DNA from: Leptospiraceae bacterium
GTDB lineage: Bacteria; Spirochaetota; Leptospiria; Leptospirales; Leptospiraceae
Length of the DNA: 64,000 nt
NCBI GenBank assembly: GCA_015075105.1
Contig: JABTUZ010000002.1
Location: forward strand, 848,313-912,312
Direction: 5' to 3'
The notes under the pieces: model-generated
What the model was told of the DNA's origin: nothing
Database searches by the model: none
Seen by the model: the letters and a program-made list of their open reading frames with translations, nothing else
Made by a program: the position numbers and the translations under genes
In this document: piece by piece, positions 1 through 64,000 of the stretch
How positions within the stretch are numbered: the stretch's first letter is position 1
Layout: every line of letters begins with the position of its first letter

Positions 1-186
1 TGTAGCACAAATAAAAAGTAGTAAAAGCATCGGTTCAGAAAATACTTCTATAACAATAGAGAGTGGACTTCTTTTCTTTCCAGTTGGAAGTTCGTTGACC
101 CCGTGAAGTTTTTGATTCTTTCTTACTTCAGCATCAGTTAATCCGTGGATCTCTTTGATTTGACTTTCATTTAAATCGGATTTCAT
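1..186 (-). CDS. Cation-transporting P-type ATPase, N-terminal fragment cut by window edge
   Basis: Sixty-two codons are readable from an ATG at 186 to the window edge, and the gene continues outside. The text contains GLTDAEVRKNQKLHGVNELP, the cation-ATPase N-terminal domain signature seen in calcium/sodium/proton P-type pumps, followed by a hydrophobic stretch starting at VIEVFSEPMLLLLF, which fits the first membrane helix. Catalytic parts (DKTGT, P-loop) lie outside the window, so the transported ion cannot be stated. The lipoprotein gene upstream on the same strand ends 11 bp before this start, so the two are probably co-transcribed. Confidence 0.8.
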   Translation of the reverse strand, partial: MKSDLNESQIKEIHGLTDAEVRKNQKLHGVNELPTGKKRSPLSIVIEVFSEPMLLLLFICAT

Positions 187-197
187 TATTAAAAAGA

Positions 198-1043
198 TTA
201 GTCTAAAAATCTACCATCGTAACTAACTTCATACGATTTAGCTAATTCATCATTGGCAATATACAGAGGGACTGAAAAATTTATCTTCTCTGAAGGCTCT
301 AATGTTTGATTCGGAATAGGCAAAGAATCTATAGAAATGATTTGTTTTTTACTATTGTATGTAATACAGATTACGGAAATATTTGAGACACTTTTTGCAC
401 TGGAATTTTCTAACATTCCTGAGATTGAAAATGACTTTCTGTTGTATTGTCCCTGCACTAATTTTGAATTTATAGTTTTTATTACAGGGAGTGGGACATC
501 AGTTGAAGATAAATTTTCAGAAGATAGGTTTGCAGAATAGCTTTTATATTTAGGGGGCATAGATGCTAATACCTTTACCGGTGAAGTTTCTCCTTTCATC
601 AGTTGTTTTTTTATACAATACCCGAAAACTGAACTAACTTCATTTTTGTTATCATCGAATAATTTAACGGTTACTTTTCCATAGTGGATGGCTCTCTCTC
701 CTGTATTCCTGCAAATTCCCAAAAAATATACATTTCCGATCACATCCGGAACAGGATTTAGATCTACTACTTCCCCTTTTATAGACGAGTTTGTGGGGGG
801 AGGAACTGTGGATGGTTGTAATTTTGCATATTTAGAATCTAAAATTCCTGACTGACCAATCGCAGTAAAGGTTTGTTCAGGATTAGCAACTACATTGGGT
901 AGAATATTTTTTGAATTTTCTGCACGCGTATAAAATTCAATATTGTAAGATGGCTCATTTGAACATTGAAATAAATAAAAAACTACAATCGTAAATCCAA
1001 GAAGAAAAATAAAAAAACCTTTTTTTATAGCGAATCTATTCAT
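198..1043 (-). CDS. Putative lipoprotein with two FxLyD-like domains
   Basis: A 281-residue protein. Residues 8-26 are hydrophobic and end in YLFQC, a lipobox that places the lipidated cysteine at residue 27. The body holds two similar beta-rich segments at about residues 100-175 and 205-270. Each reads like an FxLyD domain (a V/I-G-x-L-x-N-T pattern, then a strand pattern with a polar turn), a fold common in secreted and surface lipoproteins and thought to mediate binding. No catalytic motif is visible. It lies 11 bp upstream of the P-type ATPase on the same strand. The domain call is by pattern, and the role is unknown. Confidence 0.65.
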   Translation of the reverse strand: MNRFAIKKGFFIFLLGFTIVVFYLFQCSNEPSYNIEFYTRAENSKNILPNVVANPEQTFTAIGQSGILDSKYAKLQPSTVPPPTNSSIKGEVVDLNPVPDVIGNVYFLGICRNTGERAIHYGKVTVKLFDDNKNEVSSVFGYCIKKQLMKGETSPVKVLASMPPKYKSYSANLSSENLSSTDVPLPVIKTINSKLVQGQYNRKSFSISGMLENSSAKSVSNISVICITYNSKKQIISIDSLPIPNQTLEPSEKINFSVPLYIANDELAKSYEVSYDGRFLD

Positions 1044-1402
1044 TCTTTCAATTTTGAATTATTCCTCTTTCTATTCAAGAACTTTTAGTATTTTAAATTC
1101 AAGTCTAAAAATACTTATTTAATAAAATTCGGACTTTGAATTTTTTAAAAAGTGTAGATTTTGAATAATTAAACGAATATTCATTGAAATTATCATTAAA
1201 CTAAAATACTTGCTTGTGAATTTATAATATCCCTAATTTGATCGACTTGAATTAAAATGTAGTCAGTTTCAAAAATTTTTATTCTATTTCTTTCTCTGAC
1301 AATACAATGATAAATTCCTTTTTCGACACCATAGTTTTGCTCCAGTTCAGATGAAACCGTAATTTTTGGATAGAAAAAATAAGAAAAAACGAATCTTGTT
1401 TT

Positions 1403-1708
1403 TTAGCCCAGATTCCACTCCGAATCATCAAGAATGACATCAATAGTGTTCTGATAGCCACGGAATTTTCCAGATCGAACTAGCTCATTATTTTGCATTC
1501 CTGAGCCACTTTTACCATATCCAACTCCTTCAAATATTTGATCTTTATTAATACCGCCTGTCCATATTGGAGCTGGTAGATTTCGGCTAACGCCTTCACC
1601 TTGAATATGTAGAATGGAAATTCCAAATATACTTGAGTTACTTCAATTGAATAACACAGCTAAAATGGTAATAGCAAAAAGTTTAGGAATTTTCTTTTTA
1701 AGAAACAT
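1403..1708 (-). pseudogene. Decayed secreted trypsin-like protease fragment
   Basis: Reading leftward from an ATG at 1708 gives a signal-peptide-like start (MFLKKKIPKLFAITILAVLF). An in-frame TGA at 1643-1645 follows, and then the same frame stays open to a TAA at 1403-1405. The part after the stop contains GVGYGKSGSG and FRGYQNTIDVI, a pattern like the middle of chymotrypsin-fold (S1) serine proteases of the GYGxTG...RxAxNxID type. The expected GDSGGP active-site segment is absent and the predicted product is only about 100 residues. I read it as a remnant with a premature stop and deletions. The protease assignment is tentative. Confidence 0.45.
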
Positions 1709-1821
1709 GAAATTCTCTATTTTGAAGTAGTACGATCGCTACAGTTTTCAGTTTATTTGTTTAGGTGGTCAAGTAAAAAAATAGCTCTATCGGGTGTGCT
1801 TTACGCTCATTTTTTAGTAGA

Positions 1822-2408
1822 ATTACACGCTTTATGATAATAGAAGGTTTTTTATGCAAAAATGTGGGAACTCCACTTCGGAGGACTGATGCTTGAAGTC
1901 TGAGGTCGGAAATTGTGGAAGTAGAATCTTTGCATATAGGTTTATCTTTTAGGATGAGGTTTTGAGCTTTAGTAGAGTTTTTGAAATTTCGCTTTTAGTG
2001 CAGATTTTACACTTTTCGTGTGAAAATGTGGGATCTCCACTCTTTTTAGTAAAGTGCATGTTTTATACTAATTGTTCACCTTTTAAGCAAAAATGTGGGA
2101 TCTCCAATTCGGAGGACTGATGACGGAGGTCTGAGGTTGGAAATAGTGGAGGTAGAATCTTTGCAAATAGGTGTATCTTATAGGATGAGGTTTTGAGCCG
2201 AGTAGAGTTTTGAAATTTTGCGCTTAGTGCATAAGACAAAAACTGCGAAAAAAAAATCCACTTTTTGGGGATTAAAAAGATTACATATTTAATAGATTTG
2301 AGACTTTTCTCAAAAACTAAAAAAATTTTCGAAAATTGCAAAAATTTTATTTCTATCGTGATATTTTTCCATTATAAAGAAGAGCAGAAAATTTTATTTA
2401 AGAAATTT
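1822..2408 (+). repeat. Palindrome-rich leader of DUF1564-type element, copy 1
   Basis: Non-coding repeat with three copies of the near-palindrome TGTGGGA(A/T)CTCCA(C/A) at 1863-1876, 2027-2040 and 2094-2107. The first and third each start a unit A of about 160 nt (GGAGGACTGATG..., TAGGATGAGGTTTTGAGC), and the second starts a shorter unit B. Units A and B recur at 21099-21400 and 44480-44740. The right end has AAAAATTTTATTTCTATCGTGATATT, here described in two parts (AAAAATTTTATT then TCTATCGTGATATT), which precedes all four DUF1564-type genes or remnants. The left end, ATTACACGCTTTAT at 1822, recurs at about 59634. No protein-coding potential is seen. Confidence 0.8.
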
Positions 2409-2874
2409 ATGAACCCACAAAAATTTATCAGAAACCCAATCGAGCTTGCTTGTTCCATAAAATATATGGACGAGTTCAATAGAAGAACGACAGGTTTATC
2501 AATGAGGAAATACCTAAACGTATTGTTGAACAGATACAGAAATGTGATTCTTTGGGGACTTTGAGAAAAATGATCCTGAGAAAACGCGTATCAAGAAGTC
2601 GGCAAAATTTGCAGAAAAGAATTTCGAATAATAAAATAACGAGGACCATTGACAAATGGATTCTAGAGATTGGCTCATCAACAATGAAGACCGCACTTAT
2701 TTTGTTGGTGCTTGACCTTGACGAATGGGATAATTCGAAAAGATTCTTCTGAGAATGGAGTTCCATGTTGAAACCACGATTATGCTCAATTTACCAAATG
2801 GAAAAACGACCCGCTACAATAGGCTAAAACGACACAAACCAGACGAAAAAGAAGAAAAAGCCCGAAATCGATAA
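2409..2874 (+). pseudogene. DUF1564-type gene remnant, copy 1 (frameshifted)
   Basis: The ATG at 2409 opens a frame matching the intact paralogue at 21541 (MNPQKF..., YMDEFNRRT, LLNRYRNVILW). It hits TGA at 2562-2564 because one T is missing from the GGACTTTTGA run. The homology then continues in another frame (TMKTALILLVLDLDEWD against RTALFTLLLLLDIAGWD in the intact copy). It shifts again before a C-terminal piece (GKTTRYNRLKRHK) that ends at TAA 2872-2874. At least two frameshifts are needed to join these pieces, so the gene is broken. No RBS as strong as that of the intact copy is seen. Confidence 0.8.
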
Positions 2875-2940
2875 AAAATAAAATATTTCGTTAAGTTTTT
2901 AAATATTCTTAAAAACAATCATATTAAATTGTTATAAATT

Positions 2941-4860
2941 TTGGAAGACTGTCAGTCTAAAATAATAGTCCAAAAACAGGATATTGTAAAAATGCCTCAG
3001 ATTACAAAAAACCAATTCCTTGAAAAATTTCCTTGGACAGAAAAATACCTTAGCGTTGGGAGACCGTTAAACTGGATTTGGCAATTTGAGATAGATGCAC
3101 CTGTTGAAAATATTTGGCCTCTTCTAATTGATACTTCTCGAATGAACAGACTATTTCGTTTACCTAAAATGGAATTTATAGAGAAGTCAGGGCTTCTTTA
3201 CGGAAAAGCAAAATACTTTGGCGTAAATACAGAATGGAAAGAATCTCCATGGACCTGGGTCATTCACAAAAATGCAATAAATATAAGGGAATACAATTCA
3301 GGTTTTTTAAAAGTTTTTAGAGGAATATTTTACTTTGAGGAGTCTCTGGATAAGAAAAAAACATTTCTTACTATTCAATTTGGATTAATATTAAAATGGA
3401 ATTTTTTGAGGCATGTTGCATTCTTTGTAGAGAAGCAAATTTACAATTCATATAAAAAAGCCCTTCTCTATCTTCAAAAAAGTATTAAGCATTCCATTAG
3501 TCAAAATGAAACCGTGAAACCATTTACAATCCATTCATTACAATTACAAGTAAATGCTAAAATGAAATTAGACAGTTTATACGAATCTCTCTTAAAGAAA
3601 AATATTCAAAAAAATATTTTAGACAAATTATTTGAATATATTCAAACAGAAGACGAACTTGATATTCATAGAATTCGGGTAATCGAACTTGCAGAGAAAT
3701 GGAATATAAGCCGAAGTGAGTTGTTGATGGCTTGTTTATATGCGACACGAGATGGCCTTTTGACTATAAGCTGGGATGTCGTCTGTCCTCACTGTAGAGG
3801 AGTAAGAGCTGAGGCTAAGACGTTAGGCGATATCCCTTTGAAAGGTGAATGCGAAGTTTGTGAAATTATTTTTGATAATAACACAGAAAATTCCATCGAA
3901 GTAACATTTCATGTTCACCCATCTATTCGAAAAATTCCAAAGATTTTGTATTGTAGCGCGGAAGCCTCCCTAAAACCACATATCGTATTGCAACAGTCCA
4001 TTCTGCCGGGAGAAGAAATGCAAACGCAACTCTCTCTGAAATCTGGAACATACAGAATGAGAATTAGAGGATTTGAAAAATACAAAACTCTGTCTATTTC
4101 TGAAAATTATCATGAAAAAGATATTTTATGGAATTCTACAGATGAAAGTGAGGGAATCCATTCTTTCATAAATTCCAATATCACCATCCGAAATAGTACT
4201 GAAAAACTTTTAATTTTTGTAATAGAAGAAATTTTATGGAATAAAAATATTTTAAAACCTGCTGCATTATTTAACCTACAGGGCTTTCACGATTTATTTT
4301 CAGAAGAATACATCGCATCTGATTTACAATTAGAAATAGGGGAGCAAACAATTCTCTTTACCGATATGGTAGGCTCTACAAAATTTTATGCCAATCAAGG
4401 CGACTCTAAAGCATTTTTAGAAGTGAAAAAACACTTTGAAGAAATCTTTAAAACGGTAAAAAACTATAATGGAGCTGTAATCAAAACTATTGGTGACTCG
4501 GTTATGGCTTCATTTGCAGAAAGTGTTGATGCAATAAAAGCCTCTGTCGCCTTACAAAAATTATTTTTTCAAGAAAGAAAAGATACGCCCATTCGATTGA
4601 GAATATCTATCCACTCAGGAAAATGCATTGCAGTGAATTTGAACAGTACGATTGACTATTTTGGAGGAACTGTAAATATTGCAGCGAAGATACAAAATCA
4701 CGCTGGTTCAGGAGAGGTTGTATTTACAGAAAACTTCTTACAGAAATATGGGGTAAATTCTTATTTGAACGAATCTCAATTTCAGTTAATACCCAAGAAA
4801 TCAGAAATTTCTGGAATTGAGGAGAAAATTCAGATTTATAAAATCAAAATAGGAGTTTAA
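2941..4860 (+). CDS. Class III adenylate/guanylate cyclase with START-like N-terminal domain
   Basis: Makes a cyclic nucleotide, probably cAMP. About residues 30-190 resemble a SRPBCC/START-like lipid- or ligand-binding domain. A middle region of about 240 residues contains a CPHC/CEVC cysteine quartet that could bind zinc. The C-terminal 180 residues form the cyclase domain. The metal-binding aspartates are Asp475 (FTDMVGST) and Asp519 (KTIGDSVM). The lysine of KTIGD and the aspartate of DYFGG fit the adenine-selecting positions. The transition-state Asn is present (TVNIAAK), but the usual arginine four residues later is lysine. The frame can start at TTG 2941; ATG 2992 (MPQITKNQ) is an equally good or better start. 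The cNMP-binding regulator lies 220 bp downstream. No membrane segment is seen, so it is probably cytosolic. Confidence 0.88.
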   Translation: MEDCQSKIIVQKQDIVKMPQITKNQFLEKFPWTEKYLSVGRPLNWIWQFEIDAPVENIWPLLIDTSRMNRLFRLPKMEFIEKSGLLYGKAKYFGVNTEWKESPWTWVIHKNAINIREYNSGFLKVFRGIFYFEESLDKKKTFLTIQFGLILKWNFLRHVAFFVEKQIYNSYKKALLYLQKSIKHSISQNETVKPFTIHSLQLQVNAKMKLDSLYESLLKKNIQKNILDKLFEYIQTEDELDIHRIRVIELAEKWNISRSELLMACLYATRDGLLTISWDVVCPHCRGVRAEAKTLGDIPLKGECEVCEIIFDNNTENSIEVTFHVHPSIRKIPKILYCSAEASLKPHIVLQQSILPGEEMQTQLSLKSGTYRMRIRGFEKYKTLSISENYHEKDILWNSTDESEGIHSFINSNITIRNSTEKLLIFVIEEILWNKNILKPAALFNLQGFHDLFSEEYIASDLQLEIGEQTILFTDMVGSTKFYANQGDSKAFLEVKKHFEEIFKTVKNYNGAVIKTIGDSVMASFAESVDAIKASVALQKLFFQERKDTPIRLRISIHSGKCIAVNLNSTIDYFGGTVNIAAKIQNHAGSGEVVFTENFLQKYGVNSYLNESQFQLIPKKSEISGIEEKIQIYKIKIGV

Positions 4861-5080
4861 AATCTCTAAGTCATAAATTCTATTCTAAAAAGTACTATCC
4901 AAAAAACGCTTAAATACGAAATTAATGAAATGCCACTCAGAAATAAGAGGCGTTTAAATTTTTGGATTTTTACTGTAATTTTAGGAGATAATCAGTTATT
5001 TATAGCCGATAATTTATTTAGTATATGAATTTACTTAAATTTGTAAAAGAAATCATTATGTCTTGTAGGAATTTTTTCTG

Positions 5081-6313
5081 ATGTCTAACGCTCCCGCACC
5101 TTCATTTCAAATGGTAAACTATACCGCCAACTCCTATATTATTGTTGAGGGGAAAAAAGAGGCATATAATTTTTTTATAGTACGTGAAGGCAAGGTAAAA
5201 GTTAGTCGAGAAAATCCTGTTGTGGGTGAAGACCCAAACCAAGTTTTAGGGCCTGGAGATTTTTTTGGAGTAGTTGCCGCAATGAGTCAACACGCTCAAA
5301 TTGAGTCAGCGATTGCTTTAACAAATGTTTCTCTGATCTCTGTCAGTTACGATCAGTTTGGTACTCTAATTCAGAGAAATACCCCGGTTGCGATGAAAAT
5401 TATTCGATATTTCTCGATGAAGCTAAGGCAGTTTGATCAAACCATTACAAGGCTTTCGTTTAGAAATGCAGTTGAAGAAGACCCCAATCAATTGTTTTCT
5501 ATGGGAGAATATTATTTTTCTCAAGGGAATACTGCACACGCTACTTATTGTTTTCAAAGTTATTTAAAATATCTTCCAAATGGTCAAAATGCAACACAAT
5601 CTAAACTTAGGCTGCAATCTCTTAATGCACCGATGAGCCTTCCTCCAATTGACGAAACAAAATTCAACCGCTCGTATTCGGACAATAATATGATTTTCTG
5701 TGAGCACGAACCCGGAAAAGAATTGTACATTATCCAAAACGGAAGGGTAAAAATTACAAAGATTGTAAATAACAACGAAGTGATGCTCGCAGTTTTACAG
5801 AATGGAGATATTTTCGGGGAGATGGCTATCTTGGATAACAAACCTCGTTCAGCCTCTGCAGTTGCTTGGGGTGACGTGGAGTTACTCGCTATCAATAAAG
5901 CCAACTTTGAAGGAATGGTAAAGGCTCAACCTCAATTAGCTACAAGATTAATCACATTACTTTCAGAAAGAATCTGGACTGCCTACAAGCAGCTTGCTAA
6001 CTTAATGATAAAAGACCCGCAAGGAAGAATTTGCGATACTCTTTTAACACTTGCAGAGAAAAATAGAGCAAAAATTGCACCTAAATCTTACTATAGCTTT
6101 GATATTGGAGTCAAAGATGTATTGAAAATGATTGGGTTGCAAGAACATAAAGATGAAAATATTGTGCTTGACTTAATTGCTAAAAATAAATTCTTTAAAT
6201 TGGATCAGGGAAAATTAAGCTGTGCAGATTTGTCTGAGTTAGAAAAATTAGTATTTTTCTATAGGAAGAAAACTCAAATGGACAATAAAATTCAAAGAGA
6301 AAAAGCAAGGTAA
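5081..6313 (+). CDS. Crp/Fnr-type regulator with two cNMP-binding domains, TPR linker and HTH
   Basis: A 410-residue protein in four parts. A first cNMP-binding fold (about 10-115) lacks the Glu and Arg of the phosphate-binding cassette (GDFFGVVAAMSQ). A TPR-like helical pair follows at about 130-180. A second cNMP domain (about 195-310) has the full cassette ([10 protein letters not shown] followed by PRSASA). The C-terminal region (about 325-395) is winged-helix-like. The second half closely resembles the protein starting at 63399, and the first half resembles the one at 62339, so this is the fused version of that gene pair. The cyclase upstream and the STAS gene 6 bp downstream suggest a signalling operon. 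DNA targets are unknown. Confidence 0.85.
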   Translation: MSNAPAPSFQMVNYTANSYIIVEGKKEAYNFFIVREGKVKVSRENPVVGEDPNQVLGPGDFFGVVAAMSQHAQIESAIALTNVSLISVSYDQFGTLIQRNTPVAMKIIRYFSMKLRQFDQTITRLSFRNAVEEDPNQLFSMGEYYFSQGNTAHATYCFQSYLKYLPNGQNATQSKLRLQSLNAPMSLPPIDETKFNRSYSDNNMIFCEHEPGKELYIIQNGRVKITKIVNNNEVMLAVLQNGDIFGEMAILDNKPRSASAVAWGDVELLAINKANFEGMVKAQPQLATRLITLLSERIWTAYKQLANLMIKDPQGRICDTLLTLAEKNRAKIAPKSYYSFDIGVKDVLKMIGLQEHKDENIVLDLIAKNKFFKLDQGKLSCADLSELEKLVFFYRKKTQMDNKIQREKAR

Positions 6314-6319
6314 TTAAAC

Positions 6320-6628
6320 ATGGAAACCTTTTTGGCGGTTTCAACTACAAGTGACACTGTAAATATAAAATTTCTTGATTTTACCGGGCAGGTTGATCAT
6401 AACTATCTGAAAAAAGTATTTTCCGATATTTTAGAAAATAAGCCTAAAGAAGTAATTATTGATCTTGAAATGGTAGATATATTAGGCTCTCTCGTAATTT
6501 CAAAAATTTTATCATTTAAAAATAAAACGACCCAAGAGCCTATTGCTGTAAAAATTATCAACGTCAAGCCAAAACTTTTAGAAATTTTCAGACAATTGAA
6601 TTTAGACTCACTTTTTGGTCTTGCCTGA
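6320..6628 (+). CDS. STAS-domain protein, anti-sigma factor antagonist type
   Basis: A 102-residue single-domain protein with the STAS pattern: a beta strand, IIDLEMVDILGSLVI, then an amphipathic helix ending in FRQLNL. Ser57 in LGSL occupies the site that partner-switching kinases phosphorylate in SpoIIAA/RsbV proteins. It starts 6 bp after the cNMP regulator and overlaps the next gene, so it belongs to that operon. An RsbW-like kinase exists at 52246 in this window and could be a partner, but nothing in the sequence links the two. Confidence 0.8.
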   Translation: METFLAVSTTSDTVNIKFLDFTGQVDHNYLKKVFSDILENKPKEVIIDLEMVDILGSLVISKILSFKNKTTQEPIAVKIINVKPKLLEIFRQLNLDSLFGLA

Positions 6629-7286
6629 AAAAGTAAGTAAAATAAAAACTTTCACTAAAAACGAAAGAGACTTAAAATTAAAAAAAGCAGTTGCAAGTTT
6701 AAAGAGTATAGATAAGAAAACTTGTAGACTCATTGATTTTGTAGGTGAATGCAAACTAAAACCAATAGGCACCCCCTATTATGTTATTATTAAATCCATT
6801 ATTTCTCAGCAGCTCTCTACTCAAGCAGCAAGCTCAATCCTAAAGAAAATTAACCAATATTTTGATACTGAAAATAGTATCCCAAAACCGGAGATGATTC
6901 GGGACACATCAGATAAAGAATTAAGAAGCTGTGGATTGTCTTTTTCTAAAATTGAAACAATAAAAAGAATTTCCAATTCTTATTCGAGCGGGAAATTATC
7001 AGATGAGTTACTCTATTCTATGAGCGATAGAGATGTAGTAAATAGTCTTTGTGAATATAAAGGCATTGGTCCTTGGACTTCAGAAATGGTTTTAATTTTT
7101 GGCTTAGATAGATGGGATCATTTTTCGATAGGAGATTTGGGGTTACGAAAAGGAGTTGAAAAATGGTATGGGTTGCATAGAGACGATAAAATGAAAATCC
7201 AAAAATTTATAGAAAAATTTTCTCCTTATAGAAGTATTTTATCTTGGTATCTTTGGGCTTCTTTTGATACGGAAAATTGGGAATAA
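6615..7286 (+). CDS. alkA: DNA-3-methyladenine glycosylase II-like (HhH-GPD)
   Basis: Base-excision repair glycosylase removing alkylated purines. The helix-hairpin-helix reads YKGIGPWTSEMV, and the catalytic aspartate is Asp174 in SIGDLGLRKG, the GPD part of the motif. At 223 residues it lacks the extra N-terminal domain of E. coli AlkA and resembles the shorter yeast MAG/Bacillus forms. The start is TTG 6615 or TTG 6621. Both overlap the end of the STAS gene, implying translational coupling. No cysteines of an iron-sulfur cluster are seen, which argues against endonuclease III or MutY. Confidence 0.85.
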   Translation: MVLPEKVSKIKTFTKNERDLKLKKAVASLKSIDKKTCRLIDFVGECKLKPIGTPYYVIIKSIISQQLSTQAASSILKKINQYFDTENSIPKPEMIRDTSDKELRSCGLSFSKIETIKRISNSYSSGKLSDELLYSMSDRDVVNSLCEYKGIGPWTSEMVLIFGLDRWDHFSIGDLGLRKGVEKWYGLHRDDKMKIQKFIEKFSPYRSILSWYLWASFDTENWE

Positions 7287-7366
7287 AACTTCTAATATCT
7301 AAAAAAATAAATCAATTGTATTTTTATCAGGCTAATGAAAAAATTGGAAAAAAATTATTATTTTCT

Positions 7367-7390
7367 ATTGACTAAAATTATTTAGTCAAT
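7367..7390. promoter_or_regulatory. Perfect 10-bp inverted repeat upstream of the TMEM43-like gene
   Basis: ATTGACTAAA, four bases, then TTTAGTCAAT form a perfect dyad 34 bp before the start at 7425. The left arm contains TTGACT, which could act as a -35 box, so the dyad would sit over a promoter spacer like an operator. It is not followed by a T run, which argues against a terminator of the glycosylase gene. A half-site (TTGACTAAAA) occurs at 8754-8763 before the aldolase gene. The role is inferred only. Confidence 0.45.
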
Positions 7391-7424
7391 AAAAATATAC
7401 AAAATTTTATTCAGGGGAAAACTT

Positions 7425-8648
7425 ATGGCAGATGAAGATTACGATTCTGGTAGTTACACCGAAACATCAGAAAAAGGTTGGGGAGAAAGACTCGGAGAAT
7501 CAATAAAAGGGGTAGCGGTTGGAGGGATTTTAGTTATTGCTTCTATTGGAGTGCTTTTTAAGAATGAGGGCTGTGCAGTCAGAACTGCTGAAGGGCTAAA
7601 AGAAGTAGCCGGTCTTGTGGTGACAATTCAACCGGATAAAATTGACCCTGCAAATGAGGGAAAGCCGGTTACTGTATCGGGTGAGGCTTCTACCACCGAG
7701 ACTTTGTCGGACAATCTTGGATTTTCTGCAAACGCATTTAAAATTTCCAGAAATGTAGAAATGTACCAATGGGCAGAAAACAAACACGAAAAGAAAACGA
7801 AAAAAGCCGGAGGCAAAGAAGTTACAGAAACCACTTATACCTATGAAAAGAAATGGAGTAGTTCAGCCTATAACTCGGACAACTTTAATAAAGAAGGCAA
7901 AAAGAGAGCCGAAAGCAAAGAAAAAATCAGCATCAGTAATCCAAGCATGGCTTATACTTCTGGGGATCCAATTTATGCCAAAACTGCAAGTTTAGGGGCG
8001 TTCAAGTTAAATGAATCCATTATTAAAAGAATTGGATCTGAAGCTAAGGTCAATTTAACAAATGAAGATTTAGCTAAGATGTCTCCTGAAATAAAAGGAA
8101 AGGCAAAAATACTGGATGGACTTATCTTTATTGGAAAAGATTCTGGAAATGCACAAGTTGGAGATCTAAAGATTTCATTTTCTAAGATTGAGCCAAAGGC
8201 AACAATAACTATCCGAGCTAAACAAACCGGAAATAGCTTTTCTTCATTCGTTACAAAAAATGGGACAAGTATAGAAGAAGTGTCTATGGGAGTGAAAACT
8301 GCGCAAGAAATGGATCAGTCTGCACAAGACTCTAATACATTCAGAACATGGGCATTGAGGGTCATCGGGTTTATAGCAATGGCTATCGGAATCAGTATGA
8401 TTTTTAAACCTCTTCAAACTATGGGAGATGTACTTCCTATATTAGGTGATTTACTTGGGCTTGGGATCAATATTTTCTCAGGGATTGTAGCTTTTGTGAT
8501 CTCGTTTATTACTATTGCAATCGCATGGTTCTTCTATAGACCTCTACTTAGTATAGGCTTAATAGTTGTTGCAGCGGCAATCGTGGTAGGATTCAAATAC
8601 TACAAAAAAACTCAAGCCGATAAAAATACACAACCGGCCAAAGCATAA
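7425..8648 (+). CDS. TMEM43-family membrane protein
   Basis: A 407-residue protein with one N-terminal membrane helix (about 28-46), a large polar domain (about 50-300) and three or four C-terminal helices (about 302-390). This is the layout of the TMEM43/LUMA family (PF07787) found in bacteria and animals. The start is ATG 7425 behind AGGGG. It stands alone between a dyad upstream and a terminator downstream. The family function in bacteria is not established. Its outer domain is probably in the periplasm. Confidence 0.75.
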   Translation: MADEDYDSGSYTETSEKGWGERLGESIKGVAVGGILVIASIGVLFKNEGCAVRTAEGLKEVAGLVVTIQPDKIDPANEGKPVTVSGEASTTETLSDNLGFSANAFKISRNVEMYQWAENKHEKKTKKAGGKEVTETTYTYEKKWSSSAYNSDNFNKEGKKRAESKEKISISNPSMAYTSGDPIYAKTASLGAFKLNESIIKRIGSEAKVNLTNEDLAKMSPEIKGKAKILDGLIFIGKDSGNAQVGDLKISFSKIEPKATITIRAKQTGNSFSSFVTKNGTSIEEVSMGVKTAQEMDQSAQDSNTFRTWALRVIGFIAMAIGISMIFKPLQTMGDVLPILGDLLGLGINIFSGIVAFVISFITIAIAWFFYRPLLSIGLIVVAAAIVVGFKYYKKTQADKNTQPAKA

Positions 8649-8662
8649 ACTTTTATTCATTT

Positions 8663-8690
8663 CCCAACGTCAGAAATGGCGTTGGGTTTT
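8663..8690 (+). terminator. Rho-independent terminator
   Basis: CCCAACG (8663-8669) pairs with CGTTGGG (8680-8686) around a 10-nt loop and is followed by TTTT. It lies 15 bp after the TMEM43-like gene. Confidence 0.8.
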
Positions 8691-8804
8691 GGGTTGAGAT
8701 TCCATTTTTAATTTTATTTATTTCTTTTTACAAAAACATTATATATTTCCTATTTGACTAAAACATATTTATAGTAAAAACTAACCAAAAACAAGGAGAG
8801 AGTT

Positions 8805-9875
8805 ATGGCTTCAAAAATAACTGCCGGTGCAAAGTCCGGAGATGAAATTCAAGAGATTTACAAAATAGCAAAAGAAAATCATTATGCAATTCCGGCTGTC
8901 AATGTAATCGGTACGAATAGCGTAAATGCAGTTTTAGAAACTGCAAAAGCTGTCAACTCACCTGTAATCATTCAATTTTCTCATGGAGGTGCTCAATTTT
9001 TTGCCGGAAAATCTCTCTCTAATGATACGCACAAAGCAAGTATTGCAGGAGGGATTTCGGGGTCTTTGCATATCCACGAAATGGCAAAACTCTACGGTGT
9101 TCCGGTAATTATCCACACAGACCACGCTGCAAAAAAATTACTTCCTTGGATAGACGGTCTATTAGATTCAGGAGAGGCGTATTTCAAATCAAATGGAAAA
9201 CCTCTGTTTAGTTCTCACATGCTCGATCTTTCCGAAGAGCCTATTAAAGAAAATATTGAAATCTGCAAAAAATATTTAACCAGAATGAGTAAAATTGGGA
9301 TGACACTTGAAATCGAGCTTGGTGTTACCGGTGGAGAAGAAGACGGGGTTGACAATACAAATGTAGAAAATTCTAAATTATACACTCAACCAACCGAAGT
9401 TGCTTATGCTTATGAAGAATTGCTTTCTATTAGCCCAAGATTTCAGATTGCGGCTTCTTTTGGGAATGTGCATGGTGTGTACAAGCCCGGAAATGTGAAA
9501 TTAGAGCCTGTGATTTTAAAGAACTCTCAAGATTTTATTGAGAAAAGATTTCATACAGGTAAAAATCCCGTAAATTTTGTATTCCACGGTGGATCCGGCT
9601 CAAGCCAAGAAGAAATCAGAGAAGCCATTTCATATGGTGTGATTAAGATGAATATTGATACGGATATGCAATTTGCTTTTAGTTCAGGGGTAAGAGACTA
9701 CGTATTAAACAACAAAGACTATCTTATGACTCAAATCGGAAATCCTACCGGATCGGACGCACCCAATAAAAAGTACTACGATCCAAGAGTCATGCTTAGG
9801 GACGGAGAGAAAGTATTTGTTACAAGGCTTAAACAATCTTTTGAAGATTTGAATTGTATCAATCGTTGTAATTAA
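8805..9875 (+). CDS. fbaA: Class II fructose-bisphosphate aldolase
   Basis: Cleaves fructose 1,6-bisphosphate to two triose phosphates using zinc. At 356 residues it matches the class IIA (E. coli FbaA) length. Visible motifs are IIHTDHAAKKLLPW with the catalytic Asp and first zinc His, ELGVTGGEEDG, NVHGVYKPGNVKL, FVFHGGSGSS with a zinc His, and MNIDTDMQFAF for substrate phosphate binding. The RBS AAGGAGAGAG precedes the ATG. The gene is monocistronic, bounded by terminators at 8663 and 9883. Confidence 0.97.
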   Translation: MASKITAGAKSGDEIQEIYKIAKENHYAIPAVNVIGTNSVNAVLETAKAVNSPVIIQFSHGGAQFFAGKSLSNDTHKASIAGGISGSLHIHEMAKLYGVPVIIHTDHAAKKLLPWIDGLLDSGEAYFKSNGKPLFSSHMLDLSEEPIKENIEICKKYLTRMSKIGMTLEIELGVTGGEEDGVDNTNVENSKLYTQPTEVAYAYEELLSISPRFQIAASFGNVHGVYKPGNVKLEPVILKNSQDFIEKRFHTGKNPVNFVFHGGSGSSQEEIREAISYGVIKMNIDTDMQFAFSSGVRDYVLNNKDYLMTQIGNPTGSDAPNKKYYDPRVMLRDGEKVFVTRLKQSFEDLNCINRCN

Positions 9876-9882
9876 AAAAATA

Positions 9883-9908
9883 CCTCTATTCAATAGAGGC
9901 ATTTTTTT
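9883..9908 (+). terminator. Rho-independent terminator after fbaA
   Basis: CCTCTAT-TCA-ATAGAGG at 9883-9899 forms a tight hairpin followed by a T run from 9902. It lies 7 bp after the fbaA stop. Confidence 0.85.
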
Positions 9909-9945
9909 ACGTTATGCGAAATTGTAATTGAATTAAAAGAACTTT

Positions 9946-12036
9946 ATGGCAAAAAGTCTATATCTTGCTACGGCAGAACCAAAAAGCGGGAAATCTCTTG
10001 TATCTCTTGGGATTATGGAGATATTAAAAACTGATTTATCAAAAGTTGCATTTTTTAGACCTGTAATTCAATCCAAAAATTCTGAGCATATTGACCCAGA
10101 CATTCATCTACTTCTAAAACACTACAACCTCCCTTTTGATTATGAGGATGTTTATGGAATTAGGTTAGACGAAGGTTTAGACCTATTTTCAAAAAATCAA
10201 AAAGAAACTATTGTGGATAAAATTTTGCCCAAGTTTAGGAAATTGGAAGAGGAAAATGATTTTGTATTAATAGAAGGCTCTGATTTTTCCAGCACTTCTC
10301 CTACATTTGAATTTGAAATAAATTCCGAGCTTGCAAAAAATTTTGGCTCACCTGTGTTGATTGTAACATCGGGGTTAAATAAAACTACGGATGAAATTTT
10401 TTCATCCATAAACTTAAGCATAGAGTCCTATCAAAACTCAGGATGCTCGATATTCGGGGTAATTGTATCTCGAGTATCAGAAAATTATTTAAGTGAAGTA
10501 AAAAATTCAGTTCTGAAAATCCAAAATTCTCAAAATTTACAAATCTACTTTATTCCCGAAAATGAGCTAATAGGAGCTTCCACAATTCGAGAGATTCGAG
10601 ATTCGTTGAATGCGAATGTGCTGTACGGGGAAAAATATTTAATGCGTCATGTTCATTACAGTGTGGTTGCTGCAATGCGTTTAGAAAATTTTCTTAGTTA
10701 TATCAAAGAAGGGACTTTGGTTATTGTTCCGGGAGACAGAGCAGACATTATACTTGGGAGTTTCGTATGCTCTGACAATAAAAATTTTCCAAGAATTGTG
10801 GGTGTGGTGCTTACAGGAGGGATCTCCCCTGATAAAAATATTTTGAAAATCATGGAAGGATTAGAGTCTCATATCCCTGTGATACAAACAAAAGAAGACA
10901 CTCTTCGATCTGCGTTTCAAATAAATGGTATTGACTCAAAAGTTTCTCCTGATGATAAAATAAAAATTGTTACCTATCTCGCTTTATTTGAATCTTCTGT
11001 GGATTCAAAAGCACTGAAAGAAAAAATTATCACTTCCAAATCAAACACTATTACTCCAAAAATGTTTGAGTTCAATCTAATACAAAAAGCTAAAGTCCAA
11101 AAAAAGCATATTGTTTTGCCTGAAGGTGAAGAGGAAAGGATTCTAAAAGCAGTAAATTTTTTATTAAAAAGAGACGTAGTAAAAATTACCCTACTCGGTA
11201 ACAAAGAAAAGATTTACGAAAAAGTAAAAAGGCTCGATTTGAATTTGACCGGGGTAGAAATTATTGACCCTGCCGAATCCAAAAAAATTCAAGAATACAT
11301 TCAAATCTATTATGAGCTTCGTAAACACAAAGGAATCACAATTGAAAACGCAAAAGATATATTGAGCGATTACAGTTATTATGGAACTATGATGGTTTAC
11401 AATGGAGATGCAGACGGAATGGTTTCCGGATCCATTAATACAACACAACACACAATCCGTCCGGCTCTTGAGTTTATCAAAACGAAACCAGGATTTAATG
11501 TTGTGTCGAGTGTATTTTTTATGTGTCTTCCAGATCGAGTCCTTGTGTATGGAGACTGTGCAGTAAATCCAAACCCGACAGATGAAGAGTTAGCTGAAAT
11601 TGCTATTTCTTCAGCAGAAACTGCAAAACAATTTGGGATAGAGCCTAAGGTTGCACTTTTATCTTATTCTACAGGAGAGTCAGGCAAGGGAGAAGAAGTC
11701 GAAAAAGTAAAGTCTGCTTTGCAAATTGCAAAAAAGAAATCTCCACACTTACTTATAGATGGCCCGATTCAATACGACGCAGCGATAGATTTGGAAGTAG
11801 GAAAATCAAAAATGCCCAATAGCTTAGTTGCAGGCAAGGCTACAGTTTTTATTTTTCCAGATCTGAACACAGGCAATAATACTTATAAGGCTGTTCAAAG
11901 ATCAGCCAATGCTGTCGCAATTGGTCCGGTTTTGCAAGGTTTAAAAAAACCTGTAAATGATCTTAGCAGAGGATGCACTGTACCTGATATAATCAATACA
12001 GTAGCGATCACCGCAATCCAAGCCCAAACACTATGA
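9946..12036 (+). CDS. pta: Phosphate acetyltransferase, long form
   Basis: Interconverts acetyl-CoA and acetyl phosphate. It is a 696-residue, three-domain enzyme like E. coli Pta: an N-terminal P-loop/BioD-like domain (EPKSGKSLVSLG near residue 15), a DRTGG domain in the middle (about 210-330) and a C-terminal PTA_PTB catalytic domain from about 375 (VLPEGEEERILKA, DADGMVSGS, GPVLQGLKKPVNDLSRG). The last base of its stop region overlaps the ackA start (ATGA), so the two are coupled. Confidence 0.96.
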   Translation: MAKSLYLATAEPKSGKSLVSLGIMEILKTDLSKVAFFRPVIQSKNSEHIDPDIHLLLKHYNLPFDYEDVYGIRLDEGLDLFSKNQKETIVDKILPKFRKLEEENDFVLIEGSDFSSTSPTFEFEINSELAKNFGSPVLIVTSGLNKTTDEIFSSINLSIESYQNSGCSIFGVIVSRVSENYLSEVKNSVLKIQNSQNLQIYFIPENELIGASTIREIRDSLNANVLYGEKYLMRHVHYSVVAAMRLENFLSYIKEGTLVIVPGDRADIILGSFVCSDNKNFPRIVGVVLTGGISPDKNILKIMEGLESHIPVIQTKEDTLRSAFQINGIDSKVSPDDKIKIVTYLALFESSVDSKALKEKIITSKSNTITPKMFEFNLIQKAKVQKKHIVLPEGEEERILKAVNFLLKRDVVKITLLGNKEKIYEKVKRLDLNLTGVEIIDPAESKKIQEYIQIYYELRKHKGITIENAKDILSDYSYYGTMMVYNGDADGMVSGSINTTQHTIRPALEFIKTKPGFNVVSSVFFMCLPDRVLVYGDCAVNPNPTDEELAEIAISSAETAKQFGIEPKVALLSYSTGESGKGEEVEKVKSALQIAKKKSPHLLIDGPIQYDAAIDLEVGKSKMPNSLVAGKATVFIFPDLNTGNNTYKAVQRSANAVAIGPVLQGLKKPVNDLSRGCTVPDIINTVAITAIQAQTL

Positions 12037-13247
12037 AAATTTTAGTAATTAACACAGGTAGTTCTTCCGTCAAATATCAATTATTTGAAATGGAAAATAG
12101 GAGTGTGGTCTCCTCCGGTCTCATAGAAAGAATTGGAGAAAATACTTCCAAGCATATCCATAAATCAAAAAATATTTCAAGCCCTCATATTGTTGAAAAA
12201 ATAATTTCTAATCATGAAGCCGGGATTGCAGAGATGGATAAATTTTTAACGCACAAGGAAATGGGCGTTATACGGAGCTCTTCTGAAATCAGTGCCATCG
12301 GACACAGAGTAGTTCATGGAGGAGAAATTTTTCAAAACCCTGTTATCATTGATAGTAAAGTGATTCAAGCAATCGAAGAAAATATCCCACTTGCGCCTCT
12401 TCACAATCCGGGAAACTTGTCAGGAATATTTGCAGCAAAAAAATACTTTGCAAGTGTTCCAAATGTTGCAGTATTCGACACTGCGTTCCATCAAACAATG
12501 CCAGAAAAAGTTTTTCGGTATGCCATTCCAGACGAGTATTACACAAAGCACAAGATACGTCGCTATGGATTTCATGGGATTTCACACGAGTATGTCACAA
12601 AAAAATCTGCCGAATTCTTAAACAAAGATTTGAATGACGTAAATTTAATTACACTTCATCTTGGGAATGGGGCAAGTGCAACTGCAATCCAAAACGGAAA
12701 AAGTTTAAATACCTCTATGGGTATGACTCCCTTAGAAGGGCTAATCATGGGGACAAGATGTGGGGACATAGACCCAGCTATTCATTTTTATTTAATGAAC
12801 TCTGTAAAAATGAATTCTAAAGAAATAGATAATCTATTCAATAAAGAAAGTGGTTTAAAAGGACTGGGACTTTCAAACGACATGAGAGATGTTTTGCAAA
12901 AAGAAAAAGAAAACGATAGAAATGCAAAACTTATTTTAGAAATGTATGTTCACCGTATTAGAAAATATATTGGCGCTTATTTGGTAGAGCTTGAAGGAAA
13001 AGTGGATGCAATTGTATTTACAGCAGGGATAGGGGAGAATTCACCTTACATTCGAGAGCGCTGCACGAAAGGGTTAAAGTCTTTAGGAATCGAGATTAGC
13101 GATTCTTTTAATACCAGCGACAATCGAGGAATAAGAGAAATCAACAAATCAAATTCTAGAATAAAAATACTCGTAATTCCAACTAATGAAGAGCTTGAAA
13201 TCGCTATTCAATCAGAAGGGTTATTAAAATCCAAAAAAAAAAAATAA
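12033..13247 (+). CDS. ackA: Acetate kinase
   Basis: Makes ATP and acetate from acetyl phosphate, or the reverse, with Pta. Its 404 residues carry the ASKHA signatures NTGSSSVKYQLFE at the N-terminus, GHRVVHGG, the phosphate-binding GFHGISHEYV, LHLGNGASAT, GMTPLEGLIMGTRCGDIDP and FTAGIGENSPYIRE. It overlaps pta by 4 nt. The C-terminal lysine run ends just before a short AT-rich gap to the next gene. Confidence 0.97.
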   Translation: MKILVINTGSSSVKYQLFEMENRSVVSSGLIERIGENTSKHIHKSKNISSPHIVEKIISNHEAGIAEMDKFLTHKEMGVIRSSSEISAIGHRVVHGGEIFQNPVIIDSKVIQAIEENIPLAPLHNPGNLSGIFAAKKYFASVPNVAVFDTAFHQTMPEKVFRYAIPDEYYTKHKIRRYGFHGISHEYVTKKSAEFLNKDLNDVNLITLHLGNGASATAIQNGKSLNTSMGMTPLEGLIMGTRCGDIDPAIHFYLMNSVKMNSKEIDNLFNKESGLKGLGLSNDMRDVLQKEKENDRNAKLILEMYVHRIRKYIGAYLVELEGKVDAIVFTAGIGENSPYIRERCTKGLKSLGIEISDSFNTSDNRGIREINKSNSRIKILVIPTNEELEIAIQSEGLLKSKKKK

Positions 13248-13283
13248 TCGTTTACGAATTAGGAATAAAATTTTAATTTATAA

Positions 13284-13703
13284 ATGGTAATGAAAATTCA
13301 AAAAATAACTATAATTTTTTTATTTTTACTGGCACTTGTTTCTTGTAAGACGAAAAAAGAATCTGAATTCAAAGACGATAAATGGAGAGAAGAGTCTCAA
13401 AAAATTGCCTCTGATATTTGTGAGAAACTAAAAAATTGTGCAGGGGATGTGTTGAGTAGGATAAAGCCCTCTCTTCAGAAATACGCAGAGTCAGAACTAA
13501 GATCAGATAAGTGTACAGAGAAAAATAAAAAGTCCAGAGTCTATTTATTAAAAGGTTATGACCCTAAACTCATCCAAGAAAATGTCAGGGATTGTTATAT
13601 GAAAATTATGAAACTTTCCTGTGATGAAATCCGAGAGGATAAAATTTCAAATATAGAATCCTGCATGATTATGGAAAAAATTCAAAAAGGAATACAAATT
13701 TAA
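13284..13703 (+). CDS. Small cysteine-containing lipoprotein, unknown role
   Basis: A 139-residue protein. Residues 4-20 are hydrophobic and end in LALVSC, giving a lipidated Cys21. The mature part has six further cysteines in a helical, charged sequence (DIC, KNC, DKC, RDC, LSC, ESC), suggesting three disulfides in the periplasm or on the surface. This resembles small leptospiral lipoproteins of the TIGR04454 kind, a recollection rather than a search result. It starts 37 bp after ackA and ends 18 bp before the adaptor gene. ATG 13284 or 13290 are both possible starts. Confidence 0.65.
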   Translation: MVMKIQKITIIFLFLLALVSCKTKKESEFKDDKWREESQKIASDICEKLKNCAGDVLSRIKPSLQKYAESELRSDKCTEKNKKSRVYLLKGYDPKLIQENVRDCYMKIMKLSCDEIREDKISNIESCMIMEKIQKGIQI

Positions 13704-13720
13704 AATATTTTTAAAAGTCC

Positions 13721-14542
13721 ATGAAAACACTAATGAGGAAAATCGCTCACCTGATAGCAGAAATTGCTTCTAAGAAAATATTTTTTTTCCCAGTTATAAT
13801 AATTATACTTTTATTAATTTTTTGGACTATTAAATTCAATATTCAAGAAAATGGGAATAGTATAAATGTAAAATCCGGACCAATAATCGAATCTGTCTAT
13901 GGGCTTGGAACAATTGTCCCTACTCACAGCTATCAAATAAAAATTGGTGTAGTATCTAATATCAAAAAATTATTTGTAAAAGAAGGCGATCTTGTAAAAG
14001 CCGGGCAACCACTGATTGAATTAGAACAAATTGCTTTGTTTAAGGCTCCATTTAGCGGCACAATCACTTCTATTCCTTTTAAAATCGGTGAAACAGTTTT
14101 TCCTCAGATTCCGATTTTAACACTTATGGATTTAAAGGACCGCTATATCACAGTATCCTTAGAGCAACAAGGTGCTCTAAGAATAAAAAAAAATCAAAAA
14201 GTAAGAATTATTTTTGAGAGTATGAAAGATAAAAGATTTATAGGAAATGTAAGAGCAATTTTTCCGACGGATAATCAATTCACGGTACATATTGATGCAA
14301 AAGATTTACCTGATGAAATTTTACCGGGTATGACTGCGGATGTAGCTATAGAAATTGATAAAAGAGAAAATGCTATACTTATACCTTTGTCTTCTGTTGC
14401 CTCTGGAGTTGTTCAAATAATTCGCAAAGGAAAAAAAATGAATATTGAAGTAAAGATTGGAGTAATCGACGGGGAGTTTGGTGAAGTGGTTTCCGGGGAT
14501 ATTCAACCTACAGATAAAATCCTGTTATCGAAATTGAAGTAG
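13721..14542 (+). CDS. HlyD/MacA-like periplasmic adaptor of an ABC exporter
   Basis: A 273-residue protein with one N-terminal membrane anchor (about residues 20-37), a lipoyl-like hairpin (KEGDLVKAGQPLIELEQ, then FKAPFSGTITSI) and a beta-barrel/membrane-proximal region (LPGMTADVAIEID). It lacks the long alpha-hairpin of classic MacA or HlyD, so it is a short adaptor. It is followed by a permease after 1 bp and an ATPase, completing a three-gene export unit. The substrate is unknown. Confidence 0.85.
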   Translation: MKTLMRKIAHLIAEIASKKIFFFPVIIIILLLIFWTIKFNIQENGNSINVKSGPIIESVYGLGTIVPTHSYQIKIGVVSNIKKLFVKEGDLVKAGQPLIELEQIALFKAPFSGTITSIPFKIGETVFPQIPILTLMDLKDRYITVSLEQQGALRIKKNQKVRIIFESMKDKRFIGNVRAIFPTDNQFTVHIDAKDLPDEILPGMTADVAIEIDKRENAILIPLSSVASGVVQIIRKGKKMNIEVKIGVIDGEFGEVVSGDIQPTDKILLSKLK

Positions 14543-14543
14543 A

Positions 14544-15794
14544 ATGTTTTTTTTGGCGATCAGACAACTTGTCTTTAGAAAAAGGCAAACAATGCTTACC
14601 ACTCTCGGGATTATTCTTGGCACTGCGGCTTATGTTGCAATTTCTGGAATTATGCTTGGGTTTCAAAATTTTATCATAGAGCAATTATTAAACAACGATT
14701 CTCATATAAGAATTTCTTCCAAAGAAAAACCTATTTTTGCTCACAGTTTAGATTCTGATTTTTTTGAAAAAAATGAAATTGTAAAATGGTTGTCTCCTCC
14801 TTCTGGAAGAAAAGACAATGCTAAAATAGAATACCCTCAAGGGTGGTTCGATAGATTGAATACGGACTCCAATGTTGCAGCGTATTCTCCCCAACTTATT
14901 ATTCAGGCGATTATCAGAAGAGGAAAAGTCGCACAAGGAATAAACATGATAGGTGCAGATGTTTCTCTTCAAGAAAAAGTAACGAACATCAGAGAATACA
15001 TGGCCGAAGGAAAATTTTCAGATATAGGGAACAGTGGAAACAAAATTGTAGCAGGATCATCACTCCTAACAAAAATAGGCGCTCGTGTTTCGGAAACAGT
15101 TTTTATAACTTCAGGGAAGGGGCATCCCATTCCCTTTAAAATAGCAGGTTCTTTTCGTCTTGGAATCAAAAATATAGATGAAGGGGTAATTTTTAGTGCA
15201 CTTGGCGATGTCCAAAAGGTCAACCAAACTCCAAGTCAGATTAGCACGATTGCAGTAAAACTCAAAAATGTTTCCCTTGCAGGAAAAATAGCCGACAATT
15301 GGGCATCCACAGGTCAGGACAAGGTGCAAAGCTGGGATCAAGCCAATGCAAATTTTATGAGTATTTTTAGAACTCAGGACATTTTGAGAAACTCTATGAC
15401 AGTCTCGATAACTATTGTAGCTTGTTTTGGAATTTACAATATTTTAAACATGCTGGTAAATCAAAAGAAAAGAGAAATTGCAATCCTTCGCTCGATAGGA
15501 TATGAGTCAAAAGATATACAAAAACTATTTTTGATTCAAGGGATTGTGCTCGGACTTTTTGGAGGAATATTTGGGCTTTTTATAGGTTATCTGGCTTGCA
15601 GATATTACGGAACAATTAAGTCGGCAGATGGTATGCTTTCAGGGAAAGGTGGGTATATGCTTGTTTCTTATGATATTGCAATTTATATTAAAGCATTCAT
15701 GTTGGCATTTTTTTCGAGCGCAATCGCCAGTTTTCTACCTGCGAGAGCTGCAGGAAAATTTACACCTATTGATATTATACGTTCGGAAGGTTAA
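14544..15794 (+). CDS. FtsX/MacB-type ABC transporter permease
   Basis: A 416-residue permease with the type VII ABC layout: an N-terminal helix (about 16-40), a large periplasmic domain of about 220 residues, and three C-terminal helices (about 285-305, 325-350, 375-400). The coupling-helix region reads KKREIAILRSIGYESKDIQKLFLIQG, here QKKREIAILRSIGY and the following helix. It ends in FTPIDIIRSEG, a common terminus in MacB/LolC proteins. It probably works with the adaptor upstream and the ATPase downstream in lipoprotein transport or small-molecule export. Confidence 0.88.
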   Translation: MFFLAIRQLVFRKRQTMLTTLGIILGTAAYVAISGIMLGFQNFIIEQLLNNDSHIRISSKEKPIFAHSLDSDFFEKNEIVKWLSPPSGRKDNAKIEYPQGWFDRLNTDSNVAAYSPQLIIQAIIRRGKVAQGINMIGADVSLQEKVTNIREYMAEGKFSDIGNSGNKIVAGSSLLTKIGARVSETVFITSGKGHPIPFKIAGSFRLGIKNIDEGVIFSALGDVQKVNQTPSQISTIAVKLKNVSLAGKIADNWASTGQDKVQSWDQANANFMSIFRTQDILRNSMTVSITIVACFGIYNILNMLVNQKKREIAILRSIGYESKDIQKLFLIQGIVLGLFGGIFGLFIGYLACRYYGTIKSADGMLSGKGGYMLVSYDIAIYIKAFMLAFFSSAIASFLPARAAGKFTPIDIIRSEG

Positions 15795-15796
15795 AT

Positions 15797-16450
15797 CTGG
15801 GAATTATCGCATCTAATATTTCTAAATCATTCGGAGACCCTCCTGTTCATGTTTTGAAAAATATCTCTTTTACAATTCAAGGTGGAGAGTTTGTATCTCT
15901 TACCGGAAAAAGTGGCTCAGGGAAGAGCACTCTGTTGTATATTATCAGTAGCCTTGACTTTGCGACTTCGGGTGAGGTAGAATTCTCAGGTGTAAAAATT
16001 TCTTCACTGAATTCAAGAGATTTACATGAATACAGAAATTTACATATTGGATTTGTTTTTCAATTTCATTATTTGCTTTCAGAATTGACTGCTATCGAAA
16101 ATATTCTTATGCCCGCAAGAAAAACAAATTCCTTAAAAATGAGAAAAAGTTATGCGGAACACCTTTTAGAAACATTTGGGCTAAAAGATAAAATCCACAG
16201 ATTTCCAGGTCAATTGTCTGGAGGAGAGCAACAAAGAGTTGCTATTGCACGAGCACTCGTAATGGAGCCAAAATATATTTTTGCAGACGAGCCTACTGGT
16301 AACTTAGATTCTATAAACGGTAAAATTGTAATGGATATATTTAAGGATATAAACAAAAAAGGCTCTACAGTTATATTTGTCACTCACGACGATGACTTTG
16401 CAAAAACCGCCAAAAGAATGATTCATCTTATTGACGGTAGGGTAGTGTAG
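15797..16450 (+). CDS. ABC transporter ATP-binding protein (LolD/MacB type)
   Basis: Energises the permease just upstream. Walker A is GKSGSGKST, the signature is [15 protein letters not shown], and Walker B is [11 protein letters not shown] with a downstream VTHDDDFA switch His. The nearest conventional start, TTG 15854, would cut off [19 protein letters not shown], which is the normal first strand of this family. The frame is open back to the permease stop. GGAAGG at 15785-15790 points to a CTG at 15797 or an ATT at 15803 as the real start. I chose 15797. The gene begins 2 bp after the permease stop. Confidence 0.88.
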
Positions 16451-16466
16451 TTTTTCTATTTTCCTT

Positions 16467-17906
16467 TTATTTTAATTGCAGCATATACTTTGCTACTTCT
16501 GAAAGTTTTTCTACTCCCAAATATTTTTGAGAAGGCATGTCGGGAAAACCTTGTCTGACTTTCATTGGCTCGGTAGCAAATTTCACGATTGCTGTAGGGT
16601 TATTTGCATATTTTAACTGAATCTCTGTAACAGGGGGTCCGATTCGAGTAACTCCCATAGCATGACAACCGGAACAAATTGCAGCATAGACTTGTGCCCC
16701 GATATTTTTTACTGCCTCAATTGGAATTCTTTGACCAATTGTAGTCGCCATTTTTTGAGTAGAGGATTCTCCGCAAATTGTCCATTTTGAAATACCTTGC
16801 GAGGTCATAGAATTTTTCTGTAAAACACAATTATTTTCCCCCCCTCCTACTGCAATGATATCCTTACCTTCAGGAAAAATTCCGCCTCCCTTTCCACTTC
16901 CATCGTCTATACTTGGCGGAGTGCCTCCTTCAAAAATTATTTTGAATATAAAATGAAGCCATGTAAATGTGTTGCTCCAATTTCTCGTACCATTCTCGTA
17001 AAATAGATTATCCAAAATCTTCAAATCATCAGGAGCAGGGTCTGCATCTGGATCCGGTTTTTTAGAAGGAGGAAGAGCCGATTTATCAGCCACAACAATC
17101 CCTGCAAGGCTATTTCTACGGATTATATTTTTCTCAAGAGTTACCTTGTCTGAAGATAAAATCATAAGACCAATGCCTGGAGGAACATTTCCTACAATAG
17201 CACCTTTTGCAGCAAAATTTTTGTGGTTATTTTCAAATATTATGTTATTTCTTACAATAATATTTACGCTGCTTTTCGTAGGCAAACCGGGAAGAGTAAA
17301 CACTAAAATTCCTGCTGTGTTGTTATAGACAGTGTTTTCTTCGACTAAAATATTTGAAGAATTTTCGATTTCGATTCCTGAGACATTATCAAAAACTTCA
17401 TTCCGCCTAACGTCCGTATTTTTACACATGCCGACATAGATTGCAGCGTCTGCAATTCCCCAACTTACGGTATCTTCGATTAAAATATTTGTTCCAAGCG
17501 TAGGGTAAATTCCATAGATTCCGGTATGGTCAATCATCAATTTACGGATTACTACATCGTTTGCGGCTTGGGTCATTACACCATTTGCACGATAATTGGA
17601 AATGTGAAATCCTTCTACATAAAAACCAGAACCGGAAGCTATGATCCCATCGTTTAATTTATTTCTTCCTTCTAACCTTGGCCATTTCCCATCTTGAATC
17701 ACCCCAATCAATCGGATATTTGGTTTATCGACATACACGAATTCGTGGTAAATACCAGGATAAACTTTCACAGTATCTCCGGGGGATGCCTCTTCAACTG
17801 CTTTTTGGATAGAACTGCCTTCTTTCACCTCTATCTCTTTCGAGAAAATTGAAATAGAAATAAACAGTGCAGCTATCAGGGTAAATGTGTTTTGTATTGT
17901 TTTCAT
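16467..17906 (-). CDS. Right-handed beta-helix protein fused to a C-terminal cytochrome c domain
   Basis: A 479-residue exported protein (signal peptide about 1-22). Residues 25-300 show repeated N-x-I-x-x-N coils typical of NosD/pectate-lyase-like parallel beta helices (for example NILVEENTVYNNTAGI). Residues about 400-479 form a single-haem cytochrome c domain with CSGCH at 411-415 and a later GFPDMPS methionine that could be the axial ligand. It overlaps the upstream di-haem peroxidase gene by 4 nt (ATGA), so the two are translationally coupled and probably partner in the periplasm. The substrate is unknown. The fold call is by repeat pattern. Confidence 0.8.
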   Translation of the reverse strand: MKTIQNTFTLIAALFISISIFSKEIEVKEGSSIQKAVEEASPGDTVKVYPGIYHEFVYVDKPNIRLIGVIQDGKWPRLEGRNKLNDGIIASGSGFYVEGFHISNYRANGVMTQAANDVVIRKLMIDHTGIYGIYPTLGTNILIEDTVSWGIADAAIYVGMCKNTDVRRNEVFDNVSGIEIENSSNILVEENTVYNNTAGILVFTLPGLPTKSSVNIIVRNNIIFENNHKNFAAKGAIVGNVPPGIGLMILSSDKVTLEKNIIRRNSLAGIVVADKSALPPSKKPDPDADPAPDDLKILDNLFYENGTRNWSNTFTWLHFIFKIIFEGGTPPSIDDGSGKGGGIFPEGKDIIAVGGGENNCVLQKNSMTSQGISKWTICGESSTQKMATTIGQRIPIEAVKNIGAQVYAAICSGCHAMGVTRIGPPVTEIQLKYANNPTAIVKFATEPMKVRQGFPDMPSQKYLGVEKLSEVAKYMLQLK

Positions 17907-19270
17907 TTTGAATTCCTTTTTTGGATTTGATTTGATGTTATATTATTTGTGCCTTTGGGGACAGGTAACCCTGACGGAACTTTGTCAGGAATAGATGGAA
18001 GATTTGTTTCGTCTGTCAAAGTGTGCAGAAATAAAACTAATGCCTTTTTTTCATCTTCTCTAAGTCCGATTTCTCGTACATGCCAATTTATGTCCAGTTC
18101 ACCGTAACTATGAGATTCCCTGCCTCCTCCTTTATTATAAAAATTCACTATCTCATCTAAAGTTAAAATCGCTCCCGAATGCATGTAAGGAGAAGTCAAT
18201 GCAATATTACGAAGACCAGGGATTTTAAAATCTCCTTTTAAAGCCGATTGGCCTGTGAGATTTTCTCTTCCTTTGTCGAATTGTAAATTTTTATGATCCG
18301 GGGCACCGATGATAGCAGTTTCGTTTGTCGTAAAAAGTGGAGGAGGGTGGCACTCAGAGCACCTTGTCAGAAACGACCTGTATATATTAAACCCTTTTAA
18401 CTCTTCTTCATTAATTGCTTTTTTCTCTCCCCAGACAAACTTATCGTATTTGCTATTCATAGAAATTAGAGTTCTCTCAAAATCAGCAAGCGCACCTGCA
18501 ATGTGTTGGACTGTGATTTTTCCTTGATATTCTTTTCCATAAACTTCACGAAATAATTTTTCATAGACAGGATTAGAGTTGATCTTTTTTTTAAGGTCGT
18601 CTTTATTTGCATTCATCTCTATCGGGGAAAATAGAGGACCTAGAGCCTGATCCTCCAAAGTTGCTGCACGCCCATCCCAAAAGAGTAAATCATAGAAAGC
18701 CACATTCCAAATACTTGGAGAGGATCGCGAAATAATTTTTCCGCCGGCTCTATTTGGACCAAGACCGCACCCCCCTGTCCCCATAGACAAATCTCTCCCA
18801 TCGCTTAAACCAAACGCAGGGTGGTGGCAATGAGCACAGGAGATAGAATTGTCTCCGGAAAGGATCGGATCAAAAAATAAAATCCTGCCGAGATCAATTT
18901 TTTTTGGTGAAAGACCGTCTTTTTTTATTGGAATTTGTTTGCGAAGACCGCTATATGAATCATTGGAATTTTTGTAAGGGAAGTTGTAATAGCAGTTTCC
19001 GTCTGCCTTCTTCAAAAAACTTGTAGGGCATTCAGACTTTAATGTAACCTCAGTGACTTGAATAGAATGGGATGGGCAGTTTTCTGAAGTTAAGTTTTTG
19101 GGTCTGTCTTTGCAAGCCTGAAACACAAAAAATAAAAAGCACAGAAAAATAATCAGGTTTATAATGTTTAAAGTCTTAGCTTGTATTTTCAAAAAATCCA
19201 CAATAGCAAATTTTTTAATATTCGGTAATTTTTGAAAAGCACTATTTGCAAAAATTTCAAAAATATTCAA
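17903..19270 (-). CDS. Di-haem cytochrome c peroxidase / MauG family lipoprotein
   Basis: A 455-residue protein with an N-terminal hydrophobic stretch ending in VFQAC (Cys53 as possible lipidation site), so it is membrane-anchored in the periplasm. Haem motifs are CAHCH at 145-149 and CSECH at 304-308. Family blocks include GRILFFDPILSGD, SIWNVAFYDLLFWDGRA, LADFERTLIS, PGLRNIALTSPYMHSG (axial Met region) and TLDEIVNFYNKGG. It either reduces hydrogen peroxide or performs MauG-like oxidation of a partner. The start at 19270 gives an unusually long N-terminus, so a shorter start is possible. It is coupled to the beta-helix cytochrome gene. Confidence 0.88.
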   Translation of the reverse strand: MNIFEIFANSAFQKLPNIKKFAIVDFLKIQAKTLNIINLIIFLCFLFFVFQACKDRPKNLTSENCPSHSIQVTEVTLKSECPTSFLKKADGNCYYNFPYKNSNDSYSGLRKQIPIKKDGLSPKKIDLGRILFFDPILSGDNSISCAHCHHPAFGLSDGRDLSMGTGGCGLGPNRAGGKIISRSSPSIWNVAFYDLLFWDGRAATLEDQALGPLFSPIEMNANKDDLKKKINSNPVYEKLFREVYGKEYQGKITVQHIAGALADFERTLISMNSKYDKFVWGEKKAINEEELKGFNIYRSFLTRCSECHPPPLFTTNETAIIGAPDHKNLQFDKGRENLTGQSALKGDFKIPGLRNIALTSPYMHSGAILTLDEIVNFYNKGGGRESHSYGELDINWHVREIGLREDEKKALVLFLHTLTDETNLPSIPDKVPSGLPVPKGTNNITSNQIQKRNSK

Positions 19271-19273
19271 ATT

Positions 19274-19567
19274 TTATGAATTAGGCTTTTTAGACTTTGA
19301 ATAGTATTTCATCAACTCATCAATCAGAAAGTCAACAATAATGAAATCCTTTTCACTAATACCGTCACTTTCGTTTAGTAGTCTCTCATCAACTCTTAAT
19401 AGTTTGTAATTGATTAGTTTTTCTTTTGGAGTTTTGTTTTGGTTTTTTGATCGAAGAGTGTGCATTTTTAATACACCAACATTCGCTTCTAAAATTTTTG
19501 TCTTGCAGTGTATTTCTATAAATTCCTTTAATTTTTCCAGAAGTTGTTTTTTATTAAATTGGCTCAT
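19274..19567 (-). CDS. Hypothetical protein, 97 residues
   Basis: A small charged protein, mostly helical by eye, with no recognised domain. I chose ATG 19567 (MSQFNKKQLLEKL) because GTGAGGAAAAG lies just upstream. A frame extension to 19630 lacks a ribosome site. It ends 4 bp before the peroxidase gene's start on the same strand, so it may be the first gene of that operon. No signal peptide, so it is probably cytosolic. Function unknown. Confidence 0.55.
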   Translation of the reverse strand: MSQFNKKQLLEKLKEFIEIHCKTKILEANVGVLKMHTLRSKNQNKTPKEKLINYKLLRVDERLLNESDGISEKDFIIVDFLIDELMKYYSKSKKPNS

Positions 19568-19706
19568 CTTTTCCTCACCCTGCACTTTTTTTCTTATCGT
19601 TATAAAGTAAAAGTGAAACAAAATAGTCAAAGATAAAATTTTACTAAAATTTTTAAGCTATCAGTTTACGGTAAATTCAAGCTTACACGTTTCCGATATT
19701 TAGAAT

Positions 19707-20474
19707 ATGGAGAAATTTACACCAAAACCAATACTCAGTAAGGCTGAGCTAAAGCAAATTAAAAAATCTAGATCTCGCTTTGAAGGGAAAAAGGTAATTA
19801 CTGATGATGTAAAAAAACTAAAATCTTTAAAAGTTTCACCGGAGATACCCGATTCAGAAAAAATCCATTACTATAAAGAGCCTATATGGATTGAATACTA
19901 TATCCCAAAGGAATCTAGGTTTGCACTCGAAACAAAATTTATGTTCATTAAACTTATTGATGTAATCCCAAGAAATTCTCCTTACGATGATATCTTAAGA
20001 GAAGCAATCAAATGGGATGCTCTAATTGATATAGTAGGAGTAATCGAGAAATACCCCGAATATGAAAAAATCATTCAAAATTCTTACAGAAATTCCTTTT
20101 CTATGTTTGAAAAAATTTCCACCAGTTATGACGAATTCAAAAAAACCGAAGATGCTGAAGTTTTAAAAATTCCGGTATATCTTACGGAAACACTCATGCT
20201 GTTTGAACCCACCATTGCTTCTTTGGAAATTTTGGGAGAATTTGCAATGTACAATTTGAATTGGTTGATTCGTAAGTTAAATTTACAAAATATAGAATTT
20301 TCATTAGAGGACAGAACAACCTCAATATTGATTAAACGAAGAAATGAATACTGGGAGGAAAATAATTTATTGGTTGATGATGATTTTGAATTGTTGTCAG
20401 CATTATTTTATGAACAAGCCTATCCTCACAGGGGTGCACAAGAATTAGAAGAAATGGATTTTCTGATTCATTGA
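19707..20474 (+). CDS. Hypothetical protein, 255 residues
   Basis: A soluble, acidic and aromatic-rich protein with no signal peptide or membrane helix. The N-terminal 50 residues are lysine-rich and probably disordered ([12 protein letters not shown]...). The rest looks helical. It ends in an unusual [16 protein letters not shown] tail. I recognise no family. It is divergent from the 97-residue gene at 19567, with about 140 bp between them. No clear Shine-Dalgarno sequence precedes ATG 19707. Confidence 0.6.
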
Positions 20475-20536
20475 CATCATATCGCCTAACGTCCTTTACA
20501 GAAAATTTAAGTGTATGATTAAAGTGAAATTAGAAT

Positions 20537-20956
20537 TTATTCATCTAAAAGAAGAGATTCATATTTTACATTTTTTTTTAAAGTCGTTGGAACAAAAATC
20601 ACTTCTCCCTTTTTTAATGGGACTTTTGGAATCATCCAGCCTATGTTGGCATACAAAGGCAAAAAATATTTTCCAATAGACATAGTTCCTTTCACATCAA
20701 AAGCAGTTGTAGCAAGAATTAAATTTCCCTTGTAACCAGCTTTGAAAATTTTTCGTATTCCTGTAAAACCTGAAATTTGTGTCTCCATCGTAATATCACT
20801 AATGATTGTGTGGTAGTCGTCTTTCTGGAATTTATCAAACCCTTCTTTTGCAGTTTTGGCTCTTACAGTTTTTATATTTGGGTATGTCTTGAAGTGCGTT
20901 TCTAAATTTATCGCATACCGATCATTATCATCTATTATTAGAATTTTTTTTGGCAA
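20537..20956 (-). CDS. Stand-alone response regulator receiver protein
   Basis: A single CheY-like domain. Numbering from TTG 20956, the acidic pair is Asp9-Asp10 (LIIDDND), the phospho-acceptor is Asp54 (IISDITME), the switch Thr is in LATTA and the conserved Lys is Lys111 (MIPKVP). I chose TTG 20956 because GGGGAG sits 7 nt upstream. A TTG at 20971 in the same frame would overlap that ribosome site. No output domain or adjacent histidine kinase is present. An extra stretch (FDVKGTMSIGKYFLPLY) between beta 4 and beta 5 is atypical. Confidence 0.8.
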   Translation of the reverse strand: MPKKILIIDDNDRYAINLETHFKTYPNIKTVRAKTAKEGFDKFQKDDYHTIISDITMETQISGFTGIRKIFKAGYKGNLILATTAFDVKGTMSIGKYFLPLYANIGWMIPKVPLKKGEVIFVPTTLKKNVKYESLLLDE

Positions 20957-20977
20957 ACTTTGGCTCCCCAATTTATT

Positions 20978-21076
20978 ATGAAAGAAAAAATCATTTTCAA
21001 AGCAATCGCTATTTTCTTGCCTTTTTGTATTGCTTTTACTTTTAGAGCCTATTTTTCATTTTTTAAAAATTTTTGA
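20978..21076 (+). pseudogene. Short 5' gene fragment ending near the DUF1564-type element
   Basis: ATG 20978 opens 32 codons reading as the start of a membrane or secreted protein (MKEKIIFKAIAIFLPF, then CIAFTFRAYFSFF) and stops at TGA 21074. The repeat element begins about 20 bp later. It may be a gene truncated when the element arrived, or simply a chance ORF. The start is divergent from the response regulator. Confidence 0.3.
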
Positions 21077-21098
21077 TAATGAGTCTCAAATTCCTTAT

Positions 21099-21540
21099 TC
21101 AAGCAAAAATGTGGGAACTCCACTTCGAAAGACTGATGCTTGCAGTCTGAGGTCGGAAATGGGGGAGGTAGAATCTTTGCAAATATGTGTATCTTTTAGG
21201 ATGAGGTTTTGAGCCTTAGTAGAGTTTTTGAAATTTCGCGTTTAGTGCAGATTCAGCAGTTTTCGTGCAAAAATGTGGGAACTCCATCTTTTTTGAGGAA
21301 TTGCACATTTAGTACGGGTTCAGCACTTTTCGTGCAAAAATGTGGGAACTCCACCTTTTTCGAGGAATTTCACATTTAGTACGGGTTCAGAACTTTTTCT
21401 GTAAAAGCTAAAAAATTTTTTCTAAAATTACAAAAATTTTATTTCTATCGTGATATTATTTTACCTTATATCAAGAGGCAGGAGATAGTGGCTGGGGATC
21501 AGGGATAGAGGAAAGAAAAATTTTATATTAGGAGAATACT
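21099..21540 (+). repeat. Palindrome-rich leader of DUF1564-type element, copy 2
   Basis: Contains three copies of the near-palindrome TGTGGGAACTCCA(C/T) at 21110-21123, 21274-21287 and 21341-21354. One unit A (21106-21265) and two unit B segments share TTCGTGCAAAAATGTGGGA and a trailing CACATTTAGTACGGGTTCAG. The last 180 nt (21361-21540) differ from 44699-44878 at only one base (G at 21407). This block includes an AT-rich segment, AAAAATTTTATTTCTATCG, and a purine-rich stretch before the RBS TTAGGAGAATACT. Confidence 0.85.
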
Positions 21541-22005
21541 ATGAACCCGGAAAAATTTGAGCGGACACAATCGAGTTTACTCATTCCAGAAAAATTTATG
21601 GATGAGTTTAACGCGAGGACTGAAACTATTTCGAGAGAAGATTACTTGCATGATTTGCTGGAGAGGTATCGCAATGTGTTACTTTGGAGGACTTTTGAAA
21701 AGTTGGATTGTGTTAAGACGGTGTATCAGGAAGAAGGGCAAAACTTGCAGAAGAAGAATTTTCGTCCAGAGAACGCAGATTGGATTGAGCTAGGTGAGTT
21801 TGCTCAATGGCTCGGTATTTCAAGAACGGCTCTTTTTACTCTTCTTTTGCTGCTTGACATTGCCGGATGGGACATAATTGTCCCTGCCAAGTTCTATGAC
21901 TTTGGAGTTCCACCCAAGGTCAGTTCTATTGCGGTAGGAGTTTACCTCTCCAAGAGAAAAACTATACGATACAATAGGCTAATACGACATAAGATGCGAA
22001 AATAA
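21541..22005 (+). CDS. DUF1564-type protein, putative RHH DNA-binding protein (intact copy)
   Basis: A 154-residue protein and the only unbroken copy of four in the window. Residues about 10-44 (SSLLIPEKFMDEF, then TISREDYLHDLLERY) follow a strand-helix-helix pattern like CopG/Arc ribbon-helix-helix repressors. Residues about 82-110 (LGEFAQWLGISRTALFTLLL) could be a second helix-turn-helix. The C-terminus is basic (KRKTIRYNRLIRHKMRK). It resembles the Leptospira paralogue family DUF1564 (PF07600), recalled, not searched. The RBS AGGAGA is 6 nt before the ATG. The palindromes in its own leader suggest autoregulation, which is inferred. There is no toxin-like partner gene next to it. Confidence 0.8.
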   Translation: MNPEKFERTQSSLLIPEKFMDEFNARTETISREDYLHDLLERYRNVLLWRTFEKLDCVKTVYQEEGQNLQKKNFRPENADWIELGEFAQWLGISRTALFTLLLLLDIAGWDIIVPAKFYDFGVPPKVSSIAVGVYLSKRKTIRYNRLIRHKMRK

Positions 22006-22075
22006 AAGAAAAGCAAAACTAAAAAAACTACAATATCAACAAAAATACAAACAAGTTATGCCCGGATAGAATTCT

Positions 22076-23041
22076 TTATTTAGACGAATGTATTTTGTCT
22101 TTGATTACTTTTAAAAAAGGAACTAACGATTCTAAAATTTCGGGGAGTTCATATTCTAAAATATCACCTGCCTGAACGATATCATTCGCTTCGAGAGCCA
22201 ATGCTGTTCTAGCAAGCGAGTCATTCAACTGGTTGTTTACTTCGCTAAACAATTGGTCATTGATTTTAATATTATCTAAATCAAATTCAGGATTTTTTTG
22301 TTTTAATGAGATTAACCCGGTAAGAAGAACATTGAGTCTGGTAATCGAGTGGCTAAGCAGCTCACTTGCAATTAAATCTTTTCCCGATTGAAAGTTTTCA
22401 TTCACCTTTATAAATTCATTTTTCAATGTATCCATATTTTCTGAGTATGTATGAACAATGTCAACTAACGCATCAGTTGTTAAATCAATGGCAGAGACTC
22501 TACCTGTAAGATCCATTAAGAACAATTTTAAGTCTCTAAGATTTTCTAAATAGTCTTCAATAGACGAGAAAGAATCTAATTTAGAAGAATTCATTTCCAT
22601 AAAGTCTAAGATTTCTTGGACATTCTTTCCTTTTCCCATTGGTTTGATTCTAGTTAAATCTAACTTTAGTAGGATTTTAGCTGAATTCATAATAGATAGC
22701 ATCCAACCAATACCTTCTACCAAATCGGCTGATTCTTTTTCGGTTAGTGAATCACGTCCAAAAATTGTGTTACCAATTTTATCGATATAGTTATCAAATT
22801 CTAACAAACTAGAACGAAGCATATCCATTTCTTCACCGATGTAAAAATCAAAACGCTCTGCACTACTGATTTCGATAGAATTCATTTCACTTTTATCTAA
22901 TTCTTTTCCATCAACAAGAAAATTCATTAAAAACTTACCTTGAGACTCGATCCATTTATTCATAGCATCAAAAATCTCTCCAAGATTTTTTTCATTATCT
23001 AAGGCTCCATTCAAAGGCTCATTATTCACAAAAATTTTCAT
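22076..23041 (-). CDS. Unknown protein encoded after fliD
   Basis: A 321-residue, acidic, largely helical protein with no signal peptide. An N-terminal region of about 70 residues looks like a small beta-rich domain (MKIFVNNEPLNGAL, FLVDGKEL, IEISSAERFDFYIG). The remainder is long helices, possibly coiled coil. It starts 4 bp after the fliD stop, so it is in the same operon and probably serves flagellar cap export or assembly. No known FliT or FliS motif is visible. Function unknown. Confidence 0.65.
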   Translation of the reverse strand: MKIFVNNEPLNGALDNEKNLGEIFDAMNKWIESQGKFLMNFLVDGKELDKSEMNSIEISSAERFDFYIGEEMDMLRSSLLEFDNYIDKIGNTIFGRDSLTEKESADLVEGIGWMLSIMNSAKILLKLDLTRIKPMGKGKNVQEILDFMEMNSSKLDSFSSIEDYLENLRDLKLFLMDLTGRVSAIDLTTDALVDIVHTYSENMDTLKNEFIKVNENFQSGKDLIASELLSHSITRLNVLLTGLISLKQKNPEFDLDNIKINDQLFSEVNNQLNDSLARTALALEANDIVQAGDILEYELPEILESLVPFLKVIKDKIHSSK

Positions 23042-23045
23042 AATT

Positions 23046-24971
23046 TTATTCCTTATTCATTTTTAAATTATTATTTAGGTAAGCACCTATAGCTTTGTTT
23101 TTTCCCATGCCTTGCTCCATGTACATAAACTTTGCTTTTAGTTTTTGTTCAAAGCCATTCAAATGAGAATCATAGTTTTTAATTTTCTTATTATTTTCTG
23201 CTATTAAGTCTTCGGCTAATTTTATTTTTGTTGATAGTAATCCAGATGTGTATTGTGTGTATGGTTTTAAGTGTTCGAGAAGTTGAACACCGAGACCATT
23301 ATCCATCCTGCTATCTCCGTTGTTATCTGATGCAAATAATTCTCTAACTGCTTCTGGGTTGTCGGATAAAGCACGCTTTAAAGTTTCTTCGTCAACTTGT
23401 AGAAGCCCTTCCTGTATTTGTTTCCAGCTTGAACCTACAGCCCCAGTGGACAACCCTATATCAGACAGAACTCGATAACCGGATTCAAAAGAAGAAGGGT
23501 AAGATGCACTGGTAATAGTTCTCATTCCAGATAGCATCCTAAGCACTGCATTATCTCCCGATAATATTCCTGATTTATTTTTGTTATCCCAGAATCCGGA
23601 AGATATATCAAAATTCGGGTCTCTGTCGTTAGATTGTTTTGAGTCTGAAATTTTTCCATCTCGATTGACTGCCGTAACATCACGAGAATATTTTACAAGA
23701 TCGTTATGAGCTGCAACAAATTCCTTTAACATATTGATCCCTTTCTCGGCATCTACATCTATATCAACAATAATTGGTTTCTCGGTTTTTTTGTGAATGC
23801 TTAAAGAAACACCTTCTAAAATATCTTTAATCTCTTCATTTTTATCTCTGGTGATTTCGATTCCGTCTAACTTTAATTTTGCGTCTTTGGCTTCTGTGAT
23901 TATAGTTGCGGGTACAGCACCTTTTATTTCCGGAGGTGTTACAATACTGATTTTTTGAAATACAATATCTTCCGAACTATAGTTAGAAAAAATTACTTTT
24001 ATGATGTCTCTATTCTTGATTGAGCTTGGAATTGCTAATTTAATTTTATCTTCTTTGATTTCGGGAGATTCAAAATATATTTTCTCCTCTTCTCCCAATA
24101 AATAGTAAAATCCTATTTGTATATCATTCGGTTTACTATTAATTAAATTCACACTGCCTTCGATATATGAATTTTTTTCAACTTTTTGTTTTTCTATTTG
24201 AAAAGTGTAAGCTGTTTTTGTTTTCAAAGAAAATGAGTCAGTTGTGGTGGTTGCTTTAAATCCCTCTTTATCATTATTTGAAAATTTCTCAGATTGAAAT
24301 GCAATTGGCAAATCCTGTTTAATCGAGAATGAAGTTTTTTTAGGCTCTGGCTCTGGAGTATTTTCTCCTACAAGTCCGGCTGATTTTAGGATTTCGTTTG
24401 GGTCTTGAAATATGAGTTTTGCTTCTTCCCCATATTGAAGTGCCGAAAGTGATACTACAGAATTTTCTGAATCTACTTTTGTAATTGAAGCTACAGCGAT
24501 TCCGTGAGCATTGTTTTTTATGGAGTCAACGAGAGAGTTTAAAGTTCCTCCCGGAAAATCAATGTCTGCTCTTAAAGACTTTGAAAGAATAGAAAATTTT
24601 CCTGCTGAAAGTTTGATCTCAGGGTTTACTTTGTTTCCGGCTACCTGATTTTTAGTGGCAAGTTCTAAGATTTCGATATTGCGCTTGCCGGGTTTTGCAC
24701 TTCTTGTTGCTTCCCCGGAAATATAGCCTTCTTCGTTAGATACAATTTTTTTTGCTGCAAAGGGTGCGGTAAAAGATACGAGTTGTTTTGTTTTTGACTG
24801 CAGATTCGTTACAAGAGTTTTTAATTCACCATAAACCTTGACTTGGGCTTTGTTAAAGTTGTTTTCTTTTTCAAGGCGTTTGATAGGTCTTGCTTCAAGC
24901 TCTACAAGTTTTTTGATAATTTCGTTTGTATTTTGTCCGGAACTTAATCCCGGCATAGTAAAAGCAGGCAT
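23046..24971 (-). CDS. fliD: Flagellar hook-associated protein 2 (filament cap)
   Basis: Caps the growing flagellar filament, which lies in the periplasm in spirochaetes. The N-terminus (PGLSSGQNTNEIIKKLVELE) is the FliD_N signature. The C-terminal half has the FliD_C blocks LKLDGIEITRDKNEEIKDIL, then LDGIEI/GVSLSIHKKT, then AHNDLVKYSRDV, LSDIGLSTG and a terminal coiled coil. At 641 residues it is longer than E. coli FliD (about 470); a middle insertion of about 150 residues (about 205-355) accounts for this. The RBS GGAGAG precedes the ATG at 24971. No clear sigma-28 promoter is seen upstream. Confidence 0.92.
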   Translation of the reverse strand: MPAFTMPGLSSGQNTNEIIKKLVELEARPIKRLEKENNFNKAQVKVYGELKTLVTNLQSKTKQLVSFTAPFAAKKIVSNEEGYISGEATRSAKPGKRNIEILELATKNQVAGNKVNPEIKLSAGKFSILSKSLRADIDFPGGTLNSLVDSIKNNAHGIAVASITKVDSENSVVSLSALQYGEEAKLIFQDPNEILKSAGLVGENTPEPEPKKTSFSIKQDLPIAFQSEKFSNNDKEGFKATTTTDSFSLKTKTAYTFQIEKQKVEKNSYIEGSVNLINSKPNDIQIGFYYLLGEEEKIYFESPEIKEDKIKLAIPSSIKNRDIIKVIFSNYSSEDIVFQKISIVTPPEIKGAVPATIITEAKDAKLKLDGIEITRDKNEEIKDILEGVSLSIHKKTEKPIIVDIDVDAEKGINMLKEFVAAHNDLVKYSRDVTAVNRDGKISDSKQSNDRDPNFDISSGFWDNKNKSGILSGDNAVLRMLSGMRTITSASYPSSFESGYRVLSDIGLSTGAVGSSWKQIQEGLLQVDEETLKRALSDNPEAVRELFASDNNGDSRMDNGLGVQLLEHLKPYTQYTSGLLSTKIKLAEDLIAENNKKIKNYDSHLNGFEQKLKAKFMYMEQGMGKNKAIGAYLNNNLKMNKE

Positions 24972-25089
24972 ATATCTCTCCTTTTTTATATTCGTCTTAT
25001 TTAGAAAAAAGATTACTTAAAATCCAATAAAAAATACTTTGTAGTTTAACGATATTTTAAAAAAATACTTATGTCGTTTTAGCGAAACT

Positions 25090-27156
25090 ATGGATGAAAC
25101 AAAAATAGATAAAGACAACTCCGAATTATTTTTTGATAGAGAGCTTTCTTGGTTAGATTTTAATTGTAGGGTATTAGAAGAGGCGAAAAACCCGGAAAAT
25201 CCTATTTTAGAGAGATTAAAATTTCTCTGTATTACAGAAACCAACTTAGATGAATTTTTTATGATACGGGTTGCGGGTCTTCGATTTCACAAAAAAGCAG
25301 GGAACGACGAAAAAAGTTTAAACGGAATGAGAATTTCTGAGATTCTTTTAAGTATTTCTAAAAAAGTTTCTGAATTCGTAGAAAGTCAGTATAGAATCTT
25401 AACGGAAACTATAATGCCCGAATTAAAACAAAATGGGATAAATATCATAGTCAACCCTTCTGAATTGAATCAGGATGAAATTAAGTTTATAAAGAAATAT
25501 TACAAAGAAGAAGTATCTTCTATTTTGACACCTTTGTCGATTGATCCGTCTCACCCGTTCCCTCATGTATTGAATAGAACTTTGAATCTTGCGATTGTGC
25601 TTAGCTCTGATGAAGACAAAGTTACTCGAAGAGACTTATTTGCAGTAGTGCAAGTTCCATCCGTCTTACCGAGATTTTTAAAGTTACCAAACTCTGAATC
25701 TGAAGAAAGATTTTTCCCGTTGGAAGAAATTATTAAACTTCATCTGTCTGATATTTTTTTTGGGATGACTATCAAAGAGATTCACGCTTTCAGAATTTTA
25801 AGGGATGCAGATATTTCTTTTAATGAAGAGACAGCCAATGACTTGCTTTTATCTGTAAAGAATGAGTTGAAAAACAGGATTTGGGGAGATGCAGTGAGAT
25901 TAGATGTTCATCAGGGAGCTGCCGGTCTTGTTAAGTCCACCTTAGAAGAATTGAATTTTTTAAATGAAACTGAGATTCACGAAATTCCTAGTATTTTGAA
26001 TTTGAACGATTTGATGTATTTTTATGGGTTAGAGAAAACTGCACATTTGAAATTTCCCTTTTTTATTTCCAAGAATGCTTTACAATTAGAAAATCCGGAG
26101 AAGATTTTTTCTGCCATCAGAAAAAGTGATAAACTATTGCATCACCCTTTTGATAGTTTTCAAACTATTGAGGAATTGTTAAAAATAGCAAGTGAAGACC
26201 CAAAAGTCCTTGCGATTAAAATGACTTTGTATCGTACGAGTGGAGACTCTCCTATTATTCAGTATCTTGGTCAGGCTGCAGAAAATGGAAAGCAGGTGAC
26301 TGTTCTTGTGGAACTCAAAGCCAGATTCGATGAAGAAAGAAATATCAAATGGGCACAAAAACTTGAAGACTCTGGAGTCCATGTTGTGTATGGAGTAGTA
26401 GGTTTAAAAATTCATTGCAAGATGATGTTGATAGTCAGGCGAGAAAATGATAAGCTGAGGCGTTATGTGCATCTTGGAACTGGAAATTATAATTCCACAA
26501 CAGCAAAATATTATACTGATATAAGTTTATTGACGATGAATGAAGAGATTACCGAAGATGTAGGTCTTTTGTTTAATGCATTAACAAGTTTTGCAAGGAT
26601 GCCAAAGCTAAAAAAACTTTCTGCAGCCCCGCACAATTTAAAGAAAGATATTCTGGATTTAATTAGTGAAGAGACAACGAATGCAGAAAAAGGAATCGAG
26701 TCAAAAATTTTTTTAAAAATGAATTCTTTAGTCGATCCGGATGTAATGGTTGCACTGTATAAGGCAAGCATTGCCGGGGTGAAAATTGATTTAGTCATTA
26801 GAGGGGTTTGCTGCATTCGTCCGGGGATTCCTGGCGTTTCTGAAAATATTCAAGTTCGTTCAATTGTTGGAAGATTTTTAGAGCATTCACGAATCTATAT
26901 ATTTCATAACAATGGAAAGCCAAAAATTTTTCTTGCGTCTGCGGATTGTATGCCAAGAAATTTTGAGAAGAGAATAGAAGTAATGTTTCCAATTCTTGAC
27001 GAAAAGATGAAGTCCAAAATTTTAGAAATAAAAGACTATATATTAAGGGATAATACAAAGGCACGAATCCTTCTTTCAAATGGTATATATAAAATTTTAA
27101 CTCCGGGGACAGAGCAGCCATTCAATTCTCAGATGGAGCTAACACAAATCGCATGA
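25090..27156 (+). CDS. ppk1: Polyphosphate kinase 1
   Basis: Polymerises the gamma phosphate of ATP into polyphosphate. The 688 residues have the N, head and two phospholipase-D-like catalytic domains. The N-terminus reads FFDRELSWLDFNCRVLEEA. The autophosphorylated histidine is His442 in LKIHCKM, with the supporting motif YVHLGTGNYN and the late RFLEHSRIYIF histidine. GICCLRPG-like text (RGVCCIRPGIPG) fits the family. It overlaps the next gene by 4 nt (ATGA). Confidence 0.96.
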   Translation: MDETKIDKDNSELFFDRELSWLDFNCRVLEEAKNPENPILERLKFLCITETNLDEFFMIRVAGLRFHKKAGNDEKSLNGMRISEILLSISKKVSEFVESQYRILTETIMPELKQNGINIIVNPSELNQDEIKFIKKYYKEEVSSILTPLSIDPSHPFPHVLNRTLNLAIVLSSDEDKVTRRDLFAVVQVPSVLPRFLKLPNSESEERFFPLEEIIKLHLSDIFFGMTIKEIHAFRILRDADISFNEETANDLLLSVKNELKNRIWGDAVRLDVHQGAAGLVKSTLEELNFLNETEIHEIPSILNLNDLMYFYGLEKTAHLKFPFFISKNALQLENPEKIFSAIRKSDKLLHHPFDSFQTIEELLKIASEDPKVLAIKMTLYRTSGDSPIIQYLGQAAENGKQVTVLVELKARFDEERNIKWAQKLEDSGVHVVYGVVGLKIHCKMMLIVRRENDKLRRYVHLGTGNYNSTTAKYYTDISLLTMNEEITEDVGLLFNALTSFARMPKLKKLSAAPHNLKKDILDLISEETTNAEKGIESKIFLKMNSLVDPDVMVALYKASIAGVKIDLVIRGVCCIRPGIPGVSENIQVRSIVGRFLEHSRIYIFHNNGKPKIFLASADCMPRNFEKRIEVMFPILDEKMKSKILEIKDYILRDNTKARILLSNGIYKILTPGTEQPFNSQMELTQIA

Positions 27157-28559
27157 AGTATAAAGAACAACTAATTTCAATTCTTGGAAGAGATAGAGTT
27201 TTTTTTCGCGAAGAAAATTCTATGGATACAGGAACTTTTGATTCCTATGGTTCTGATAGAACAAAAGTTTTTTCTCCTGATTATAATATTCTTTGTTTCC
27301 CGATATCAACCGAAGAAGTTTCGTCGATTGTCCGAGTTTGCTATGAAGAGAATATCAAACTAGTTCCATCGGGGGGAAGGACAGGATACGCCGGTGGTGC
27401 AATTGCAAGAAAAGGAGAGTTGGTAATTTCACTTTCAAAAATGGATAAGTTAATAGAGCTTGATTCTTTTTTCGGATCCATAACTGTCGAAGCCGGGATG
27501 ATCACAAAAAATTTACAGAACGAAGCCGAGAAGAATGGATTTTACTTTCCGGTAGATTTTGCATCTACTGGATCTTCGCATATCGGAGGAAACATCGCAA
27601 CTAACGCAGGTGGGGTGCGAGTTGTGCGTTATGGACTGATTCGTAATTGGGTTTTAGGACTGACAGTGGTAACAGGTACGGGAGAAATACTAAAATTCAA
27701 CGGTGGAGTTTTAAAGAACAACACTGGTTATGATTTAAAACAATTATTTATTGGAGCAGAGGGAACATTGGGGATTATCACTGAAGCCACACTTCGCCTA
27801 ACTAAAAAACCTTACGATTCCAGAGTCCTACTTGTATCTGTAGAAAAATATTCAAAGATATTAGAAATTTTTAGAGAAACGCATAATGTCCCAATTCCAC
27901 TTCTTGCTTATGAATTTTTTACAGGGTATTGCCTCGAAAAAGTAAAGGAGCATCTAGGAATTCCTGATCCTTTTTCGGTTCCAAGCGATTACTATATTTT
28001 ATTAGAATTTGAAATTCAAGAAGAAAACGATGAAGAAAAACTTTTTCTTTTTTTAGAGTCTATTTCGGAGAAGGAATTAGTCTTGGATGGAAGCGTAGCT
28101 CAAAACTCCCGACAAAAAGAAACCTTTTGGAAATACCGAGAAGGGATTAGTGAAAGTATTTCTCTTGGATTTACTGTGCATAAAAATGATATTTCACTTC
28201 CTCTAAAAAATATGGAGGCTTTTCTAAAAGAAATGGAAGCTCTGTTGAAGAAAAATTATCCTGATTTCAAGTTTGCTCTATTTGGACACATTGGAGATGG
28301 AAACCTACATTTGAATATGATAAAACCAAGCTCAATTTCTGACGAAGAATTTTTTCATTCTTGTAAAAAAGTAGATCCGATGATGTTTGAATTGATTCAA
28401 AAATACCAAGGTTCGATCAGTGCAGAGCACGGAATCGGTTTATTAAAAAAAGATTTTTTGAGATTCTCCAGAACAGAAGAAGAGATTCTACTTATGAAAG
28501 AAATTAAAAAAGTATTGGATCCAAAAGGAATTATAAATCCCGGCAAAATATTTGACTAA
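27153..28559 (+). CDS. FAD-binding oxidase, GlcD / D-2-hydroxyacid dehydrogenase family
   Basis: Oxidises a 2-hydroxy acid such as D-lactate or glycolate. FAD-binding (PCMH-type) domain at about 45-225: VPSGGRTGYAGGAIA, DFASTGSSHIGGNIATNAGG, GYDLKQLFIGAEGTLGIIT. The C-terminal FAD-oxidase domain carries FGHIGDGNLHLN and ISAEHGIGLLKK, and ends in DPKGIINPGKIFD. At 468 residues it has the normal length and lacks the iron-sulfur extension of larger D-lactate dehydrogenases. It is translationally coupled to ppk1 by ATGA. The substrate cannot be fixed from sequence. Confidence 0.92.
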   Translation: MKYKEQLISILGRDRVFFREENSMDTGTFDSYGSDRTKVFSPDYNILCFPISTEEVSSIVRVCYEENIKLVPSGGRTGYAGGAIARKGELVISLSKMDKLIELDSFFGSITVEAGMITKNLQNEAEKNGFYFPVDFASTGSSHIGGNIATNAGGVRVVRYGLIRNWVLGLTVVTGTGEILKFNGGVLKNNTGYDLKQLFIGAEGTLGIITEATLRLTKKPYDSRVLLVSVEKYSKILEIFRETHNVPIPLLAYEFFTGYCLEKVKEHLGIPDPFSVPSDYYILLEFEIQEENDEEKLFLFLESISEKELVLDGSVAQNSRQKETFWKYREGISESISLGFTVHKNDISLPLKNMEAFLKEMEALLKKNYPDFKFALFGHIGDGNLHLNMIKPSSISDEEFFHSCKKVDPMMFELIQKYQGSISAEHGIGLLKKDFLRFSRTEEEILLMKEIKKVLDPKGIINPGKIFD

Positions 28560-28591
28560 CTTCCTTTTTTTAAAAAAGTGGAAGTAAGTCT

Positions 28592-29956
28592 ATGTCGATA
28601 CCTAAAATTCAACTTTCAGGAAAAGCCAATTATAGAAAGATCGATGAAAATATTGATTTTTATGAGCTATTTCAAAAGATCGAAAAAGAAACTGAAAATT
28701 GTTTCTATCTGGAATCTTTAGGTCGAGAAGGGTATGACTCAAGGTATTCTATAATCGGTCTTGATCCTGAGATAATTTTAACTGGGAAAGAAAATTCTAT
28801 TCAAGTAGGTGAAGAATCTTTTCAGACTGAAAATCCATACTATGAATTAAGAAGGATAATCCCGTCTAACGTCCTTTCTAGAAACTATTCTGGTGGCCTT
28901 GTTGGCTATATCGGATATGAAGCGATTAACTATTTTGAGCCTTCATTGAAATTACAAACTCATCAGCTCTTTCCTATTTTTCAATTTGGAGTGTATGAAG
29001 ATGGTTTGATTTTGGATAAAATGACGGGAGAGGTTTTCTATTTTCATTTTGAGAAAGACAGATTTTCAAAAGTAGAAAAATTTATTAGAGCCAAAGTTCC
29101 TAAACCTGAAAATCCGATCATTAAATCTCTCGGATATTCTATGACCAAAGAAGAGCATCGAGAGAAAGTTTTAGCTGCTATTGAAGAAATCAAATCAGGA
29201 AATACTTTTCAATGTCAGGTTGGTTTTAAGTCTGAATTTGAAATTCGAGGAGATTCGTTACCGATTTATTCAGAATTAAGACAAATCAATCCTTCTCCCC
29301 ACATGTTTTATTTAAAATTTTCCGATAAAAGATTGATCGGAGCAAGCCCGGAATTATTGTTTAGACTCAGAAATGGAGAAATCGAATCTTTTCCTTTAGC
29401 CGGCTCGATTAAAAGAGGAGACTATTCTGAAGAAGATTTAAAATTAGCAAAAATACTTCTGAACAATCCTAAAGAAATTGCAGAGCACAATATGCTCGTT
29501 GATCTGCATAGAAACGATGTAGGAAGAGTCGCAAAGTTTGGAACTGTAAAAGTAAGAAGACTCATGGATATAAAAAAATTTAGTCATATACAGCATATTT
29601 CCAGCGAAGTAACAGGAATCATTAAGAAGAGAGAAGACATGTTTTCAGGACTTGCAACTTCATTTCCGGCAGGAACGCTTTCAGGCGCTCCAAAAATCGA
29701 ATCTATGAAAATCATTGAAAGACTGGAAAATAATCCGAGGGGCCCTTATGGTGGTGCACTCGGGCATTTTGGTTTTAATGGAGATTGCACTTTTGCGATT
29801 CCGATACGAACTTTATTTATTTCAGGAAGTTATGCATTTACTCAAGCGTCAGGCGGAATAGTTTATGATTCAACACCTGAAGGAGAGTATGATGAAGTCA
29901 TAAGAAAATCAGCCGCAATTGAAAAAGTCATAAAAAAATTTTCGGGAAATCAATGA
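28592..29956 (+). CDS. Anthranilate / para-aminobenzoate synthase component I
   Basis: Chorismate-binding enzyme for tryptophan or folate synthesis. An N-terminal domain at about 20-140 is followed by the chorismate-binding domain from about 185. Visible motifs are IKSGNTFQCQV, LIGASPELL, FPLAGSIKRGDYSEED, EIAEHNMLVDLHRNDVGRV, SFPAGTLSGAPKI and TQASGGIVYDSTPEGEYDE. The AGSIKRG loop does not decide between TrpE (RxRG) and PabB (xPRG). The glutaminase gene overlaps its end by 4 nt. folC and aroE/aroD downstream make a folate role plausible. Confidence 0.9.
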   Translation: MSIPKIQLSGKANYRKIDENIDFYELFQKIEKETENCFYLESLGREGYDSRYSIIGLDPEIILTGKENSIQVGEESFQTENPYYELRRIIPSNVLSRNYSGGLVGYIGYEAINYFEPSLKLQTHQLFPIFQFGVYEDGLILDKMTGEVFYFHFEKDRFSKVEKFIRAKVPKPENPIIKSLGYSMTKEEHREKVLAAIEEIKSGNTFQCQVGFKSEFEIRGDSLPIYSELRQINPSPHMFYLKFSDKRLIGASPELLFRLRNGEIESFPLAGSIKRGDYSEEDLKLAKILLNNPKEIAEHNMLVDLHRNDVGRVAKFGTVKVRRLMDIKKFSHIQHISSEVTGIIKKREDMFSGLATSFPAGTLSGAPKIESMKIIERLENNPRGPYGGALGHFGFNGDCTFAIPIRTLFISGSYAFTQASGGIVYDSTPEGEYDEVIRKSAAIEKVIKKFSGNQ

Positions 29957-30561
29957 AAGTTTTAATACTCGATAACTTTGATTCATTTACATACAATCTC
30001 TATCAATATGCAGGAGAAATTTTAGAATCTTCAGAAAAGTTTTTTCAACTTGACGTTATTCGAAATAATGAAATTACAATTGAAGAGATTCAAAAGCAAA
30101 ACTACGATAGGATTATAATTTCTCCTGGACCGGGAGACCCGGCAGATAAAAATTATTTTGGAGTGTGTGCGGACGTTCTACTGCATGTCGGGAAAACAAC
30201 TCGTGTACTTGGAGTTTGTCTTGGGATGCAGGGTATTGCACATTATTTTGGAGGAAGGGTGATTCGAGCCAAGATTCCCATGCACGGCAAAACAAGCAGG
30301 ATTCAACATGATTCCAGGGGAGTATTTTCCGGTTTGCCTCAGGATTTGGAAGTTATGCGATACCACTCTCTAATAGTCGATTCATCTCTTATTCCACCTT
30401 GTTTGGAAGTCACTGCGTTTGTAAACTCCACAGTTGACAAAGAAATCATGGGATTAAGGCACAAAAGTTTTCCTATAGAAGGAATTCAATTTCATCCTGA
30501 ATCTTTTGCTACAGAGGGTGGTATGAAAATGATCGAGAATTTTCTATTGACCGAACAATAA
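29953..30561 (+). CDS. Anthranilate / para-aminobenzoate synthase glutamine amidotransferase (component II)
   Basis: Class I glutaminase supplying ammonia to the component I gene just upstream. The nucleophile is Cys89 in VLGVCLGMQGI, and the catalytic pair is His181 and Glu183 in IQFHPESFATEGG. DNFDSFTYNLYQYAGE at the N-terminus and IISPGPGDP are the usual TrpG/PabA blocks. The oxyanion segment reads CLGMQ where most family members have CLGHQ. Length 202 residues, normal. It is coupled by ATGA. Confidence 0.92.
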   Translation: MKVLILDNFDSFTYNLYQYAGEILESSEKFFQLDVIRNNEITIEEIQKQNYDRIIISPGPGDPADKNYFGVCADVLLHVGKTTRVLGVCLGMQGIAHYFGGRVIRAKIPMHGKTSRIQHDSRGVFSGLPQDLEVMRYHSLIVDSSLIPPCLEVTAFVNSTVDKEIMGLRHKSFPIEGIQFHPESFATEGGMKMIENFLLTEQ

Positions 30562-30569
30562 AAAATGCT

Positions 30570-30608
30570 ACCTTGAGTAATTTTCAATTACACTCGAGGA
30601 AGGTTTTC
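30570..30608 (+). terminator. Possible bulged terminator after the amidotransferase gene
   Basis: ACCTT..GAGTAATT and AATTACACTC..AAGGT flank TTC and are followed by TTTT, forming an interrupted stem. It lies 9 bp after the stop, and the next gene is on the other strand. The bulges make it weak. Confidence 0.4.
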
Positions 30609-30690
30609 CATTTCATTCTTAAATTTTACTTACAGTTACACAAAAATTGTATCGAAGCGATTTTTTTGGCAAACTATTTATGGATAAAGG

Positions 30691-31050
30691 TTAATCTCTT
30701 CTGTTGCGATCGTGATTAATTCTATTCATAATGTATAGGGCAAGGTAAGCTCCTAAAAATACGGCAATCAAATTTACGTTGGATAATTGGGTCGATCCAA
30801 TTTTTGGAGAGATCAACCACATAATAATATTTCGCAAAGCATCTTGTAGGATTGCAAAAACAATTAGTGCTCCAACGGAAGCGACTAAAATTGTACCTAA
30901 AAACTTACCCAGTAAATCTTTTTTAAGATAGAAGTAATAATACCAAGCAACTACTGCGGACACAGCTATTAAAAATATAATATCAACTAAAACTGTCCAA
31001 GGAGCTGAAGGGGAGGCTAATGGAGCTAATAAAAAATGTTCAAAATACAT
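30691..31050 (-). CDS. Small integral membrane protein, unknown role
   Basis: About 119 residues with three predicted membrane helices (VDIIFLIAVSAVVAWYYY, FLGTILVASVGALIVFAIL and NLIAVFLGAYLALYIM), ending in a charged NRINHDRNRRD tail. I chose ATG 31050. A TTG at 31092 in the same frame has TACTATAAT, a good extended -10 box, only about 10 bp upstream, which would leave no room for a ribosome site. No family recognised. It lies alone, convergent with the amidotransferase gene. Confidence 0.6.
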   Translation of the reverse strand: MYFEHFLLAPLASPSAPWTVLVDIIFLIAVSAVVAWYYYFYLKKDLLGKFLGTILVASVGALIVFAILQDALRNIIMWLISPKIGSTQLSNVNLIAVFLGAYLALYIMNRINHDRNRRD

Positions 31051-31174
31051 ACTGTTAAATTTATCGTAAAAATGGCGATTTTTTTGCACCAATTTTTTTT
31101 ATTATAGTAAAAAACATATTTTAAAAAATGAAAATATTCTTTTCTATGTAAATAAATTTTTTAAGTATAAGAAA

Positions 31175-32032
31175 ATGATGAAAATATCAAATAAGACTAA
31201 AATTTTTGGAATTCTTGGAAATCCTTTATCCCACACTCTATCGCCTCTAATTCATAACTATCTATTTCAAGAATATGGTTTGGATGGAATTTATTTAGTT
31301 TTTGAGACTCAAAATCCAGATAGCACTTTAGTATCACTTCAAAATTTGAATGTACAAGGACTGTCTGTGACTATTCCTTATAAAGAATGGGCTTATTCGG
31401 TTGCACATAAAAACGACGAAACATCCGAATGGATGAAAGCTGCCAACACTTTAACATTTCAAGAGAATAAAATATTAGCCAATAACACAGACGGGTATGG
31501 TGCGGTTGAATCTATAAAAAATTCAGGAAATAAAATATTGCATTCTAATGTTGTTGTTTTAGGTAGCGGAGGAAGTGCCAGAGGTATCGCATATTCATTG
31601 GCAAAAGAAATGAAACAGAAAAAGATTTATATCTCTGCGAGAAATAAAATAAAGTCTTTGGAATTGGTGAGTTTGTTAAATTCTACTTCCCCCGGAATAT
31701 CTGAATACATCCCAGTGCAACAAATTGGTGAAGTAAAAGATGATGTATCCCTTGTTATCAACACAACTCCTCTTGGAATGAAAAACTACGATCAAGATAT
31801 TTTGCTATCAGAAGATTTTTTTTCAAATAATCATACGTTATTCGATATTGTTTATAATCCTTGTCATACTCCATTGGTCAAACTCGCAATGAAAAGAAAG
31901 GCAAAAATTATCTTGGGTTATGAAATGCTTGTTTATCAAGCGATGAAGCAGTTTGAAATATTCACAAGCATTCAAGTCGAAAAAAAGATTATTGAAAAAG
32001 TCAAAACTCAAGTTTTTAAAATATTAAAATGA
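31175..32032 (+). CDS. aroE: Shikimate dehydrogenase
   Basis: Reduces 3-dehydroshikimate with NADPH in the chorismate pathway. LGNPLSHTLSPLIHN binds shikimate. The catalytic pair is Lys70 (VTIPYKE) and Asp106 (NNTDGYG). The nucleotide-binding loop is LGSGGSARGIAYSLA. Length 285, normal. The start is ATG 31175 or 31178. It overlaps folC by 4 nt (ATGA), heading a run of tightly packed genes to aroD. Confidence 0.94.
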   Translation: MMKISNKTKIFGILGNPLSHTLSPLIHNYLFQEYGLDGIYLVFETQNPDSTLVSLQNLNVQGLSVTIPYKEWAYSVAHKNDETSEWMKAANTLTFQENKILANNTDGYGAVESIKNSGNKILHSNVVVLGSGGSARGIAYSLAKEMKQKKIYISARNKIKSLELVSLLNSTSPGISEYIPVQQIGEVKDDVSLVINTTPLGMKNYDQDILLSEDFFSNNHTLFDIVYNPCHTPLVKLAMKRKAKIILGYEMLVYQAMKQFEIFTSIQVEKKIIEKVKTQVFKILK

Positions 32033-33210
32033 GTTTTGATGAATTTTTAGACCAACTTCCTAATTTAGAAAAGACAAGAAATTTTAATGTATTTAAAAGT
32101 TATAGTTTAGAAAAGTTTGAGTCTGCATTAAAGTTACTAAATTTAGATAGACGATTTTCAAAAGCAAAAATCCCTCTTCGTATTTCAGTGATTGGGACTA
32201 ATGGAAAAGGCTCTGTGTCACACTTTCTTTCTGAGTTAGCTATAAGCTCAAATTTGTATAAGAAAGTCGGGTTGTTTACTTCTCCTCATCTTTTGCATAA
32301 AGAAGAGAGAATTCGTTTGAATGCAGAAAAAATTTCTATAGAGAAATTAAATTCACTATTTCGAGAGCTATCTTTCTATTACGAAGATTTATTGAGTGAG
32401 CTTTCGTATTTTGAAATATTTACGATTATGGCTTTTTTTTATTTTCAGAAAGAAAATTGCGATCTTGAAATCTACGAAGCTGGTCTTGGCGGGAGATTTG
32501 ATTCTACAAAATTGGCTTTTTCTGATATTTTAATTCTGACAAAAATAAGTTTGGATCATTCTGAAATATTGGGAAAGACCGAAGTAGATATTTTAAAAGA
32601 AAAATTGGCGATTTCATCGGAATATACAAGATTTCTATTCTATTACAACCAAGAAAATCAAGAATTGAATGAAATGATTTCCGGGTATTGCAAAAATAAA
32701 AATATTGAGACATTTTTTTTTACGAAAGAATTTCAGGATATAGATTATCTTTCCTACAATTTAGAATTTTGCAAATTTATTTTCAATGTGATTGATCCAA
32801 AATTTGATTCTTCTGTATATAAGGTTAAGAATGGTGCCCCGGGCAGAATAGAAATTTTAAAAGAAGAGCCTCTTGTTGTGTTTGATGTTGCGCATAACGT
32901 ATCTGCGATTCAGTATCTTTTAAAGTCAATTCAAAGTAAATTCTATTTCCATAAGTTAAATGTTGTATTTGCTTGTTTAAAAGATAAAGATGGAGAAGAA
33001 ATGGTAAAAGTTTTCTTATCGAGTCCATTTATCGAAAAGGTGTATCTTTATAGGTCTGGCGAATATTTGGAAATTCATTTAATTTCTGAAAAAATCGAGA
33101 CTATAAGCCAAGATCAACTGAAAGAGCTTACCCAAAACAGCCATCTTCCACTTTTGGTCACAGGCAGTTTTCGACTTTACGATTTGATAAAAAGAAATTT
33201 CAGTGGATAA
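32029..33210 (+). CDS. folC: Folylpolyglutamate synthase / dihydrofolate synthase
   Basis: Mur-ligase family enzyme adding glutamate to folates. The P-loop is IGTNGKGSVSHFL (Gly56-Ser62). LFTSPHLLHKEERIRLN and EAGLGGRFDSTK match FolC, and FDVAHNVSAIQ begins the C-terminal domain. At 393 residues it is a little shorter than E. coli FolC (422). It is coupled to aroE by a 4-nt overlap and followed after 6 bp by the TonB-C-like gene. Confidence 0.92.
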   Translation: MSFDEFLDQLPNLEKTRNFNVFKSYSLEKFESALKLLNLDRRFSKAKIPLRISVIGTNGKGSVSHFLSELAISSNLYKKVGLFTSPHLLHKEERIRLNAEKISIEKLNSLFRELSFYYEDLLSELSYFEIFTIMAFFYFQKENCDLEIYEAGLGGRFDSTKLAFSDILILTKISLDHSEILGKTEVDILKEKLAISSEYTRFLFYYNQENQELNEMISGYCKNKNIETFFFTKEFQDIDYLSYNLEFCKFIFNVIDPKFDSSVYKVKNGAPGRIEILKEEPLVVFDVAHNVSAIQYLLKSIQSKFYFHKLNVVFACLKDKDGEEMVKVFLSSPFIEKVYLYRSGEYLEIHLISEKIETISQDQLKELTQNSHLPLLVTGSFRLYDLIKRNFSG

Positions 33211-33216
33211 TTTGGT

Positions 33217-33696
33217 ATGGATTTCAAGATTTCTGTAATTTTGTCATTTACTTTGCACCTTTTAGGGTATGGTTTGTATTTTCTATATTCGGAATATTTT
33301 TTTTCTCAGAGCAAATTATCTATCTTGATTCAAAAAGGGGAAACTCAGAATTATCCTGTCGGGCTAATAGCATTTCAATTTCAAGGGAAGGGTGAAACAA
33401 ATATCAATCAATATCAATCTGCTTTGGAGGGTGCCGAGTCAGAAGAAATAAAAAATATCCAAAATAAAATTACCTACCCTCCGGTAGCCTTAGAAAATGG
33501 GTGGGAGTCAAATTGTGAGTGGAGTGTAGAAATAGGAAAAGAAAATAAGGCAATTCGGGTTCATCCGATAAATAAATGCAAATACCAAGTTTTTGAAAAT
33601 GAGTTTATGCGTGTAATTAGAAATTGGAATTTTACTTTACAGGAAGGAACAGTGTTGAAAATTCCGGTTGCATTCAGAATCCAGAGTGTGAAATAA
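33217..33696 (+). CDS. TonB C-terminal-domain-like membrane-anchored protein
   Basis: A 159-residue protein with one N-terminal membrane helix (about 6-25) and a C-terminal region (about 88-155) matching the TonB_C pattern: ITYPPVALENGWESN, a strand-rich middle with the residues IRVHP, then VIRNWNF. It has no long proline-rich spacer as in true TonB. It probably spans the inner membrane with a short periplasmic domain. Whether it transduces energy is unknown, and no ExbB/ExbD genes are nearby. It sits 3 bp before the NusG-like gene. Confidence 0.6.
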   Translation: MDFKISVILSFTLHLLGYGLYFLYSEYFFSQSKLSILIQKGETQNYPVGLIAFQFQGKGETNINQYQSALEGAESEEIKNIQNKITYPPVALENGWESNCEWSVEIGKENKAIRVHPINKCKYQVFENEFMRVIRNWNFTLQEGTVLKIPVAFRIQSVK

Positions 33697-33699
33697 TTT

Positions 33700-34203
33700 A
33701 TGTGGTATGCTCTTTATACAAACCCCAGAGCAGAGAAAAAACTATCTGCACTTTTAAATAAATACAAAGTAGAAAATTATCTTCCACTTTTGGCAATTAA
33801 AAAAAAGTGGTCGGATCGCTATAAAATTATCAGTACACCTCTTTTTACTTCTTATATATTTGTGAATATTGAATACGATAAAGATAGAATAAAAATTCTT
33901 TCTCTTCCCGGTGCCCATCATTTTATTTTTCATCTCGGTAAACCTTGCATAATTTCGGAAGAAGATATTGAAATGATAAAAATTTTTGTAGAAAATTTTC
34001 CGGAAACCCTGAAATTAAAAAAAGAAGAAAGTTTAAAGAAAGGAAAAACAATTTTAATCAAATATGGCCCTTTCGCTGGGCATAAAGCAGAGGTTGAAAG
34101 AGTGAATAAAAATGCAAGAGTAGTATTGAAACTGCCTGCGATGAATCAGACAATTTCGGTAGAAGTTCAAGTTGAAGAGTTGGGTTTGGATGAAATATGG
34201 TAG
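33700..34203 (+). CDS. NusG/RfaH-family specialised transcription factor
   Basis: A 167-residue protein with an N-terminal NGN domain (MWYALYTNPRAEKKL, then PLFTSYIFVNIEYDKD, LPGAHHFIF) and a C-terminal KOW-like domain (GKTILIKYGPFAGHKAEVERV). The length and the divergent NGN tip are typical of RfaH/UpxY/LoaP-like paralogues that help transcribe surface-polysaccharide operons, not of housekeeping NusG next to secE/rplK. It overlaps kdsD by 7 nt. Its target operon is unknown; kdsD next door or the O-antigen-like genes at 40718 are candidates. Confidence 0.82.
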   Translation: MWYALYTNPRAEKKLSALLNKYKVENYLPLLAIKKKWSDRYKIISTPLFTSYIFVNIEYDKDRIKILSLPGAHHFIFHLGKPCIISEEDIEMIKIFVENFPETLKLKKEESLKKGKTILIKYGPFAGHKAEVERVNKNARVVLKLPAMNQTISVEVQVEELGLDEIW

Positions 34204-35174
34204 AACAAATTATTACAAAAATTGAAAGAGCAATTGATATTGAGATTGAGTCTATCAAAACATTTAGGGCAAATCTTGACTCAAAAAATATTGAGATTGC
34301 AGTAGAAGAAATATTTCAATCAACAGGGAAGTTAGTGCTTTCCGGAGTCGGAAAGTCAGGCGACATTGCTAAAAAAATTTCTTCTACTCTATCTTCAACC
34401 GGAACACCTTCTTTTTTTCTTCATCCGACAGATGCAGCCCATGGAGATGCAGGTATTGTTCAAAAAGGGGATGTTCTGCTTGCGATAGGAAAAAGTGGTG
34501 AAAGTGATGAATTGGTTTTTCTTATACCTACTTTTAAAAAAATTGGTGTGAAGATTATTTCGATTACTGCAAATCCAAAATCTCGTTTAGCAAAATCTTC
34601 AGATATTCATATATTTACACCAATTTTAAAAGAGGCCTGTCCTTTAGATTTAGCTCCAACGTCAAGCACTACGATAGCTTTGATCTTGGGTGATGCAATT
34701 GCAATGGCTTTGATGGAAATGAAAAAGTTCAAAGAAAATGATTTTGCCTTGTATCATCCTTCTGGAAGATTGGGAAGAAGGCTCTCACTTAGTGTAGATG
34801 ACGTTATGCGGAAAGGTAACGAAAATTCTACGATTAAAGCAAATCAAAAATTAAATGAAATATTAACCGAAATTACTTCAAAACTTGTGGGAGCAGTGTC
34901 AGTAATAGACGAGAACAATCATTTACTCGGGTTTATTACCGATTTTGATATTCGAAGATTATTGAAAGAGAATAAACTGACAAACGACAAAACAGCATCT
35001 GACATTATGAATACTAAACCGACACATTTTCGGATTGGAGAAAAGGCGTACGATGTTCTTTTGGCAATGGAAGAACGAGATAGACCTATCTCTGCTGCGC
35101 CTATTTTGGATACAGAAGAAAAAGTTGTTGGAATAATCTCCCTCCATGATTTACTTCAAAAAGGTTTGAAATGA
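34197..35174 (+). CDS. kdsD: Arabinose-5-phosphate isomerase (KpsF/GutQ family)
   Basis: Converts ribulose 5-phosphate to arabinose 5-phosphate, the first step to KDO of lipopolysaccharide. An SIS domain (about 35-170: LSGVGKSGDIAKKISSTL, HPTDAAHGDAGIV, LLAIGKSGESDEL, PTSSTTIALILGDAIAMAL) is followed by two CBS domains (about 205-325). Its 325 residues match the E. coli length. It overlaps the neighbours on both sides and so is in the aroE-folC-aroD operon. Confidence 0.93.
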   Translation: MVEQIITKIERAIDIEIESIKTFRANLDSKNIEIAVEEIFQSTGKLVLSGVGKSGDIAKKISSTLSSTGTPSFFLHPTDAAHGDAGIVQKGDVLLAIGKSGESDELVFLIPTFKKIGVKIISITANPKSRLAKSSDIHIFTPILKEACPLDLAPTSSTTIALILGDAIAMALMEMKKFKENDFALYHPSGRLGRRLSLSVDDVMRKGNENSTIKANQKLNEILTEITSKLVGAVSVIDENNHLLGFITDFDIRRLLKENKLTNDKTASDIMNTKPTHFRIGEKAYDVLLAMEERDRPISAAPILDTEEKVVGIISLHDLLQKGLK

Positions 35175-35845
35175 AGAAATCGAATCCAAGAATAATTCTT
35201 ACCTTGGATCAAAATGAGCTGACCACTATAACCAAAAACATACTCGAAAAAGTTAGCTGCCTTGAAGTTCGATTTGACCTATTAACAAAAAAATTTGTTG
35301 AAACAAGTTTGGTTCAGAGGTTAAAATTACTTGGCAGACCTGTGATTTTTACAATCCGAAAACAAAAAGATTCGAGTATGCACCAAATAGAAAATATTCC
35401 AGAAGGCACAATCTTTCAGGTGCTGGAAAATTTTAATTCTCAAAAAAATTATTTAGATATAGAAATGGACTCCAAAAGTATTTTTACTGATTTTAGAAAT
35501 AATAAATTTTCTACAATACTATCCTACCATGATTTCTATAAATCTATTTCTCGAAAAAAAATGAAATCTATGATTATGAAAAATTGTATTCCGAGAAAAA
35601 AACAGATTTTTAAATTTGCAGTAACTCCCAAGAATATAGAAGAAGTTGCATGCTTTTTAGATGATACGCAATTCCTTTCAAAGGAATACTCTTTGATTTC
35701 TATTGCAATGGGAGAGTTAGGAATAGTATCCAGAATTTTTGGGGATCATTTCGGTTCAAAATTTACCTATTGTTGTCTAAGTTCTCCTAAAGCCCCCGGT
35801 CAAGTCAGCTTAAAAGCAATGAATAATTTTAGAAAGGAGGTCTGA
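35171..35845 (+). CDS. aroD: Type I 3-dehydroquinate dehydratase
   Basis: Dehydrates 3-dehydroquinate through a Schiff base. Lys148 in IFKFAVTPKN is the imine lysine and His120 in ILSYHDF is the base. LEVRFDLL near residue 33 and SPKAPGQVSL at the C-terminus match family blocks. At 224 residues it is slightly short. It overlaps kdsD by 4 nt. Together with aroE in the same operon it provides two steps of chorismate synthesis. Confidence 0.9.
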   Translation: MKKSNPRIILTLDQNELTTITKNILEKVSCLEVRFDLLTKKFVETSLVQRLKLLGRPVIFTIRKQKDSSMHQIENIPEGTIFQVLENFNSQKNYLDIEMDSKSIFTDFRNNKFSTILSYHDFYKSISRKKMKSMIMKNCIPRKKQIFKFAVTPKNIEEVACFLDDTQFLSKEYSLISIAMGELGIVSRIFGDHFGSKFTYCCLSSPKAPGQVSLKAMNNFRKEV

Positions 35846-35927
35846 TTTTTTTTGTATAAATTGGTTAGGACCCAAATTTGTGTTTTATCAAAAATAGGTT
35901 TGTATTCTTTGTATTCAAAATTAATTT

Positions 35928-35943
35928 ATCTCTAAAAAGAGAT
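35928..35943 (+). promoter_or_regulatory. Hairpin overlapping the glgA ribosome-binding site
   Basis: ATCTCT-AAAA-AGAGAT forms a 6-bp stem whose right arm holds the only purine-rich Shine-Dalgarno candidate, 4 nt before TTG 35948. It could limit translation of glgA. It is seen in sequence only. Confidence 0.35.
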
Positions 35944-35947
35944 TAAC

Positions 35948-37387
35948 TTGAAAATACTACACGCAACCGCAGAATATTATCCGTTTATAAAAGTGGGAGG
36001 GCTTTCAGATATGCTTTCCTCTTTGTCGCATTTTCAGACATCGGAGCACGAAGTTTCTGTTGCTCTGCCTCTATTACAAAATTTTAAAGACAAGCCGAAA
36101 TTCACGGGGAAGGTGCTACCGGCTATTTCAAGCAACACTCCATTCTATTCTGAAACTTCACAAATTCTAAAAAGATCTTTTTTTCGCGAAGCAAGTTTGG
36201 GTAGAGTGACTATGTATTTTTTTGAGTCAGAATTATTTATTCAAAAAAATGCAATTTATGGAGCATCAGATGAACATTTTAACTTTGCTGTTTTTTCTGC
36301 TGCGTGTTATTATTTAGGGAAGGAATTGGATGTCGATCTTGTTCATGGACATGACTGGCATGTTTCAATTGCAATGATACTTAATGCGTTAGACGATAGC
36401 GGTAAGCCAACTTGCTTCACAATCCATAATCTGGCCTATCAGGGAGATCACCCGAAATGGATGACTGGATTTTTACGAGTTGATCCATTCAATATATCGG
36501 AAGACATACTTTTGCATTTGGATAAGATCAACTACCTGAAGGGTGGATTGCTTACCGCTAATGAAATTACCACTGTGAGTCCCGGTTATAGAAATGAAAT
36601 TCTATCAGAGCCATCGGGTCAGTTTTTAGCTTGGCTTTTAAATCAAAGACAAGATTCTCTGACTGGAATTTTAAATTGTATAGATATGAATGAGTGGAAT
36701 CCTGAATTTGATAGAAAAATTTATGCAAATTATTCTTGCGAAACACCAGGGTATGGAAAGCAACAAAATAAAATTTCTCTATACAATGAATTTGGGATAG
36801 ATGCAGATATTGACAGACCTTTGATTGGTTTGATCGGTCGCCTAACGTATCAAAAGGGATTTGGAGTTTTCTTGAGTTCTTTTTTTCAAAAAAGAGATTT
36901 GCCATTTTATTATTTTTTTCTTGGTAGTGGAGATAAAAACTTAGAGGACACTCTATTGAATTTATCGCACCATGAAAATTATAGAATTTGTTTTTATAAA
37001 GGTTTTGATGAAGTGCTTGCAAGAAAAATTGAAGCTGCATCTGATTTTTTCCTAATGCCTTCCCTTTTTGAGCCTTGCGGATTGAACCAGTTTTATAGTC
37101 ATATCTATGGTGCTATACCCATTGTGTCGAGAGTGGGTGGGTTAAAAGATTCTGTGAACGAATCGGATCTAATCGAATATTTTACTGGATTTGTATTTGA
37201 GCCTGGAGCCGATCATTCACTAAATTACGCATTGGATCGAGCCTTTCAGTTGTATAACAATAAAGAAAAATTTTCAAAAATCAGAAAAAATATTATGAAA
37301 CTCGATTGGTCTTGGGAAAACAGTCACAAGAAATACACCGAGATTTATAATCGAGCCATCGCAAAAAAAAAGAGTTCAACTTTTTAG
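35948..37387 (+). CDS. glgA: Glycogen synthase, GT5 family
   Basis: Transfers glucose from ADP-glucose (or UDP-glucose) to an alpha-1,4-glucan. 479 residues. The donor-binding KxGGL motif is KVGGLSDML at residue 15. VHGHDWHVSIAM, TIHNLAYQG, TVSPGYRNEI, IGRLTYQKGFGVF and MPSLFEPCGLNQFYSHIYGAIPIV are the standard GT5 blocks. The start is TTG 35948 within a small hairpin. The coding end overlaps the convergent CDF gene by 4 nt. Other glg genes are not in the window. Confidence 0.93.
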   Translation: MKILHATAEYYPFIKVGGLSDMLSSLSHFQTSEHEVSVALPLLQNFKDKPKFTGKVLPAISSNTPFYSETSQILKRSFFREASLGRVTMYFFESELFIQKNAIYGASDEHFNFAVFSAACYYLGKELDVDLVHGHDWHVSIAMILNALDDSGKPTCFTIHNLAYQGDHPKWMTGFLRVDPFNISEDILLHLDKINYLKGGLLTANEITTVSPGYRNEILSEPSGQFLAWLLNQRQDSLTGILNCIDMNEWNPEFDRKIYANYSCETPGYGKQQNKISLYNEFGIDADIDRPLIGLIGRLTYQKGFGVFLSSFFQKRDLPFYYFFLGSGDKNLEDTLLNLSHHENYRICFYKGFDEVLARKIEAASDFFLMPSLFEPCGLNQFYSHIYGAIPIVSRVGGLKDSVNESDLIEYFTGFVFEPGADHSLNYALDRAFQLYNNKEKFSKIRKNIMKLDWSWENSHKKYTEIYNRAIAKKKSSTF

Positions 37388-38292
37388 CAATTATCTCTAT
37401 TACAAAATTCATCTTCAGATTCAAGCTCTAGGGTTACATGTTGAATTTTTAAGTGCTCCATAGAGTGTTTAATTTTTGATTTTAGATTAGCGTGTAACTT
37501 GAAATTAGTTTTTTTTGCTATTACTAAGTGCGCTGTCATCGCATTGAGTGAAGTACTAATCCCCCAAACATGGATATGGTGGATGTCTTTCACTTCTTTA
37601 TTTTTTAGGATTTCATTTTTGACTAAATTCAAATCAATGTCTTTGGGAACACCATCGAGAGAAAGAACTAAACTGTCTTTTAGCAAACTCCAAGCAGAGC
37701 CAAAGATTACAATAATGATTGCAAGGCTAACAATAGAATCAACCCAATACCAAGACGTAAACTGAATAATAATTCCACTTACTAATACCCCCACAGAGAC
37801 TAACGTATCCAATACTAAATGAAGGAACGCTCCTTTGATATTCAGGTCATTGTCTTTCTCTTTAAAGAAAAAAAACGCAGTTAGCCCATTGATCAAAATC
37901 CCAGCGGTTGCAACGTAAGCAATATACTCCCCGTTTAACGCTTGTTTGCGATTCATCCTTGAGACACTTTCAATTGCAATTCCTCCAATTGCAATCATTA
38001 GGATAATTCCGTTTATCAGTGAAACAAGGATTGTTGTTTTTCTATATCCATAAGTAAATCTGTAATTGGGAAGTATTTTAGATAATTGAAATGCAATGAG
38101 TGATAAAAATAGACTAACAACATCACTGAGGTTATGGAATGCGTCTGAAATTAAACCAAGTGAACTCAAATAAAAACCAAATCCAAATTCAATAAAAACA
38201 AATAGAAGGTTTAGGACTATGCCTGCAATGAAAGCATGGTTCGTGAAATTCTTAGAGGAGTCAAAAGAATGATTGTGGTGGTGACCTTCCAA
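37384..38292 (-). CDS. CDF-family divalent metal efflux transporter (CzcD/ZitB-like)
   Basis: A 302-residue inner-membrane antiporter exporting zinc or a similar ion. It has six predicted helices, and the metal-site HxxxD pairs read DAFHNLSD in helix 2 and LHLVLDTLVS in helix 5. The N-terminus is His-rich (EGHHHNHS), and the C-terminal cytoplasmic domain carries DIHHIHVWGISTSLNAMTAHLV and ends with two cysteines (CNRDNC). Metal specificity is not certain. It is convergent with glgA and follows the 171-residue gene on the same strand. Confidence 0.92.
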   Translation of the reverse strand: MEGHHHNHSFDSSKNFTNHAFIAGIVLNLLFVFIEFGFGFYLSSLGLISDAFHNLSDVVSLFLSLIAFQLSKILPNYRFTYGYRKTTILVSLINGIILMIAIGGIAIESVSRMNRKQALNGEYIAYVATAGILINGLTAFFFFKEKDNDLNIKGAFLHLVLDTLVSVGVLVSGIIIQFTSWYWVDSIVSLAIIIVIFGSAWSLLKDSLVLSLDGVPKDIDLNLVKNEILKNKEVKDIHHIHVWGISTSLNAMTAHLVIAKKTNFKLHANLKSKIKHSMEHLKIQHVTLELESEDEFCNRDNC

Positions 38293-38316
38293 TGTATTAT
38301 CCTAAAATTTTTTATG

Positions 38317-38832
38317 TTAATAAATTAATTCATCTAATTCCATGGTTCTAAATGACTGAAAGATGAAAACAGGAATATTTTCTTTATTTTTTTTCTCTTC
38401 TAAGGATAAGAACTCTCCGTTGCGAATAAACTTAGGGAAGGGGTTTATTTTTTCTTCTCCTTTTTTTACGGAAATTATCATCCCGGAAAATTTTCCTGAA
38501 ATCTCGTAAGCGCAGCCTTCTATTAAAGAAACAACTTTCTCTTCTGCTTCGTAATCAAATTTATTTCTTCTGTAAATATAATAGGCTTCATGTCTATTCC
38601 AGTCATAAAAAACTAAAAAGTCGTCTTTCTTCCCTTTATAAAACAATTTCATGGTTTCGGGGAAATTCACTGTACCGCTTAACTCATTTTTGTATTCTAT
38701 AATTCTTTTTTCTTTTTTGGATATAAGTGAATCAAATTTTTCTTTTGCAAAAAATATGGAAGGTGAAGTAAATATTTCTAAAAATAGAATTAGGAGCAAT
38801 GCTAAAAATTTATTTTTTTTCGGTAGTTCCAT
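38317..38832 (-). CDS. Putative exported protein, unknown
   Basis: A 171-residue protein with a cleavable signal peptide (about 1-29, ending IFFAKEKF). The mature part is beta-rich by eye, with short lysine-glutamate segments (KGKKDDFLVFYDWNRHEAYYIYRR). No family recognised. Its start overlaps the last 23 nt of the HEAT-repeat gene, suggesting coupled translation and a shared periplasmic job. Confidence 0.65.
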   Translation of the reverse strand: MELPKKNKFLALLLILFLEIFTSPSIFFAKEKFDSLISKKEKRIIEYKNELSGTVNFPETMKLFYKGKKDDFLVFYDWNRHEAYYIYRRNKFDYEAEEKVVSLIEGCAYEISGKFSGMIISVKKGEEKINPFPKFIRNGEFLSLEEKKNKENIPVFIFQSFRTMELDELIY

Positions 38833-39973
38833 TGATTTCTTCGATTGCCTTCTTCGCGGCGGCTTGAACTTTTGGACTTGGGTCTCTTTTGGCTTTGTAC
38901 TCCAATAACTCCAAGGCTTCCTTGCTTTTAATTTCCCCTAATTGTTTTATGGCTCGGATTCTCACATTTGTGTCATCATCCTTTGCATAAACAAACAATT
39001 CCTTTAAAATATCTTTATCACCAAGAAGTGCAAGCGCACTAATCCCGTAGATTTTTAAAGGAGAGTATTTTTTTATTTCAGCCTTACCTTTGACTTCTTT
39101 GATTTTTTTTAATATCTTTTTTAGTGGGGCGATTGAACTTTGAGAATTTATTTTTCCTAGAGAATTCATTGAATATGCGCGTATTACTATTTCTTCGTCT
39201 TCATTTTCAACTGCTTCTAATAATATTTTTTCAGAACGTAAATCTTTTATTTTTCCAAAAAACAAAACTATTTGGGCGCGAATGTCTGCGTTAGAAGTTT
39301 TATCGATAAATTTTGCTTCTAAAAATTGATATGCATTTTTACCACCGGGTAATTCTCCAAGAGTGGAAATAATCGAAGAAGTGAGGTTTGTATTTTTAGA
39401 AAAATCTTTTGATTTGAGTATATCTAAAAGATTTGTACACGCCTCATCAATTTTTAGTTTGTGGATTGCGTAAACTGCGGCTTCTTTTACATCATCCGAT
39501 TCGTTTGATAATGAATTAATTATGGATTTATTTTCAGAGGTTAATTCAAGCTCAGAAATTGTTTTGATAGTTGCAATTTTTATTGAAATATCGGGGTCTT
39601 CATTCAACAACTCCGGTAAAACTTTATACAGATCAGAAGAATATTCTTTTGGAAAATTCCAAAGCTCACGGAGAGCTTCTTTTCTTTCTTTGGTACTTCC
39701 AAATTTTAAAATTTTTTCAAGAATTTCTTTTTTTTTAGTAAGCTGTTCAGGAGTTAACTTTTTTTCGTTAGGTTTCTTTATTTTTGAAATTTCTTTATTT
39801 TCACTGTCCTCTAAAGATTTTTCTGAATCTACTGCATCTTGTTTCTCGGGATTTTTTTGAGAAAAAGTGGGTAGAGAAATTCCAAAAAAAAATACAAAAA
39901 TTACAAAAATTTTAGTTAGTCTGTAACTTGCGATTTTCTTCTTCAAGCTCTTCAATTTTGCGATTGAGTGCAT
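38810..39973 (-). CDS. Exported HEAT-repeat protein
   Basis: About 387 residues. A signal peptide ([20 protein letters not shown]) is followed by a charged linker rich in Lys and Glu and then about eight HEAT/PBS-lyase-like helical repeats (LREL.., [52 protein letters not shown]). These are protein-binding scaffolds, here probably periplasmic. The start is uncertain. ATG 39973 and TTGs at 39955 and 39946 all lie inside the end of the response-regulator gene. A further extension to 40069 is unlikely, as it lengthens the signal peptide. Confidence 0.75.
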
Positions 39974-40397
39974 TGAGCATGTGTTGATTTTCCAGATTTT
40001 GTCTGAATTTTTCAATAAGCTCCCGAATATCTTTTGAAAGGGAATCAATGTTCCAGGGCTTTTCAACATATCTATTCAACCCCCCGTAATTGATTGCATG
40101 GATAGCGGAATCAAGACCGGCTTGACCGGTAAGTAAAATTTTGATCGCATCCGGAAGTTTTCTGTGAATCTCCTCTAAAAATTTATCACCTTTCATTCCG
40201 GGCATAACTTGATCCGAAATTATCAACTCAATAACTTGTTTACTATCATGAACTTCGTCTATTAACGAAAGTGCATCTTCGGCACTTGTGGCAATTTCAA
40301 TCTCATGCGTGCTGCCAAAGTGGTTTCTCAATTGCTCTTGAAGAGTTTCCAATACCGATACTTCATCATCGACACAAATAATATAACCTTTATCCAT
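39912..40397 (-). CDS. Response regulator receiver protein with C-terminal coiled coil
   Basis: 161 residues from ATG 40397, chosen because GGAG lies 8-9 nt upstream; the frame extends to 40427 without a ribosome site. The receiver domain has acidic pair Asp10-Asp11 (CVDDE), phospho-acceptor Asp62 ([10 protein letters not shown]), Thr90 (LLTGQ) and Lys113 (VEKPWN). A helix of about 30 residues at the end ([19 protein letters not shown]) looks like a coiled coil. The RpfG/HD-GYP-like VEKPW motif suggests descent from such proteins, but no output domain is present. It overlaps the HEAT gene. Confidence 0.85.
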
Positions 40398-40717
40398 GAA
40401 ATTCACTCCTGCTTTAAAAAAATGCAAATTTAGACTTTTGTGTCATTTTAATTTCAAATTACCAAAATTGTCAAGACTTGAACACAAAATTTTTAAAATA
40501 TTTTTAATAGGGACTTTAAATTATTTGTTTTCTTATTGTAAATTTAGGAAAAAATTATATATTCCTATAGTGAATTTTATGTTTTTAAAAGAGGAAATTA
40601 TTTGAAATATTATTTATTTGATAAATTTGGTTTAAAAGATGATAAAAGATTCTGTTTTTGTATAAAAAATAACGTATAATAAATATATGGTCATTCGTAT
40701 TCAAGACTTAAAAGTAA

Positions 40718-42079
40718 ATGAAAATTGTGAAAATTCTCCAAAATAAAAATTTCCTATTTTGGGTAATTACATCTATAATCCTTATTTTGGGGTTGTATCA
40801 ATTTTTTTTAATGCAAAAAAATTTAATAAAAGAGTCAAGGAGTCATATACAAAAAGACTTCCCGGCTTTTTTTATTGCAGCTAAACTCGCAAATAAAAAA
40901 CAAAATATTTATAGTTTGGAGAAAATAAAAGAATCGGCAGACGAGAATCAAATCCCTTATACAGAATACAGGGCTAATTTATACCCCCCACCTTTTTCGT
41001 TATTAATCAGTATTTTCTCTGGTTTGAATTTGTATAAAGCTCAAGAATATTTTGTTATACTGAAAATTTTTATTTTGATAGTTTTATCGCTCTTGGTTCC
41101 GGCTATGATATTAAATTCATCTTTCTATAAAAGCACATTTTCTGTGAATGAACGCTATTTATATACATTGCTTATTTTTGGTTTGAGTTTAAATTTTTTT
41201 GCTCTAAACAATGGGATAGTTTCAGATATGCGTGATGGACAGATGAATATATTAACAGGATTTCTTGTGTTTTTATCGTTTGCGTTTGAAGTCAGGTTTC
41301 CGGTGGTATCAGGATTTTTTATTGCACTTGGTGGAAGTATAAAGCTCAGCCCATACTATCTCACAATGAAATTTTTATTTGGGAAAAATAAAAATTCTAT
41401 CTTTGGAACTATTGTTTTTTCTATATTTCTTTTTTTGGCTTCTTTGTATTATTTTGGATTTGAGATACATAAGATTTTTATACAGAATATTTTTATTCCA
41501 TTTTTTAAAGAGGATTCGATCCCGATACTAAATTGGCCATTATCTCACAGTCAGAACCAATCTTTTAAAGGGCTGTTTTATAGATTGTTTATTCCTGATT
41601 ATCCCGATCCTCTATCCGGTACTCAGATAATCTATTACGCTCCTTGGATAGCTAAATTATTAACACTTATTTTTAATTTTATGGTAATTGGAATTTGCTC
41701 AGTGATCGCATACAGGTCTGTGAAATTAAACAATATCTGGTCAAGTGGTTTGACGTATTCAGTATTTGTTTCAGGTGCACTACTCACATCTCCTCTTACA
41801 TGGTTTCATCATTTTTCATTTTTAGTTTTTCCATTCAGTGTAACTATTGCATATCTTGTACTGGAAAAAAGAAAAGAGTTTAAATACATGCTATTCTTTA
41901 TTTTTATTGGCATCCTATTTGCTTTGCCTCCTCTTTTTCTATACCCGGAAACTAGAATTAAAGGATTTTCATTCCTAAACTATATTAAATTATTTGCCAA
42001 TTGTGTGTTTTTTCTATTTATAGTAAAATTGTACTTAGGTATAGAAAAACAAGAAAGAACGGGCAATGAAAATAATTAA
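40718..42079 (+). CDS. GT87-like polytopic glycosyltransferase (DUF2029)
   Basis: A 453-residue membrane protein with about ten helices. The first periplasmic loop reads DFPAFFIAAKLANKKQNIYS and then YRANLYPPPFSLLI, the acceptor/donor loop pattern of DUF2029/GT87 polyprenyl-phosphate-mannose-dependent transferases. A conserved acidic residue after the first helix (QKDFPAFF) would be the catalytic base. It overlaps the O-antigen-ligase-like gene by 14 nt, so the two form a unit that builds or transfers a surface glycan. The sugar is unknown. Confidence 0.72.
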   Translation: MKIVKILQNKNFLFWVITSIILILGLYQFFLMQKNLIKESRSHIQKDFPAFFIAAKLANKKQNIYSLEKIKESADENQIPYTEYRANLYPPPFSLLISIFSGLNLYKAQEYFVILKIFILIVLSLLVPAMILNSSFYKSTFSVNERYLYTLLIFGLSLNFFALNNGIVSDMRDGQMNILTGFLVFLSFAFEVRFPVVSGFFIALGGSIKLSPYYLTMKFLFGKNKNSIFGTIVFSIFLFLASLYYFGFEIHKIFIQNIFIPFFKEDSIPILNWPLSHSQNQSFKGLFYRLFIPDYPDPLSGTQIIYYAPWIAKLLTLIFNFMVIGICSVIAYRSVKLNNIWSSGLTYSVFVSGALLTSPLTWFHHFSFLVFPFSVTIAYLVLEKRKEFKYMLFFIFIGILFALPPLFLYPETRIKGFSFLNYIKLFANCVFFLFIVKLYLGIEKQERTGNENN

Positions 42080-44105
42080 GTTTCTATTTGGAGTTGTGGT
42101 TTTATCTTACTTGTCTCTAATTCTTTTTTTTCAAGAAGAAAATCCTGCACTGAAAAAAGAGCTATTGTTTTTTTGTATAACTCCTTCGTTGATTGTGCTT
42201 TATCTGAATCGAGAAAAGATCCAAGGCTTAGCACATTTTCTTTTTATCATTATTTCTTTACTTTTCCTTGTTTTTTCTTTTTATTTTGGGATGATTTATC
42301 TTGGAGATTCTCAAATACCAAGGCTTAAGCTATATTTGAAAGGAGTTTATCTATTAACACTTTGTTATGCGCTGTATGCTTTTGTTCAAAATAAATTTTC
42401 AAATAAACTGATCTTTGTTTTTACTGTAATTGCGTGCTCGCAAATTTTTTTATCTTGGTTTCTTTTGGGGCATACTTTACGTGAAATTCCTCTTTTGCTA
42501 TATTCGATCTATGGAAGTGTTATTGTTCAAGAAGAGGAAGAGCAGAATTTTTGGAAATGGAATATCTTTGATTCTGTTATAAGTGTATTTGCATTAATCG
42601 TTTTAATTTCAACCTTTCAATCAGAAAATCTAAATAATAATTTTTTTGGTTTAGCTCATGTTTTTACCGGTTTGTATGTATATTTTATTCTTCGTGTCGT
42701 TCATGAAACGATAGAAATAAAATATGTGCTGCAATATTTACTAAATTTCTTTTTACTTGCAATGTTTGTCTTTTTTGTTTTTGTTCTGGTAGTATCCCAA
42801 TCCTCAGAAACAGGAAAGGGCAATCAACTAGGTGGATTCAATGTGAATTCTATCGGGGGAATAATTGCCATTCTATTTCCACTTTTATTGTTTCAATTTC
42901 TAAACGAAAAAGAATTAAAATATAAATTTTTATACTTATTTTTTGTATTGGCTACATTTTTTGTCTTAAATTTTACGACTTCGCGTTCTTCGATGCTTGC
43001 TATATTTATTAGTTCCAGCTTAGTATTATTTTTTTTCAGTAAAAATCATTTTCAGAAATACACTTTCAACAAGAAAATTTTTTTTATTCTTTTATCTATT
43101 CTTTTTCTTTTTGCTGCATTTAGCATAGTTTTTTATTTAAATCAAAATCCTCAATTATTGGAAATTAAAGCAGTTGTGATTCGATTTGCAATCTGGAAAC
43201 TGTTTCTAAATCGAATTTTTCAGTTTGGATTATTCTGGGGTTTTGGACCGGAAAATCTATTTATCAATGGTTTTCTTCCAACGTCAGGTATTTCTCAGGA
43301 AAGTTTGGTTGAATATATTTCTTTTTTAAAGGAATTTGGAGCTAATTTACATGCACATAACTTAATAATCCAGATTTTTTTTAATTTTGGTTTGTTTGGG
43401 TTATTGTGTGCTCTTATGCTTTTCATAATAATCGTTTATTTTTTCTTTAAAAATAAAACCATTGAGCATAAAATTGCTACTTTATGTTTTTTTTCGCTTT
43501 GCGTTCAGGGGGTATTTGAATATACGTTAGCCGATACAGGTAGTTTTTTGGCAATAATGATATTTCTTGCATTTATATCTGTTGATATAAAGAGAAAATC
43601 GTTGTCTCTATCAATACAAAAAATTATAAGCAAAGTTTTTATATTATTTTCTGTATTTATGTTCTTTTTATTTTTGCTTGTAAGCTATAACTTGATTATT
43701 TTTCAATTTCAAAAAAGCCTTTTCAAGAATACGATAAAGTCAGACTCTTTTGCAAATCTTTATTTTAATACATCAATCGTTCACTCTAAAGATATTATTT
43801 CAAAAATAGAAAATGCTGAATCAAAGGTTTTGTTAGATTTTTATGACGATAGAAGGCATCAATTTTTAGGAGAAATGTATTTTACTTATTTTACAAATAT
43901 CAAAAAAAATGAGAATAAAACTGATTTAGAGCTTCTTCAAAAATCAGAAAAAAATTATCAAAAGTGTATTCAATTCAATTCGTATAACCCGCTTTGTTTA
44001 CAGAGAATGTATCAAATCCAATTAGAAAGAAAAAATTATTCTGAATCAAAGAGATTTCTTAATAAAGCAAAAGAACAGGATCCATTTGGTATTATTTTAA
44101 AATAG
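42066..44105 (+). CDS. O-antigen ligase/polymerase-like membrane protein with C-terminal TPR
   Basis: A 679-residue protein with about twelve helices. The Wzy_C/WaaL block includes FTTSRSSMLAIFIS and a large loop with FGFGPENLF and then LHAHNLIIQIFFNFGLFG, where the histidines match the catalytic region of O-antigen ligases. The C-terminal 110 residues are soluble and TPR-like (SEKNYQKCIQFNSYNPLCLQRM, then SESKRFLNKAKEQDPF). It probably joins or polymerises lipid-linked glycan at the periplasmic face. It acts with the GT87-like gene it overlaps. Confidence 0.82.
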   Translation: MKIIKFLFGVVVLSYLSLILFFQEENPALKKELLFFCITPSLIVLYLNREKIQGLAHFLFIIISLLFLVFSFYFGMIYLGDSQIPRLKLYLKGVYLLTLCYALYAFVQNKFSNKLIFVFTVIACSQIFLSWFLLGHTLREIPLLLYSIYGSVIVQEEEEQNFWKWNIFDSVISVFALIVLISTFQSENLNNNFFGLAHVFTGLYVYFILRVVHETIEIKYVLQYLLNFFLLAMFVFFVFVLVVSQSSETGKGNQLGGFNVNSIGGIIAILFPLLLFQFLNEKELKYKFLYLFFVLATFFVLNFTTSRSSMLAIFISSSLVLFFFSKNHFQKYTFNKKIFFILLSILFLFAAFSIVFYLNQNPQLLEIKAVVIRFAIWKLFLNRIFQFGLFWGFGPENLFINGFLPTSGISQESLVEYISFLKEFGANLHAHNLIIQIFFNFGLFGLLCALMLFIIIVYFFFKNKTIEHKIATLCFFSLCVQGVFEYTLADTGSFLAIMIFLAFISVDIKRKSLSLSIQKIISKVFILFSVFMFFLFLLVSYNLIIFQFQKSLFKNTIKSDSFANLYFNTSIVHSKDIISKIENAESKVLLDFYDDRRHQFLGEMYFTYFTNIKKNENKTDLELLQKSEKNYQKCIQFNSYNPLCLQRMYQIQLERKNYSESKRFLNKAKEQDPFGIILK

Positions 44106-44126
44106 TATTAGGGATGTGTGAAAAAC

Positions 44127-44423
44127 TTAATCTTGAGCTATGATTACGCCTAAACTTGTAGTCAAATCGCAGTTTGAAGAGCAAGTAGATTGACACGATG
44201 TAACACAGGGTAAGGCTGCTGCAGTCAATGCACTTCCAACAGGAATCCCGCAAGTCGGGCCACATCCAGTTCTGCATGCTTCCAGTGAACCCCCAGTGCA
44301 ACTTAAAAGATAGGTTATCATTACTTTTTCGATTCTTTTTTCTTTGGTCTGGCTTTTGTTTTCGGAGCAAGAGTAAAAAGCTACAAATAAAATAATTATT
44401 GATATTGTAAGATTTCGTTTCAT
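44127..44423 (-). CDS. Small cysteine-rich lipoprotein
   Basis: A 98-residue protein with signal peptide MKRNLTISIIILFVAFYSC and a lipidated Cys19. The mature part has nine or ten cysteines in a 55-residue stretch (CTGGS, CRTGCGPTCG, PCVTSCQSTCSSNC), which suggests a disulfide-stapled surface or periplasmic domain. No family recognised with confidence. It is convergent with the O-antigen-ligase-like gene, and element copy 3 lies behind its start. Confidence 0.65.
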   Translation of the reverse strand: MKRNLTISIIILFVAFYSCSENKSQTKEKRIEKVMITYLLSCTGGSLEACRTGCGPTCGIPVGSALTAAALPCVTSCQSTCSSNCDLTTSLGVIIAQD

Positions 44424-44479
44424 TATTCCATTTTTTTAAAATTAGGCATACAGTCAAGAGTATTTGTTGTTTGACTAAT

Positions 44480-44878
44480 TTGGTGGGACTCCAATTGGGA
44501 GGACTTAGGGTTGAATTAGGTTAAGTTGGGATTTTTTTTAATTAGATTTTATTTTTTGATAGTTTTTAAAATTTTACATTGAATACAGATTTTGCACTTT
44601 TCGTGCTAAAATGTGGGATCTCCACTCTTTTCTGTAAAGTGCATGTTTTATACCAATTGTTCACCTTTCACGCAAAAATGTGGGAACTCCATCTTTTTCG
44701 AGGAATTTCACATTTAGTACGGGTTCAGAACTTTTTCTGTAAAAACTAAAAAATTTTTTCTAAAATTACAAAAATTTTATTTCTATCGTGATATTATTTT
44801 ACCTTATATCAAGAGGCAGGAGATAGTGGCTGGGGATCAGGGATAGAGGAAAGAAAAATTTTATATTAGGAGAATACT
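44480..44878 (+). repeat. Palindrome-rich leader of DUF1564-type element, copy 3
   Basis: A degraded unit A (GTGGGACTCCAATTGGGAGGA at 44483 onward) is followed by unit B segments with near-palindromes TGTGGGATCTCCAC at 44612-44625 and TGTGGGAACTCCAT at 44679-44692. The part 44596-44690 matches copy 1 (2011-2105), while 44699-44878 matches copy 2 (21361-21540) with a single base difference. The leader is therefore a mosaic of two subtypes. No coding potential seen. Confidence 0.85.
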
Positions 44879-45363
44879 ATGAACCCGAAAAAATTTTGAT
44901 GGAATTATAATCGAGTTTACTCATTCCAGAAAAATTTATGGATGAGTTTTACGCGCAAGAAATATGAAACTATTTTGAGAGAAGATTACTTGTTATGATT
45001 TGCTGGAGAGGTATCGCAATGTGTTACTTTGGAGGACTTTTGAAAAGTTGGATTGTGTTAAGACGGTGTATCAGGAAGAAGGGCAAACTTGCAGAAGAAG
45101 AATTTCGTCCAGAGAACGCAGATTGATTGAGCTGTGTGGAGTTTGCTCAATGGTTACTCAGGTATTTCAAGAACGGCTCTTTTTACTCTTCTTTTGTTAA
45201 AACATTGCCGGATGGGACATAATCATCATTCCTGCCAAGTTCTATGATGATTGGAGTTCCACCAAAGTCATACAGTTCGATTGCAGTAGGAGCCTATCTC
45301 TCAAAGAGAAAAACTATCCGCTACAATAGGCTGATACGACATAAGATGTGTCGAAAAGGCTAA
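44879..45363 (+). pseudogene. DUF1564-type gene remnant, copy 3 (many small indels)
   Basis: Begins with the same ATGAACCCG and RBS as the intact gene at 21541. It then has a stop within six codons and many 1-4 nt insertions and deletions relative to it, so homology hops between frames (LLERYRNVLLWRTFEKLD survives from about 45000 in one frame). The C-terminus is recognisable (KTIRYNRLIRHKM) and ends at TAA 45361-45363. Length is about 485 nt against 465 in the intact copy. Clearly broken. Confidence 0.85.
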
Positions 45364-45420
45364 AAAAGAGCAAAGAAATAGAAGAGCAACGAGGAACAAA
45401 CAAAGACCACCAAGGGAGTA

Positions 45421-45435
45421 ATGCCTATAGGGCAT
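45421..45435 (+). terminator. Small stem after element copy 3
   Basis: ATGCC and GGCAT flank TATAG, forming a short hairpin in an otherwise A-rich tail. No T run follows, so termination is doubtful. It may mark the right end of the element. 45364-45528 holds nothing else I can identify. Confidence 0.25.
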
Positions 45436-45528
45436 ATTCGCAAAGAATAAAGCTAAATAGAAAAATTTTTCTACTTGAAAAATATTAAAATGATTCTTGT
45501 ATAAGAAAATCTAACAAATTGAGGGAAC

Positions 45529-46866
45529 ATGAAAGAACAGGGGAAAGTATCTAAAAAGGAATTATTTGGATGGTGTATGTTTGATTTTGCAAATTCTTCA
45601 TACACTACGGTTATAATCAGCGTAACTTATGGAATTATTTTTAGTCAATTAATTGTACCTACAGGTACCGATCCAAAAAATCCTTATCAGGAAGGGAATG
45701 CTCTTTGGGGAATTGCACTTGCCATATCTTATCTTCTTGTAGTATTTACCGGACCGATTTTTGGAGCCATTACCGATTTTTCTGCGAGAAAGAAAACCTT
45801 TCTTTTCCTTAGTTATGTTTTTTGTATTATATCTACTGCATCCCTTTGGTTTATAGTTCAACCGGGAATGGTGGCTTTGGCGTTTATGCTGATTGTAATT
45901 TCAAATTTCTTTTTTGCATCGGGGGAAAATTTTGCTTCCAGCTTTTTACCTTTTCTTGGACCGAAAGAAGAGTTAGGAAAGATTTCCGGTTATGCTTGGG
46001 GAGTTGGATATTTCGGAGGGATAGCGAGTGTAATTTTAGTTTCTACATTAGGTGAAGTAATTCCTGAAAATTTTGAAAAACTAAGACTTGTGGGGCCATA
46101 CACTGCTGCTTTCTTTCTCATTGCCGGTATCCCTACATTTATTTTTTTAAAAGAATATGCGGACAGCAATCAAAAGCCCAAAGGAGTTACTTATTTAAAA
46201 ATCGGATTTTCCAGACTGATAGATACTCTTAGAGATATAAATAAATTTAAAGATATGGCGATCTATTTGATTTCTTTATTTTTTTCAATGGCAGCCCTTG
46301 GGATTGTAGTTAGTTTTGCTTTTATTTATGGAGATCAGGAAATTAAAATTGAAAACATTCACAAAACTGCGATGTTTTTAATGATACAAGTCAATGCAGC
46401 ACTTGGAGCTGTGATATTTGGGTTTATTCAAGATAAAATTGGTGCTAAAAAAACTTTTAATATAACTTTAATTGTTTGGATTGTGGGAGTTTTATTGATC
46501 AATCAGGTTGCGAATCTTACAAATGGATTGAATTTTGTTTTGGGTGCAAAATTTACTACACAATGGGTATTTGTAGGTTTGTCCGCAATTGCAGGTCTTG
46601 GTCTAGGAGCGACTCAATCTGCAAGTCGTGCCTTAGTTGGAGTTCTTTCACCTGAAAGCAAGTCTGGAGAATTTTTTGGCTTATGGGGGTTGTCGGGGAA
46701 AATTGCATCTGCGTTTGGACTTTTTGCTATTGCATGGTTACAGATGATTTTTAGTTTAAGGGATGCTTTTCTTGCGATTGCGGTATTTTTTGTTCTTTCT
46801 TTACTAATCAATATTTTTGTAAACGAAGAAAGAGGAATTAAGATAGCCAGAGATTATAAAGACTAA
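45529..46866 (+). CDS. MFS transporter, UMF1/Atg22-like family
   Basis: A 445-residue, twelve-helix transporter. The N-terminus reads FGWCMFDFANSSYTTVIISV, the hallmark of the UMF1 (vacuole effluxer Atg22-like) subgroup, with a GAITDFSARKKTFLF loop 2-3 motif and LGLGATQSASRALVG in the second half. The family exports amino acids in fungi; the bacterial substrate is unknown. The RBS GAGGG precedes ATG 45529. The stop overlaps the start of the next small gene (TAATG). Confidence 0.88.
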   Translation: MKEQGKVSKKELFGWCMFDFANSSYTTVIISVTYGIIFSQLIVPTGTDPKNPYQEGNALWGIALAISYLLVVFTGPIFGAITDFSARKKTFLFLSYVFCIISTASLWFIVQPGMVALAFMLIVISNFFFASGENFASSFLPFLGPKEELGKISGYAWGVGYFGGIASVILVSTLGEVIPENFEKLRLVGPYTAAFFLIAGIPTFIFLKEYADSNQKPKGVTYLKIGFSRLIDTLRDINKFKDMAIYLISLFFSMAALGIVVSFAFIYGDQEIKIENIHKTAMFLMIQVNAALGAVIFGFIQDKIGAKKTFNITLIVWIVGVLLINQVANLTNGLNFVLGAKFTTQWVFVGLSAIAGLGLGATQSASRALVGVLSPESKSGEFFGLWGLSGKIASAFGLFAIAWLQMIFSLRDAFLAIAVFFVLSLLINIFVNEERGIKIARDYKD

Positions 46867-47072
46867 TGTTTATTTCAGAAGATGAATTAGAAGAGTATCA
46901 AAATCAGAAAAATCTTGCTCTACTGACAATTGATGAATTAACCCAATTAAAATTGGATTTATTGGATGCAGGTAAGCCTGTTCCAAAGTTTATAAATAAC
47001 GCTATTTCTTATTTGAAAAAGCGTTATTTAACTCAAGAAAAAACGATTGGGCAGATGCTTAGGAGAGCTTAA
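46866..47072 (+). CDS. Hypothetical protein, 68 residues
   Basis: A short charged protein, probably helical ([29 protein letters not shown]), with no signal peptide. It begins on the last base of the MFS stop, so translation is probably coupled. It overlaps the convergent trxB by 4 nt. No family recognised. The tight coupling supports it as a real gene. Confidence 0.6.
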
Positions 47073-48016
47073 GCCATTTCTTTTTCTTCTAACCATCTTT
47101 CTGCTTCCAGAGCTGCCATACAGCCTGAGCCTGCTGCTGTTATTGCTTGTCTGTAAATCTTGTCTTGAACGTCTCCTGCGGCAAATACTCCAGCAATATT
47201 TGTTTGAGTAGTTCCGAGTTTTGTTTTGATGTAGCCGGCTTCGTCCAACTCTATGATATTTTGAAAAATTTCTGTATTGGGTTTATGACCGATTGCATAA
47301 AAGAGTCCACCTACAGATAAATTTCTTTTTTTCCCCGATACTGTATCGTTTAGAATAATTTCTTTTAAGCCTTCTTTGTCTCCGATAGCTTCTTCTGCGG
47401 CAGAATTCCAGATAATTTCGATTTTAGGATTTGTGAGTGCTTTTTTTTGCATGATTTGACTTGCTCTAAGTTTGTCTCTTCTATGCACAAGATAAACTTT
47501 TTTTCCAAACTTAGTCAAGTGGGTAGCCTCTTCGATAGCAGAGTCTCCACCACCAATTACTGCAAGGTCTTTATTTCTATAAATTGGAAGTGCACCATCG
47601 CAAACAGCGCAGGCAGAAATTCCTCTTTGCCAAAAGTCATGCTCACCTTTTATATTCATTCTCTTGGCAGTTGCTCCTGTCGCAATGATTACAGCTTTCG
47701 CTTCAGTTACTCCTTCATCTGTGTAAATTTTAAATGGATGAGAGTTAAAATCTACTTTAGTTACGGTTTCTGTTTTAATAGTAGTTCCATATTTTTCAGA
47801 TTGTTGTCGAAACAATTGGGTCAATTTAGTTCCGTCAATTCCTTCTGGAAATCCGGGAAAATTTTCCACTTCGGTGGTAGTTGTTAGTTGTCCACCAGCA
47901 GCGATCCCTCCTGCCATAAAGCCTTCAAATAGAACCGGTTTTAAATTGGCTCTTGCGGTATAAATTGCTGCGGTATGCCCGGCAGGCCCACTTCCGATGA
48001 TTACGATTTTTTCCAA
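47069..48016 (-). CDS. trxB: Thioredoxin reductase
   Basis: NADPH-dependent flavoenzyme that reduces thioredoxin. The FAD loop is [18 protein letters not shown] at the N-terminus. The redox-active cysteines are Cys136 and Cys139 in SACAVCDG. The NADPH loop is [11 protein letters not shown], and [27 protein letters not shown], split as [11 protein letters not shown] and then [11 protein letters not shown], closes the FAD site. Length 315, normal. It stands alone between convergent and co-directional genes. Confidence 0.97.
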
Positions 48017-48057
48017 TGTGTATTCTCCAAAAATTATTTAAGTTATTACTTAGACTA

Positions 48058-49467
48058 TTAAAATTGAAAATAATAGAACTGTGGGCTTACTGTTACGGTA
48101 TAAATCATTCCTGCAACCAAAAAAATCATAGCAACGATAGAATATTTTAGTAATTCTGAATACTGTTTTTGTGGTAAAATCTTCCATCTTTCTTCTTCGG
48201 ATAATTCCAAAAGAAAGAGGATTGCCACTGGAATGAGTACAGACAATTCAGGAAGAACAGACACCCCTCCTTCCATAGAAAAAATTCTTTTTGCTGAAAG
48301 GAAGGAATTTTCTACGGAGGTCGATCTGAAAAAATGCGCTCCTATCACAAAAGCCTGAAACGAATACAGGATTTTTATCGGTTTTGGGATTGCAGAAAAA
48401 ATTTTTCCGAATCCTTTTTCGTTTATATATTTTTCTATGGTGATAAATATTCCGTGGATTGTGCCCCAGATTACAAAAGTCCACGCTGCCCCGTGCCATA
48501 TTCCTCCAATTACCATAGTTATAAAAACATTAAAATAATTTCTAAACTTTGAAACTCTATTTCCTCCGAGTGGAATATATACATAATCTCTTAGCCATGA
48601 AGATAGCGATATATGCCATCTTTGCCAGACCTCGGTTACGGATTTTGATAAGAAGGGTCTAAGAAAGTTTATCGGAATATCAAAGCCTAAAATCTTCCCT
48701 GTTCCGATAGCGATATCCGAATAGCCTGCAAAGTCACAATATATTTGGATAGAAAAAAGATAATCGGCAAGAAGTAGAGAAAACCAATGAAATTCTCCCG
48801 GGTTAGAATAGAGCGGGCTTATAAGATCTGATATGGGATCTGCAATTAAAGTCTTTTTGAAAATACCGAGTGCGATTATTGGAAGTCCCGCAAGTAAATT
48901 TTCTTTTGAGAAATATTTTTTTGTGTGGATTTGCGGAATTAAAACTGAGGCTCTCATAATAGGTCCTGCGACTAATTGAGGAAAAAATAAAAGGAAAAGC
49001 GAAAAGTCAGAAAAACTTTTTTCTGGTTTGATTTGTCCTCTGTAGATATCTATCGAATAGGCAATTGCTTGAAATGTATAAAATGAAATTCCAAGAGGAA
49101 GAATTAACCCAATCGGCTCAAATGTAAGATTTTGATTTGAACCCAAAAAGGCTCGTACGTCATACGAAATAGATCTTAGAAAATCTGTATATTTAAAGAA
49201 ACAAAGGATTCCCAGATTCACCAATAAAGATAAAAGCAGCCAAAACTTTTTTATTGATTTTGAAATGGAGCTTTCAATTTTAAAAGAAGTCAGATAAGTT
49301 GCAGCAAATGAAATCAAAAGAATCGGTACAAAGGCAATTTTCAGGCACGCATAAAAATAAAAAGAAGCCCAAAGCAAAAGCCTTTTTTGTCCTTTTTTTT
49401 CAAACCAGAAAAATGCAGGGATTACGATAAGAGCAAAAACATAAAAGTGCAGAGAATTGAATAACAT
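48058..49467 (-). CDS. MBOAT-family O-acyltransferase (AlgI-like)
   Basis: A 469-residue polytopic protein that moves an acyl group, usually acetyl, across the membrane for O-acylation of a polysaccharide. The catalytic histidine lies in IGGIWHGAAWTFVIWG. The AlgI blocks FFPQLVAGPIMRA, DFAGYSDIAIGTGKILGF and VTEVWQRWHISLSSWLRDY are present. The SGNH gene upstream on the same strand ends 1 bp before it, so the two probably form an acylation pair. The target glycan is unknown. Confidence 0.92.
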   Translation of the reverse strand: MLFNSLHFYVFALIVIPAFFWFEKKGQKRLLLWASFYFYACLKIAFVPILLISFAATYLTSFKIESSISKSIKKFWLLLSLLVNLGILCFFKYTDFLRSISYDVRAFLGSNQNLTFEPIGLILPLGISFYTFQAIAYSIDIYRGQIKPEKSFSDFSLFLLFFPQLVAGPIMRASVLIPQIHTKKYFSKENLLAGLPIIALGIFKKTLIADPISDLISPLYSNPGEFHWFSLLLADYLFSIQIYCDFAGYSDIAIGTGKILGFDIPINFLRPFLSKSVTEVWQRWHISLSSWLRDYVYIPLGGNRVSKFRNYFNVFITMVIGGIWHGAAWTFVIWGTIHGIFITIEKYINEKGFGKIFSAIPKPIKILYSFQAFVIGAHFFRSTSVENSFLSAKRIFSMEGGVSVLPELSVLIPVAILFLLELSEEERWKILPQKQYSELLKYSIVAMIFLVAGMIYTVTVSPQFYYFQF

Positions 49468-50655
49468 TTATTTCAAGACCTCTTTTGCTTTTTCTGATAG
49501 AATTTTTGCAATCCAATCATTTCCCGATTTTGTATAGTGCCCATCGCCTACGATATAAAATGGTCTCGGATTCATTCTGCCTTTCGAGTCTATCATTAGA
49601 TTTGTTTTTTCGTTTAAGTCTATAAAATCAATTTTCTTTTTACGGAGTATTTTTTTTAGAGTAGTTAAATATTCATAGTATCTGTGTAGCTTACCTTTTT
49701 GAGAGCAATAGGCGGTTTCAATATCTATTGGCGCAAGAATCATCACAAGTTTGATTTTTCTCTCTTCGGTTTGAGTAATTATTTCTTCTACAGATTTCAT
49801 CATTTTTTCAGGAATGATAAATTCTTTTACTCGAGAAGTGCATTCGCTTTCTGGAAATATCGGAGGCTCGTCTTTAGGTGGAGGTCTGGAAATTAAAAAT
49901 TCTGAGACTATATCTATTTTTCCATTTGAAAGAAATATATCTTTGCATTCGTCGGTAGGCAATCTGCCTGATTTACATTTTATTGTGCGAGACAATTTTT
50001 GGACAGGCCAAACTAAACTTTCTAAAGTTCTGTAAACTAATTGTTCTTGAGAGATTTTTAGTGCAAGCGCAAGATAGGAATATTTTGTAAGAATAAACTG
50101 AGAAGTAAAAAGAAAACGGGAAAGTTTCTTTGTTTTTCTTTCTTCAAATACTCTTTCGTCTATATCGTCTCCAGTACTCGGAAAATAAAACAGTAATTTC
50201 AAATTCAACTGCGGAAGATATTTTTTTAATTTTAGAGAAATTGCAGTCGGTCCGTAAGCATCTGTTCCTAAATTTACAGATTGATAAACAAGATTTTTAG
50301 AATCCTGAAAATTATTCAACTTATAGCAAAAAGTTTCTTCATCATTCACTCCAAACCCCATAGTCACAGAATCACCGATACAACCTATTTGAGGCATAGA
50401 ATTATTAATTTTGTCTGTTCCCCGAAACCCCAATTCATTTGTAGAAAACTGAATATCATAAAAGTTCATAAAATGTTTCACTCGCACTTTTATGTTAGGC
50501 TCCAGATCTACAAAATACTCCGGGTCTAATTTATGGTAGGATTTTTGAATTCTGTACAATTCAAGAGAAGCGGGCTTGATAATCCGCAGAGTGATTTCAC
50601 TAAATAGAAAAGCGAGTAGAACGATTGGAAAATATTTTAATAAAATGATTTTCAT
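49468..50655 (-). CDS. Membrane-anchored SGNH/GDSL-like hydrolase (partner of MBOAT)
   Basis: A 395-residue protein with one N-terminal helix (about 5-25) and a periplasmic SGNH domain. The block I motif is IGCIGDSVTMGFGV with the catalytic Ser, and block V is VGDGHYTKSGNDW with Asp and His. This arrangement resembles AlgJ/AlgX/PatB, which take acyl groups from MBOAT partners. It overlaps the TPR-like lipoprotein gene by 4 nt and abuts the MBOAT gene. Confidence 0.85.
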   Translation of the reverse strand: MKIILLKYFPIVLLAFLFSEITLRIIKPASLELYRIQKSYHKLDPEYFVDLEPNIKVRVKHFMNFYDIQFSTNELGFRGTDKINNSMPQIGCIGDSVTMGFGVNDEETFCYKLNNFQDSKNLVYQSVNLGTDAYGPTAISLKLKKYLPQLNLKLLFYFPSTGDDIDERVFEERKTKKLSRFLFTSQFILTKYSYLALALKISQEQLVYRTLESLVWPVQKLSRTIKCKSGRLPTDECKDIFLSNGKIDIVSEFLISRPPPKDEPPIFPESECTSRVKEFIIPEKMMKSVEEIITQTEERKIKLVMILAPIDIETAYCSQKGKLHRYYEYLTTLKKILRKKKIDFIDLNEKTNLMIDSKGRMNPRPFYIVGDGHYTKSGNDWIAKILSEKAKEVLK

Positions 50656-51224
50656 TTTTCACTAACAGACTTGATTCCGAGTTTTTCTTTACAAAGTTTA
50701 AATGAATTCATAGTGTTTGATAGGTCTTTGGGTAAATTTTGAGTTTTAAATTTGGTCGGAAATTCTTTAGACTTCAAATCTCCTTTTTGGCATAAAATAA
50801 GATTCTCTAAAAATACAGAGGTGTCCTCGTCGATTGTTTCTCTCAATTCGTCTAATATTTCAACCGCCCGTTTCCATTCATCAACAATTAGGTATAAGTC
50901 GAATAATTTCAGTTTGATTTCATTGTCTTCGAGAAGAGTCTTTTTGGCAATTTTTAGGTGGTAAATCGCGACTCCGAACGATAAAGGAGTCTCAGCCAAT
51001 AAAATTCCCAACCTCTTGTGAACAAAAGGCGAATTTGGGTATTTCTTTAAAATTAAGGAATATTCATAGAGGGCTTCGGTTTTTTTTCCAATTTTTTCCT
51101 TCTCGAATGCTTTTTCTGTTAAGATTTTTTCGTCTGTACAATGTAAAAATAGAAAAGTGATTAGAATGACCATAGTCGGAGATTTTTGAATATTTGGACA
51201 TAAAAAAAATATATTTTTTTTCAT
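50652..51224 (-). CDS. TPR-like lipoprotein
   Basis: 190 residues from ATG 51224. A signal peptide ends in FLFLHC, giving a lipidated cysteine at residue 29, so ATG 51173 (MVILITFLFLHC) is a possible shorter start. About residues 38-130 form TPR-like helical hairpins (ALYEYSLILKKYPNSPFVHKRLGILLAE, split as ALYEYSLILKKYPN and then SPFVHKRLGILLAE; VAIYHLKIAKKTLL). It heads the SGNH-MBOAT operon with a 4-nt overlap and may scaffold the acylation complex. Confidence 0.75.
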   Translation of the reverse strand: MKKNIFFLCPNIQKSPTMVILITFLFLHCTDEKILTEKAFEKEKIGKKTEALYEYSLILKKYPNSPFVHKRLGILLAETPLSFGVAIYHLKIAKKTLLEDNEIKLKLFDLYLIVDEWKRAVEILDELRETIDEDTSVFLENLILCQKGDLKSKEFPTKFKTQNLPKDLSNTMNSFKLCKEKLGIKSVSEK

Positions 51225-51337
51225 TTTAACTTATTCTTTTTTTTTAATTCAATCTAAGTCACTAAAAAAATCGTGAGTCAAAATGAGAAAATCGTCCGAA
51301 TCTTGTATTAAATTAGAAATAAAAGAGAGATAAGAAA

Positions 51338-52234
51338 TTGAGCGCTTCTCAGGGAAAATTATTAGAAAACTTTCAAGAATACCTTTCCGTGGAAAAAGGG
51401 TTGAGCGATAACTCCATTTTTTCCTACGGTTACGATTTAAATAAATTCAAAACGTATCTAGATAAAAGACATATTGACCTTTTAGAAGTACAGGCAAATG
51501 ACATCATGAAATTTTTGATGGAAGAAAAAGATCGGAAGATCTCTGCAAAAACTCTGGCAAGGGAAGTTGTGGCGATTCGTCAATTTTATAAATTTTTGAA
51601 AGAAGAAAAACAGGTAGCTGTTAATCCTACAGAAAAAATTGAAACCCCGGAAGTAATGAGAGCTATTCCCGATCATCTTTCTCGAAATGAAGTTGAGGAG
51701 CTTTTTCACAAAATAAGTGAAGAAAATATTCATGAATTAAGAGATAAGTGTATTTTCGAACTTTTGTATTCTTCCGGGCTTAGAATCTCAGAGGCTTGTA
51801 ATTTAAAAATGAGTGATGTAGATATTGCTCAGATGTATGTCACCGTTGAAGGAAAAGGTGGAAGGCAAAGGCTCGTCCCATTTGGAGAGCAGTCTTTGAA
51901 AATTCTAAATTCTTATCTTAGCAAAAGTCGTCCAGCTATTTTAAAGGGGAGGACGAGTGAATTTTTATTTGTATCCAAGAAAGGATCTTTTATAAACAGG
52001 AAATCTGTTTGGAGATTGTTGAATTTGTATATAGCAAGAACAGGGATTAAGAAAAAAGTAACGCCTCATACCCTTAGGCATTCTTTTGCGACTCATCTTT
52101 TGGAAAACCATGCAGACCTTCGCTCTGTTCAGGAACTTCTCGGTCATATAGATATTTCTACAACCCAGATTTATACTCATATGGCAAACAAAACTCTAAA
52201 GGAAGTGCATAAGAAATTTCATCCGAGAGGGTAA
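51338..52234 (+). CDS. xerD: Tyrosine recombinase XerC/XerD
   Basis: Resolves chromosome dimers at dif with FtsK. 298 residues from TTG 51338, preceded by AAGAGAGATAAG. An N-terminal SAM-like DNA-binding domain (about 8-95) is followed by the catalytic domain with Arg149 (SSGLRISEA), Lys173 (EGKGGRQRL), His244 and Arg247 (TPHTLRHSF), His270 (LLGHIDISTTQ) and Tyr279 (IYTHM). The length and the absence of mobile-element genes around it favour a housekeeping Xer. XerC versus XerD is not settled from sequence alone. Confidence 0.9.
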   Translation: MSASQGKLLENFQEYLSVEKGLSDNSIFSYGYDLNKFKTYLDKRHIDLLEVQANDIMKFLMEEKDRKISAKTLAREVVAIRQFYKFLKEEKQVAVNPTEKIETPEVMRAIPDHLSRNEVEELFHKISEENIHELRDKCIFELLYSSGLRISEACNLKMSDVDIAQMYVTVEGKGGRQRLVPFGEQSLKILNSYLSKSRPAILKGRTSEFLFVSKKGSFINRKSVWRLLNLYIARTGIKKKVTPHTLRHSFATHLLENHADLRSVQELLGHIDISTTQIYTHMANKTLKEVHKKFHPRG

Positions 52235-52245
52235 CTTTTTATTAA

Positions 52246-52683
52246 TTGAAAGAAAATAAGAATGCAAAGCCGGCTGATTTTTCGAATATTTTTCGATTGC
52301 AGATTCCTTCCAATCCAAAGCACGTTTCCCTTGCCAGAAATTTTGTATATAATCTGGCAAGGGAGAATGGCTTCACCTTACATGATGCGTTCGATATAAA
52401 ATTAATTACCGGTGAGGCTTTGATCAATGTTATCAAGCACTCCTATTTGAATCGCTTAGACAAACCAATCTTTATAGAAATCAAATTATTCAGAGAGAAG
52501 ATAGAGATTCGGATTCGAGACTTTGGAATTAAAGCAAATTTAGAAAAAATGAAGTCTGCCGATATGAACGATTATAGAGAAGATGGGCTTGGAATATTAC
52601 TTTTACGAAGTTTGTGTAATCATTTCTATATCGATCAATCCCCTGAAATTGGAAATAAATTTATTCTAATGAAGATCAAATAG
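52246..52683 (+). CDS. RsbW/SpoIIAB-like serine kinase / anti-sigma regulatory factor
   Basis: A 145-residue GHKL ATPase domain. The N box is ITGEALINVIKHSY with Glu57 and Asn61, the G1-like motif is RIRDFGIK, and the G2-like motif is REDGLGILLLRSL. Such proteins bind a sigma factor or phosphorylate a STAS partner. The STAS gene at 6320 is a candidate partner but is 46 kb away. It starts at TTG 52246, 11 bp after the xerD stop, so the two may be co-transcribed. Confidence 0.85.
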   Translation: MKENKNAKPADFSNIFRLQIPSNPKHVSLARNFVYNLARENGFTLHDAFDIKLITGEALINVIKHSYLNRLDKPIFIEIKLFREKIEIRIRDFGIKANLEKMKSADMNDYREDGLGILLLRSLCNHFYIDQSPEIGNKFILMKIK

Positions 52684-52729
52684 AAAGATTCGAGTTTACT
52701 TTTTTTCTAAAAAGTGAGAATTTGTTTCC

Positions 52730-55534
52730 ATGGGGAACCGTATTTTTCTATCTTTTATCTATCTGAGTATTGTCTTTTATTTGCAAGGGTGGAATAATCT
52801 GAAAGCCAGACCCGGTGGGGGACAAACGTATAAATCATCGAGCTCTAAGTCATCTTCCAGTAACAGCTACTCCAGATCCGATAGCTATAATAATTCAAAT
52901 AAGAATAGAAATTCTAATTCTAATTACAATTATTCAGATTATTATCAAAAGCAGGGTGAACAAACCAAAAAATTTAAAGAAATACTTTCTCCAACAAATT
53001 TCTCACAAAGATTGAATCACTATTCATTGAATGTAACTTTAAAAGAAGATACAGGACTTAAAGTGAAAGAAACTTTGGAGATTAGTCAATCTATCCGGGC
53101 TTTGAGCACACAAACTTTGCGACATTTTTTCCCAATCAAATGGGAGTTGAAACCTGATTCCTCTTTCGTTGCTTATTTGGGTATTCAATCGAGTGAAGAA
53201 ATTTTAAATAGAGAAAAAGTAGATCGCGAATTTACAGGACTGTATTATAGACCTTCGTTTGTGTATTCTTACAACACCCCGCATAATACGAGAAAAATCT
53301 CCTTTGAATACGAAGCGTATAAATCGGGAGATGAGAATTTTCAAAGCAAAGATGAGTTGAACGAAAAAGAAAATTACCCCAAAAGGATTGACTATAGATG
53401 GAGTTTACTGCCTATCAATACAATGGATTATTCAGAATTTTCAAGTAGTGACTTTTCTATTCAATTGCCTTCAGAAGATTTTTCTTATTCCATTATTGAT
53501 AATTTATTTCTGGTTCAACACAAAAAAGAAGGTAGCCTCATTCGAGGATATATTTCACCCAAAACACCGGGGAAATTAAAAAACGAAAAGATCCCAGAAA
53601 TCGTACTGTCTGTTTCCGAAGATGCGTTAGACGAAAGCCTTATTCCACTTCAAGTAGTTGCTTCAGGAGATTATATTTCTCAAAGAAAGATGAATATAAA
53701 ATACAATAAGGATACCTCTGCAATAATTCAAGATCAATTCACATTTCATATTTTGCATCCAAATTTTTGGGGAAGTTTTGAAACAAACTATTTTGTAGAT
53801 AGTTTACAATTTCAAAAAGAAGATAAAACGCATTCTCTGTATTACTACGATTTTTATTTATCTGACAATTTTCGTATTACTTACGCTCAAAAAAACACCA
53901 AAGTCTTCTGGTCTTACTACCCGGAGTTAAAACTTACTCACGCAATTGACATTCATTACAAAGTGTTTGGTAGCACAAAACAAGAGAAAGGGATGAAGAA
54001 AATTCTTTGGGAAATTCCGTCACCGGAGGATGTGCATCAAGAAGAGATAGACATTCTGGTTGAAATTCCAAAAGAATGGACAATCGAATTTGCAGATTCA
54101 AGGATTGTGGTAATCAACAAAACCACAAAATCATCGTATATACAGAATTCAAAAAATCGTTCCATTCCATTTAAAATATCTCAAAATACTTTAAGTGCAA
54201 AAATCCCAAGATTAAAGAGACACGATTCTATAGTTTTAGATTTGAAGTTAGGCGGAAGCTCTAAGATATCTTCGCCCTCTGTGTTTTTTATTGCATTTTT
54301 GAATTTCAAACATCTACACAATTTTTATGGGTTTATAGTTTACCCTTCTCTATTTATAGTGTTTGTGTTTGGCTTGTCTTGGTATATGGTGAAAAGAGCG
54401 AAATCTATTATCAAAATAAACAAATTGCAAAAACAACAAGAAAAAAATCAAAAACAAGAAATTGAAATTCAAAAATATTTCGGAGATACAGAATTTTCGA
54501 TTGATGATTTTCTAAATAGAGTTATTACCACAAATACGATACTTACAGAAGATTGGCTTTCCGGGAATATGAATAGATCACGTAATCTTGTATCATCAGG
54601 CATATACAATAGATTTAGAGTGCAATTGAATCTATTAAAAAATGAGGGACTCATCAATGTTATGAGCGATATTTCTGTTGAGGCTTCTGTTGATTCTTTT
54701 GAATTTGATGAGTTTATAAATACAATCCATGTAATAATTTCAGGCTCTGCAAAAGACAAGAATCTCCCTACTTCTATGTCGTTGGAAGAAAGAAAAAATG
54801 CAATTTCCAAATGCTCAATTCAAACTTATCAAGAATATTGGAGTTTTATCAGAAGTTCTAAAGTAAAGACTAAACAAGGAATTCAAAATGGATTTTGTCC
54901 TAATTGTGGGAGTCGTGCCGAAAATCTTTCTGAATCCAATAAATGTATTTATTGCAGTACAATTTATAATTCTTCTGAATACGATTGGGTTCTTTCTGAA
55001 ATCACTCAATCGGACGAGTGGGGCAGATATAAAAATAAAAAGGATATTGATGGGCTTACAGAAATAGAGAGGAACCTTCCTTTTCTTTCTAAGCAAAAGA
55101 TAGAAGATAGGGCATCTGCGATTTTTTGGAGATGGATAGAGGCAATTAGCACAGGAAATAAAATGGCTTTGATACGTGATGCGACATCCAAATATCTTGA
55201 GACGCTGGATGTTTCACAAAAGATATATTTATCTGAGCCTGTGGTTGGCTCTGTTGAACTTGTAAAAGTCACTAATTACGAAAAATATTTTGATTCAAGA
55301 GTTGAAGTTCTATGGAGTGCATCCGGCAAGAAAAATGAGCCTTCGGTAAATAGAAAGGCAATTATAAATCTCATAATAAGTAAAACAACAAAAAGTCCAT
55401 TCGGGATTTCTGAGCATTCTTGTCCTTCGTGTGGCGGGATTCTCCCTGAAGATGATTCTTTGAAATGTGCGTTTTGCGCATCGACTCTACCAGTCAAAAA
55501 AACTGACTGGTTGCTTTGGAAAATATCTAATTAG
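52730..55534 (+). CDS. Large membrane protein: DUF2207-like domain, Tim44-like domain and two zinc ribbons
   Basis: 934 residues. A signal peptide (about 1-26) leads into a Ser/Asn/Tyr-rich low-complexity stretch (about 35-75) and a periplasmic DUF2207-like beta region (about 95-510). A membrane helix (about 534-553, FYGFIVYPSLFIVFVFGL) follows. The cytoplasmic part has a Tim44-like domain (about 590-700) and two CPxC zinc ribbons: Cys723/726/739/742 and Cys898/901/913/916. Both end in a similar D-W-x-L-x-x-I tail, so the C-terminal half may be a tandem duplication. Function unknown. The lipoprotein gene starts 19 bp after its stop. Confidence 0.78.
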   Translation: MGNRIFLSFIYLSIVFYLQGWNNLKARPGGGQTYKSSSSKSSSSNSYSRSDSYNNSNKNRNSNSNYNYSDYYQKQGEQTKKFKEILSPTNFSQRLNHYSLNVTLKEDTGLKVKETLEISQSIRALSTQTLRHFFPIKWELKPDSSFVAYLGIQSSEEILNREKVDREFTGLYYRPSFVYSYNTPHNTRKISFEYEAYKSGDENFQSKDELNEKENYPKRIDYRWSLLPINTMDYSEFSSSDFSIQLPSEDFSYSIIDNLFLVQHKKEGSLIRGYISPKTPGKLKNEKIPEIVLSVSEDALDESLIPLQVVASGDYISQRKMNIKYNKDTSAIIQDQFTFHILHPNFWGSFETNYFVDSLQFQKEDKTHSLYYYDFYLSDNFRITYAQKNTKVFWSYYPELKLTHAIDIHYKVFGSTKQEKGMKKILWEIPSPEDVHQEEIDILVEIPKEWTIEFADSRIVVINKTTKSSYIQNSKNRSIPFKISQNTLSAKIPRLKRHDSIVLDLKLGGSSKISSPSVFFIAFLNFKHLHNFYGFIVYPSLFIVFVFGLSWYMVKRAKSIIKINKLQKQQEKNQKQEIEIQKYFGDTEFSIDDFLNRVITTNTILTEDWLSGNMNRSRNLVSSGIYNRFRVQLNLLKNEGLINVMSDISVEASVDSFEFDEFINTIHVIISGSAKDKNLPTSMSLEERKNAISKCSIQTYQEYWSFIRSSKVKTKQGIQNGFCPNCGSRAENLSESNKCIYCSTIYNSSEYDWVLSEITQSDEWGRYKNKKDIDGLTEIERNLPFLSKQKIEDRASAIFWRWIEAISTGNKMALIRDATSKYLETLDVSQKIYLSEPVVGSVELVKVTNYEKYFDSRVEVLWSASGKKNEPSVNRKAIINLIISKTTKSPFGISEHSCPSCGGILPEDDSLKCAFCASTLPVKKTDWLLWKISN

Positions 55535-55553
55535 TAGTAAAGGAGATGGTTGG

Positions 55554-56135
55554 ATGAGAAGTCTTGGAATGTTAAAGATATTTTTTTTCACTATTGTATT
55601 TTTCCTATGTTGCCATAGTAGCTCGGAAGTATTGGTGAGTGAGATTCAAGATAATATAGGCTCTGGAAATATTGTTCAATCTGATGTGAATGAATTTTTT
55701 CAAAGAAGGATGAAAAATAAACTGAGAAAGGCACTTGTCGGAAGCTGGATAATTTTACACGAAGATGAATCAAATATTTATTACGGTTATCCGAGATTTA
55801 AAGGAATTTTTAGTAGTGATAGAGTTGTGGAGAAAATATATTTTCTGAAAAAAAAAGAGTTAGCAGAAAAATTTTCGATATATAAAAATTTCACAGGAGT
55901 CGAGCTCAGAGCAAAAATTCTTGCATCTATTGATAGTTATAGAAAACAAAAGAAAGAGAGTAGTGCGTTTTTACTATTTTCTAATAACTGGACTGTAGTA
56001 TTGAATGAAGATTCGATTCAAGTGCAAGCAATTGTTAGTGAAGAAAATTCAAATACGACTAAATCTAAGTCTAAAAAATATACAATTTTACTCAATAAAA
56101 ATGATTTGAGTTTACTGAAAATACAAGAAGATTGA
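55554..56135 (+). CDS. Putative lipoprotein, unknown
   Basis: 193 residues from ATG 55554, chosen because AAGGAGATGG lies just upstream; the frame extends back into the preceding gene without need. The N-terminus (LGMLKIFFFTIVFFLCC) is a lipobox-type signal with Cys19 or Cys20. The mature part is basic and beta-rich, with no recognised domain. It overlaps the next frame by 4 nt. It sits in a tight group with the Tim44-like membrane protein and the 369-residue protein. Confidence 0.65.
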   Translation: MRSLGMLKIFFFTIVFFLCCHSSSEVLVSEIQDNIGSGNIVQSDVNEFFQRRMKNKLRKALVGSWIILHEDESNIYYGYPRFKGIFSSDRVVEKIYFLKKKELAEKFSIYKNFTGVELRAKILASIDSYRKQKKESSAFLLFSNNWTVVLNEDSIQVQAIVSEENSNTTKSKSKKYTILLNKNDLSLLKIQED

Positions 56136-56149
56136 AAAGGGCTATAGAT

Positions 56150-57259
56150 ATGATTGATTTTAACAAACCGGAAAGTATTTTTCAGTCTCTACTCGCTGCA
56201 TTTGATGACAGAGATATTTTACACGATTTAAGAATTTATGAATTTTATACTGGAGATTTTGAAGAGCCTATTAATAACTTTGGATCTTTTGGATTTTTGC
56301 CTATAGCCGGAACTTCTACAGGCGATTCATTGGGTTTGACTCCAATTCTTGGAAAATCATCGGAGGAGTGGCCGGTTTTACGATTCTCTATATTTGGAGA
56401 TGGAGCAAAAATTGTATCTTCTAAACTATCTTCATTTCCTGCTTCGGCGGTAGTTTCTGCGATTCAATCAATTGATTCAATTCATAGCGATAAAATAGAA
56501 ATCTTGGAATCCAAAAAGGAGATTCTTATACTCGCAAATATATTGGGAGATGATACATTAGCAAAAGGTATTATTGAATTTTTAGAAAATGTAAAAGAAA
56601 AAGAGCCAATTGTTTCAAAGTTGTCTCTTTATAATCTGGCAGAAGGAAAAACTTGGTTTCTTGAGTTCTTGAATGTTTATAAAAAAGTTTTTGTTGAAGA
56701 TGAAAACTCAATAAAAAACTGGAAGGCATACTTAAAAAATTATCCCTTTGTGACACCTGCATGGGAGTTACTTTTTCTTGCGCAAAAAAATTTTGGTGAA
56801 GAGGCATTTGACACAGCCTGGAGAATTGCCACCTCAGAAATATATTTCAACAATTCAATTTTTAATCTTGCCGAAAAAAATAAAAAATTTTTTGAAATAG
56901 ATATTTCCAAAGGTAAGAATTCTCAGATGCTTTCAGAAAATAGTGTAAGGCTTGAGGCTTGTGCGTATATATCTGAATCAGACAGAGGGCACGGAAGACC
57001 TGAGTTGGAGGCAATTATCCGAGAAGCCGAAGAAAAAGATGCAGGCAAATTTTGGTTGAATGCAGGGGATGCGTTAATTTCTAAAAAAAAGGCTTTTGAT
57101 GCGTATCGGGCGTACATCAATGCAGGGCACCACTACTATAACGAAACAAATAAATTTTCTCCAGCATCCGCTAAGGGAGCATTAAATGCAGCAAAACTAA
57201 TCGGTGACCCAGTAATTGCTTTTGCCTTAGAATCTTTGGGGGATCGTATTATTGGTTGA
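56150..57259 (+). CDS. Hypothetical protein, 369 residues, repeat-like C-terminus
   Basis: Starts at ATG 56150 (MIDFNKPESIF) with AAAAGGG upstream; an in-frame TTG at 56132 overlaps the previous stop. The N-terminal 120 residues hold a beta-rich domain (NNFGSFGFLPIAGTSTGDS, ILGKSSEEWPVLRFSIFGD, split here) that resembles SMI1/KNR4-like folds by pattern. The C-terminal half is helical and TPR-like (AFDTAWRIATSEIYF, KKAFDAYRAYINAGHHY). No signal peptide. The SMI1 comparison is weak. Function unknown. Confidence 0.6.
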   Translation: MIDFNKPESIFQSLLAAFDDRDILHDLRIYEFYTGDFEEPINNFGSFGFLPIAGTSTGDSLGLTPILGKSSEEWPVLRFSIFGDGAKIVSSKLSSFPASAVVSAIQSIDSIHSDKIEILESKKEILILANILGDDTLAKGIIEFLENVKEKEPIVSKLSLYNLAEGKTWFLEFLNVYKKVFVEDENSIKNWKAYLKNYPFVTPAWELLFLAQKNFGEEAFDTAWRIATSEIYFNNSIFNLAEKNKKFFEIDISKGKNSQMLSENSVRLEACAYISESDRGHGRPELEAIIREAEEKDAGKFWLNAGDALISKKKAFDAYRAYINAGHHYYNETNKFSPASAKGALNAAKLIGDPVIAFALESLGDRIIG

Positions 57260-57272
57260 GATCTGAATCTTT

Positions 57273-57288
57273 AAAAAAGTACTTTTTT
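57273..57288. terminator. AT-rich perfect palindrome after the 369-residue gene
   Basis: AAAAAAGTACTTTTTT at 57273-57288, 14 bp after the stop, could form a weak hairpin ending in U residues. Its A/T composition makes it a poor terminator. Confidence 0.3.
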
Positions 57289-57439
57289 GAAGATAAGCTA
57301 TTTATCACTTGATTTCTAATCAGGGAAAAATATTAAAATATTCAAGAAGAAAAATTTGGATAATTCAATAAGGTTTGTCATTTTCAGAAATTTATGAAAC
57401 TCACGGTAAAAATTTTTAAATATTTTTTTATTGATAACA

Positions 57440-57626
57440 AATGGCGATTTTAGTTAAATTTTTGCATTGTAAGATTTGAAGATTGATTTTTTGAAGAGCA
57501 CCATTTATGACGCTACTGCAAAAACCCCTTCCAGGGCTTTTTACAACGCTAGAAAATGGCACTTTTATTGGCTTATTGAACAATTCTTTTTCAAAAAACG
57601 ACTTTTTGCAGGTACGCCATTTATAA
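57440..57626 (+). repeat. Two tandem units with AAATGGC...CCATTTAT ends upstream of hisB
   Basis: Unit 1 runs from AAATGGCGATTTTA at 57440 to ACCATTTATGACGCTACT around 57517. Unit 2 runs from AAAATGGCACTTTTATT at 57553 to CGCCATTTATAAAAGCTACT at 57634. Each unit starts with AAATGGC and ends with its inverse, so each can fold into a long hairpin, and the two units are direct repeats of about 114 nt period. A 39-codon ORF (ATG 57507, MTLLQKPLPGLFTTL...) overlaps them and is probably fortuitous. The rest of 57260-57643 is AT-rich with nothing else seen. Confidence 0.5.
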
Positions 57627-57670
57627 AAGCTACTCGATGATATATGATAAAAATTGTGGATAACAGGGAA

Positions 57671-58252
57671 ATGCAAACAAAGGAAAGAAAAACGTCTGAA
57701 ACCGATATCCGACTTTCATTGGATCTAAGAGGAAAGGGAATCTATAAGTTCGATACAGAAATTCCATTTTTTGAGCACGCTCTTTCCCATGTTGTAAAGT
57801 ATGGGATGCTCGATGTAGATCTTTTTCTGCGTGGAGATATAGGAATTGACTGCCATCATAGTGTAGAAGATGTAGCGATATTATTTGGAAGTATGGTACA
57901 CACACAACTCGGAGACAAGGCAGGGATCAGACGATACGGACATTTTACCTTACCAATGGATGAAGTTCTTGTCACAGTCGCTGTAGATTTTGGAGGCAGA
58001 TATTTTTTTAAATACACAGGACCTAAATTGGACGGGAAGTTTGGAATCTATGACGCTGAATTGACTTTAGAGTTTTTGCAAAAATTTGCATTAAACGCAA
58101 AAATGAATCTACACGTGCTGGTTCACTACGGAGAAAATAGGCATCATATCCACGAAGGAATATTTAAAGCGTTGGGGAAATCTTTACGCCAAGCAATAGA
58201 ATTTGATCCAATTTCAAAGGAAATTCCATCGACAAAAGGAATGATCGAATGA
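57671..58252 (+). CDS. hisB: Imidazoleglycerol-phosphate dehydratase
   Basis: Seventh step of histidine synthesis. 193 residues from ATG 57671 ([13 protein letters not shown]), with CAGGG upstream; an in-frame ATG at 57644 is the alternative. Manganese-binding blocks are [24 protein letters not shown] and [15 protein letters not shown]. The first block has Glu-His where most family members have Asp-His. Only the dehydratase is present, with no phosphatase domain. It overlaps hisH by 4 nt. Confidence 0.95.
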
Positions 58253-58881
58253 TTGCTGTGATAGACTTTGGAATGGGAAATATTCATTCTTGTCTAAAAG
58301 CAATTTCACTATTTACAAAGGATTTTAAACTTGTCACAGACCCGATGGAGTTAAAGAATGCGAAGGGTGTTATTCTTCCGGGGGATGGTGCATTTGAGAA
58401 AGCAATGCAGAATCTTAAATCTATGAAGATGAAGGACGCGTTAGACGAATATGTTTATTACGAAAAACCGATTTTTGGAATTTGCATCGGATTCCAAATT
58501 CTTTTTGAAAATTCGGAAGAGTCAACAATCAAAGACAATATAGTTCCGGGTTTTGGTTGGATTCACGGAAATATAAAACGGTTTAAAGGCAAAATTTATA
58601 AAGTTCCGCACATGGGCTGGAATAAAATTCATTTCGCTACAAGAAAGAAAGTTTCTTTATTGGATGGGGTTGCTGATCGATCCTATATGTATTTTATTCA
58701 TTCTTATAGACCGACAAATGTAGAAGAAGATTCAGTATTAGCAACTTGTTCATACTACGAGGAAAGTTTTCCGGTTGTTGTCGAGAAGAATAATATTTTT
58801 GGAACTCAATTTCATCCAGAAAAATCTGATACTACTGGATTGAAAATATTACAAAATTTTATAGGGATAGCCAATTCATGA
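58249..58881 (+). CDS. hisH: Imidazole glycerol phosphate synthase, glutaminase subunit
   Basis: Supplies ammonia to HisF. Class I glutaminase with Cys79 ([12 protein letters not shown]), His189 and Glu191 (GTQFHPEKS), and the N-terminal [10 protein letters not shown]. 210 residues, normal. It overlaps hisB and hisA by 4 nt each. The usual partner hisF is not in the window. Confidence 0.95.
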
Positions 58882-59612
58882 TTATTATTCCAGCTATTGA
58901 TTTATTAAATAACGAAGCTGTCAGACTTTTTAAAGGGGACTATAACCAAAAAACTGTGTATAGCAAAGAGCCTTGGGAACTTGTAAGAATTTTTGAGAGA
59001 GGTGGAGCCGAGCTTATACATTTAATAGATCTGAATGGTGCAAGAAACGAGAATGATATAAACCGGCAATCAATTGAAAAAATTCGCAAAGTGTCTAACG
59101 CACAAATTGAAATCGGAGGAGGGATTCGCAATATTGAGAAAATAAAATTTTACGATTCTGTTGGGATGAATAGATTTATTATTGGAACTGCTGCAGTCAC
59201 GAATCCTGAGTTTATTGATGAAGCACTGCGTTTATTTGGTCCTGATAAAATTGTTGTGGGTGTTGACGCAAAAGATGGTATTGTGAAAATTAGTGGATGG
59301 CAGGAAGACTCAAGAGTTCATTATAATGATCTTTTAAAAAGACTCGCTTCTCAAGGTGTGACTCAAATAATTTACACAGACATTGCTCAAGACGGCACAA
59401 TGAGTGGTCCTAATTTTGAATCGTATCGAGAAATTTTATCAAATTTTCATTTTCAGCTAATTGCTTCTGGTGGAATTTCTTCTGTAAAAGATATTTTGAA
59501 GCTTGCTTCTATAAAAGAAAAAACTTCTCTCTATGGGATTATCACAGGCAAGGCAATTTATGAAGGCAAGCTGAATTTAGAGGAAGCAATCGCAAATACT
59601 AAAAATAGCTAA
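58878..59612 (+). CDS. hisA: ProFAR isomerase
   Basis: Isomerises ProFAR to PRFAR by an Amadori rearrangement on a TIM barrel. The N-terminus is IIPAIDLLNNEAVRLFKGDY with the catalytic Asp. VVGVDAKDG holds the second catalytic Asp, and QIEIGGGIR and IASGGISSV bind phosphate. 244 residues. It ends the hisBHA cluster, and element copy 4 begins about 20 bp after its stop. Confidence 0.95.
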   Translation: MIIIPAIDLLNNEAVRLFKGDYNQKTVYSKEPWELVRIFERGGAELIHLIDLNGARNENDINRQSIEKIRKVSNAQIEIGGGIRNIEKIKFYDSVGMNRFIIGTAAVTNPEFIDEALRLFGPDKIVVGVDAKDGIVKISGWQEDSRVHYNDLLKRLASQGVTQIIYTDIAQDGTMSGPNFESYREILSNFHFQLIASGGISSVKDILKLASIKEKTSLYGIITGKAIYEGKLNLEEAIANTKNS

Positions 59613-59632
59613 ATTAGAATAGAGGATAGAGA

Positions 59633-59887
59633 TATTACACGCTTTATACTAATATAGGACTTTTTACGCTAATGCAAGTGGTACTAACTCCACTTTTTGA
59701 GGATTTCAAAATTAAATTTAATATCAGCCAATTTGGACTTTTCTGTGAAAAAAAAAATTTTTCTAAATCATAAAAATTTTATTTCTATAGTTAACGATAT
59801 TACGGGCTATTCTTATATCAAGCAGGCAAGAAATAGAATTTTAAGAAACTGTATATGAGATCAAAAAAAGGTATTATTAGGAGAATA
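59633..59887 (+). repeat. Leader of DUF1564-type element, copy 4 (degenerate)
   Basis: Starts with ATTACACGCTTTATACTAATA, matching the left end of copy 1 at 1822. It has one decayed palindrome (GTGGTACTAACTCCAC at 59678-59693) in place of two or three, then the shared AAAAATTTTATTTCTAT block and a purine-rich stretch ending in TTAGGAGAATAATA. This is the shortest and most diverged leader of the four. Confidence 0.75.
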
Positions 59888-60345
59888 ATATAACCCGGAA
59901 AATTTGACAAACTAATCAAGTTTATATTCCAGAAAAATTCATGGAATGAGTTTAATTATAGGACAAAAAGGTTTCGAGAGAATATTACATGTCATCGTAT
60001 TGTAGAGATTTCTAATGTTTTGCTGTGGAAATCTTTAGATTTTATCCTGAACAACTTGTGAAACACTTGTTACCCAAGAAGAAGGGCAGAAGGCTATAAG
60101 AAGTCAAATTCGCCCTGAGAATAATAATTGATTGAATTGGGAGAATTTGATCAATTTAAAGTATTTCAAGAACCCTTTTTATTCTTTTGTTGCTTGACAT
60201 TGCAAAATGGGACATAATCATTTTGCCAAGTTAGGATAACACTTTGGAGTTTCACCAAGGTCAGTGTTATTGCATTTAGGAGTTTACCTCTCCAGAATAT
60301 GGAACTATACGATAAATATCAACTAATTGCAAGAAATAGCCGTAA
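59888..60345 (+). pseudogene. DUF1564-type gene remnant, copy 4 (start lost)
   Basis: The expected ATGAACCCGG reads ATAACCCGG, so the start codon is gone although the RBS AGGAGA remains. The body aligns by eye with the intact gene (CCAGAAAAATTCATGGAATGAG, here in pieces; CTTGACATTGC; GGAGTTTACCTCTCCAG) but carries numerous indels and stops. The end is poorly defined, near 60345. Nothing else is seen up to the gene at 60479. Confidence 0.75.
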
Positions 60346-60478
60346 GAAAAAACAAAAAAAGGTCAACAGAAAGACAAAAAATAACAACCAGCTACGCCAC
60401 ACCCATATTAAAATAAGTAATTTTCACTAATCAAAATTTTATTTTGCATAATATTTTTCCGAAAATAAAGAAACGACA

Positions 60479-61075
60479 ATGAATGAATTCTTCCTAAAAA
60501 TATTTCTATTCTTTTCTGTATTATGTCTCACAGAAAATACTTATTCGGAAATATCGCCATACAAAAACTACAGGGTATCGTCCAAGGACACGATCTACTC
60601 TATTGCAAAAAAAATGCACACTACCGAATCTGAAATTTTACAATTGAACGGAAAAAAGATTTTGAAAATTCTAAAAGTCGGAGAAATATTAAAGATTCCA
60701 TATAAAGATAAAAAAATTGTAAAATTCCACTCTCCTCTTTCCAAAAAAGCAAAAATTGAAAAAAAGTTTTCAGAGGTTTCTTTTTCTCCATTTAAAGGTA
60801 TATTATTTTCACAAGGGAAGGACTCAACTGTAGTTTCTGCCAAAGAAGGAAAAGTCTTAACATGTGATTATATGGATGGGTATGAAAACTATGTAATCAT
60901 CTCACACTCAAAAGGATATTATTCTCTTTACGGAAATTTAAGAGAAATATATGTTATTGAAGGACAGAAAGTTTTAGAACGAGAAAAAATCGGAATGGTT
61001 TCTGCAAGCAAAGGATTGTACTTTCAAATCAATAATGACGGAAAACCGGTGGATCCGGAAATTTTTTTAAATTGA
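60479..61075 (+). CDS. LysM protein with degenerate M23-like (LytM) domain
   Basis: A 198-residue exported protein. The signal peptide is about 1-23. LysM is at about 31-75 (YRVSSKDTIYSIAKKM, LKVGEILKIP). The M23/LytM-like domain is at about 118-196 (VVSAKEGKVLTCDYMDGYENYVIISH, given in parts: VVSAKEGKVLT, GYENYVIISH; YYSLYGNL). The HxH zinc motif near the end is replaced by GLYFQI and the first HxxxD is missing, so it is probably not a peptidase. It may act like EnvC/NlpD as an amidase activator. It is coupled to the amidohydrolase gene. Confidence 0.8.
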   Translation: MNEFFLKIFLFFSVLCLTENTYSEISPYKNYRVSSKDTIYSIAKKMHTTESEILQLNGKKILKILKVGEILKIPYKDKKIVKFHSPLSKKAKIEKKFSEVSFSPFKGILFSQGKDSTVVSAKEGKVLTCDYMDGYENYVIISHSKGYYSLYGNLREIYVIEGQKVLEREKIGMVSASKGLYFQINNDGKPVDPEIFLN

Positions 61076-62313
61076 GAACAAATATGCTTCAAGATTGGGA
61101 AATATACAACGCAGAAATTATAGGACCAAAACTTATAAGAAAAAATCAAACTATCCGAATTCACAAAAATAGAATTTCAGAAATCTCTGAAAACCCATCT
61201 GGTAAAAATTTTCGATTAGATTTACACGGATTGAGTATTTATCCGGGATTGATTAATTCTTACGATCACTTACTTTCGTCTTACTTGCCTCGAGTTGGAG
61301 CAGGTCGTCCTTATCTTAATTGGCTTGCTTGGGACAATGATTTAAAATCTTCCGCAGTCTATACCGAAAGACAACAACTTGATACTGAAGAGCTGTATCT
61401 GTTGGGTTCTTACAAAAATTTAATCTCCTGTGTTACGACTGTTATGGATCACATTCCCCATTTTGTTCAAGATCCATATATCGGAAGAATGCCAATCCGA
61501 ATTATCAGTAAATTTCATCTATCGCATAGTGCATGTAGTTATAGTTTGAATTGGGGGGAGGGCGTTAAAAAAGAATATTCCGAAGCCGTATCCAATAACC
61601 TGCCTTATATCACTGGAATTGCAGAAGGGTTTGATCCTGAATCCGTTGATTCCTTGAGACTTTTGGAAAAAGAAAATGCACTTGGTGAAAATTCAGTTTT
61701 AGTTCACTGTCTTGGTCTAAAAAATAGGGACTTAGAAATTATAGCAGATAAAAGCGCATCTGTTGTATGGTGTCCAAACTCTAATTTATTCAAATTCAAC
61801 AAAACTTTAAATGTAAAGAAATTACTCGACTTAAATGTAAATCTTTGTCTTGGGACAGATACTCCTATGGCTGGGGGATTGAATATTTTTGAAGAGATAA
61901 AAACTGCAAGAGAAGTCTATAAAAACACATTTGGAGAAGAATTAAATCCAAAGAAGATATTTAGAATGCTCACTACAAATCCTGCAAAAGCATTCAGGAT
62001 AGAAAAAGATTGCGGAGAAATAGAGAAAGGCAAGTTTGCCGATCTTGTCATTCTGGAAACTAAAAAAAGTGACCCTTATGAAAATCTATGTGAAGCAGAC
62101 TTAAGTATGGTAAAATTGGTAATTATAGATGGAAAGCCTGTGTATGGAGATATGTCTTTGCTGCCTTTTTTTGAAGAATTTGGCATAAATACGGAAACAA
62201 TTTCCATACAAAATACAGATAAAATTATACAGGGGTCACCTCTTTCTTTATTAAAATCAATTCAAAAAGCAGTGGGATACAAAAAGGATTTGGCATTTTT
62301 GCCTATCCGATAA
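61072..62313 (+). CDS. Amidohydrolase-superfamily protein (SsnA/chlorohydrolase-like)
   Basis: A 413-residue TIM-barrel metal-dependent hydrolase. LSIYPGLINSYDHLLSS carries the first metal site, but the usual HxH is Tyr64-Asp65-His66, so the first histidine is lost. Other ligands are His212 (VHCLGL) and Asp263 (LGTDTPMAGG). The C-terminal KIFRMLTTNPAKAFRIE and GEIEKGKFADLVIL match the family. The substrate is unknown; the closest family members deaminate or dechlorinate aromatic or purine compounds. It starts at TTG 61072 overlapping the previous stop, or at ATG 61084. Confidence 0.82.
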   Translation: MRTNMLQDWEIYNAEIIGPKLIRKNQTIRIHKNRISEISENPSGKNFRLDLHGLSIYPGLINSYDHLLSSYLPRVGAGRPYLNWLAWDNDLKSSAVYTERQQLDTEELYLLGSYKNLISCVTTVMDHIPHFVQDPYIGRMPIRIISKFHLSHSACSYSLNWGEGVKKEYSEAVSNNLPYITGIAEGFDPESVDSLRLLEKENALGENSVLVHCLGLKNRDLEIIADKSASVVWCPNSNLFKFNKTLNVKKLLDLNVNLCLGTDTPMAGGLNIFEEIKTAREVYKNTFGEELNPKKIFRMLTTNPAKAFRIEKDCGEIEKGKFADLVILETKKSDPYENLCEADLSMVKLVIIDGKPVYGDMSLLPFFEEFGINTETISIQNTDKIIQGSPLSLLKSIQKAVGYKKDLAFLPIR

Positions 62314-62338
62314 GAATAGAAAAATATGGTGAAATAAA

Positions 62339-63391
62339 TTGGCAGGACCTACCTTAAGAACATACAAAGGCGGATCAATTGTTTATTTTGAAAAAGATAA
62401 ATCGGAAGATATTTATGTACTCCAGAGTGGTCGAGTCATCCTTACTTATTCTACTGTAGATAACAAACACGAAATCAAAGAAGACGTTCGTATAGGTGAG
62501 TTTTTTGGAGTAAAATCTTCTCTTGGGCATTACCCAAGAGAAGAAACTGCTCAAGTGATTGGTGGTGCGGTAGTATTAGTTTTTAAACCCGCAGAGTTTG
62601 AGAGTTTTGTAATGAACAAAACGCATCTGATTTTAAAAATGTTAAAAGTTTTTTCAAGTCAGCTTCGCCAAATCCACAGACAAGTTCGAGAGCTATTAGG
62701 CCAAGGCGATGCAAAGATGCCTGCTTATGAGCTAATGAATGTAGCAGAGGTTTTTTACAAAAGTAATAATTTAGATTATGCGATCTACGCTTTTGAGAGA
62801 TATTTGGCTCACTACCCCCAAGGAAAATATTCAGGAAGAGCAACTGAGCTTTTATCTCTCGCAAGAAAAGGATCTGCGTATCCGTTCAATATGCCTGAAT
62901 TAGTGTATGAAGTGGATAAGTCTCATAATTCTCAAAACGACCTCGAGCATATACTAAATACTCCTGCTGAAGTTCCAAAACCAAAAGGGAGCGAAGATCT
63001 GTCTATATCGGCTCTATTTAACAAAGCACACACTTACGCAAAGGCCGGTAAGAATAGCGAGGCTGCCGAAATTTTTAAATCTCTTACTTCCCGGATAGAT
63101 ATAAAAAATCCCACTGAAAAGCGTGATCAAGAAAACGCCCATTTTCATCTTGGAGAGTGCTATTTTCATTTGAATCAATTTGACACTGCGTTTAGCACTC
63201 TTTCTAATTATGTTAGAAATTTCCCAAGAGGAGAGATGATCAAAGAATCGATTTTTACTCTTGCAAAAATTTCAGAAGCCCAATCCGATAACGCCAAGGC
63301 TGCAATGCTCTACGGAAAAGTTGCGTCTATGGCACCCAATGATGATATGACAGCTCAAGCTTTAAAAAAAGTTAAAGAGCTGAAAACCTGA
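62339..63391 (+). CDS. Degenerate cNMP-binding domain plus TPR protein
   Basis: 350 residues from TTG 62339. A cNMP-binding fold at about 10-115 has [17 protein letters not shown] in the cassette position and lacks the normal Glu-Arg pair, so ligand binding is doubtful. TPR-like repeats fill about 130-345 ([31 protein letters not shown], given in parts: [35 protein letters not shown]). It matches the first part of the fused regulator at 5081. The cNMP-HTH gene follows after 7 bp, so the two products probably act together. Confidence 0.82.
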
Positions 63392-63398
63392 GGATATT

Positions 63399-64000
63399 AT
63401 GGCGTTAATGCTTGAAGCAATGTTTGAAAAATTCGGAAAAGTCTTTCAACCCAATGAAATGATTTTTTGTGAGTATGAACCCGGAAATGATTTTTATCTA
63501 ATTCAAGAAGGCAAAGTGAAAATCACAAAAACTGTGGGTGCCTCCATTAAGACTTTGGATATTTTACAAGATGGCGATATTTTTGGAGAAATGGCAATAC
63601 TCGAAGAGCAACCTCGTTCTGCCACTGCAACTGCAATGACTGAAGTTCGGGCTTTAAATTTTAATAGAGCCAATTTTGAGTTGCTAATGACTAAAAATCC
63701 ACAGCTTGCATTAAAACTACTTACGATTTTTTCAACTAGAATCTACGATGCAAAAAGAAGGTTAATGATACTTCTCATGGACGATATTCAAGGAAAGGTC
63801 GCGGATGTTTTTGTAATGTTAGCCGAAAAAGAACAACATGGAGTAAACTACAAAGAAGTAGTGTTGAATCTTACTGTGGACGACGTAGCAAGTTGGTGTG
63901 GGCAGCCTGTAGGTGAAGTTCAAAAAGTAATTAATCAATTTGTAAAAAGCGGAAAAATCGAGTTGTATGCAGATAGAATCGTTCTCAACAATATAAATGA
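63399..64000 (+). CDS. Crp/Fnr-family cNMP-binding regulator, cut by window edge
   Basis: 200 codons are readable from ATG 63399 to the edge. A cNMP domain (about 10-125) has a complete phosphate cassette ([21 protein letters not shown], given in parts: [10 protein letters not shown], then PRSATA). A Crp-type winged helix follows (about 145-200: [22 protein letters not shown]). It is very similar to the second half of the 5081-6313 protein. It is probably a cAMP-dependent regulator, with the degenerate cNMP-TPR protein encoded just upstream as partner. The AAAACCTGAGGAT region supplies the RBS. Confidence 0.85.

Follow-up and report, generated by a model that had tools for sequence, protein, structure and literature searches.

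The locus examined here raises the question of what kind of genetic entity is represented by a palindrome-bearing leader that recurs at a distance, each time in front of the same solitary gene. The window, that is the whole stretch of 64,000 nt that was analysed, had been read from its letters as carrying four copies of such an entity, all pointing the same way and composed of a leader with GTGGGA(A/T)CTCCAC near-palindromes, a fixed AT block and a gene for a 154-residue protein with a CopG/Arc-like fold pattern. Sequence comparison over the 64,000 nt recovers the four copies where this sequence-only reading had placed them, and their gene belongs to the DUF1564 family (PF07600). Their parts are as follows.

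1848-2886, plus strand: copy 1 (subfamily II), whose leader has three motifs
about 2409-2858, plus strand: DUF1564 remnant of copy 1, frameshifted
21095-22064, plus strand: copy 2, whole, the only window copy with an open 154-aa frame
21103-21540, plus strand: leader of copy 2, whose modules begin with the motifs at 21111, 21275 and 21342
21397-21460, plus strand: fixed AT block, common to all four window copies
21541-22005, plus strand: intact DUF1564 gene of copy 2 (subfamily I), 154 aa, PF07600 E 1.5e-18
21903-21914, minus strand: near-copy of the leader motif within the gene, inverted (TGGAGTTCCACC, codons G-V-P-P)
22006-22062, plus strand: A-rich, T-poor tail of copy 2, ending AAACAAGTTATGCC
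44480-45374, plus strand: copy 3 (subfamily I), with leader motifs at 44613 and 44680
about 44879-45357, plus strand: gene of copy 3, frameshifted
59633-60345, plus strand: copy 4 (subfamily I), old and decayed, with the AT block kept and the gene disrupted

Copies 1, 3 and 4 show 84%, 88% and 71% BLASTN identity to copy 2, respectively; the AT block is indeed shared by all of them, and an intact protein is encoded by copy 2 only. The leader motif had been ascribed to every copy, which holds for copies 1-3 but not for copy 4: GTGGGA(A/T)CTCCAC occurs at 8 window sites with at most 2 mismatches (shuffles predict 0.44, and none of them reached 8), and all of these sites lie in one direction inside copies 1-3, whereas copy 4 has no motif within 2 mismatches, just a decayed gtggtactaactccac carrying an insertion. 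The modules of copy 2 are spaced by 164 and 67 bp and are followed by the conserved AT block and then by a 5' UTR with AGGAG. Each window copy lies by itself in intergenic DNA, and the earlier observation that no transposase, recombinase or toxin gene lies beside them is borne out. A distinct dispersed repeat of ~126 bp, with partly complementary ends and about 5 copies in the fetched stretches of the genome, is present at window positions 57503-57628, and half of it (CTTTTTGCAGGTNNGCCATTTATA) adjoins several DUF1564 leaders on their 5' side.

The window protein matches PF07600 with 67.5 bits against a gathering cut-off of 25, and the same profile is matched by all 29 aligned relatives. The literature searched yielded no function for DUF1564, nor any description of a tandem palindrome leader, gene conversion or an intragenic site for it. 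At its N-terminus the protein shows a ribbon-helix-helix-like (RHH-like) pattern, and a second block is also conserved. Here SSLLIPEKFMDEF...SREDYLHDLLERY is reminiscent of the strand-helix-helix arrangement of RHH proteins such as CopG and Arc; differences from RHH regulators and antitoxins are the second conserved domain and the lack of a toxin partner. The best RHH profile matches are sub-threshold (CopG_antitoxin, E 0.057; Arc-like repressor, E 0.18), the hhalign comparison of DUF1564 with CopG is not significant (P 0.05), and a single-sequence AlphaFold model (pLDDT 42) is too poor for a fold search. On its residue pattern, the CopG/Arc-like fold proposed for this protein is plausible.

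Mapping of the copies across the full genome, which the sequence-only reading had suggested, places the window in a much larger context. A census by DNA, HMM and motif searches, together with about 0.6 Mb of fetched stretches, revealed 61 DUF1564 copies or remnants in this genome (G000; 3.42 Mb, 4 contigs), 25 of subfamily I and 36 of subfamily II; the HMM search returned 49 loci, and 33 of the 61 copies were clearly intact in the selection analysis. The four copies are thus a sampling by the window. The motif occurs genome-wide at 208 sites with at most 1 mismatch (2 for the reversed control), 199 of them covered by the fetched stretches, and splits into 108 forward and 100 reverse sites; as both strands are equally used, the shared direction of the copies is true of the window and reflects chance sampling. 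Leader motifs lie upstream of 48 of the 61 copies, invariably in the orientation of the gene. The leader itself is a string of 67-bp and 147-168-bp modules of varying number and order, each starting with TGTGGGA(A/T)CTCCA, with a conserved box (CTTTTCGTGCAAAAATGTGGGAACTCCA) spanning the module junction; the last motif is separated from the ATG by about 165-210 bp that hold the AT block and the ribosome-binding site. DUF1564 is a high-copy dispersed family, most of whose copies in the G000 lineage have a tandem-duplicated, Leptospiraceae-type palindrome leader, and the notion of a dispersed family joining such a leader to a solitary gene is supported. Rfam gave chance-level matches only, and a terminator-like call on the motif hairpin was set aside, its stem being too short to rely on.

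The leader also occurs by itself. Thirty-five motif clusters are chained to no gene, and about 20 are credible gene-less arrays once isolated degenerate motifs within ORFs, a 21-bp tandem in coding sequence and clusters adjoining a gene missed by chaining are set aside. With respect to neighbouring genes these solo arrays show no orientation bias, and this randomness speaks against a wide regulon. One of them, L082 (C2:204598-205057), ends in an inverted motif (AGTGGGATCTCCA...TGGAGTTCCCACT) and is the only copy with inverted termini. Another palindrome, TTTTGCACACTGTGTGCAAAATT, adjoins two solo arrays and one full element, near C2:355231, C2:996183 and C1:1824158 (L085, L097 and L070).

The boundaries of the elements bring up the possibility of mobility. 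Many copies have the motif as their exact start, the sequence preceding it being unique, and the first 20 nt after the DUF1564 stop are rich in A and poor in T (0.60 and 0.11, versus 0.35 and 0.37 after other genes). A GGCGAAGCTATRCC-like motif, of which the AAACAAGTTATGCC closing copy 2 is a degenerate relative, ends this tail at +42-45 in several subfamily I copies and lies at +58-60 in most of 12 genes examined from the genomes G004 and G006. The elements might hence be non-autonomous and MITE- or REP-like, bounded by the motif at the 5' end and by the A-rich tail with GGCGAAGCTATRCC at the 3' end, and moved in trans by a transposase located elsewhere, with DUF1564 as a passenger or repressor. 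The exact 5' starts, the placement of the 3' motif at a fixed distance past the stop in two lineages, the dispersed, intergenic situation of the copies and the UniProt name 'mobile element protein' for a PF07600 protein (PMC12457778) are all consistent with this; nevertheless, we regard it as possible but doubtful. The terminal inverted repeats of MITEs and insertion sequences are absent from the full elements and are seen in a single gene-less array (C2:204598-205044), and no convincing interrupted gene or paralogous empty site was found in G000. The REP-like character that had been suggested extends to the many dispersed short palindromes with an associated, probably DNA-binding protein; it does not extend to the strict RAYT sense, in which a Y1 (HUH) transposase is either encoded or flanked by the palindromes. 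DUF1564 has no match to Y1_Tnp, and the only good Y1 transposase of G000, its RAYT, sits between a different palindrome (CCTCCAGCTAAAGCTGGAGG), unrelated to the leader motif. This separate REP/RAYT system is located at L104:5568-6005 (C2:1282567-1283004, minus strand), with CCTCCAGCTAAAGCTGGAGGGAATTCATGGAGGG on both sides of the transposase gene. Trans-mobilisation by the resident RAYT was rejected because the palindromes differ, and this system serves as an internal negative. The elements do not evidently encode the machinery that copies them.

The relationships among the copies further weaken the case for recent movement. Intact copies are under strong purifying selection, with dN/dS of 0.087 and 0.088 in the two subfamilies at a mean dS of 0.64 and 0.33. 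At the same time, PHI-type tests within each subfamily give p=0.001, site incompatibility rises from 0.33-0.42 at distances up to 10 bp to 0.75-0.79 at 121-240 bp, and pairwise distances are uncorrelated both between the 5' and 3' halves of the gene and between leader and gene. Dispersed copies thus bear the signature of pervasive recombination with one another, so that their similarity is a product of ectopic gene conversion and does not by itself imply that they transposed recently.

Phyletically, DUF1564 was detected in 6 of 8 genomes of the same family, with 12-49 copies each, in 2 of the 22 genomes from the order's other family, at a stricter threshold, and in none of 14 control genomes; among the genomes examined it is restricted to Leptospirales. 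G000 alone is rich in the exact core TGTGGGAACTC (95 versus 0), which is almost absent from the relatives, where the inspected palindrome matches fall in ordinary ORFs; the apparent enrichment of TGTRGGAACTCCYACA in the relatives at up to 2 mismatches was likewise treated as a codon artefact, almost all inspected matches lying in ordinary ORFs. As the relatives have the gene without the leader, the gene disperses without it, and the leader is a lineage feature. Leader and gene accordingly separate in related genera, the outcome that the sequence-only reading had named as refuting a unit, and with the gene-less arrays of G000 this does not support the two as indivisible. In a plasmid and phage search, the window protein had no match, the protein of a relative matched only L. 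interrogans chromosome II records, and the L. interrogans protein additionally matched one L. borgpetersenii record; two exact motif matches in viral contigs, both in unrelated phage genes, were discarded. MAG_43 was considered as a second strain and rejected: one contig (L031, JABWBZ010000060.1) is 99.97% identical to G000 and probably misbinned, the rest of the MAG being unmatched.

The leader repeat has a counterpart in Leptospira proper, being of the same kind as the repeats used for VNTR typing of L. interrogans (TTGTGGGAACTC...). Four of the six loci of a published MLVA scheme (V27, V29, V36 and V50) are tandem motif-bearing arrays (PMC1185519 Table 3), whose units carry TGTGGGAACTC or TGTAGGAACT in variable copy number (PMC1185519), and dispersed non-coding satellites have been reported in the same species (PMC6749651). 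Both organisms have dispersed intergenic tandem units carrying TGT[A/G]GGAACTC, as seen in the 67-bp arrays of G000; they differ in unit length (38-47 or 138 bp in L. interrogans versus 67 and 147-168 bp in G000), and the L. interrogans repeats have not been reported as tied to a gene. No paper linking VNTRs or satellites to DUF1564 was found in the literature searched. On L. interrogans chromosome II the motif is present at 5-8 per 50 kb, against 0.2 expected, and the sampled sites are mostly away from DUF1564. Such a distribution, the VNTR state of the repeat in that species (PMC1185519), the relatives' genes without it, the gene-less arrays and the uncorrelated leader and gene distances would all suit an ancient paralogue family with an unrelated selfish VNTR satellite carried along upstream in gene duplication. 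We hold this to be unlikely, given that the leader accompanies 48 of 61 copies in one orientation and that the inverted motif inside the gene, with its conservation at the nucleotide level, ties motif and gene to each other.

That intragenic site is an inverted near-copy of the motif in the 3' part of 31 of the 33 intact G000 genes, in which GTT is invariant (33/33) and preceded by GGA in all but one (32/33). The hexamer AGTTCC, the palindrome core in inverted form, recurs at the same place in 48 of 52 genes of three related genomes. In these 52 genes the residue preceding Val varies among A, I, G, S, L and V, and yet the third base of its codon is A in 52/52; the next codon ends in T in 52/52. 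Third-base identity averages 0.57 along the gene, and no degenerate column apart from these two at AGTTCC is fully identical at the third base. The two Leptospira genes that were read carry GGAGTTCC at the site, the L. interrogans gene also having degenerate palindromes upstream, while the core is absent from the DUF1564 genes of G005. The pattern points to a site at the DNA level, conserved largely independently of the encoded amino acid, and the evidence is strong but not conclusive, because the 52 genes are paralogues sharing ancestry and not 52 independent observations, and because G005 is without the site. Conservation of the palindrome core inside the gene favours a link between protein and palindrome.

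The gene-fixed orientation of the motif, its multiplication in the leader and the paired site within the gene are most readily understood as the operators through which a DNA-binding protein would regulate itself. Hence, we posit, with about an even chance of being right, that DUF1564 is a family regulating itself through candidate operators in the leader and inside the gene, homogenised by gene conversion. The protein would be an RHH-like DNA-binding regulator recognising a palindrome, centred on GGAACT, that lies both upstream of its own gene and within it, and might thereby control that gene and its paralogues via the operator pair. The tandem leader modules would represent multiplied operators, ectopic gene conversion would maintain the similarity of the copies, and decay would have given rise to the solo arrays and the broken copies. 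As the relatives keep the intragenic core without palindromic leaders, the pairing of leader and intragenic operators is not universal. A bolder alternative, which strikes us as distinctly improbable, is that DUF1564 constitutes a new class of self-maintaining repeat element: a DNA-binding protein whose recognition site is lodged in its own gene, largely irrespective of the codons, and is multiplied in the leader, and which would drive the copying or gene conversion of that DNA from one dispersed site to another without a transposase. On this view the Leptospira VNTR palindromes would be footprints of the same system.

For DUF1564, a multi-copy family of Leptospirales, these results put forward a role that can be tested and a candidate binding site; for the repeats on which VNTR typing of L. 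interrogans relies, they put forward a candidate protein partner. The family further offers a clear case of concerted evolution, with about 60 bacterial genes at dispersed positions homogenised by ectopic gene conversion, and likewise of a short intragenic DNA site conserved across paralogues whatever amino acid is encoded. At L113 (C1:227796-227871), a 21-bp tandem, TGTTGGAACTCCACCTAAAAC, resembles the motif core. A divergent G000 copy, L102 (C2:1222612-1225068), has an exact TGTAGGAACTCCTACA upstream and another at the intragenic codon site in the ORF; a third exact TGTAGGAACTCCTACA site lies about 1.8 kb further on.
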